From Fidelibacterota bacterium (GTDB lineage Bacteria > Fidelibacterota > Marinisomatia > SCGC-AAA003-L08 > D37C17): DNA of 33,224 nucleotides. The stretch covers positions 1 through 33,224 of the forward strand of contig JASMKZ010000013.1 of assembly GCA_030748955.1 (NCBI GenBank), given 5' to 3'. Made by a program: the position numbers and the translations under genes. This document shows, piece by piece, positions 1 to 33,224 of this stretch (position 1 is the first letter of the stretch; every line of letters begins with the position of its first letter). The notes beneath the pieces were generated by a model. The model was not told where the DNA came from. It made no database searches and saw nothing but the letters and a program-made list of their open reading frames with translations.

Positions 1-656
1 AGCTCACCACCAGCGAAGCGTACTCTTTCAACAATGGCATCCAGCCTGTCCTTAGATATGAGCTCTTGTGCAGGTATTCCTCCAATGGTTGCCAGGCGGG
101 TAATGGGTACCATGGTATCGCCATGACCGCCCAGCACCATGCAGTTTACATCCTGTGCTGAGTATCCAGTTTCCATGGCCAGAAATGCACGAAATCGCCC
201 GCTATCTAAGGCTCCCGCCATTCCGATGACCTTATTCTTAGCAAAACCGGAAACCTTATAGAATGAGTATACAATGGCATCCAGTGGGTTGGAAACCACG
301 ATAACAAAGGCATTTGGTGCATATTTTTTTACATTGTTGGCAACATCAGTAATAATTTTGATATTGATTTCTAAAAGGTCCTCACGGTCCATTCCCGGCT
401 TTCTAGGAATTCCAGCGGTAATAATAACCACATCTGCACCACTTAATTCTGCAGGGTCACTAGTACCTTCTAAATTGGCATCATAGCCATCATGGGGACG
501 AAGCTGCATAATATCCAGAGATTTTCCTTTGGTCATGCCTTCAGCTTGGGGGATGTCATATATTACTACGTCACCCAGTTCTTTTTGAGTAGCCAGAAGT
601 GCAAGATTTCCTCCAATTTGACCACCACCAATTAAGGCAATTTTTTTTCGTGCCAT
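1..656 (-). CDS. mdh: Malate dehydrogenase, C-terminus beyond window edge
   Basis: Oxidises malate to oxaloacetate with NAD in the TCA cycle, in the cytoplasm. The reading frame runs from an ATG at 654-656 off the left edge, giving about 218 of an expected 310-320 residues. Visible are the N-terminal Rossmann glycine motif GGGQIGG, a conserved [11 protein letters not shown] loop that carries substrate-binding arginine, the VSNPLDA segment and the catalytic histidine motif GGHGDTMVP. The sequence type is the lactate-dehydrogenase-like (type 3) malate dehydrogenase; lactate dehydrogenase is less likely given the IPRKPGM loop. AAGGAA lies just before the start. It follows citrate synthase on the same strand with a 37-base gap, so the two are probably co-transcribed, and citrate synthase uses the oxaloacetate made here. 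Confidence 0.93.
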
Positions 657-693
657 AAATTTGTTTCCTTAGTTATATTTTGGATAGAGATAC

Positions 694-1965
694 TTATCGT
701 TTGTCAAGGGGAATAAAATCCCTTTTGGCAACACCGGTGTAAATTTGTCTTGGTCTGTATATTCGAGGTTTTTCCGCATTCCGCATTTCTTTCCATTGCG
801 CAACCCAGCCAGGAAGCCTGCCGAGAGCAAACATGACTGTAAACATTTTAGTTGGGATTCCCAATGCTCTATATATAATCCCCGAGTAAAAATCAACATT
901 TGGATACAATTTTCTGGAAACAAAAAAATCATCTTTTAACGCAACTTGCTCTAACTCTTTGGCAATATTTAACAGAGGATCATTTTTCCCCATTTTTGTT
1001 AAAAGATCATTTGCGGACTTCTTTAAAATCTTTGCTCTGGGGTCGAAATTTTTATAGACTCTATGTCCAAACCCCATCATTTTAAAATTGGATTTTTTAT
1101 CTTTAGCCATATCTACATATTTTTCAAAATTGTCACCATCTGCGTGAATCATTCTCAGCATTTCAATGACACGCTGATTAGCTCCACCATGCAGAGCGCC
1201 CCACAATGCACCAATCCCCGCTGCTATTGAAATATACAGATTAGCATGGCTGCTTCCTACCATTCTAACGGTGGAGGTAGAACAGTTTTGCTCATGGTCG
1301 GCATGAAGTATGAGAAGTAATCTCAATGCCTTTGCCATAGTGGGGTCAACTGTATATTCTTCTGCCGGAACTGCAAACATCATGTGAAGAAAATTTTCTT
1401 CAAACCCTAGGTCATTTTTTGGATAAATCAATGGTTGACCGATGGACTTCTTATAGGCAAATGCGGCCAGAGTTTTTACTTTAGCCAGAAGACGAATGAT
1501 ATTCAGTTCAATATCTCCATCAACTCGTGCAGGGTAGAATGTAGAAAGCGCTGCAACCGTTGATGCCAGCACTCCCATTGGATGGGCATTCATAGGGTAG
1601 GCATCAAAAAATCGCTTCATATCTTCATGAATAAGGGAATGATAGGTTAATTTATTATTAAATGACTCCAATTCTTCCTTACTGGGTAGTTCGCCGTAGA
1701 GAAGTAAATAGATGACCTCTACAAAGCTCGAATTATCAGCCAACTGTTCTATTGGATATCCTCGATATCGCAATATTCCTTTCTCCCCGTCGATATAGGT
1801 AATGTCACTGGAGCAGGAACCGGTATTCCCATAGGATGGATCGAATGTTATATGATTCGTGTCAGATCTGAGCTGGGTTACATCTATCCCTTTTTCGTTT
1901 TCAGTACCTTTAATGATAGGCAGGTCAATTGTTTTGCCATCTAATATGAGTTGTGCTTTTTTCAT
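694..1965 (-). CDS. gltA: Citrate synthase
   Basis: Condenses oxaloacetate and acetyl-CoA to citrate, entering the TCA cycle. The 423 residues match the usual length of the Gram-negative hexameric type. An N-terminal extension with the SYGNTGSCSSDITYIDG region precedes the all-helical catalytic domain. Visible active-site segments are HADHEQNCSTSTVRM, the GALWGALHGGANQ loop with its histidine, GFGHRVYKNFDPRA, and the NVDFYSG segment with catalytic Asp. The C-terminal FALGRLPGWVAQW is also characteristic. It heads the minus-strand pair with malate dehydrogenase. The 150 bases upstream (1966-2115) hold no gene and presumably contain the promoter; I saw no clear operator there. Confidence 0.96.
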   Translation of the reverse strand: MKKAQLILDGKTIDLPIIKGTENEKGIDVTQLRSDTNHITFDPSYGNTGSCSSDITYIDGEKGILRYRGYPIEQLADNSSFVEVIYLLLYGELPSKEELESFNNKLTYHSLIHEDMKRFFDAYPMNAHPMGVLASTVAALSTFYPARVDGDIELNIIRLLAKVKTLAAFAYKKSIGQPLIYPKNDLGFEENFLHMMFAVPAEEYTVDPTMAKALRLLLILHADHEQNCSTSTVRMVGSSHANLYISIAAGIGALWGALHGGANQRVIEMLRMIHADGDNFEKYVDMAKDKKSNFKMMGFGHRVYKNFDPRAKILKKSANDLLTKMGKNDPLLNIAKELEQVALKDDFFVSRKLYPNVDFYSGIIYRALGIPTKMFTVMFALGRLPGWVAQWKEMRNAEKPRIYRPRQIYTGVAKRDFIPLDKR

Positions 1966-2115
1966 GGATATCTTCGATCTAGTTTAGGTGTTTTTAATAA
2001 AAATTTAGCCAGAAAATTTAAACAGAATAATTGAGTCCTTACAATTGGTATTTGCGCTCAAATATTGCAATGGATTTACTTTACTTTTTATAGATTCGAA
2101 TGGCTAAACTTCAGT

Positions 2116-2913
2116 TTATGGGGATTTTATTTTTTGGATTAACGTTTCCCATCCATTTTCGTCTATCTCTTTTTGAAAAATAATAAAGGATTTTCCATAA
2201 GCTTCGTCTGCATTATTTTTCATAGCTCTTAGATGGATTTGAGAAAATTGGGTCCCATCATTTTCATAAATAAGAGAACTACCCAAATTGCAAAATCCTT
2301 CTGCAGTTATAATATCCAGATTAAGAGAGTTTATTTCCAGCCAAATATGGAGGAATTCATGTGCCAATACAGCTTCAAATTCTAATTGAGGTAATCCAGA
2401 TAAGATATAAATATGGTAGGGATTATCAATTTGTAATTTTGAATAGGACTTGCCGAGGAAATGAGTAAATCCTTTTAATTTTGCATGGGATAAATGTCCG
2501 GCTTTTTCGTTTAATATGTGAAGGTCTACTAATGTAATGGGAATGTTTTGTGGGATATTTATAATTCCAACCGCCTTCAACTGTGCCGTAACTGATTCAT
2601 ATGCATTATTAATTAACGAGTCGTTATGGATTGCTGTTATATGGCAGAGGCTACACATATGTCGTCCGTCTGAATAAACGTACCCCCCTTGAGTTACACT
2701 TTGAGAAATAATTCGTGAGCATGAGTGGCAAAATAATCCCTCCTTTTCATGGGTTGAATGAAAAGCATTTCCCCAAGCATCTAAAGAGTATTCTAAGGCT
2801 AAAGGTTGAAGACAAATTGAGCATTGTTTGCTTTCTGCAGAGGATATTATGCACATTGAACATATTCCAATTGCAGCAACAAGGTATTTATAAAGATCTA
2901 AAAAGTGATTCAT
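2116..2913 (-). CDS. Exported LIM-like / DA1-like zinc metallopeptidase
   Basis: A 265-residue protein with a hydrophobic N-terminus (about 8-25), probably a signal peptide. Next is a Cys/His-rich module (CxxC at 31-34, His52/55, CxxC at 62-65, CxxC at 87-90) spaced like a LIM-type double zinc finger. The C-terminal half has a metallopeptidase motif HEFLH at 185-189 with a downstream AEGFC (Glu205) that could supply the third zinc ligand. This order, LIM then HExxH then EG-C, is the layout of plant DA1 ubiquitin-activated peptidases and their bacterial relatives. That is a family inference, since no ubiquitin system is expected here. The substrate is unknown. It is transcribed divergently from the phosphofructokinase gene, 79 bases away. 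No strong ribosome binding site is visible. Confidence 0.6.
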   Translation of the reverse strand: MNHFLDLYKYLVAAIGICSMCIISSAESKQCSICLQPLALEYSLDAWGNAFHSTHEKEGLFCHSCSRIISQSVTQGGYVYSDGRHMCSLCHITAIHNDSLINNAYESVTAQLKAVGIINIPQNIPITLVDLHILNEKAGHLSHAKLKGFTHFLGKSYSKLQIDNPYHIYILSGLPQLEFEAVLAHEFLHIWLEINSLNLDIITAEGFCNLGSSLIYENDGTQFSQIHLRAMKNNADEAYGKSFIIFQKEIDENGWETLIQKIKSP

Positions 2914-2992
2914 TTATAGGGAGAATTTACTTCCTTCCAAATAAGTGTATGGTAGTAATTTATGGGCTTCAAATGTGTATCAAAAATATAAA

Positions 2993-4183
2993 ATGAAAGT
3001 TGCATTTTTAACTGCTGGCGGAATTGCTCCATGCCTATCTGCATCAATTGGCAGGCTTATTTGTAATTATTCTGAGCATGATTCCGATGTAGAAATGATG
3101 GGCTATTTAAACGGATATAAGGGCTTACTCACAGGTAAGAGTATCTTAATAGATGATGATGCAATTGATAGTGCAGAAATTTTGTATGAATATGGTGGAT
3201 CTCCAATTGGTAATAGCAGAGTAAAACTCCTAAATGCAGACGATTGTATAGAAAATGGGTATATTAAAAATGGAGAGAATCCTTTAAAAGTAGCAGCTGA
3301 TCAACTGGTAAAGGATAATGTGACAATTCTCCATACCATTGGGGGAGATGATACAAATACTTCCGCTGGAGATCTGGTACAGTATCTTGCGAACAATGGG
3401 TACAATTTAACCGTTGTAGGATTACCTAAAACTGTGGATAATGATGTGTTCCCAATTCAACAGACATTGGGTGCCTGGACTGCTGCGGAGCAAGGAGCTG
3501 TGTTTTTTGAAAATGTAGCGAATGAAAATACAACTAGTTCTCGGCAACTCATTATACATGAAGTGATGGGACGGAACTGTGGATGGCTTACGGCGGCGAC
3601 TGCTATGGAATATAGGCGGAGATTGGGTGGGAAAAAGTTTATTCCTTCTTTATTAATTACCAAAGAGCGCTGGGATGTGGATGCAGTATATATTCCGGAG
3701 GTGGATATTGATTTATCTAAGGAAATGAATCGGTTAAAAAAGCGAATGGATGAAAAAGATTCAGTAAATATATTTCTAAGCGAAGGAGCTGGAATTGACA
3801 GTATCGTATTAGAAATGGAAAGTAGGGGCAAAAAAATAGAAAGGGATGCATTTGGTCATCTCCGATTGGATGAAATTAATCCGGGACAATGGTTTGCCAG
3901 ACAATTTGCAAAAGAGATTGATGCCGATAAAGTATTGGTTCAGAAAAGTGGCTATTTTGCTAGATCTGCAAAACCTAATAAAAAAGATTTGGGGCTTATT
4001 TTCCAGACTGCAGATTTTGCAGTAAAATGTGCTATTAATGGCAACTCTGGTGTTGTTGGATTAGATGAAAATAATAATAATCAGCTCACCTGTATTGAAT
4101 TTGAAAGGATTAGAGGCGGTAAGCCATTTAACCCCCGGGTAGAGTGGTTTCAATCTATGATAAACGAAATTGGACAGAAATAA
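2993..4183 (+). CDS. pfp: 6-phosphofructokinase, probably pyrophosphate-dependent
   Basis: Interconverts fructose 6-phosphate and fructose 1,6-bisphosphate. The ATG at 2993 gives 396 residues and starts with MKVAFLTAGGIAPC, the normal first strand of the family. An in-frame upstream ATG at 2945 would add 16 residues lacking family character, so I reject it. The phosphate-donor motif reads GGDDT rather than GGDGT, and the catalytic loop reads PKTVDND. The second Asp and the Lys are the residues that mark pyrophosphate-using enzymes, which makes the reaction reversible. Substrate-binding MGRNCGWLTA is also present. The aldolase gene follows after 18 bases, so the pair encodes two consecutive glycolytic or gluconeogenic steps. 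Confidence 0.87.
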   Translation: MKVAFLTAGGIAPCLSASIGRLICNYSEHDSDVEMMGYLNGYKGLLTGKSILIDDDAIDSAEILYEYGGSPIGNSRVKLLNADDCIENGYIKNGENPLKVAADQLVKDNVTILHTIGGDDTNTSAGDLVQYLANNGYNLTVVGLPKTVDNDVFPIQQTLGAWTAAEQGAVFFENVANENTTSSRQLIIHEVMGRNCGWLTAATAMEYRRRLGGKKFIPSLLITKERWDVDAVYIPEVDIDLSKEMNRLKKRMDEKDSVNIFLSEGAGIDSIVLEMESRGKKIERDAFGHLRLDEINPGQWFARQFAKEIDADKVLVQKSGYFARSAKPNKKDLGLIFQTADFAVKCAINGNSGVVGLDENNNNQLTCIEFERIRGGKPFNPRVEWFQSMINEIGQK

Positions 4184-4201
4184 ACAAAACTGAGGAGGAA
4201 T

Positions 4202-5236
4202 ATGAATAAAGAACAACTAAGAAGCACAGCAAATGCAATGGTGCAAAAGGGAAAGGGCATCTTAGCCGCTGATGAAAGCAGCCCTACATGCGGTAAACGT
4301 TTTGAAAGTATTGGCGTTGAGTCAACAGAACGCAATCGAAATATTTATCGCGATTTGCTCTTTACCACAAGTGGAATGGAAGAATATATCAGCGGGGTTA
4401 TTCTTTTTGATGAAACGCTCAGACAATCCACTATAGCTGATGGAACAGCGTTTCCTCAATATTTTAAAAATTTAGATGTAATTCCAGGCATAAAAGTAGA
4501 TAAAGGTGCAAAAGAACTTGCATCACACTCTGGTGAAAAAGTGACAGAAGGATTAGATGGGTTAAGAGATCGCCTGGCTGAATATTACAAATTGGGTGCT
4601 CGATTTGCAAAATGGAGAGCAGTTATTACTATTGGTGATGGTGGCATTCCAACAGAAACCTGCATTCATGTCAATGCCCATGCATTGGCACGGTATGCGG
4701 CTCTATGCCAGGAAGCGGATATTGTACCCATTGTTGAGCCTGAAGTGCTAATGGATGGCGCACATAGTATTGATACTTGTCATGATGTTTCCCAAAGGGC
4801 ATTTTCCAGAGTTTTTGATGAATTGAGTAGACAAAGGGTATTTTTAGAGGGTATTGTTTTAAAACCAAACATGATTGTTTCTGGTATTGGTTGTAGCGAA
4901 CAAGCCGGGGTGGAAGAGGTTGCAGACCGTACGGTGGAAGTTTTGAAAGCTACAGTGCCTGATGAAGTACCAGGGTGTGCATTCCTATCTGGTGGACAGA
5001 CAAATGAAAATGCTACCGCCCACTTAAACATGATGAATGTTAAATATGCAGAAAGCCTTCCATGGAATCTCACATTTTCATATGGACGTGCATTGCAGGC
5101 ATCAGCTCTTACTTCTTGGAGTGGTAAGGATGAAAATATTCCCACAGCTCAAGAGGCATTTTTTCAACGTGCCAAATTCAATGGGTTGGCTTCTAAAGGA
5201 TCCTATTCACAAGAATTGGAATCTGAAATGGCATAA
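4202..5236 (+). CDS. Class I fructose-bisphosphate aldolase
   Basis: Cleaves fructose 1,6-bisphosphate to two triose phosphates through a Schiff base, without metal. The 344 residues resemble the classical animal/plant-type class I enzyme: KGILAADESSPTCGKRF near the N-terminus, GVILFDETLRQ, ARFAKWRAVI, the Schiff-base lysine segment GIVLKPNMI, and AFLSGGQ followed by the WNLTFSYGRALQ phosphate-binding region. The conserved C-terminal tyrosine tail of animal enzymes seems absent; the protein ends in SYSQELESEMA. A strong GAGGAGG lies about five bases before the ATG. It is the second gene of the phosphofructokinase operon. Confidence 0.94.
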   Translation: MNKEQLRSTANAMVQKGKGILAADESSPTCGKRFESIGVESTERNRNIYRDLLFTTSGMEEYISGVILFDETLRQSTIADGTAFPQYFKNLDVIPGIKVDKGAKELASHSGEKVTEGLDGLRDRLAEYYKLGARFAKWRAVITIGDGGIPTETCIHVNAHALARYAALCQEADIVPIVEPEVLMDGAHSIDTCHDVSQRAFSRVFDELSRQRVFLEGIVLKPNMIVSGIGCSEQAGVEEVADRTVEVLKATVPDEVPGCAFLSGGQTNENATAHLNMMNVKYAESLPWNLTFSYGRALQASALTSWSGKDENIPTAQEAFFQRAKFNGLASKGSYSQELESEMA

Positions 5237-5275
5237 TTTTACTTTATTTAATGACGCCATATGTAAAAAGAATAT

Positions 5276-6490
5276 TTATTCAGAAGGATAAATTTTAACT
5301 TGATGAATTTGCCGTGCAGATGCTTTTATGACAACCGTCTGACCAATGGGCATAAATAAATGCTCGCCTTTGTTGGGGATTCGACCAAGCTGTGAGATAA
5401 TGTATCCACCTACAGTCTCGTAATCACCTTTTGGAATCATGTTTCCATATTCGTCGTTAAAATCTTCCCAATCCATGCGGGCATCAACCACAATGGATCC
5501 GTCGGGCTGTTTTTCAGATTTTTTGGTATCCACATCAAACTCATCTTCAAAGTCACCAAATAATTCTTCAAATACATCTTCTGCAGTAATGAGGCCGGAT
5601 GATCCGCCATGTTCATCTAAAACTACGGCCATAGCATGATGTGCTGATTGAAATTCACCCAAAAGATCTATAACTGGTTTTGTATAAGGAATAAATAATA
5701 CAGGTTTTATAACTTCCTGGATACTTTCAGGAGAATGAAATAGGTCGTATAAATACACAACTCCTATAATATTATCTAAATCTTTTTCAAAGACGGGAAG
5801 TTTCGAATGTCCCGAGTCAATAAATGTATGCAGTGCTCTTTCAAGAGATTCTGTACTGGAAATAGCAGATATGTCTGTACGGGGTGTCATAACTTCACTA
5901 ACTTTACTCTCTCTAAAATCAAACACATTAGAGATCATTTCCTTCTGATCATCTTCCATTGCTTCCGGATCATCCACCTGTTCATATGCGTGTTGAATAT
6001 CATCCCGTTTTTCTTCTAATTCTTCATCGGTTTTACTAAATCGTTCGGTTACGTTCATCCATCTGGTCTGCCTCAAAAGAAAAATAATAGGGAAAAATAA
6101 AAAATAAGAGGACTTTAAGATCGGCGATAAAATAATCAGCCCCAAATTGGCATATCTCTGCATGATAGACTTTGGCAGAATTTCTCCAAATAGAAGAATA
6201 ACAATAGCAATAGGAATTATGATTAACTGATGGGGTAATAAATTTGAACGAAGCAAATACACTGTTGCGAATGATGTGGCAAGAATGTTGGACAGGTTTG
6301 TGCCAATTAGAATCACTGATAAATATTCAGGTTTTCTATCCAGAATAGAGGATGCCAAACGCGCCAGGTATTTTTCCTGTTTCTCCCACACATCTAATTG
6401 GAGGGTATTTGCAGACAGAAGTGCAATTTCTGCACTGGAATAAATAATTGAAAGTATGAGCCCCAGCAGAGCTAAGTTTAGGTCAAGCAT
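5276..6490 (-). CDS. CNNM/CorC-HlyC family membrane protein with CBS pair
   Basis: A 404-residue inner-membrane protein of the family including CorC, HlyC-like proteins and the CNNM magnesium transporters; the precise ion is not shown by sequence. The first about 150 residues are a DUF21 membrane domain with three or four hydrophobic helices. A Glu/Asp-rich linker follows, then a tandem CBS pair (about 195-310, with EVMTPRTDI and the VVLDEHGGSSGLIT motif) and a C-terminal CorC_HlyC domain (about 325-402, with ETVGGYI and GRIPNKGE). Such proteins act in magnesium or cobalt export or in membrane integrity. It converges on the aldolase gene, with 39 bases between stop codons. Confidence 0.88.
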   Translation of the reverse strand: MLDLNLALLGLILSIIYSSAEIALLSANTLQLDVWEKQEKYLARLASSILDRKPEYLSVILIGTNLSNILATSFATVYLLRSNLLPHQLIIIPIAIVILLFGEILPKSIMQRYANLGLIILSPILKSSYFLFFPIIFLLRQTRWMNVTERFSKTDEELEEKRDDIQHAYEQVDDPEAMEDDQKEMISNVFDFRESKVSEVMTPRTDISAISSTESLERALHTFIDSGHSKLPVFEKDLDNIIGVVYLYDLFHSPESIQEVIKPVLFIPYTKPVIDLLGEFQSAHHAMAVVLDEHGGSSGLITAEDVFEELFGDFEDEFDVDTKKSEKQPDGSIVVDARMDWEDFNDEYGNMIPKGDYETVGGYIISQLGRIPNKGEHLFMPIGQTVVIKASARQIHQVKIYPSE

Positions 6491-6556
6491 TCAGATTAAA
6501 AATAAAATAGATTTCAAAAATTAGATAGTTTTATGTCTGTAAACAAAGGAAAGACT

Positions 6557-7447
6557 ATGAGTTGGGAAAAGATTACAGAACAGCAGAATTTACTTTCAAT
6601 AAATATTGATGCAAATTCAACTTTGGAAATACTTAGTATTATTAATAATGAAGATGCAGGTGTTCCTACGGCCATACAAGAAGCAATACCTCATATTGAG
6701 GTTTTTATTGATGCACTAGTACCTAAAATGCAAAGTGGAGGAAGGCTGTTTTACGTAGGCACCGGAACCAGTGGCAGGTTGGGAGTATTGGATGCAGCTG
6801 AATGTCCACCAACCTTTAGTACGAATCCAGATATGGTGCAGGGAATTATTGCTGGTGGGTATGATGCTCTAGTGAGATCCATTGAAGGTGCTGAGGATAT
6901 TCCTGCTGATGGTGCAACGGAAATTTTAAATTATGAAATTAAAACAGAGGATGTAGTATTGGGAATTTCAGCCAGCAGTACTACACCGTATGTATTAGGT
7001 GCTTTGGAAAAAGCCAAAGCAATTGGAGCAATGACAGGACTGTTGTTGTGTAATGATCCGCCAAAATTAGAATATGTAGATTATGTAATTCCTGTAATTG
7101 TAGGACCTGAAGTTATAACTGGATCTACCCGAATGAAAGCTGGAACAGCTACCAAAATGGTACTCAATATGATTACTACTACCCTAATGATTAAGCTCAA
7201 TAAAACCTATGGGAATCTCATGGTGGATCTGAAAGCATCAAATGACAAACTGTGGGATAGAGGCACCCGTATTATTGAACATCTCACTGATTTGAATTAT
7301 GATGAAGCCCTGAACATATTAAAGTCTGCAGATGGAGAAGTAAAAACAGCAGTAGTGATGGAAAAATTAAAGGTGGGGGTAGAGGTTGCCCGTGATAGGC
7401 TGAGAAATCATAAAGGTTCTTTAAAGGACGTTTTTATTAAGAAATAG
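6557..7447 (+). CDS. murQ: N-acetylmuramic acid 6-phosphate etherase
   Basis: Splits MurNAc 6-phosphate to GlcNAc 6-phosphate and lactate during peptidoglycan recycling, in the cytoplasm. I chose the ATG at 6557 because the product then begins MSWEKITEQQN, matching the family N-terminus, and AGGAAAG lies at good spacing. An ATG at 6533 would add eight residues. The resulting 296 residues are the normal length. The SIS domain shows GTGTSGRLGVLDAAECPPTF, with the catalytic Glu in AAECPP, then GISASSTTPYVLGAL and TGSTRMKAGTATKMVLNM. The usual serine-glycine-arginine in GIAASGRTPY is changed to SST here. No anhMurNAc kinase (anmK) or muramate phosphotransferase lies beside it. Confidence 0.94.
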   Translation: MSWEKITEQQNLLSINIDANSTLEILSIINNEDAGVPTAIQEAIPHIEVFIDALVPKMQSGGRLFYVGTGTSGRLGVLDAAECPPTFSTNPDMVQGIIAGGYDALVRSIEGAEDIPADGATEILNYEIKTEDVVLGISASSTTPYVLGALEKAKAIGAMTGLLLCNDPPKLEYVDYVIPVIVGPEVITGSTRMKAGTATKMVLNMITTTLMIKLNKTYGNLMVDLKASNDKLWDRGTRIIEHLTDLNYDEALNILKSADGEVKTAVVMEKLKVGVEVARDRLRNHKGSLKDVFIKK

Positions 7448-7486
7448 CCAAAGATAAAAGAGCAAGATAAGAACAAATAATCAGTA

Positions 7487-8344
7487 TCATCTATTTTTTC
7501 TTATAAACCAGAATACAAAGGGCAGACAAACCAGATACATTAATATTCCATAAACTCCTGAGGGGAGGCTTAAGGGTGATAATCCCACATCTTGATTCAT
7601 TATAATATTGCCGACAGTGATTCCTATGGTTGCATTCTGTATACCTGATTCTATGGCAATGGTCACAGCTCGTTTTGAGTTCATTTTAAACCATTGGGCA
7701 CTGTTATAACCAATAAATAACATCGTCAAAATCAAAATAATAATTGATGGTCCAAGCGTGCCTACATTGGCAATGAATGCATCCCATTCACTGGCTAGCG
7801 CTCCTGCAACAATTACCATAAACAGGACAGTTGATATTTTACTCGCTTTGGGTTCAAAGGAGTCTGAAAAACGCTTATATTTTGTATTTAGCAGCAAGCC
7901 TAGTCCAACGGGAAGTGCCGTGATGAGGCACATGGTAATACCCAGCGACAGGATATTCATTGGAGGTGCATCTGCTCCCATGAAATGAGCTGTTGAAAAT
8001 CCTGTAATGAGTGGCAGTGTTATTACTGTTGCAATACTCATTACAGCAGTATAAGAAATAGACAGTGCCGTATCTCCCCTTGCTAGCTTAGTAATCATAT
8101 TAGAGGTTACCCCGCCGGGACAGCAGGCAAGAATCATCATTCCCACAGCCATTTCTTCTGTCAATCCCAAAAAATTCACAATTAAAAAAGCAACAACTGG
8201 GAGGATGATCATTTGGTTGAGGATTCCCACAGTAAATGCTTTAGGTTCCCGAAAAATATTGGTAAAATCAGCTATGGTTAGACCAAGCCCCAGAGTGAAC
8301 ATAATAAATACCAGTGAAAGGGGTAGAAAAATATCTATGATCAT
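7487..8344 (-). CDS. Bile acid:sodium symporter family (BASS/SBF) transporter
   Basis: A 285-residue polytopic membrane protein with about nine or ten hydrophobic helices and no long soluble part. Family marks are the FTLGLGLTIADF start, the MILACCPGGVTSNMITKLARGDTALS crossing region, which binds sodium in structural homologues, and GIQNATIG near the C-terminus. The family moves organic anions such as bile acids, pantoate or 2-keto acids with sodium; the substrate cannot be read from sequence. It is the last gene of a minus-strand set, 41 bases after the sphingosine-phosphate-lyase-like gene. A role in moving a substrate or product of that pathway is a reasonable guess, not shown. Confidence 0.9.
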   Translation of the reverse strand: MIIDIFLPLSLVFIMFTLGLGLTIADFTNIFREPKAFTVGILNQMIILPVVAFLIVNFLGLTEEMAVGMMILACCPGGVTSNMITKLARGDTALSISYTAVMSIATVITLPLITGFSTAHFMGADAPPMNILSLGITMCLITALPVGLGLLLNTKYKRFSDSFEPKASKISTVLFMVIVAGALASEWDAFIANVGTLGPSIIILILTMLFIGYNSAQWFKMNSKRAVTIAIESGIQNATIGITVGNIIMNQDVGLSPLSLPSGVYGILMYLVCLPFVFWFIRKNR

Positions 8345-8385
8345 TTTTTTATATTCTTTCTGATTGAAAAATAAATAATTATTAG

Positions 8386-9894
8386 TTATACTTTATAATA
8401 TATATCTAAATACTGCTTTAAGAAATCTCTCACTACACCTCTAAAGGGGAGCGTGGCCGCCATGCCGTAAACCGGAGCCATTTCCCCTGATTCTGATGGA
8501 TTTTCTTTCACAAAGTCAACAGCATCTTTCAAATGGGACAGAAATTGCTCAGCTACCCCTTGTTTGGTATGCCGAAGGGTGAGGCAAATATGCGCACAGG
8601 ATGGCTTATGCAGTCCGTTTAAGTTCCAACCTTTATTGGTCATCTGATCCATTATTTTATATATATCAAGCTCCTTGGATTCGAAAGCTATGACCCAGAG
8701 AGGGTCGCCCATCAGTTTTAGTTCTGAGATTTCATTGATGCCTTGTTTAATTACTTCTGCTGTTGCCAAGATTTGTTTCACCGATTCCAGATATCCATCT
8801 TCTCCCATAGAGAGCAATGCAGCCCAACAGGCAGCGCTTAGGGCTCCGGGTCGGCTTCCAGCAAAAGTGGGGGAGAAATATAACCCTCCGGGCCAATCTG
8901 CAATAGTATAATACTGGTAACGCCTCAATTCTGGAGTGCGATAGAGGATTACCGATGTCCCCTTGGCGGCATAGCCAAATTTATGGGTATCAGCAGAAAT
9001 AGAGCTTACTCCTGGTAATCGGAAATCAAATTCTGGAACAGGATATCCTAGCTTCTCAGCCCATGGGAGAACGAATCCGCCTAGACAAGCATCTACGTGA
9101 AAACAAATTCCTCTTTCACGGGCAATTTCAGACATCTCTTTTATGGGGTCTACAATACCATGAGGGAAATTGGGTGCTGATCCCACTATACAAATGGTAT
9201 TTCCATTAGCAGTTTTTCGTACTGCATTAATATCTGCTTGGTAATTTTCATCAATAGGAACTCGTTTAATTTTAATTTTGAAGTATTCGCCCGCCTTATC
9301 AAAAGCAGCGTGGGCTGTTACAGGTAGTACAATATTGGGTCGTCGAATTCCGTTTACCGCCCAGGCTCTGTCTCTATAAGTTTTCATAGCTAGCAGAATA
9401 CTCTCTGTGCCGCCTGATGTTACCACTCCGCACACCTCGTTGTTGGTTTTATCTGCACCCAGCATATGGGCAGTCATGGATACTATCTCAGCTTCAAATT
9501 TACTGGCACTGGGGAATAGATCAGAATGTAGAGGGTTATTCTGTGACTGTAGGGCATATACTTCATTTAAGAAATGAATGTGATCAGAATCTCCATGATA
9601 TACTGCACCGGATACTAGCCCATCTTTCCAGCGTTTTTCTTCCAAAGCTGAGATATTTTTCAATTCATCCAAAATTACGCTTCGATCAATACCCGATTCA
9701 GGCAATTTAGCATGGGATTGAAATTCTCCCGAATAAGGTTTAACCATTGATTCCAGATCACTGGCCATAGACTCTGTTTGCTTATTTATCTCTTTTTTTA
9801 CTGAAGGCAGTTTGCGTATCCACTTTTCCATAAAATGGATAAGTCCATTTGGTATCCACTTTACTTTCTCAATCATTTGATCCATGTTAGTCAT
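8386..9894 (-). CDS. Sphingosine-1-phosphate lyase-like PLP enzyme
   Basis: A fold-type I PLP enzyme of the group II decarboxylase superfamily, 502 residues. Long stretches match eukaryotic sphingosine-1-phosphate lyase: WKDGLVSGAVY (about 89-99), VTSGGTESILLAMKTYRD (158-175), TAHAAFDKA with the PLP-stacking His195, FPHGIVDPI, HVDACLGGF with Asp268, and SADTHKFGYAAKG with the likely Schiff-base Lys305. AGSRPGALSAACWAAL and the late KGWNLNGL also agree. The lyase cleaves a phosphorylated long-chain base to phosphoethanolamine and a fatty aldehyde. No clear membrane anchor precedes the domain, unlike the human enzyme. Its ATG overlaps the upstream kinase stop by one base (TAATG), a sign of translational coupling. 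A general amino-acid decarboxylase role is less likely given the specific motifs. Confidence 0.88.
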   Translation of the reverse strand: MTNMDQMIEKVKWIPNGLIHFMEKWIRKLPSVKKEINKQTESMASDLESMVKPYSGEFQSHAKLPESGIDRSVILDELKNISALEEKRWKDGLVSGAVYHGDSDHIHFLNEVYALQSQNNPLHSDLFPSASKFEAEIVSMTAHMLGADKTNNEVCGVVTSGGTESILLAMKTYRDRAWAVNGIRRPNIVLPVTAHAAFDKAGEYFKIKIKRVPIDENYQADINAVRKTANGNTICIVGSAPNFPHGIVDPIKEMSEIARERGICFHVDACLGGFVLPWAEKLGYPVPEFDFRLPGVSSISADTHKFGYAAKGTSVILYRTPELRRYQYYTIADWPGGLYFSPTFAGSRPGALSAACWAALLSMGEDGYLESVKQILATAEVIKQGINEISELKLMGDPLWVIAFESKELDIYKIMDQMTNKGWNLNGLHKPSCAHICLTLRHTKQGVAEQFLSHLKDAVDFVKENPSESGEMAPVYGMAATLPFRGVVRDFLKQYLDIYYKV

Positions 9895-10826
9895 TAGATA
9901 ATCACCTGTAATGCTTTAGGAAGAATGGAATATTTTATTGGTGGAGTACCAATATTTTCACCATCTGTTTCAACGATAACAGTATCTGAAGTATTCAATT
10001 CAAATTCGTGACAAGTTTTATAATGCGCCAGTTTTTTACCTAAGATTGTTCCAGTAAAAAGGGATGGCATCATTGCAGCTAATCCAAATTTTGAGGTCCC
10101 ATCAATCCAGACTACAGACAGTTGTCCATCATCTTGAACGGTGTCAATGCCGTAGCTCATATCACCTCCAAAATTTGAGGTTTTAAAAACGCTCGTGTTA
10201 GATAGGCTTCGCAACGGAATTTTTTCTCCGTCTATTGACATTTCAGCATTAAAGGGCTCGAACTGAGTAATAGCCTGCAAGCCGCAGATTGCCGCGCCAA
10301 TATCCACACTCATCTGCTTCAGTGTTTTGGTAAGCCCGGTAACGGAGTTGAACTTTTCATTGGCAAAGCTAATAATGCCTATGCTAGAATTATTGATAAC
10401 ATAGCGGCTGATGGGTTTCCCTGAAAAATCCTGGCATTCAACCTTGAAAATATCAATTGGAACAGAATCATCTCCTTGAATACGGTCCAGCAAGCTCCGT
10501 TTATTCTTAAATTTCTTTTCAAAATCACAGCTGCTCCCAGCGGGTAAAAAAATAAGTTTTATTTCACTAGATATTATTTGATCTTCAATAAATATTCCCT
10601 GAAGGACTTCATTTAGGGTGCCATCTCCACTAAAAACACCAATGCGATTATAGCCGGAAGAAACCGCTTCAGATACAAGTTCTGTAGCATGGTTTTGGTA
10701 TTTTGTTTTTTCAGCATGGTAGGGAATTTGATTATTTATTAAGTCATTTTCAAATTTCTGCCAACGTTTCTTAGCCTGACCATCTCCAGCAGTGGGGTTT
10801 ACAATAATGAATGTTTCAGGTTTCAT
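9894..10826 (-). CDS. Diacylglycerol/sphingosine kinase-family lipid kinase
   Basis: A 310-residue member of the DAGK_cat family, which covers bacterial diacylglycerol kinases, YegS-like kinases and sphingosine kinases. It begins with the nucleotide-binding strand FIIVNPTAGDG (6-16). It has FSGDGTLNEVLQG (65-77), where the usual GGDGT is SGDGT, then LPAGSSCDF (94-102), and ends with the VETDGENIGTPP and LPKALQVII strands typical of the C-terminal domain. No membrane helix is evident. Family membership is clear; the lipid it phosphorylates is not. Because it is translationally coupled to a sphingosine-phosphate lyase, phosphorylation of a sphingoid base is the natural hypothesis, but diacylglycerol or another lipid alcohol remains possible. 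Confidence 0.85.
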   Translation of the reverse strand: MKPETFIIVNPTAGDGQAKKRWQKFENDLINNQIPYHAEKTKYQNHATELVSEAVSSGYNRIGVFSGDGTLNEVLQGIFIEDQIISSEIKLIFLPAGSSCDFEKKFKNKRSLLDRIQGDDSVPIDIFKVECQDFSGKPISRYVINNSSIGIISFANEKFNSVTGLTKTLKQMSVDIGAAICGLQAITQFEPFNAEMSIDGEKIPLRSLSNTSVFKTSNFGGDMSYGIDTVQDDGQLSVVWIDGTSKFGLAAMMPSLFTGTILGKKLAHYKTCHEFELNTSDTVIVETDGENIGTPPIKYSILPKALQVII

Positions 10827-11084
10827 AAATAAAAATAGTATATATTAATTTTCTGCTAGATGATTGTGATATTTAAAAGTAAAGTAGAGGTGATTATGAT
10901 TAAAATAAATGATCAATCCATTTAGCTGTGATGAATGAAAGTTACTTGGTTTTTTACTATAAGATGAATAATTAAAATGAAGAAAACATGCTGACTCATG
11001 AACTTTAAAATCCGTTAATCAATTCAATTGTGGTAAAAATGTCATTTTACTATATTGAGGGAGTTTTGTAAATTATAGGTCATT
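10827..11084. other. Divergent intergenic region, lipid-kinase operon / uvrB
   Basis: This 258-base AT-rich space separates the minus-strand kinase-lyase-transporter set from uvrB on the plus strand. It must hold both promoters. I saw no small gene, repeat copy or convincing operator, and no SOS box that I could recognise. A weak AGGT lies just before the uvrB ATG. Confidence 0.5.
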
Positions 11085-13073
11085 ATGGCAGAATTTAAAA
11101 TACATTCATCCTATGATCCCGCTGGAGATCAACCTCAGGCTATAGAGGAGTTGGTTGCAGGTATCAAAAAGGATGTAAAACATCAGGTCTTACTGGGTAT
11201 TACTGGATCTGGTAAAACATTTACTATGGCTAACGTAATTCAAACAGTACAAAAGCCAACGCTAATTTTGTCTCATAATAAGACACTCGCCGCTCAATTG
11301 TATGGAGAATTCAGGAGCTTATTTCCTGAAAATGCGGTGGAGTTTTTTATATCCTATTATGATTATTATCAACCCGAGGCGTATTTACCGGTGACAGATA
11401 CTTTTATTGAAAAAGATATGTCCATGAATGAAGAAATAGATCGCTTGCGACTGAAAGCCACCACGTCTCTCATTGGCAGGAAAGATGTCATTATCATTTG
11501 CTCTGTGAGTTGTATTTATGGTATTGGCTCGCCTGAAACCTATAAATCTATGTTGGTACATGTGAACAAATCATCGCCGCTAGATCAAAAGAAATTTCTA
11601 CATTCTCTGGTAAATATTCATTACGTTCGTAATGATTTGGTTTTAGAGCCGGGAACCTTCAGGGTGAGGGGGGATGTGATTGAGGTATTTCCTGCCTATG
11701 ATGAATGGGCTCTGCGCATTGAACTATTTGGTGATGAAGTGGAAAAAATTTATACTTTTGATCCCCTGACGGGTAAAATACAAAGCGAATTTGATGAATT
11801 CTGGGTGTATCCTGCAAAACATTTTGTAACTACCCGGGAAAATTTAAATAGTGCCATGGATGATATACGGGTTGAGCTGTCTGATCGCTTAAAGTATTTA
11901 CGAGGAGAAGGCTTGTTGCTTGAAGCTCAGCGATTAGAGCAGCGCACCTTGTACGATTTAGAGATGATGACGGAGTTGGGTTACTGCTCTGGTATTGAAA
12001 ACTATTCCCGACATTTAGAAGGCAGGAAAAAGGATGAGCGTCCCAGCACGTTAATTGATTTTTTCCCAAATGATTTTCTGATGTTTGTAGATGAGTCTCA
12101 TGTATCTATTCCACAAATAAGAGCCATGTATAATGGAGACAGGTCTCGCAAAACCAGTTTAATTGAACATGGATTTAGACTTCCTTCAGCCTTGGATAAC
12201 CGACCAATGAAATTTGAAGAATTTGAAAAAACAATTAATAAAGTTGCATATGTTTCAGCAACTCCTGGAGAGTATGAACTGAAAAAAACCGATGGAGTTA
12301 TCGTTGAGCAGATAATTCGACCAACGGGGCTTTTAGACCCAGAAATTATTGTGAAGAAAACTAAGGGGCAAATTGATGATTTGATTGGTGAAATTCGAGA
12401 AGTTATAGCTCGGGATGAGCGGGTTTTGGTTACTACGCTCACCAAACGAATGGCAGAAGATTTGACTGATTATCTCAAAGGGGTAAATATTAAAGCCGAA
12501 TATATGCATAGTGATATTGATACCATCGAGCGCGTACAAATTCTTCGCGGACTTCGAATGAAAGCTTTTGATGTGTTGGTGGGTATAAATCTTCTCCGTG
12601 AAGGATTGGATCTTCCAGAAGTGTCCCTGGTTGCGGTGTTAGATGCAGATAAGGAGGGATTTTTAAGGTCTCGGTCATCCCTCATGCAGGTATCTGGGAG
12701 GGCGGCGCGAAATATTAATGGAAAGGTGATTTTATACGGAGACAGAGTTACAGATTCCATGCAGTATCTAATTGACGAAACAGAACGGCGGAAAAAGGTT
12801 CAAATTGAATACAACAAAACACATAAGATTCAACCTCGAACAATCTATAAATCAGTAGAAGATATTAAGCTCACAACGGCTGTTGCTGATGAAAGCTTTG
12901 ATTATAATAATAATGATAAAATTATTATTGATGATTCAACTCTAGATGGAATTGAAACCAAGGCATCGTTGGAAAGACTGAAGAGAGAAATGTTACGCTG
13001 TGCAAAAGATCTTCAATTTGAACAGGCTGCAATCTTGAGAGATAAAATTAGAGTTATCGAAGAAGGCGTTTAA
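11085..13073 (+). CDS. uvrB: Excinuclease ABC subunit B
   Basis: DNA damage recognition and helicase-like subunit of nucleotide excision repair; it works with UvrA and UvrC. At 662 residues it is full length. In order: Walker [14 protein letters not shown] (about 39-51), the damage-binding beta-hairpin region [12 protein letters not shown], Walker B VDESH, ATSATPG-like VSATPGEYE, the C-terminal helicase half with [15 protein letters not shown] and QVSGRAARN, and the terminal UVR motif ([20 protein letters not shown]) that contacts UvrC. The late insert rich in Asn/Asp (about 605-625) is poorly conserved in the family. It starts the plus-strand housekeeping run, with purD 57 bases downstream. 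Confidence 0.97.
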
Positions 13074-13130
13074 AAAAATTATTATTCTGATTAATGAGGG
13101 GCATTAAAAATGGTCAATAAAAAAAGCTAG

Positions 13131-14423
13131 ATGAAAAAAAAGGTATTGATTTTGGGTTCAGGCGGTAGGGAGCATGCCATGGCATGGGCATTTTCCAACG
13201 ATGATAATGTCAGCAAGGTCTATTGCGCTCCTGGAAATGGCGGTACAAATAAAATAGCAGAAAATATTACCATAAACCTCGCAAACCGCCAGGAGATTCT
13301 ACGATTAGCTCAGGAAAAAAAAATTGACCTCACAGTCGTCGGCCCTGAAAATCCATTGGCAAGTGGAATTGTAGATTCTTTTAAGGAGGAAGGATTGCGC
13401 ATATTCGGACCTGATGCTTATGGCGCTCAATTGGAAAGTAGTAAGTTGTTTGCACGCAATTTAATGGCAGAGAAAAAGATACTTCAACCATCATTCTATT
13501 CGTGTAATACTAGAGATGAAGTGGAGTCACTTAAAGTGATACTTGAACTGCCATTGGTGCTGAAAGCTGATGGTTTGGCCGCTGGAAAGGGAGTGATTGT
13601 CTGTGAAACAGACGAAGAATTTGAAAAGGCTTTAAAAACCATTTTTATAGATGGAGAATTTGGAGAAGCAGCGCATAGAATATCTCTGGAAAGGTGTCTG
13701 GTAGGTGAAGAATTGTCTGTATTTGCAGTTTGTGATGGCGAAAATTTTATAATCCTGAATACAGCTCAGGATCATAAACGTGCCTTTGATGGTGATAGTG
13801 GTCCAAATACAGGGGGTATGGGTGCCTATTCACCTACACCACTTTCTACTCCAGGACTCATTGATAGAGTAGGAGTGGAAATAATTCAGCCCACATTAGA
13901 TGCTATGAAAGATAGGGGGCATCCTTATACTGGATTTTTATATGTAGGGCTCATGATTGTGGATGGTGATCCCTATGTGATTGAGTTTAATGTTCGTATG
14001 GGAGATCCTGAGACACAAGTGGTGCTACCTTTGTTGGAGTCCAGTCTTTTTGAGCTATTATGGGATGCAACCGAAGGAAATTTAAACAAGTCTAAGGTGG
14101 CGATATCGTCCAAATCAGCAGTGACAGTAGTGCTGGCAGCAGATGGGTATCCGGGGAAATATGAAAAGGGTATGAAAATTAAAGGATTAGAAAAAGTGCA
14201 AGACCGCCTCGTATTTCATGCTGGGACCTTACAGAAAGATCATGATATAATTTCCAATGGAGGCCGAATTCTTAATGTTGTTGGATTTGGAAAAGATCTT
14301 AAATCTGCAATAGATGATGCCTATGATATTGCTAAATTAATTGAATATAGCGGGAAGTATTATCGTAAAGATATTGGCAAGCGAGGGATACAATATTTAA
14401 AGAAAGGGTCTAAAAATGATTGA
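13131..14423 (+). CDS. purD: Phosphoribosylamine--glycine ligase (GARS)
   Basis: Joins phosphoribosylamine and glycine with ATP in step two of de novo purine synthesis. The 430 residues have the normal layout: N-terminal LILGSGGREHAMAWAF, an ATP-grasp domain with LVLKADGLAAGKGV, the DHKRAFDGDSGPNTGGMGAYSP phosphate-binding stretch, and EFNVRMGDPETQ metal-binding motif, then a small C-terminal domain. No strong ribosome binding site is visible. Its last eight bases overlap the start of the sigma-54 activator gene. PurU, a formate supplier for purine synthesis in some organisms, lies further along the same strand, with no other purine genes between them. Confidence 0.97.
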   Translation: MKKKVLILGSGGREHAMAWAFSNDDNVSKVYCAPGNGGTNKIAENITINLANRQEILRLAQEKKIDLTVVGPENPLASGIVDSFKEEGLRIFGPDAYGAQLESSKLFARNLMAEKKILQPSFYSCNTRDEVESLKVILELPLVLKADGLAAGKGVIVCETDEEFEKALKTIFIDGEFGEAAHRISLERCLVGEELSVFAVCDGENFIILNTAQDHKRAFDGDSGPNTGGMGAYSPTPLSTPGLIDRVGVEIIQPTLDAMKDRGHPYTGFLYVGLMIVDGDPYVIEFNVRMGDPETQVVLPLLESSLFELLWDATEGNLNKSKVAISSKSAVTVVLAADGYPGKYEKGMKIKGLEKVQDRLVFHAGTLQKDHDIISNGGRILNVVGFGKDLKSAIDDAYDIAKLIEYSGKYYRKDIGKRGIQYLKKGSKND

Positions 14424-15636
14424 TATAGATAAAATCCGTAGGTCCGCAGATATCATCGGTGAATCTGTAGAAATTCAGGAAATGATCGCACTTATCGGTC
14501 AAGTGGCAAATACGGATATTTCCGTTTTAATTACAGGAGAATCTGGCTCAGGAAAGGAAGTGGTTGCAAAGGCTATCCATAAAAATAGCCGGCGGAAATT
14601 TGAAAAAATGATTACCGTTAACTGTGCTGCTATACCGGCAGGAATTATTGAAAGTGAATTGTTTGGACATAAAAAAGGGTCATTTACCGGTGCATCCGAT
14701 GCACGAGCCGGATATTTTGAGGCGGCTCACAAGGGCACCATTTTCCTAGATGAGATTGGGGAACTACCCCTTGAAACACAGGCGAAACTTCTTCGGGTAA
14801 TTGAGCAGGGCGAATTTATGAAAGTAGGTGATACTAATATCATGAAAACTGACGTACGGATAATAGCCGCCACAAATAGAGAATTGGCAGAAGAAGTGAA
14901 GAAGGGAAATTTTCGCCAAGACCTATATTTTAGACTAAAAACTATTAATATTGAAGCAGTTCCCCTTAGAGATCACATCAATGACATACATTTATTTATT
15001 GAAAGATTTGGGCTGCTTTTCACAGCAAAAAATGATATTCCCTTTAAAGGATTTTCCTCTGAAGCGCTTACAGTAATGAAGCGATATGCCTGGCCGGGGA
15101 ATGTTAGAGAACTTAAAAATGTAGTGGAAAGCCTCTTGGTGATGAACCGGGGTGAGCGTATAACGGATGTGATGGTTGCCAAGCAGTTAAAACTGGATAC
15201 TTTCCAAGCGAGCCCCAACCTGCCAGTGTTGGTTGATGCGGATGCTGATAAGGTCGAACGGGAGCTCATACTGAAACAGTTATTATTTCTTCGACAGGAT
15301 GTAAATGAAATTAAACAAATGATGATGGGAAGCAGGGGAGTGTCCGTCAATGAAGTACAACCATCTAATCCGGCATTATTTTTGCCCCCTGTCCCATCAA
15401 CATCTAATGCCCCGGGTACACTTGCCCATTTAGAAGATGGAGCTCTGCATGCCATTCAGGATGATGTCATAGGTGAAATTACTATGAGTGAATTAGAGCA
15501 GGAGATGATAGAGCGGGCTTTAGAAAAGTTTAGAGGAAACCGAAGAAAAACGGCTCGAGCGTTGGATATCTCTGAGCGTACCCTATATCGAAAAATTAAT
15601 GATTATGGAATTCAGAAAAAAATTAAAGAATCATGA
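14416..15636 (+). CDS. Sigma-54-dependent activator lacking a sensor domain
   Basis: An enhancer-binding AAA+ ATPase that opens sigma-54 promoters. The 406 residues begin almost directly with the AAA+ domain: Walker A GESGSGKE (41-48), the sigma-54 contact loop reading GSFTGA (89-94) instead of the usual GAFTGA, Walker B IFLDEIGE, the arginine-finger region FRQDLYFRL, and WPGNVREL. A roughly 100-residue, partly Pro-rich linker follows, then a Fis-type helix-turn-helix at about 362-400 (RKTARALDISERTLYRKI). There is no receiver, GAF or PAS domain, so control must come from a partner protein, as in PspF, or from expression level. It overlaps purD by eight bases and lptE by four. In Bacteroidota a similar activator sits beside lptE, so the pairing is probably old. 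Confidence 0.92.
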   Translation: MIDIDKIRRSADIIGESVEIQEMIALIGQVANTDISVLITGESGSGKEVVAKAIHKNSRRKFEKMITVNCAAIPAGIIESELFGHKKGSFTGASDARAGYFEAAHKGTIFLDEIGELPLETQAKLLRVIEQGEFMKVGDTNIMKTDVRIIAATNRELAEEVKKGNFRQDLYFRLKTINIEAVPLRDHINDIHLFIERFGLLFTAKNDIPFKGFSSEALTVMKRYAWPGNVRELKNVVESLLVMNRGERITDVMVAKQLKLDTFQASPNLPVLVDADADKVERELILKQLLFLRQDVNEIKQMMMGSRGVSVNEVQPSNPALFLPPVPSTSNAPGTLAHLEDGALHAIQDDVIGEITMSELEQEMIERALEKFRGNRRKTARALDISERTLYRKINDYGIQKKIKES

Positions 15637-16253
15637 ATCAGATAATTACCAAAATCATCATTCCAATGTTACTATTCCAAGGATGTTTATTTTATTCAAC
15701 TAGAGGCTCTTTGCCGGTACATATCAATAGTATTTCCTTGGCACCTGTTGTCAATGAATCAGTAGAATTTGCAGCTGCTGAAATTTTAAATGAAGAATTG
15801 AATGAACTTATGGTGAATGAAAATGTATTGGATATTGTGCTTCCTGAACAAGCAGACAGCCGACTGGAAGTTGTAATATTATCAGTTACTGACAGACCTT
15901 ACACGGTAACCCTTTCAGCAAATTTTGGTATGGAAGAAGTGGAAGAGTGGAAATTAACTATTAAAACATCTATAAGATGGTTTGACCTAAAGCGGGACGA
16001 AGTGCTTTTCGAAAAGAAAATGAGCAGTTGGGGGTCATACAGACCAGGTGTGGATATCGGATCTGATAATATTGATAATGACGGTGATTGTCCGGGTGAT
16101 ACCAATAACGATGACTGTAGATGCTGCAGTGGAGATGAAAAAGTAGATGAAAACGACAGTGACGAAACTGGTTCTCCTCGAGAATCGGCCCTAAGTATTT
16201 CTGTTCGCCGTCTCACAGAAGATATAGTAAACGAAATAACAAATACATGGTAA
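15633..16253 (+). CDS. lptE: LptE-like lipoprotein with Asp/Cys-rich insertion
   Basis: Probable outer-membrane lipoprotein that plugs LptD and delivers lipopolysaccharide to the surface. A short signal peptide ends in the lipobox LLFQGC (Cys18). The body has the LptE pattern: a first strand with SLAPVVNES, a central TLSANFGMEEVEEWKLTI and RWFDLKRDEVLFEKK beta region, and a final helix in which ESALSISVRRLTEDIVNEI matches the family end. Between SSWGSYRPG and that helix lies an extra stretch at about 143-181, full of Asp, Asn and Gly with four Cys (153, 162, 164, 165), reminiscent of calcium-binding DxDxDG loops. Its start overlaps the activator stop by four bases (ATGA). The function call rests on pattern and context. 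Confidence 0.7.
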   Translation: MNQIITKIIIPMLLFQGCLFYSTRGSLPVHINSISLAPVVNESVEFAAAEILNEELNELMVNENVLDIVLPEQADSRLEVVILSVTDRPYTVTLSANFGMEEVEEWKLTIKTSIRWFDLKRDEVLFEKKMSSWGSYRPGVDIGSDNIDNDGDCPGDTNNDDCRCCSGDEKVDENDSDETGSPRESALSISVRRLTEDIVNEITNTW

Positions 16254-16265
16254 ATTGAGGAGTAT

Positions 16266-17558
16266 ATGACAGTAGCACGAATAAATAGAATTTCTGAGTT
16301 TGAAGGTAAAACCGTTCAATTGAATGGATGGGTATATAATTCCCGGCGGAGTGGTAAGATTGGATTTTTAATGTTCAGAGATGGTTTTGGCATCATGCAA
16401 TGCATTGTAGCAAAAAATGATGTGGGCGAAGAGGCATTCGAAGTATTCAAAAGCCTCACGCAAGAGTCATCTCTTTCAGTGGTTGGAGAGGTTGTGAAAA
16501 ATGACAGGGCGCCGGGTGGATTTGAAATGGTTGTCTCAGAATTGATGGTGCACCAGTTAAGCAGTGAATATCCTATTACACCCAAAGAACATGGTACAGA
16601 TTTTCTTATGAATCACCGTCATTTATGGCTGCGGAGTAAACGCCAGCATGCCATTTTAAAAGTGAGACATGAAATCATTAAAGCAGTTCGTGATTTCTTT
16701 GATTCCAACGATTTCACACTTTGCGATTCGCCCATATTTACCCCAAATGCCGCAGAAGGAACATCAACTCTATTTGGTACTGATTATTTTGGTAATACAG
16801 CTTTTTTGGCACAAACGGGGCAGTTGTATGGGGAGGCGGCAGCTATGGCTGTGGGTCGGCATTACAATTTTGGTCCAACCTTCCGAGCCGAAAAGAGTAA
16901 GACCCGGCGCCATCTCACTGAATTCTGGATGGTAGAGCCTGAAATTGCTTACTGTGAAATCGATGAAAATATGAATTGGGCTGAGCGTCTAATATTATTC
17001 ATAATTGAACGTGTTTTAGAAAATCGAAAAAATGAATTAGACGTGCTGGAAAGAGACCTTGGGAAATTAGAACATATTAAAGCACCCTTCCCTCGACTAA
17101 GTTATACAGAGTGTGTAGAATTGCTCAACAAAGGGGGTATTAATTTTACATGGGGAGATGATTTCGGTGCTCCAGAAGAAACATTCATTGGGGAACAATT
17201 TAATCAGCCCGTTATGGTTCACAGGTTCCCTACTGCCATTAAAGCCTTTTATATGAAGCGTGACCCTGAAAATGAAAAGGTGGTTCTGGGAATGGATGTA
17301 TTGGCTCCTGAAGGATTTGGCGAAATAATTGGTGGCTCCGAGCGGGAAACCGAAATTAATTTGCTGGAAGATCGTATTAAGGACGAAGAGCTAAATCAGG
17401 CTGATTATGAATGGTTTCTAGATTTGAGACGCTATGGCTCCGTTCCACATTCGGGATTTGGTATGGGGATAGAACGGGTTGTAGCATGGATTTGTAATCT
17501 CCCTCATGTGCGGGAAACCATTCCCTTTCCACGAACCATTGGAAGGCTGAATCCCTAG
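16266..17558 (+). CDS. asnS: Asparaginyl-tRNA synthetase
   Basis: Charges tRNA-Asn with asparagine. At 430 residues it is the standard bacterial form: an N-terminal OB-fold anticodon-binding domain (about 1-100, with [19 protein letters not shown]) and a class II catalytic core. Motif 2 is [21 protein letters not shown] and motif 3 is [16 protein letters not shown]. The segment [14 protein letters not shown] distinguishes AsnRS from the archaeal-type AspRS. Its presence means asparagine charging can be direct, without the amidotransferase route. GAGGAG precedes the ATG at good spacing. The nadE start lies two bases after its stop. Confidence 0.96.
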
Positions 17559-17560
17559 CT

Positions 17561-19168
17561 GTGAAAGTTGTTTTAGCTCAAATTAATCCCACAGTAGGTG
17601 CATTAAAAAAAAATGCGCAGAAAATTATTGAAATAATCCGTGAGTACACTCCAAAGTGCGATCTTATAATATTTCCAGAAATGGCACTTACAGGCTATCC
17701 GCCTCAAGATCTATTATTAGATAAATCCTTCATTCAGAAGGCGGAGGAAGTCCTTAATGGTATAGCATCGTCTGTTAATTCTACGGTCGTAATTATTGGG
17801 TCTATCCGCAAAGAGAATCATAATCTATATAATACCGCCGCTGTAATCCAAAGGGGCTCTGTTATCGATTACCGAGATAAAATGCACTTGCCTACCTATG
17901 ATGTGTTTGATGAAGTTCGCTATTTCACCCCTTCTGAATTTGTAGAGCCGGTGGAGGTCGGTGTAAATGGAAAATCAGTCAAATTAGGACTTCAAATCTG
18001 TGAAGATCTGTGGGATGAGGAGTACGAAACAAAAGTAAGTAAGTCTCTTTGTAATCAGGGCGCTGAATTATTAATTAACATTTCCGCCTCACCTTTTCAT
18101 ATTAATAAGATCAGCGAACGTATTGAATTAATATGCGATAAGGCAAAAGACTTAAAGTGTTGCTTTATATACTGCAACCTGATTGGTGCTCAGGATGAAC
18201 TGGTGTTTGATGGTCAGTCTTGTATTGTCAATTCCGCTGGTGAAATAATATTTCTTTCTGCTGCCTTTGAAGAAAATGTTCAGTTGATTGATTTAGAAAA
18301 ATATAAACAAATAAAAGTATTAGAACTCTCTGAAGAAGAACAGATATTCAGAGCACTTTCCCTAGGGGTAAAAGATTATTTTAATAAAACAGGTCATTCT
18401 AAAGCAGTAATTGGGCTCAGTGGCGGTATTGATTCTGCCCTTACTGCAGCCATTGCCCAAAATGCTCTGGGCAGAGAAAATGTACTTGGAATCTCCATGC
18501 CGTCCATTTTTTCATCAGACCACAGTATAAGTGATGCCCAGGCATTGGCTGAAAACCTGGGAATTCAATTTGAGATTATTTCTATTAAAAAGATTAATGA
18601 ACAAATGCTTGAGGGACTATCTCCCATATTTAATGGATCGGCAGCTGGATTGGCTGAAGAGAACCTGCAAGCGCGAATCCGAGGAAATATTCTCATGGCA
18701 GCTACTAATAAAAAGGGAGCACTTCTTTTAAATACCGGCAATAAAACGGAAATTGCTCTGGGATACTGCACCATGTATGGAGATATGGCCGGAGCTTTAG
18801 CTGTTATTAGTGATTTGAATAAATCTCAGGTGTATGATGTTTCCAGATGGATAAATACTCATTTCAAAAAGGATATTATTCCCCAGAATACATTAACTAA
18901 GCCTCCTTCAGCAGAACTGAGACCTGATCAGGTTGATCCCTTTGATTATGATGTAGTGAGTCCGTTGGTTGATATCCTCATAACGGAGCCGGAGTGTGCT
19001 GATGAATTAGAGGAAGAAGGTTATGATCCAGCGCTAATTAATGATTTAATCAAAAAAATAAGATTAGCAGAATATAAGCGACGGCAGGCTCCCCCAGGCA
19101 TCAGAATTTCATCAAAAGCATTTGGAGTGGGAAGGAGATATCCAATAATTAATCAATTTACCATGTAA
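17561..19168 (+). CDS. nadE: Glutamine-dependent NAD+ synthetase
   Basis: Last step of NAD synthesis: amidates deamido-NAD using glutamine. It starts with GTG at 17561, giving MKVVLAQINPTVG, the normal first strand; no later start suits. The 535 residues comprise an N-terminal nitrilase-type glutaminase (Glu in FPEMALTGYPPQDLL, Lys in DKMHLPTYDVFDE, Cys in LGLQICEDLWD) and a C-terminal synthetase with the PP-loop GLSGGIDSALTAA and the late PPSAELRPDQ. All three nitrilase triad residues are present, so it should use glutamine rather than free ammonia. It is only two bases after asnS, so translation may be coupled. Confidence 0.96.
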   Translation: MKVVLAQINPTVGALKKNAQKIIEIIREYTPKCDLIIFPEMALTGYPPQDLLLDKSFIQKAEEVLNGIASSVNSTVVIIGSIRKENHNLYNTAAVIQRGSVIDYRDKMHLPTYDVFDEVRYFTPSEFVEPVEVGVNGKSVKLGLQICEDLWDEEYETKVSKSLCNQGAELLINISASPFHINKISERIELICDKAKDLKCCFIYCNLIGAQDELVFDGQSCIVNSAGEIIFLSAAFEENVQLIDLEKYKQIKVLELSEEEQIFRALSLGVKDYFNKTGHSKAVIGLSGGIDSALTAAIAQNALGRENVLGISMPSIFSSDHSISDAQALAENLGIQFEIISIKKINEQMLEGLSPIFNGSAAGLAEENLQARIRGNILMAATNKKGALLLNTGNKTEIALGYCTMYGDMAGALAVISDLNKSQVYDVSRWINTHFKKDIIPQNTLTKPPSAELRPDQVDPFDYDVVSPLVDILITEPECADELEEEGYDPALINDLIKKIRLAEYKRRQAPPGIRISSKAFGVGRRYPIINQFTM

Positions 19169-19183
19169 AAAATAGAATAAACA

Positions 19184-21499
19184 ATGTCGTCCCTTATCCG
19201 TTTCGTCCAACGGTACCCAGTATTTAAGTTTCTTCCCATACAAATTTGGGGAATATTTATAGGAACTCACTATACTTTTCCGTCAACTTTTCTTTTGATT
19301 TTTTCAGGTGTCCTGTTCCTTGTTCTGTTTACCCGATATTTTCAGATTACTTTGCCTATAATTATTTTTCTCATGCCAATTTTGGTATTACAGACTGGGA
19401 ATTCACATAATATTTCAGATTTTCTATCAGGCGAAGTATTAATTAAGGCAACGGTTTCCGATATTCAGAAAAAACGCAATTCAGATTACATCATTCTTGA
19501 TACTGGAGATAAACGAGTACTATTACAAATATCAGATTCTCTTAACATTCTTCCTGCTGATATCATCATTTTGAGGGGGGAATTAGAAATGCCCCAACTC
19601 CCTAGAAATCACGGAGAGTTTAATTACGGTAGTTATTTACGATCTCAGGGTATTCAGGCTGTCATTCACCGTAATTTTTCTGTAATTGCAATTATTGAAG
19701 GTGAACCAAGTGTAAAACGTTGGTTCTTCGAAATGCGGCAGGGGATTCGTCAGCGATTGACAGAAGCTGTAGGACACCCTTATGATGGATTAGCATCTGG
19801 ATTATTGTTGGGAGAAAAATCAGGTATTGAACCCAAGATGAAAGAGCAATTTCGACGGCTTGGTATAATTCACATATTGGCAGTGAGTGGGTTGCATGTG
19901 GGTTTTGTACTTTTGGTTCTTACAGTTATAGCAAAGATTGCAGTTTTCTCCAGGTTACACCGATTTTTATTTATTTCTGCAGGGCTATTATTTTATTTAG
20001 GGATTAGTGGAGGTGCCATTAGCGTAATGCGGGCAGTCACTATGGCGATTCTTTATATATATGGAAATTTAAGAGAAAAAGAAATAATACCCTGGAGTAT
20101 CGTAGGGTTTACAGCATTTATTTTTCTCCTTGTTGATCCATCACAACTGTTCAGTATTAGCTTTCAACTCTCATTTGGTGCAGTATTTGGGATTCTATTT
20201 CTCCTGGATCAATTCAAACAATTAACAGCTAATAATGAGTTTTTAGTATCGTTGCGAAAGTATAGGTTACTCCGTTGGCTTATGGATGCATTAGTGGTAT
20301 CTTTTGGAGCACAGTTAGGTACGTTTCTTCCCATCGCTATTACATTTGGAGAAATCCCGGTTTGGGCATTTGCAGCTAATTTGGCAATCATTCCTCTGGC
20401 AGGATTATCAGTTATAACCTCCCTCATTATTTCACTATTAATGCCCTTTTCAGCACAATTTGGGATATTCTATGGCGAAGCACTATGGGGACAATTGTTT
20501 CTTATGGATAAACTAGCCATGCTTTTAAATAAATTTCCTTATCAATCAATTTCTTTTCAAGGATGGGATAAACCCTCACTTTTAGTTTTATTTGCAGGTA
20601 TGGTATTTCTGGCAACTGTATCACAAGTTAAGTATAGGTTCCGTGCCTTTGTTGTTTGTTTATTGCTGGGTAACTTTTTCATATGGAAAGAAAATCTAAA
20701 CTCTCCTGAACTCATAGTTACTTTTTTGGATGTGGGACAGGGGGATGCCTGTGTTATTGAAGATGGAGAGCATACTATTTTGGTGGATGCGGGATATGCG
20801 GGATTCGGTAAAGATTATGGGAAGAAGACGGTGGTACCATTTTTAAAATATAAAGGAATTAGTGCAATTAATTTAGCAGTAATGACCCATCCCCATGCGG
20901 ATCATATTGGGGGATTAGAATCTGTCTTGAAAAATTTCCCTATAAATGAAATTTGGGATACCCATAATGATTTTGAATCCTCTATTTATAAACGAATTCT
21001 AAAGGGATCAGGGGAAAACAAAAGTACCATTAAATATCCACAACCGGGGAATATTTATCAGTTGGGAGAAATGAAGCTCACCGTGTTATTCCCCGATTCA
21101 ATTATTGCAGATAAAATGGAAAATATTAATAATGCCTCTATTGTTTTCCGGTTAGATTATGATAATTATAGTTTTCTGTTCACAGGCGATGCCGAAATCC
21201 AAGCCGAACGGATACTCTCAAATCTTGGCAATCTGTTGCAGGTAGATGTTCTAAAGGTAGGACATCATGGTTCCAGCACCAGTTCAATTGGGAGTATGGT
21301 AAAACATATTTCTCCAGAATTTGCTGTTATATCAGTAGGGGAAAATAATCGTTACGGACATCCATCGAAAAAAATAGTACAGAGATGGATAGATTCCGGA
21401 ACCGAGGTATTCCGCACTGATGAAAGTGGGGCAGTTATTTTTATAATTGATAATAAGGGAATACATATACAAACATTGGTCAAGAGGGACACGATATAA
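19184..21499 (+). CDS. comEC: ComEC/Rec2 DNA-uptake channel protein
   Basis: The inner-membrane channel that carries single-stranded DNA into the cytoplasm during natural transformation. At 771 residues it is full length. It has N-terminal membrane helices and an OB-like DUF4131 segment (about 1-165), and a multi-helix competence domain (about 200-480) with ILAVSGLHVGFVLL and an SVMRAVTMAILY stretch. A C-terminal metallo-beta-lactamase-like domain (about 508-765) shows FLDVGQGDACVIED, MTHPHADHIGG, FTGDAE and VGHHGSSTSS. The metal ligands look intact, so nuclease function is plausible. No other competence genes are in view. It follows nadE by 15 bases. Confidence 0.95.
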   Translation: MSSLIRFVQRYPVFKFLPIQIWGIFIGTHYTFPSTFLLIFSGVLFLVLFTRYFQITLPIIIFLMPILVLQTGNSHNISDFLSGEVLIKATVSDIQKKRNSDYIILDTGDKRVLLQISDSLNILPADIIILRGELEMPQLPRNHGEFNYGSYLRSQGIQAVIHRNFSVIAIIEGEPSVKRWFFEMRQGIRQRLTEAVGHPYDGLASGLLLGEKSGIEPKMKEQFRRLGIIHILAVSGLHVGFVLLVLTVIAKIAVFSRLHRFLFISAGLLFYLGISGGAISVMRAVTMAILYIYGNLREKEIIPWSIVGFTAFIFLLVDPSQLFSISFQLSFGAVFGILFLLDQFKQLTANNEFLVSLRKYRLLRWLMDALVVSFGAQLGTFLPIAITFGEIPVWAFAANLAIIPLAGLSVITSLIISLLMPFSAQFGIFYGEALWGQLFLMDKLAMLLNKFPYQSISFQGWDKPSLLVLFAGMVFLATVSQVKYRFRAFVVCLLLGNFFIWKENLNSPELIVTFLDVGQGDACVIEDGEHTILVDAGYAGFGKDYGKKTVVPFLKYKGISAINLAVMTHPHADHIGGLESVLKNFPINEIWDTHNDFESSIYKRILKGSGENKSTIKYPQPGNIYQLGEMKLTVLFPDSIIADKMENINNASIVFRLDYDNYSFLFTGDAEIQAERILSNLGNLLQVDVLKVGHHGSSTSSIGSMVKHISPEFAVISVGENNRYGHPSKKIVQRWIDSGTEVFRTDESGAVIFIIDNKGIHIQTLVKRDTI

Positions 21500-21579
21500 T
21501 GTTCCCCTATTCAGATTAATAATTGACACATAATAAATAATTGTTTCATCCCATTAATTCAATTCCCTAATTTTTTCCT

Positions 21580-22434
21580 ATGAGAGATTTGATATTACAC
21601 ATTAACTGCCCGGATCAGCGGGGCATCATTGCCCAGTTTACAGGTGTTTTGTATGATCATGGAGCCAATGTACTGAATCTGGAACAGCATGTGGAACCTG
21701 ATGAAAAGCTCTTTTTCATGCGCATTCATGCAGACCTTTCTAATATGGAAATTTCAGAAGATGCCCTCCATAAAATTCTCATGGCACAGGTGAAAAAGAT
21801 GAATGCGAAGATTCAATTTTATTATCCTGAGAATGTGTTGAGAATAGCAATTTTTGTTACAAAAGAATCGGCCCCTCTATATGATTTGCTCATAAAGCAT
21901 CAGTCAGGTGAACTGCCTTGCAAAATCCCCTGTATTATCAGCAATCATAAGCATTTAAAAGAAATTGCAGAACAATTCAATATTCCTTTTCATCACCTTC
22001 CTATATCACCTGAAACAAAGCCAGATCAGGAAAATGCAGTTCGTGAAATAATTAAAAAGGAAAATATTGATCTGTTGGTCCTGGCACGCTATATGCAGAT
22101 TTTATCCCCTGCGTTTGTGACGGATTACCAAGGCAGAATTATTAACATCCATCATGGATTTTTACCAGCATTTAAGGGAAATAATCCTTATAGAAAAGCA
22201 TGGGAGAGAGGGGTTAAGATGATTGGAGCTACAGCCCATTATGTCACAGCCGATCTGGATGAAGGCCCTATTATTGAACAGGATGTGGTTTCAGTAAACC
22301 ACCAGCATTCTGTTCAGGAGATGATACAGGCTGGTCGGGATATTGAGCGGCGAGTACTTACATCTGCGGTGAAAGCCCACTTGCAGCACCGCATTATTCT
22401 GGATGGGCAGCGAACCATTATTTTTCATATGTAA
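21580..22434 (+). CDS. purU: Formyltetrahydrofolate deformylase
   Basis: Hydrolyses 10-formyltetrahydrofolate to formate and tetrahydrofolate, balancing one-carbon pools and feeding formate-dependent purine synthesis where PurT exists. The 284 residues have the expected two parts: an N-terminal ACT domain (about 1-80, beginning LILHINCPDQRGIIAQFTG) and a formyltransferase-type catalytic domain. Conserved segments are LARYMQILSPAFV, NIHHGFLPAFKGNNPY with catalytic Asn/His, and ATAHYVTADLDEGPIIEQ with the catalytic Asp. No ribosome binding site is obvious. It ends 28 bases from the convergent heme A synthase gene. Confidence 0.95.
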   Translation: MRDLILHINCPDQRGIIAQFTGVLYDHGANVLNLEQHVEPDEKLFFMRIHADLSNMEISEDALHKILMAQVKKMNAKIQFYYPENVLRIAIFVTKESAPLYDLLIKHQSGELPCKIPCIISNHKHLKEIAEQFNIPFHHLPISPETKPDQENAVREIIKKENIDLLVLARYMQILSPAFVTDYQGRIINIHHGFLPAFKGNNPYRKAWERGVKMIGATAHYVTADLDEGPIIEQDVVSVNHQHSVQEMIQAGRDIERRVLTSAVKAHLQHRIILDGQRTIIFHM

Positions 22435-22462
22435 AAATCTCGCTGCATTACGCTTGGAAAGC

Positions 22463-23500
22463 TCAGCTACTCTCTACACTATTTAACAAAAATCTGATAT
22501 ATACTGCTGTCATTAAAAGTATTACCGCCCCGGCCTGGTGCAGAACCCCAAGCCATACCGGTACTACCATGATCAGAGTAAGTACGCCTAATCCAAATTG
22601 AATGAGAATTGTCCACAGCAGCCAGTCGATAGCTTTTACCTGTTGTGGGGTAAGTTGAAATCCTTTGCAATAGCGCCAGAATCCCGGAATAAGCATAGTC
22701 AATACCCAACCCAGTAGGCGGTGAATAAACTGGACGGTAAAAGTATGTTCTATGAAGTTTTTCCAAATGGGAGACAGAGGGAGTAATCCTCTGGGAACCC
22801 ATTCGCCTGCCATTTTAGGGAAGGTATTCCAGCCATAACCTGCTTTTAGACCTGCTGTAAAGGCTCCATAAATAATTTGGAGAATTATTACTGCTATAAT
22901 CCAATTGAACACAGGCTGGAGTTTTTCTTTGTTATAAGCAGTAGATGGAATAAACACTTTCTTATTCACAGTCAGCGCTGTCCAGAGAATATATGCCATA
23001 AGTCCGAAAGCCAATATCAAATGTCCCGCTAAGCGGTAATGACTCACGTGGGGATCGTCCACTAATCCACTTTTTACCATATACCAACCATATAGACCCT
23101 GCAGTCCACCCAAAACAAACATAAATAGAAGTTTTTTCATTAGTGGAGGATTTAGTTTTTTCTTTATTAAAAAGTAAGCAAAAGGGATGATGAAAAATAT
23201 TCCTAATAATCGCCCAATAAGGCGGTGAACATATTCCCAGAAGAAAATAAACTTAAATTGAGAGAGTGTCATGCCCTGGTTCAGTTTCTGGTATTCGGGG
23301 TATTGTTGATATTTTTCAAACTCAGTTTCCCAAGCGGAATCATTCATGGGTGGGACTATTCCTGAAATGGGGTGCCATTCTACCATAGAAAGTCCCGATT
23401 GGGTGAGGCGGGTAACACCGCCAATTATTACCATGAGAAAGATAAGCAGGCAAGCAGAAATGAGCCAGATTGTTATTTGTTTATTAGTCTTAGGATCCAT
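22463..23500 (-). CDS. ctaA: Heme A synthase, COX15 type
   Basis: Oxidises the heme O methyl group to make heme A for aa3-type cytochrome oxidases, in the inner membrane. It is 345 residues with about eight hydrophobic helices. It starts with the family motif GGVTRLTQSGLSMVEWHPISG and has paired histidine segments FFWEYVHRLIGR, HVSHYRLAGH, FTVQFIHRLLGW and LHQAGAVILL that would bind the two hemes. The TRLTQSGLSMVEWKP-like loop marks the mitochondrial/alphaproteobacterial-like (COX15) subtype rather than the Bacillus type. No ctaB or oxidase subunit is adjacent. Its presence is the clearest sign of aerobic respiration in the window. Confidence 0.95.
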   Translation of the reverse strand: MDPKTNKQITIWLISACLLIFLMVIIGGVTRLTQSGLSMVEWHPISGIVPPMNDSAWETEFEKYQQYPEYQKLNQGMTLSQFKFIFFWEYVHRLIGRLLGIFFIIPFAYFLIKKKLNPPLMKKLLFMFVLGGLQGLYGWYMVKSGLVDDPHVSHYRLAGHLILAFGLMAYILWTALTVNKKVFIPSTAYNKEKLQPVFNWIIAVIILQIIYGAFTAGLKAGYGWNTFPKMAGEWVPRGLLPLSPIWKNFIEHTFTVQFIHRLLGWVLTMLIPGFWRYCKGFQLTPQQVKAIDWLLWTILIQFGLGVLTLIMVVPVWLGVLHQAGAVILLMTAVYIRFLLNSVESS

Positions 23501-23628
23501 TTAGATGTTTTTTCAGGCGGGAAAAATTAGGCATGAAATGATTATGTATTAAACGGTCATTTTTTTCATTTATTATTCCTTAGCTAACTTTTGAGCAAAG
23601 AGAGACCATAGGGGCATATAATTTGGTG

Positions 23629-23695
23629 CTGATTGGGTATCGGTTCACCCCACAAATGCAGAGCTAATCATTAAATACTAACGCAGAGAGTTAGG
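23629..23695. repeat. Palindromic element plus repeat B remnant after greA
   Basis: This lies between the greA stop and ctaA. It contains GGGTATCGGTTCACCC (about 23636-23650), then CACAAATGCAGAGCTA, which is the terminator-like end of repeat B (identical over CACAAATGCAGAGCTA to the copy at 30953-31019). A small CTAAC/GTTAG hairpin lies near 23679-23695. The same kind of opening (GGGTATCGGCATACCC, then ATTAAATAC) recurs at 26285-26340. On the minus strand it follows greA directly and may help end that transcript. The remainder of 23501-23713 shows nothing I can assign. Confidence 0.5.
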
Positions 23696-23713
23696 GATTT
23701 AATATTATATCTA

Positions 23714-24196
23714 TCAGCATTTTGTAGAAATCTTTTCAATTGCAGTAATTGTGAACTTCGTCTCTTTACCCCTGATTTCAAGCGTAAAATTCTCATCAAT
23801 TTTTTTCCCAACTATAGCTTGGCCAAAAGGTGAATGGTAGGTTACAATCATAGGATAAAGATCCAACTCAAATTCGATGGGACCTAAGAGGTAATAGTCT
23901 TCGGCATCATCTTTGCCTTCTTCACGGATTGTAACCTTATTGCCAAATCCTACCTCGTCGGTTTCAATTTCGCCATACTCGATGAACCGGAATGGCGCAT
24001 GGGACTGCAACAATTGTTTCTTATATATTATTAAACTCATCTCCTCTCTAGCAGCGTGGTATTCCGCATTTTCCTTAAGATCTCCATGGCTGGCTGCATC
24101 TCTAATTTTTATTGAAGTCTCCCTCTTTAATTTATCAATAGATTTCATTTCCTCTTCCAATGCGCGGTATGTATCCTGCAAAATCAAAGTTGCCAC
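23714..24196 (-). CDS. greA: Transcription elongation factor GreA
   Basis: Rescues backtracked RNA polymerase by stimulating transcript cleavage. The 160 residues have an N-terminal coiled coil whose tip carries the acidic residues in GDLKENAEYHAAREE (Asp39, Glu42), followed by the C-terminal FKBP-like domain with SPFGQAIVGKK. The start is a GTG at 24196 with AAGGAG six bases upstream. An overlapping ATG one base out of frame (ATGTGG) stops after a few codons. The 68-residue membrane-protein gene lies directly upstream with repeat A between them, so GreA is the left-most full member of the repeat-rich array and the most obviously core gene in it. Confidence 0.93.
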   Translation of the reverse strand: MATLILQDTYRALEEEMKSIDKLKRETSIKIRDAASHGDLKENAEYHAAREEMSLIIYKKQLLQSHAPFRFIEYGEIETDEVGFGNKVTIREEGKDDAEDYYLLGPIEFELDLYPMIVTYHSPFGQAIVGKKIDENFTLEIRGKETKFTITAIEKISTKC

Positions 24197-24212
24197 ATTA
24201 ATCTCCTTATTT

Positions 24213-24245
24213 GGTTAGCCTGCGTAGCATAGGGGGTTAGTTGTT
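24213..24245 (-). repeat. Repeat A copy 1 (68-residue ORF / greA junction)
   Basis: Read on the minus strand, the copy begins at the stop of the upstream gene as AACTAACCCCCTATGCTACGC and continues AGGCTAAC. It shares CTAACCCC-TATG-(T)-CGCAG-CTAA with the other copies. The ATG opens a seven-codon frame (MLRRLTK, then TAA) whose stop abuts the AAGGAG of greA, so it could act as a coupling leader. The nearby copies extend the same frame into a lipoprotein signal peptide, which is lost here. Confidence 0.65.
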
Positions 24246-24443
24246 TTCTGCTTGACTATCTGAATCAGCATCTCTTTTATTCTTTAAGTAGTCTTCAATT
24301 CGAATTCCCAATATACCACCCATTGCGCCAGCAGCAAATATTGACAAAAATTCAACAGTTCTAATTGTATTATCGTAAATAACTACGAAATATGAACAAA
24401 GTGAGAGAAAAAACATTATGCCTATAAGTTTAATTTTCTTCAT
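24237..24443 (-). CDS. Small two-helix membrane protein, unknown function
   Basis: A 68-residue protein I do not recognise. It has two hydrophobic stretches, about 5-22 (a possible signal anchor with KKIK before it) and about 31-48, which contains GAMGGILG, a glycine-zipper-like pattern. The tail is short, charged and ends in AENN. The ribosome binding site AAGGAG is supplied by the repeat B copy directly upstream. Its stop codon falls inside repeat A. It is probably real because both signals are correctly placed. Confidence 0.6.
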   Translation of the reverse strand: MKKIKLIGIMFFLSLCSYFVVIYDNTIRTVEFLSIFAAGAMGGILGIRIEDYLKNKRDADSDSQAENN

Positions 24444-24450
24444 TTTAACT

Positions 24451-24550
24451 CCTTGATCAGATATGTAAACTTAATATGGTTTACCGATAAATAAAAAAGC
24501 CCTCGATTTTCTCAGGGCCTGTCTAACACTAAGTTTATTTAGGAAGTGCT
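24451..24550 (-). repeat. Repeat B copy 1 with terminator hairpin
   Basis: On the minus strand this reads: CTTCCTAAATAAACTTAG, a hairpin with GCCCT/AGGGC arms (24499-24503 and 24514-24518), TTTTTT, then TTTATCGGTAAACCATATTA, AGTTTACATATCTGATCAAGG. The AAGGAG leads straight into the 68-residue gene. The hairpin loop differs from the other copies while both stem arms still pair, which argues that the hairpin is functional as the terminator of the motA-motB transcript. Confidence 0.85.
24493..24519 (-). terminator. Rho-independent terminator after motB
   Basis: A five-base-pair GCCCT/AGGGC stem with a ten-base loop is followed on the minus strand by six T residues (24493-24498 on the plus strand are A). 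It lies about 100 bases past the motB stop and inside repeat B. Confidence 0.7.
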
Positions 24551-24621
24551 ATCTGAGATCTAAGATGTAATTTCTAATTTGGATAAGATTATTGTAGGTG
24601 AAGTCAGAATTGCTAATTATT

Positions 24622-25305
24622 TTAATTATATTTATTAATGTTTATTTCAACACGTCTATTTTGAGCACGGTTAGCTGGTATTACATTCCCACCCTCATCT
24701 CTATTTGGCACAATGGGTGCTGTCTCTGCCCGTCCAATTGGCTTTAATTTTTTAATATCAATTCCGCTTGCGTTCAATATTTCAACTATTCCGGTCGCAC
24801 GAATTGCAGAAAGATCCCAGTTGGAATTAAAGTCTGGATTGTCTTCAGGAATAGGATCATCATCTGTGTGCCCTTCAACCTCAATCATATAGTCTTTATA
24901 TGAGGATTCATCTAAAAGCTCTGTGATAGTTTTAGATATTTCTTCAATTACGGGGGTCATATTATCCATTACAATAGCAGAACCAGATGAATAAAGGGAA
25001 CTACCTGGAATTCGAATTTTTATTCCATTAGGACCCAGCTCAACTTTAACCTGACTTTCTAATTTTTTATCTTTAATAACTTTATTTAATTCTTTTTCTA
25101 ATTCTTTAAATTCATTTTCAGTATTTTCTGCAGCAAAAGCTTCTTTCATTGCCTCTGCTAAATCCTCATACTTACCAGGATCAGGGTCAGTAGTAGAATA
25201 GAGCATAACAAAAAATGCCATCAAAAGACAAAACATGTCAGCAAATGTCCCCATATAACCAGGTTGTACATCTAAATCTTCTCTTTTTACTCTTATTTTT
25301 TTCAT
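24622..25305 (-). CDS. motB: MotB-type stator protein (OmpA-like C-terminus)
   Basis: The peptidoglycan-anchored half of an ion-driven stator. It is 227 residues. The N-terminal segment YMGTFADMFCLLMAFFVMLY (about 17-36) is the single membrane helix, with Asp23 at the position of the ion-binding aspartate of MotB/PomB. A Glu/Lys-rich plug and linker follow (about 45-100). The C-terminal OmpA/MotB domain (about 110-225) has VEGHTDDDPI and NRAQNRRVEI, the usual peptidoglycan-binding marks. Its ATG overlaps the motA stop by four bases. No flagellar structural genes are in view, so it may drive a flagellum encoded elsewhere or another motion or energy system. Confidence 0.88.
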   Translation of the reverse strand: MKKIRVKREDLDVQPGYMGTFADMFCLLMAFFVMLYSTTDPDPGKYEDLAEAMKEAFAAENTENEFKELEKELNKVIKDKKLESQVKVELGPNGIKIRIPGSSLYSSGSAIVMDNMTPVIEEISKTITELLDESSYKDYMIEVEGHTDDDPIPEDNPDFNSNWDLSAIRATGIVEILNASGIDIKKLKPIGRAETAPIVPNRDEGGNVIPANRAQNRRVEININKYN

Positions 25306-26105
25306 TCTTCTGCAATATCAAAATGATTAGACGAATCAAGGTACCTATTGAGATGGTCCTGAACAGTATATGGATGTGGTTTGTTGGGCAGCATAGATAT
25401 ACCTTCGAGTAAAACCATATCACGATATTTGATGATTGAATATTGTTGCTCTAGTTTTCTTGCAGCAGGTTTAAAAAATAGATTGGCAAAAAGTACGCCG
25501 TGCAAGGTAGTAATTAATGCGATTGCCATACCACCACCAATTGCTGTCGGGTCACCGCTCATATTCGACAACATAATAACCAATCCTACCAATGTTCCTA
25601 TCATGCCGAATGCAGGAGAAAATTGAGCCATTGTATCTAATATTGTCACTACATGCATCTTCCTGTCATATGTAGTGTCTATAAAATCTTCTGTTAATCT
25701 AGATATATTTTCAGATTTCCCACCATCTAATACCATCTCCATACTATACTTTATAACGGGATTTTTATTTTCATCTACATTAAATTTTTTTTGAAGCTCC
25801 TGGATTCCACCTTTTTTTACAATTTCAGCCCAACCGATTATTTTCCCAACATCATTATATATAGTTCTTGAATTTATATCTAAATGCTTAAAAATTTTAA
25901 CCATTTCTTTAAAGGCTTGAATGACATAATTATCTTTAAAAGCAATAAATGTAGCAGCTATTGTTCCTCCTAAAACCATAAGTAAACTATTAGGCAATAA
26001 AAAGATCCAAGGATAGGGAGGAGCAGAAGGGTCTTGCCCTGATATAATTGCGTATACAAATAGTCCTATACCTGCTAAAAAACCTATTATTGTACCAGTC
26101 GACAT
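25302..26105 (-). CDS. motA: MotA-type stator protein
   Basis: The ion-channel partner of MotB. It is 267 residues with four predicted helices, two near the N-terminus (about 3-22 and 33-54) and two after a large cytoplasmic loop. The FSPAFGMIGTLVGLVIML stretch (about 166-183) and GGGMAIALITTLHGVLFANLFF (about 194-215) match the MotA/PomA pore helices, including the conserved prolines. The family's LTTLYG has His for Tyr here. The length and FGMIGTLVGL style resemble the PomA/sodium group, but the ion cannot be decided. A 526-base gene-free stretch with a candidate RNA precedes it. An ExbB/TolQ assignment is unlikely given the MotB partner. Confidence 0.88.
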   Translation of the reverse strand: MSTGTIIGFLAGIGLFVYAIISGQDPSAPPYPWIFLLPNSLLMVLGGTIAATFIAFKDNYVIQAFKEMVKIFKHLDINSRTIYNDVGKIIGWAEIVKKGGIQELQKKFNVDENKNPVIKYSMEMVLDGGKSENISRLTEDFIDTTYDRKMHVVTILDTMAQFSPAFGMIGTLVGLVIMLSNMSGDPTAIGGGMAIALITTLHGVLFANLFFKPAARKLEQQYSIIKYRDMVLLEGISMLPNKPHPYTVQDHLNRYLDSSNHFDIAEE

Positions 26106-26284
26106 AAAAACCTCATATTTAATAATATTTTTTTGAATAACTATAAGTTATATAGTTATAATTCAATAATCCTTATTCTTCACTTTAGTCCTTGATTGAA
26201 TACAGTAATTTAATAACAACATCAGATATTAGTAGCTTATTGTTTTAGATGAGAGCAGGGGGGGGATAGCATTTAGAGTGATTC

Positions 26285-26300
26285 GGGTATCGGCATACCC
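26285..26300. repeat. GGGTAT/ATACCC palindrome
   Basis: A perfect six-base inverted repeat with a CGGC loop. A close relative, GGGTATCGGTTCACCC, lies at 23636-23650 after greA. In both places the palindrome is followed by similar bases including ATTAAATAC, so the two seem to be copies of one small element. Confidence 0.5.
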
Positions 26301-26302
26301 TG

Positions 26303-26343
26303 TAAAAACACAAGCCGAAGTATTAAATACCCTCGGCTTGTGT
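26303..26343 (-). terminator. Strong hairpin terminator upstream of motA
   Basis: A perfect 11-base-pair stem, ACACAAGCCGA/TCGGCTTGTGT, has a 14-base loop. The stem end and following bases give five T on the minus strand. Facing the plus strand there is no T run, so the direction is minus. It would stop transcripts before motA unless regulated. Confidence 0.65.
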
Positions 26344-26456
26344 GATTGGACGGAACAAGTTATAAAGAAGACAATGAAAAGTCTCTAACTTGATTTTCGA
26401 CCGTCCAAATCTGTTCTGTCAGCATACTTTGAGGAGTAGTTTACCCTACAGAACGT
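26304..26456 (-). ncRNA. Candidate structured RNA with terminator
   Basis: Read on the minus strand, three hairpins follow each other. First, GTTCTGT (26454-26448) pairs with ACAGAAC (26419-26413), with an inner TACT/AGTA. Second, TTGGACGG (26408-26401) pairs with CCGTCCAA (26353-26346) and contains a nested CAAGTTA/TAACTTG. Third, ACACAAGCCGA (26343-26333) pairs with TCGGCTTGTGT (26318-26308) and is followed by TTTT, a terminator shape. About 150 bases of nested pairing in a gene-free gap, ending in a terminator, suggest a small RNA or a leader RNA of motA. I recognise no known family (not tmRNA, 6S or SRP by eye). Confidence 0.5.
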
Positions 26457-26547
26457 TAAAATGTACAAAGATTACAATATAAGTGCATATAGGTAAAAGT
26501 CTGATTTATATTGTAGGATTCTTCTTACAAGAAAACTCCATTGGCTA

Positions 26548-26632
26548 TGATTAGATATGTAAACTTAATATGGTTTGCCAATAAATAAAAAAGCCCCACA
26601 AATGCAGGGCTGAAAGTTTGTTTAGGGAGAGC
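26548..26632 (-). repeat. Repeat B copy 2
   Basis: The core at 26548-26611 is near identical to the other copies, with terminator bases AGCCCT/GGGGCT and TTTTTT on the minus strand (26586-26611). The upstream half reads AGCTCTCCCTAAACAAACTT. This copy ends the 101-residue lipoprotein gene. Unlike all other copies it is not followed by a Shine-Dalgarno and start codon but by the gene-free stretch with the candidate RNA. Confidence 0.85.
26586..26611 (-). terminator. Terminator within repeat B copy 2
   Basis: A five-pair stem plus one G-T pair (AGCCCT/GGGGCT) with an eight-base loop is followed by six T on the minus strand. It lies about 20 bases after the stop of the lipoprotein gene. Confidence 0.65.
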
Positions 26633-26937
26633 TATTTGTGATAGTGACATTGGTACACAACTTCTACTTGAATAACACTACACATTTTATCAAGACAAGT
26701 TTCTACTCCTTCACCAAATATTTCAGCTTCTTTATACCCCCAGTTTTGACATTTTTCTATTGCTGTTTTTAAAGCATCATCCCATTGAATATCAAGATTA
26801 GACAATATACCATCATATGTATAAGACATAGCAATAGTTGCACTTGCTTGATCTCCAGCTATTGGTGATAAAAATATAATTTGAGGTTTTCTCCAACACC
26901 CAACAACAAGTAATAATATAATTAGTCTGCGATTCAT
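26632..26937 (-). CDS. Small YecR-like lipoprotein
   Basis: A 101-residue exported protein. MNRRLIILLLVVGC is a compact lipoprotein signal peptide with Cys14 as the acylated residue. The mature part has four further Cys (about 63, 80, 85, 97) around CQNWGYKEAEIFG and ends VVYQCHYHK. The CxxWGYxxA...C...YQC pattern recalls the YecR-like lipoproteins, a flagellar-regulon family in E. coli, but I am not certain. Proximity to motA-motB would fit that reading. Its first codons lie within repeat A copy 2, and it is the only place where that repeat is an intact coding start. No Shine-Dalgarno is visible; it starts 13 bases after the stop of the 47-residue gene and may depend on coupling. Confidence 0.55.
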   Translation of the reverse strand: MNRRLIILLLVVGCWRKPQIIFLSPIAGDQASATIAMSYTYDGILSNLDIQWDDALKTAIEKCQNWGYKEAEIFGEGVETCLDKMCSVIQVEVVYQCHYHK

Positions 26938-26952
26938 AGGGGGTTAGTTGTT
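26895..26952 (-). repeat. Repeat A copy 2 (intact lipoprotein start)
   Basis: On the minus strand: AACAACTAACCCCCTATGAA, TCGCAGACTAATTATATTAT, TACTTGTTGTTGGGTGTT. This is the longest copy together with those at 30783 and 32828. Here the frame from the ATG is open and gives the lipoprotein signal peptide of the 101-residue gene. Confidence 0.8.
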
Positions 26953-27094
26953 ATTCGGATTCCATGGCATCTTTATAGCCTCTTTTAAAATCATCAGACA
27001 ACCATTTCCAAATGAATAGAGATAGGGATACTATAAAAGTTACAGCGACTATAATCATTGATAATACTGCTCCACCAAAAATTATTTCTTCCAT
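26951..27094 (-). CDS. 47-residue single-helix membrane protein
   Basis: A short frame, ATG at 27094 to TAA at 26951, encoding 47 residues. It begins MEEIIFGGAVLSMIIVAV, has one hydrophobic helix (about 6-30) and a charged tail WKWLSDDFKRGYKDAMESE. Repeat B copy 3 supplies AAGGA at seven to eight bases before the ATG, and repeat A follows the stop, exactly as for the longer genes of the array. Function unknown; the shape resembles small membrane-protein regulators. Its position between the two repeats is the main evidence that it is real. Confidence 0.6.
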   Translation of the reverse strand: MEEIIFGGAVLSMIIVAVTFIVSLSLFIWKWLSDDFKRGYKDAMESE

Positions 27095-27101
27095 TTTGAT
27101 T

Positions 27102-27140
27102 CCTTGATTAGATATGTAAACTTAATATGGGTTGCCGATA
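27102..27140 (-). repeat. Repeat B copy 3, lacking the terminator half
   Basis: Only the leader half is present: TATCGGCAACCCATATTAAG and TTTACATATCTAATCAAGGA on the minus strand. The terminator half is missing, and the stop codon of the 154-residue gene lies four bases away, so that gene probably reads through into the 47-residue gene. Confidence 0.8.
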
Positions 27141-27143
27141 ATA

Positions 27144-27608
27144 TTACTCACCTATAGGTGGTGGATTTGACAATAAATCTTTTGTTTCATCTTTAAAAAG
27201 CGTCCAAAGTCCATAGATACCAATCATAGTGCCAATAGGAATACTAAGAAGAGATAAACATGATAATATTATTCCAAAAACCCAGCTCCATGCTTTCTTT
27301 GTTATTAGTCCATATCCACAAATAAAACCTGGTGCTGCAAAAATGAATAAAACTGTACCAATTGATTGACCTATAATAGATGTAATTCTTATTGCAGTTG
27401 AATCTCCACTTATTTCTCCTGCCATAGGCAGAAATTGGTTAATAGCAACTCCACCAATTACCATCAATATACTAAAAGTAAGAAATAATGTACCCAAAAT
27501 ATTAATATGTTTCGTCATATCATTAGGGTCTCTCTGTTTTTTTCCACAATGCTTACATATGATTGCCTCAGTTTGAATTTCTTCTGCACAATAGTTACAT
27601 ATTTTCAT
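27144..27608 (-). CDS. Zinc-ribbon membrane protein, unknown function
   Basis: A 154-residue protein. The N-terminal 25 residues form a zinc ribbon (CNYCAEEIQ...CKHCGKKQ, Cys at 4, 7, 19 and 22), a type often found at the front of small bacterial membrane proteins. Three or four hydrophobic helices follow (about 35-57, 75-100, 103-140), with an Asn/Pro-rich end, LLSNPPPIGE. AAAGGATG upstream lies at the end of repeat A copy 3. No catalytic residues are visible and the role is unknown. The zinc ribbon would face the cytoplasm. Confidence 0.65.
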   Translation of the reverse strand: MKICNYCAEEIQTEAIICKHCGKKQRDPNDMTKHINILGTLFLTFSILMVIGGVAINQFLPMAGEISGDSTAIRITSIIGQSIGTVLFIFAAPGFICGYGLITKKAWSWVFGIILSCLSLLSIPIGTMIGIYGLWTLFKDETKDLLSNPPPIGE

Positions 27609-27627
27609 TATAACATCCTTTATTTTA

Positions 27628-27670
27628 TTAGCCTGTAAATCATAACAGTTTTTTATAAGGGGTTAGTTAG
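27628..27670 (-). repeat. Repeat A copy 3, interrupted
   Basis: On the minus strand the copy begins at the lipoprotein stop as GCTAACTAACCCCTTATAAA and, after about a dozen extra bases, continues TTATGATTTACAGGCTAATA. The ATG opens a seven-codon frame (MIYRLIK, TAA) that ends in the AAAGGA of the next gene, as in copy 1. Confidence 0.65.
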
Positions 27671-28106
27671 CATCTTTATCTGATGAACATTCTTCCATGT
27701 AAATTTTTATATTCATATCACCCAATGAGATTCTATAGAATACTTTCAGGAAGTATTGGCTACATTGATGCATGCAATCACACCATTCATCTGAAGATAT
27801 TGTGGATGCTACACATTCTTTTTTACAATCTTTAATTATGTTCTCTGTTTTTAGAGTAGCTGAACCTGAACTTATATTGCCATCTAAAATATTCATTTCT
27901 ATCTCAGGTTTTTTCACATCAGGAACTTCTGGCATAACTCCTTCTGCTGGTTCTATTGTCTCTTCTGTACTCTCTTTAGGCTCAGAGGGTTCAGTATTCT
28001 CTTCTGTATTCTCTTTAGGCTCAGAGGGCTCTGTATTGTCAATGGCTTTAGCTGCACACCCTATAAAAAAACTTCCAACCGTAAATAATAATATTAATTT
28101 CTTCAT
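27663..28106 (-). CDS. Lipoprotein with Glu/Pro repeats and twin CX3C
   Basis: A 147-residue protein I do not recognise. The signal peptide MKKLILLFTVGSFFIGC ends at lipobox Cys17. A 13-residue unit, NTEPSEPKENTEE, is then repeated (the DNA period is 39 bases, 27961-28038), followed by a third partial TIEPAEG; this is probably an extended acidic spacer. The C-terminal globular part carries CKKEC (94-98), CDCMHQC (109-115) and Cys140, so two CX3C pairs that could form disulfides. It ends SSDKDAN, and the last AN codons and stop lie in repeat A. Repeat B copy 4 provides its leader. Confidence 0.6.
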   Translation of the reverse strand: MKKLILLFTVGSFFIGCAAKAIDNTEPSEPKENTEENTEPSEPKESTEETIEPAEGVMPEVPDVKKPEIEMNILDGNISSGSATLKTENIIKDCKKECVASTISSDEWCDCMHQCSQYFLKVFYRISLGDMNIKIYMEECSSDKDAN

Positions 28107-28112
28107 TTTAGT

Positions 28113-28180
28113 CCCTGATTAGATATGTAAACTTAATATGGTTAGCCGATAAATAAAAAAGTTCTACAAATGCAGGGCTT
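28113..28180 (-). repeat. Repeat B copy 4
   Basis: On the minus strand: AGCCCTGCATTTGTAGAACT, TTTTTATTTATCGGCTAACC, ATATTAAGTTTACATATCTA, ATCAGGG. The leader half is intact but the 3' arm of the terminator stem has changed (AGAACT for AGGGCT), so termination after the symporter gene should be weak. The Shine-Dalgarno is AGGGA here. Confidence 0.8.
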
Positions 28181-28211
28181 TACTTGAAATTTTCCTACTC
28201 TTCTACAATTG
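28179..28211. repeat. Direct repeat, left copy, flanking transporter pair
   Basis: TTTACTTGAAATTTTCCTAC followed by TCTTCTACAATTG. It includes the stop codon of the symporter gene. About 28 of 33 bases match the copy at 29909-29941. Confidence 0.7.
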
Positions 28212-29690
28212 TGATGCTAATTTTATGCTACTTCTCAATTTCTTCCTATCAATAGTAAAAATAGCTAAACAATTGAATATCAATCCCCATAAACCAGCAT
28301 GGATACCAAATGGTTTTATTGGTATAGGAAAACCTATCCAGTTGCCAATCATAATACTTAAGGAAATAAAAGTGCCTATATAAATCCCTATTAGAATAGA
28401 TTTAGAACTTATAGATTTAATGTGCACGCCTAAAAATATAGCAGGTGCAATTTGACATAATAATTCAAGTTTTATCTGAAATAGTTGCCAAATCGTTTGA
28501 GGTAGATTTATTGCCATAACAACTGCAATTAGCATAATTATCCAAGATATGGACTTACCAAATAGAAGAAGTATTTTTTGAGATGAGTCAGGTTTTATTT
28601 TACGAAATAAATCTTGTGTTACAGTTGATGAAATAGCCAATAATGCAGAATCTACTGTTGACATAATTGCTGCTATGGCAGCTGCAAGGAACATTACTAT
28701 TAACCAAGAAATATTTGGTATTTGTTCTGCAAGATCAACTAACAGTAATATTGATATTTGTTCACTATTATTCCTATCTAAACCCTCTATTTGTGAAGCA
28801 CCTACTATGCCAACTATCACCATAAATAAGGTCGTTACGAAAGGCATAAATACCATGAGCTGCAATGATTTCCGCAGCGTTGATGAATCTTTTGCAGAAT
28901 AGATCCTTTGGATTGCATGAGGATAAACAGAAACTCCAACAGATACTACAAGAATTGTACTTAACCATAGACGTTTAGCGCTCCAGTCAGGTGGAGTCCA
29001 AAAATCAGGACGATATATCTGCAATTGAGAAGAAATTGCATTCAAACCCCCATATTGTTTATAAATTATATAAAATATAACTATAACACCAAATAATAAC
29101 AATATTCCTTGTAACATATCAGTCCAAGCAACACTTCTCATTCCACCTAAAGTTTCATAAATCACCATAATTAATGATAAAATAATTATAGCATTAACAA
29201 AACTTACTTGACCTGCCGTTGCACCTTCAATAATAAATCCGATTGCTTTTAAATTAGTAAGAATATAATTTCCTAAGGCAATAATGGAAATTATACTTAT
29301 GGTGATTGTTAAATGAATAGATTTAAAACGATGATATATAAAATCACCTAATGTTATAAAACTATGCTTTCTAGATAAATCATGTAGCTTAGGTGCATAT
29401 ATAAAGTATAAGCCTATAATTGCACACATGAAAGTAACTGTAACCAATGCTGTAAAACCTTGTCTGTATGCTCTACCTGAGAAACCAATCATAGTGTTAC
29501 CACTATATTGGGTTGCATAAAGAGTCAAAAATAATACAACCCCACCCATACCTCTTCCCGCTAAATAAAAATCTCCTAGACTATCTTCTTTCTTTGAATA
29601 GTAACCTAGAAAACCAACACCAATAAGAGAAAATAAATACAAAAATAAAAATATTATTCCTCCATGATTTAATAAAGGAGCTGTATCCAT
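28203..29690 (-). CDS. Sodium:solute symporter family (SSF) protein
   Basis: A 495-residue transporter with about 13 hydrophobic helices. Family marks are DFYLAGRGMGG near helix 2, the QYSGNTMIGFSGRAYRQGF segment, ETLGGMRSVAWTDMLQGILL, and AAAIAAIMSTVDSALLAISS, whose serines form the sodium site in SSF structures. Substrates range from pantothenate and proline to sugars and short acids; I cannot choose among them. A 70-residue membrane protein lies one base upstream, an arrangement seen for PanF-like carriers with a small companion. The pair is bracketed by 33-base direct repeats and sits inside the repeat-rich array. Confidence 0.9.
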   Translation of the reverse strand: MDTAPLLNHGGIIFLFLYLFSLIGVGFLGYYSKKEDSLGDFYLAGRGMGGVVLFLTLYATQYSGNTMIGFSGRAYRQGFTALVTVTFMCAIIGLYFIYAPKLHDLSRKHSFITLGDFIYHRFKSIHLTITISIISIIALGNYILTNLKAIGFIIEGATAGQVSFVNAIIILSLIMVIYETLGGMRSVAWTDMLQGILLLFGVIVIFYIIYKQYGGLNAISSQLQIYRPDFWTPPDWSAKRLWLSTILVVSVGVSVYPHAIQRIYSAKDSSTLRKSLQLMVFMPFVTTLFMVIVGIVGASQIEGLDRNNSEQISILLLVDLAEQIPNISWLIVMFLAAAIAAIMSTVDSALLAISSTVTQDLFRKIKPDSSQKILLLFGKSISWIIMLIAVVMAINLPQTIWQLFQIKLELLCQIAPAIFLGVHIKSISSKSILIGIYIGTFISLSIMIGNWIGFPIPIKPFGIHAGLWGLIFNCLAIFTIDRKKLRSSIKLASQL

Positions 29691-29691
29691 A

Positions 29692-29904
29692 TTATTTTTT
29701 TAGAGTTTTTTCAGATGCAGATATTGACCAATATCTATGTAAGAAATAAAAAATACTTATTGCATAAATTAAAGTTGAGAACAAGGCATACAATGCCCAA
29801 TGGGGGAAACCGCCAGTTGATTCCATTTTAGTATTAATAAAAAACCATGGAACAGTCATTAAAAGCAAAAAAGAATTTAGCCCATATAATTTAATACGTG
29901 ACAT
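29692..29904 (-). CDS. Small membrane companion of the symporter
   Basis: A 70-residue protein with two hydrophobic helices (about 8-24 and 35-56) and a basic C-terminus. The GGFPHWALYALFSTLIYAI segment resembles the small DUF997/YhdT or DUF3311 proteins that often precede sodium:solute symporter genes; I cannot tell which. Its stop is one base from the symporter ATG (TAATATG), so translation is almost surely coupled. The start is an ATG at 29904, directly behind one of the 33-base direct repeats. Confidence 0.7.
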   Translation of the reverse strand: MSRIKLYGLNSFLLLMTVPWFFINTKMESTGGFPHWALYALFSTLIYAISIFYFLHRYWSISASEKTLKK

Positions 29905-29908
29905 GAAG

Positions 29909-29941
29909 TTTACTTAAATTTTCCCCACTCTTCTACCATTG
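29909..29941. repeat. Direct repeat, right copy, flanking transporter pair
   Basis: TTTACTTAAATTTTCCCCAC followed by TCTTCTACCATTG, partner of 28179-28211. On the minus strand it lies four bases before the start of the 70-residue gene and forms the end of a 19-codon frame (MFNKIINYKAMVEEWGKFK) that I do not call as a gene. Confidence 0.7.
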
Positions 29942-29974
29942 CTTTATAATTAATAATTTTATTAAACATAATCT

Positions 29975-29996
29975 ATTCTTTCATAGGGGCTTACTC
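29975..29996 (-). repeat. Degenerate repeat A copy (zinc ribbon / transporter junction)
   Basis: On the minus strand GAGTAAGCCCCTATGAAAGA keeps only the CCCCTATG core of repeat A. I list it because it stands where a repeat A copy would be expected. Confidence 0.35.
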
Positions 29997-30008
29997 AAAG
30001 GTATTGGA

Positions 30009-30221
30009 TTATGTTGTAAAGAAATCAAATACATTTGCAAGTCCTGACGCAGGTTGGCCTTTATAAAATTCTGTATAAGAACACTTGCTACAGGAAACAG
30101 AACTATACTTTTTATTCTGAATATTGAATATCTTCGTCCAAAAACTCCCTGTTACTCTCATCTCTCCTACTTCATACTCTTTCTGACTACATTTTGGACA
30201 TGACCAATTATCGTGTTGCAT
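30009..30221 (-). CDS. DUF2082-like zinc-ribbon protein
   Basis: A 70-residue protein with a zinc ribbon: WSCPKCSQKEYEVGEMRVTG, then IFNIQNKKYSSVSCSKCSYTEFY. The four Cys (9, 12, 44, 47) and the SYTEFYKG ending match the small zinc-ribbon family DUF2082, often annotated as a nucleic-acid-binding protein without direct evidence. The stop lies in the AT-rich space before the transporter pair. Repeat B copy 5 gives AAAGGAG ahead of the ATG at 30221. No membrane segment is present, so it is cytoplasmic. Confidence 0.75.
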   Translation of the reverse strand: MQHDNWSCPKCSQKEYEVGEMRVTGSFWTKIFNIQNKKYSSVSCSKCSYTEFYKGQPASGLANVFDFFTT

Positions 30222-30231
30222 CTTTATTTCT

Positions 30232-30330
30232 CCTTTATTAGATATGCAAACTTAATATTGTTAGCTGATAAATCAAAAAGTCTTACAAATGCAGGGATGT
30301 GAGGCTAATGTTTACTCAGGAAGTACTGTT
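30232..30330 (-). repeat. Repeat B copy 5
   Basis: The extended copy on the minus strand runs AGTACTTCCTGAGTAAACAT, TAGCCTCACATCCCTGCATT, TGTAAGACTTTTTGATTTAT, CAGCTAACAATATTAAGTTT, GCATATCTAATAAAGG. It is the most diverged copy. The terminator stem is largely lost (CCCTGCATTTGTAAGAC), while the leader and Shine-Dalgarno remain. Confidence 0.75.
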
Positions 30331-30338
30331 AGATTTGT

Positions 30339-30767
30339 TTAATCAATATTGAGCATTTTATACCAAAAGAATGCTAGTAATAAAAAGCTGAAGATAAGAA
30401 AAATGAAGGGTATATTAATATTAAATGCATAGGGAGTTACACTAATAATAGTAAATATTATCCATTTATAAAATAGTAACTTTACAATTGAGCTACTTTC
30501 TATTTTCTCAGCTCTATATTCCAATAATAATAAAATTGATTGAACAATAAAAGTAATTGTTATACCTATTAGTATATAATGTAATAATTTAAAAATATCT
30601 AATAGATTATTAATTCCTAAAAAAGGTTTAACAACTTTAATTGGAATAATATTAAAAGAATTTGGGATTAAACTGATTATTAGGATTAATAGAAGCAGAA
30701 AACTTATCCCCATATCAAAATAAATAGTAAACTCTAGATTATTAAATTTATTTTTAAGACTCTTCAT
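30339..30767 (-). CDS. Four-helix membrane protein, unknown function
   Basis: I choose the ATG at 30767, giving 142 residues beginning MKSLKNKFNNLEF. A TTG further out at 30794 lies in the decayed repeat A lipoprotein start and has no ribosome binding site. There are four hydrophobic helices (about 17-36, 57-83, 93-112, 117-135) with short loops and no zinc or catalytic motif. No family recognised. It is very AT-rich even for this array. The gene is preceded by repeat A and followed by repeat B copy 5. Confidence 0.6.
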   Translation of the reverse strand: MKSLKNKFNNLEFTIYFDMGISFLLLLILIISLIPNSFNIIPIKVVKPFLGINNLLDIFKLLHYILIGITITFIVQSILLLLEYRAEKIESSSIVKLLFYKWIIFTIISVTPYAFNINIPFIFLIFSFLLLAFFWYKMLNID

Positions 30768-30782
30768 ATTCAATAGTTTCTT

Positions 30783-30841
30783 CACACCCAACAATAAGTA
30801 ATAATATAATTTAGTCTGCGAATCATAGGGGTTTAGTTATT
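30783..30841 (-). repeat. Repeat A copy 4 with frameshifted lipoprotein start
   Basis: On the minus strand: AATAACTAAACCCCTATGAT, TCGCAGACTAAATTATATTA, TTACTTATTGTTGGGTGTG. Compared with the intact copy at 26895-26952 there is one extra A after CTAA. Removing it would restore MIRRLIILLLIVGC, a lipoprotein signal peptide followed by EETIEYEES and a stop. So this copy is a decayed gene start. Confidence 0.75.
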
Positions 30842-30944
30842 AATCTCTATTAGCCTTTTTCAGTTTGTTCTCTGCTCTCTTTTCTTTTGCTGTTTTAGTA
30901 GTTGCTTTTTTAGTTGCTATTTTTGGATCTCTACCTTTGCCCAT
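30840..30944 (-). CDS. 34-residue lysine-rich basic peptide
   Basis: A short frame, ATG at 30944 to TAA at 30840. It begins MGKGRDPKIATKKATTKTAK and ends KLKKANRD. It is about one-third Lys or Arg, rich in Ala and Thr, with no hydrophobic stretch. Such composition suits a nucleic-acid- or ribosome-associated peptide, but nothing proves this. AAGGAG from repeat B copy 6 stands seven bases before the ATG, and repeat A follows the stop. Coding is supported by that placement and by the open frame only. Confidence 0.5.
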   Translation of the reverse strand: MGKGRDPKIATKKATTKTAKEKRAENKLKKANRD

Positions 30945-30952
30945 TATTATCT

Positions 30953-31019
30953 CCTTGATTAGATATACAAACTTAATATGGTTTGCCAATAAATAAAAAA
31001 GCACCACAAATGCAGAGCT
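30953..31019 (-). repeat. Repeat B copy 6
   Basis: On the minus strand: TAGCTCTGCATTTGTGGTGC, TTTTTTATTTATTGGCAAAC, CATATTAAGTTTGTATATCT, AATCAAGG. The leader half is well kept; the terminator stem has a mismatched centre. It comes about 27 bases after the esterase stop. Confidence 0.8.
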
Positions 31020-31045
31020 ATGAAAAAAGAATTGGAGAGGTGGGT

Positions 31046-32287
31046 TTAGTTAGTAAGAATGATGTTAACTAATGCAACTACATCAAGAATATTAATTTCG
31101 CCATCATTATTTATATCTGCACCATCAAGTTCAACAGCTGCAGGACTAAGTATATGATTAACTAAAATAATCACATCAAGTATATCTATACTATCATCAT
31201 AGTTCAAATCGCCAATTATTGAATCAATAAATTTAGTAAAGAAATTCCAAATTTCTTGACTAGAATAGTTTGGCCAATCATGGCCTCCATTAACTACTTC
31301 ATAAAGCCATACTTCATTATTATTAGAACAATTAAAATATCGATGATGAATTGTATTCATACCTAATAATAAATTATTTTCACTATTTACACATTCATTT
31401 TGTCCAATCCAAAATTCTATTACTTCATTCATTCCTGGATATGGTCCCCAATAGGTATCGTTTAGGTCTCCATCCCACAATGTTACATTATCATTTGTTC
31501 CATGTATTTCTAATACTGGTATTTGTTCAGTAGAACAATCAGTCCAAGATTCCCCAAACATTGTACCAGCAACTGGAGCAATAGCTCCAAATTTATCTCC
31601 TGCAAAACAAGCCAACATATAAGACATCTCAGCACCATTTGACATGCCAGATGCAAATGTATTATCGGAACTTAAATCGTATTCATTTTGAAGGTGCACT
31701 GCTAATGTACTTAGAAAGCCTACATCATCCACGGTTTGATTTTGATGGAAATTATAGCCAACATTCCAAAATCTATCACCATTCTGATCAATTGTACCAT
31801 CTGGATAACAAACAGCAAAACCATTCTCATCAGCAACAGATTGCATCCCTGAATAGTTATACATTCCAATTGCTGAACCTGTAAATCCATGCATTAAAAA
31901 TATTAGCGGTGCATTTGGAGGTATTGATTCAGGAATATATAAAATATATTGACGCATATCTCCTTCATACATGAATGTAAATTCTTGCGGTAGATAGCTA
32001 CAGTATCCATTAGAATCTGTATATATATCGCCACAATCGCCACAATCGAAACTATATTCCGCACATTGAAAATCATAACCCCATTCTCCATCATCACACC
32101 AACCATCGCCAACCCATGCATCTGTAATACCATCACCGTTATAATCTTCACAATATTCATTGTATACATAACAATCAAAACCAAATCCAGGTTCATTATT
32201 ACAAAAATATTGCCCATTACAGTCAAACATAAGCATATTTTCATCACAATCTTGTCCCCAACTGAGACTTAATAGCGATAACAGCAA
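31046..32287 (-). CDS. Secreted PHB-depolymerase/feruloyl-esterase-like hydrolase with dockerin-like tail
   Basis: A 413-residue exported alpha/beta hydrolase. A hydrophobic N-terminus is followed by a Cys/Asp-rich head (about 14-96). In it, GDGWCDDGEWGYDFQCAEYS and FDCGDC resemble a Lin-12/Notch-type calcium-binding repeat. The catalytic domain (about 100-355) has the FLMHGFTGS oxyanion strand, nucleophile Ser216 in GMSNG, Asp266 in HGTND, and His336 in GGHDWP, matching the LpqC/feruloyl esterase/PHB depolymerase family. Two dockerin-like calcium repeats end the protein (GDLNYDDSIDILDVIILVNH, DINNDGEINILDVVALVNII). The TTG at 32287 gives a signal peptide lacking basic residues. A start at ATT 32308, four bases after AGGAGG, would give MRNIYILLLLSLLSLSWGQ, a better signal peptide, so the true start may be there. 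Confidence 0.82.
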   Translation of the reverse strand: MLLSLLSLSWGQDCDENMLMFDCNGQYFCNNEPGFGFDCYVYNEYCEDYNGDGITDAWVGDGWCDDGEWGYDFQCAEYSFDCGDCGDIYTDSNGYCSYLPQEFTFMYEGDMRQYILYIPESIPPNAPLIFLMHGFTGSAIGMYNYSGMQSVADENGFAVCYPDGTIDQNGDRFWNVGYNFHQNQTVDDVGFLSTLAVHLQNEYDLSSDNTFASGMSNGAEMSYMLACFAGDKFGAIAPVAGTMFGESWTDCSTEQIPVLEIHGTNDNVTLWDGDLNDTYWGPYPGMNEVIEFWIGQNECVNSENNLLLGMNTIHHRYFNCSNNNEVWLYEVVNGGHDWPNYSSQEIWNFFTKFIDSIIGDLNYDDSIDILDVIILVNHILSPAAVELDGADINNDGEINILDVVALVNIILTN

Positions 32288-32473
32288 TAATATGTAGATA
32301 TTTCTAATACTTCCTCCTAAATGTATATATCAATTAAAATTTACAGCACTTTACCTGATGCATCCAAATGGCTCTATCACATAAAATTTTCCAAAAAATA
32401 TTTGAGAATGGGTGTAAGACTTTTGTTATGTTGGTACACCCCGTTGAAAGTTTCCCTATGGGTTTAAATCAAG

Positions 32474-32794
32474 TTAGGAAATAATCCTTGTTGTATCTTT
32501 AGAATCGTGTTCGATTGGTGGCGCTGGTGGAGTGATTATCTCCTTATCTTTAGGGAAGTATCTGCCCTTTGAATTTTCTTCATTTCTAAATTCATACATT
32601 TTGTCCATCAAATGAAGATTATCTATAATACCGCCTTCAGGAGTTTCTCTTAATGGATGATCCCAATCCATACTATTTACATCATTTTGCTCCCAATAAT
32701 CTTCTTGAAATCGTCCATAATTCTTTGGTGGATTTTTATCCATATAAATGGATAAAGAAGTTGATAATAATAATGCTGTTAAGAAAGCTCCCAT
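32474..32794 (-). CDS. Small exported protein, unknown function
   Basis: A 106-residue protein with a short hydrophobic N-terminus, MGAFLTALLLSTSLSIYM, that could be a signal peptide or anchor. It is followed by a charged, Asn/Asp/Pro-rich and apparently little-structured region (GRFQEDYWEQNDVNSMDWDH and a late ITPPAPPIE). No family recognised and no Cys. No Shine-Dalgarno is visible before the ATG at 32794; a perfect hairpin ends 13 bases upstream. I consider it a probable gene because the frame is open and starts with a plausible export signal. Confidence 0.5.
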   Translation of the reverse strand: MGAFLTALLLSTSLSIYMDKNPPKNYGRFQEDYWEQNDVNSMDWDHPLRETPEGGIIDNLHLMDKMYEFRNEENSKGRYFPKDKEIITPPAPPIEHDSKDTTRIIS

Positions 32795-32806
32795 TTTACT
32801 GAAATA

Positions 32807-32843
32807 TATTACTTATTGTTAAGTCAACTAACAATAAGTAATA
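32807..32843. repeat. Perfect 15-bp inverted repeat, 7-base loop
   Basis: The arms TATTACTTATTGTTA and TAACAATAAGTAATA pair without mismatch around AGTCAAC. The right arm is the tail of repeat A copy 5; the left arm is a reversed partial copy of the same bases. It lies 13 bases before the 106-residue gene on the minus strand. There is no following T run, so it is not an ordinary terminator. Confidence 0.85.
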
Positions 32844-32880
32844 ATATAATTAGACTGTTAATCATAGGGGTTAGTTAGCG
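32828..32880 (-). repeat. Repeat A copy 5 with nonsense lipoprotein start
   Basis: On the minus strand: CGCTAACTAACCCCTATGAT, TAACAGTCTAATTATATTAT, TACTTATTGTTAG. The ATG opens MINSLIILLLIVS and then TGA, exactly where the intact copy has the lipobox Cys (TGT). It begins at the stop of the 103-residue gene. Confidence 0.75.
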
Positions 32881-33182
32881 TCTGGTAATATCTTGCTTAT
32901 TAAAGTTAGTAGATTGACTTTAGTCGTAGAATCTGATTCACTATAAGCTGATTTTATACCATAATCAATTAGTAATATATCTTTTACATCGAGTTGTGTT
33001 GTTCCACCTTCAATATTAATAATTCTAGCAACTTTACCTTTTTTTGAATTGACAATAATTTTCCCATCTTCATACTTTTTAATTGTGCCAGTAACATATG
33101 TGCCATACTTATCTATTATAGTAACAGTAGGTTCTTCAGCAAAAAGACTTCCAAACATAAATATTATTATTATTTTTTTCAT
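32871..33182 (-). CDS. Small exported protein, unknown function
   Basis: A 103-residue protein. MKKIIIIFMFGSLFAEE is a plausible cleaved signal peptide (cut after about residue 15). The mature part, about 20-85, looks beta-rich (VTIIDKYGTYVTGTIKKYED, KIIVNSKKGKVARIINIEGG), like a small barrel that might bind surfaces or nucleic acid; no family recognised. It ends ILPDAN, sharing the AN-stop ending with the 147-residue lipoprotein because both stops lie in repeat A. AAGGAG from repeat B copy 7 precedes the ATG. Confidence 0.6.
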   Translation of the reverse strand: MKKIIIIFMFGSLFAEEPTVTIIDKYGTYVTGTIKKYEDGKIIVNSKKGKVARIINIEGGTTQLDVKDILLIDYGIKSAYSESDSTTKVNLLTLISKILPDAN

Positions 33183-33188
33183 TTGACT

Positions 33189-33224
33189 CCTTGATTAGAT
33201 ATGTAAACTTAATAGGGTTAGCCG
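33189..33224 (-). repeat. Repeat B copy 7, cut by window edge
   Basis: The leader half is present: CGGCTAACCCTATTAAGTTT and ACATATCTAATCAAGG on the minus strand, one base shorter in the middle than the others (CCTATTAAG for CCATATTAAG). The terminator half lies outside the window. It shows the array continues to the right. Confidence 0.8.

Follow-up and report, generated by a model that had tools for sequence, protein, structure and literature searches.

A probable small RNA gene in front of motA and its two-class family in one genus of Neomarinimicrobiota

The window, by which we mean the whole 33,224-nucleotide stretch of DNA that was analysed, belongs to a draft genome (G000) of 1.79 Mb in 355 contigs. 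It contains a gap between the start of a motA-like gene (26105) and a yecR-like gene (26632) in which no ORF longer than 36 aa is found. The minus strand of 26285–26547 folds at -78 kcal/mol with a z score of -6.29, a fold that none of 200 shuffles equalled, while the plus strand of the same interval reaches a z score of only -3.87. The first-pass annotation had placed three consecutive hairpins in 26304–26454 with a T run behind the last of them; all of these stems are present, they exceed chance when taken together, and the T run corresponds to the UUUU that follows the terminator stem on the minus strand. The stem lengths needed partial correction, the 7 bp of H1 and of the nested stem being right and the outer stem of H2 and the terminator comprising 10 rather than 8 and 13 rather than 11 bp. 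H2 and the terminator are the source of the fold strength, and H1 taken singly (z -0.67) is not significant against shuffles. It had also been remarked that the repeat-B copy at this site lacks a start codon, and this is indeed the sole window copy with neither RBS nor start codon directly behind it. Likewise, no known RNA family had been recognised, in agreement with a search of Rfam 15, which returned no match in the window at the gathering threshold and only chance-level matches at a relaxed one.

Table 1 Features of the small-RNA locus in the window
Feature	Position	Strand	Evidence or remark
motA/pomA-like stator gene	25302–26105	minus	MotA_ExbB, 5.4e-22; merely the downstream neighbour of the RNA
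Decayed repeat-B-like copy	26176–26215	minus	repeat family D6, 78% to the 28099 copy; closes a cassette-like unit
Small-RNA gene, long class (a)	26304–26504	minus	fold z about -6; homologues in G001, G005 and G002; no ORF; no Rfam match
Intrinsic terminator	26304–26343	minus	13-bp stem (26308–26343), then UUUU; z -8.0
Hairpin H2	26344–26411	minus	10-bp outer stem with bulge and nested 7-bp CAAGTTA/TAACTTG; z -4.6
Hairpin H1	26413–26454	minus	7-bp outer stem GTTCTGT/ACAGAAC; stem predicted at the same place in relatives
CUCCUC, anti-Shine-Dalgarno-like motif	26431–26436	minus	H1 loop; mean unpaired probability 0.87
Start element TATAAATCAG	26501–26510	minus	conserved; -10-like or first transcript bases
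Palindrome TTGTAAGAAGAATCCTACAA	26511–26530	minus	proposed response-regulator operator; ends just before promoter-like TATAAATC
Repeat-B copy	26544–26584 (26553–26573 within)	minus	array promoter/RBS element upstream, no RBS or ATG after it

The minus strand of 26304–26504 is very probably an sRNA gene. Of the marks of an intrinsically terminated bacterial sRNA gene it has the stable GC stem with a U run behind it and the lack of an ORF, and its own promoter is predicted from conservation. The 3′ end is given by the U run at 26304–26308 and the 5′ end carries an uncertainty of about 10 nt; either TATAAATC may serve as the -10 element, or TACAAT inside the palindrome may do so with a start at ATCAG. 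An A[TC]CAG sequence stands at the position equivalent to the start element in all nine aligned RNAs, and the 5′ block UUACCUAUA is strongly conserved within the long class. The repeat-B element just upstream is probably not the RNA's own promoter, because the homologues have no repeat-B copy, and we disfavour it in that role.

With the window sequence as query, blastn retrieved nothing but the query itself from 40 related genomes. Among the loci fetched for the repeat array, nhmmer picked out a homologue in G001 that is full-length and about 60% identical (E 3.8e-6), and the G001 sequence in turn revealed a copy in G005, which is 87% identical to it, and a diverged copy in G002 (G002a). A second G002 copy (G002b) lies in tandem with the latter (37 bits, E 8.6e-6, fold z -7.4). 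When a covariance model of the long class (R1) was run on 41 genomes of the order, strong matches were confined to four species of one genus, with one per genome and the tandem copy of G002 as the only extra one; since R1 was built from the four seed sequences, their matches to it are a matter of course, and the independent evidence is the original nhmmer and blastn matches. Weak R1 matches in other genera and at the fetched loci L073, L076 and L079 were not accepted, the last three being ORF-like or tRNA sequence. No long-class copy was found in the drafts of G003 and G004, which is weak evidence of absence since four to six genomes, all of them drafts, are concerned. In G001, G005 and G002 the same small membrane ORF lies downstream of the RNA, and in G001 and G002 a fatty-acid desaturase gene lies upstream. 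This membrane ORF was not found in G000, where the RNA sits in the repeat-B array before motA.

The homologues keep the strand and the architecture of the window RNA with altered stem sequences. Each relative shows the same order of a CUCC-motif stretch, the long imperfect hairpin H2 and a terminator, except that G002a lacks a terminator and probably uses the one of the downstream G002b. The outer stem of H2 reads GAUU.GGACGG/CCGUCCAAUC in the window, AUAUUAUGUU/AGCAUAAUAU in G001 and G005, and CUCC..ACUAA/UUAGUGGAG in G002, the last being one of two close alternative pairings. Thus, by individual folds, pairing is kept between unrelated sequences in three lineages (the window; G001/G005; G002), and the terminator stem is likewise conserved in G001 and G005 with changes on both sides. 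We claim no global covariation score for the window copy because MAFFT misregisters its H2 stem. The compensatory changes for which the first-pass annotation had proposed to look are accordingly present in H2 and the terminator, and the sister-species homologues, with strand, architecture and terminator kept, uphold its suggestion that an RNA gene here occupies a gene's place in the array.

A sequence-only profile with six members (R2) revealed a second, shorter class of about 125 nt in G000 (contig C111), G001, G004 and G005. In G000, G001 and G004 these RNAs are syntenic and lie directly behind a gene for a 210-aa LuxR-type regulator (Response_reg and GerE domains), which itself follows a histidine kinase gene; synteny is established for these three, and the G005 copy aligns throughout its sequence. 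The loop CCTTCCTCCTTCAGTTAAC is invariant in all four short-class RNAs, and their terminator contains a compensatory exchange of a G-C for an A-U pair. The window RNA is a member of a new RNA family whose functional kind is already known, and which, as far as found, comprises two classes and is limited to one genus of Neomarinimicrobiota.

Most family members have a palindrome, TGTARGR-N4-YCYTACA, directly upstream; the site at 26511–26530, a perfect match to this family-wide pattern, was missed in the first reading of the window. In the window RNA and the four short-class RNAs, TTGTAAGA-N4-TCCTACAA stands directly before TATAAATCAG/TAAAATCAG, the site of the G005 short copy being somewhat diverged. 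The long-class copy of G005 has a perfect palindrome, TGTAGGGAGCTCCCTACA; before that of G001 the site has diverged, and the upstream alignment shows none before G002a and a half-site only before G002b. The pattern TGTARGR-N2-6-YCYTACA has seven sites in the 482 kb of non-redundant sequence that was fetched, while 60 shuffles averaged 0.12 and never exceeded 1. Every one of the seven stands either by one of these RNAs or ahead of the regulator gene: at the long-class RNAs of G000 and G005, at the short-class RNAs of G000, G001 and G004, and in the kinase–regulator gaps of G000 and G004. The fetched loci are a non-random sample, in whose choice the palindrome pattern played no part. As a 5′ RNA hairpin 26511–26530 is disfavoured, because its arms keep their sequence instead of covarying and an A-C mismatch is present in several copies.

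The palindrome before the regulator gene suggests autoregulation and would tie the regulator to the palindrome, and we put control of the sRNA by the two-component system encoded on C111 at roughly even odds. At the sRNA the palindrome overlaps the presumed -10 element, where an activator site does not usually lie, and it could be a repressor site. The sites between the kinase and regulator genes of G000 and G004 (locus L168 near 638 on the minus strand; locus L149 near 638 on the plus strand) form a third setting of the palindrome; behind them comes a leader that carries CUCUCCU some 120 nt ahead of the regulator start, which may reflect autoregulation or a decayed third RNA.

CUCC is present in all nine RNAs, as CUCCUC in the long class and as CCUCCUU in the short class, and its sequence is that of the anti-Shine-Dalgarno (anti-SD) core of 16S rRNA. 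In the six RNAs computed the motif is mostly unpaired (unpaired probability 0.41–0.98), so that the family has the accessible, SD-complementary pyrimidine motif that characterises SD-covering sRNAs. The hairpins that enclose the motif in the relatives are no more stable than shuffles and, as the same holds for H1, the motif could just be unstructured. No Hfq is present in any of the six genomes of the genus, in a search that was positive in five of 14 control genomes. Within the window, the best complement of the loop is a 10-nt match, TTGAGGAGTA, at the RBS of a class II tRNA synthetase gene (16266–17558), and the motA RBS has five matching bases (TGAGG). Four of the 28 gene starts in the window match the loop with at least six bases where 1.1 are expected from shuffled loops, a weak and only suggestive test, as any anti-SD motif would give some matches. 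An anti-SD mode of action is in our estimate an even bet.

motA follows the terminator on the same strand, and a riboswitch-like leader that would control motA-motB through it had been offered in the first-pass annotation beside the RNA gene. We now find a cis-acting leader very unlikely because the homologues in G001, G005 and G002 stand before other, unrelated genes. Moreover, no such RNA lies ahead of the motA homologues of G001 and G002, the stretch of about 200 nt from the terminator to motA includes a decayed repeat-B copy, and no Rfam riboswitch matches. motA may be affected through read-through or pairing; a scan of the genome contigs for motA gave no confirmed relative. Still less credible is a 6S or other housekeeping RNA that has diverged too far for Rfam. 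A length near 200 nt and a single long-class copy in most genomes would suit it, but the RNA folds into separate hairpins and not into a single long rod with bubbles, tandem and short paralogues exist, sister genera have none, and RF00013 gives no covariance match at the 26304–26504 locus. In G001, G002 and G005, which carry the RNA, sub-threshold 6S matches also lie at other places. These matches, which are full-length with 19–31 bits (G001:C62:4206, G002:C19:63832, G005:C74:5727, G018:C8:7697 and others), recur in genomes across the family and may be true, undetected Marinimicrobia 6S RNAs.

The upstream region resembles that of the GacA-controlled RNAs RsmX/Y/Z and CsrB, which share with the present family a LuxR-type response-regulator circuit (a proposed one here) and an almost identical TGTAAG-N6-CTTACA upstream of the sRNA. 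In particular, TGTAAG-N6-C(C/T)TACA (TGTAAGAAGAATCCTACA in the family) comes very close to the GacA box of the rsmY upstream activating sequence, TGTAAGCATTCTCTTACA (PMC4353343), a likeness of layout alone, and unlike in those systems the palindrome here abuts the start element. A Gac/Rsm-type sponge (of the kind of CsrB, RsmY and RsmZ) that titrates a CsrA-like protein is nevertheless quite improbable: RsmX/Y/Z and CsrB bind CsrA via GGA loops, whereas an inspection of the sequences and folds shows no repeated GGA loop motifs here, since the window RNA has a single GGA (GGACGG), which lies in the H2 stem, and the short class has none, and the conserved motif is the complement, CUCC. A family sRNA might also act otherwise, by binding a protein or by pairing via H2 or the 5′ UUACCUAUA, and be transcribed from repeat B or constitutively. 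The strong conservation of UUACCUAUA in the long class, the promoter-like repeat-B element just upstream in the window and the missing palindrome of G002a speak for such a role, which we judge somewhat unlikely, as CUCC is the feature kept in both classes and these RNAs show a strong enrichment of the palindrome.

Our preferred reading, to which we assign a probability of about 0.55, is that of a two-component-controlled, Hfq-independent, trans-acting sRNA that covers SD sites. A transcript of about 200 nt would run on the minus strand from about 26504 to 26304, most likely from its own promoter (the palindrome and TATAAATC), and stop at the 13-bp terminator. A LuxR/NarL-type response regulator probably binds the palindrome, and its likeliest source is the kinase–regulator pair whose gene directly precedes the short paralogue on C111 of G000. 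The exposed pyrimidine-rich loop CUCCUC would cover the GGAG RBS of target mRNAs and lower their translation with no need for Hfq. This chain, in which a signal would pass through the kinase and the LuxR-type regulator to the sRNA and the SD sites, is proposed because CUCC is mostly unpaired, Hfq is absent and LhrC and RsaE offer a precedent. LhrC1-5 of Listeria monocytogenes are multicopy sRNAs whose expression requires LisRK and whose C/U-rich loop motif binds the SD region, Hfq being dispensable for lapB (PMC4132741). The window RNA resembles them in being multicopy, in its link to a two-component system (by predicted control here), in its pyrimidine-rich SD-complementary motif and in the lack of Hfq. 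It has no sequence relation to LhrC, however, and it differs in its motif (CUCCUC/CCUCCUU instead of UCCC), in its response-regulator operator and in forming two diverged classes instead of five near-identical copies. RsaE and other UCCC-motif sRNAs of Staphylococcus and Bacillus are likewise described, as cited in PMC4132741, as carrying a motif complementary to SD sequences; on that description the motif is what the window RNA shares with them, whereas sequence and phylum are unrelated and no Rfam family was matched here.

More tentatively, and with less than even odds, we suggest a circuit of the genus's own in which a LuxR-type regulator at a GacA-box-like palindrome drives several Hfq-independent anti-SD sRNAs, a convergent combination of Gac/Rsm wiring with LhrC-like action. 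Marinimicrobia are an uncultured phylum that is common in the ocean, and a full-text search of the open literature gave no small RNA described for it. With the family comes a concrete example of an sRNA system free of Hfq, for which a regulator, an operator and a seed motif are proposed; all of these can be tested with reporters and without culturing. The family also illustrates how a gap with RNA structure between the cassettes of an array can turn out to be an RNA gene in its own right.

Several observations concern the array itself. Many small, mutually unrelated genes of one strand are headed by a common spacer, a terminator with CCATATTAAGTTTACATATCTAATCAAGGAG and ATG behind it, in the manner of a cassette array. 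The spacer has seven copies in the window (24456–33219) and 14 in the genome; it is also seen on contigs C155, C288, C304, C308, C316 and C333 and in the sister genomes G001, G004 and G005. Repeat B is common to named relatives (Candidatus Neomarinimicrobiota / Marinimicrobia), and a scan of viral contigs for it gave no match. On C155 a gene for a 346-aa tyrosine recombinase (locus L095, G000:C155:22500-24630) has a tRNA gene and a repeat-B cassette as neighbours and may encode the integrase of the array island; the C terminus of the protein has a nearly identical counterpart in G001. An integron was rejected, as this recombinase, beside a tRNA gene, scores 36.9 of 265 bits, far under the integron-integrase cut-off. 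A second repeat, A (AACTAACCCCCTATGATTCGCAGGCTAATTATATTATTACTTATTGTTGGGTGT), occurs at gene junctions of the window (24228–24245, 26935–26952 and 30824–30841) and at loci L032, L045, L049 and L053. Its in-frame translation reads like a lipoprotein signal peptide (MIRRLIILLLIVGC), so that this junction repeat seems to give the following genes a start codon and an export signal; the YecR-like lipoprotein gene (26632–26937), which adjoins motAB in the array, has its start inside a repeat-A copy.
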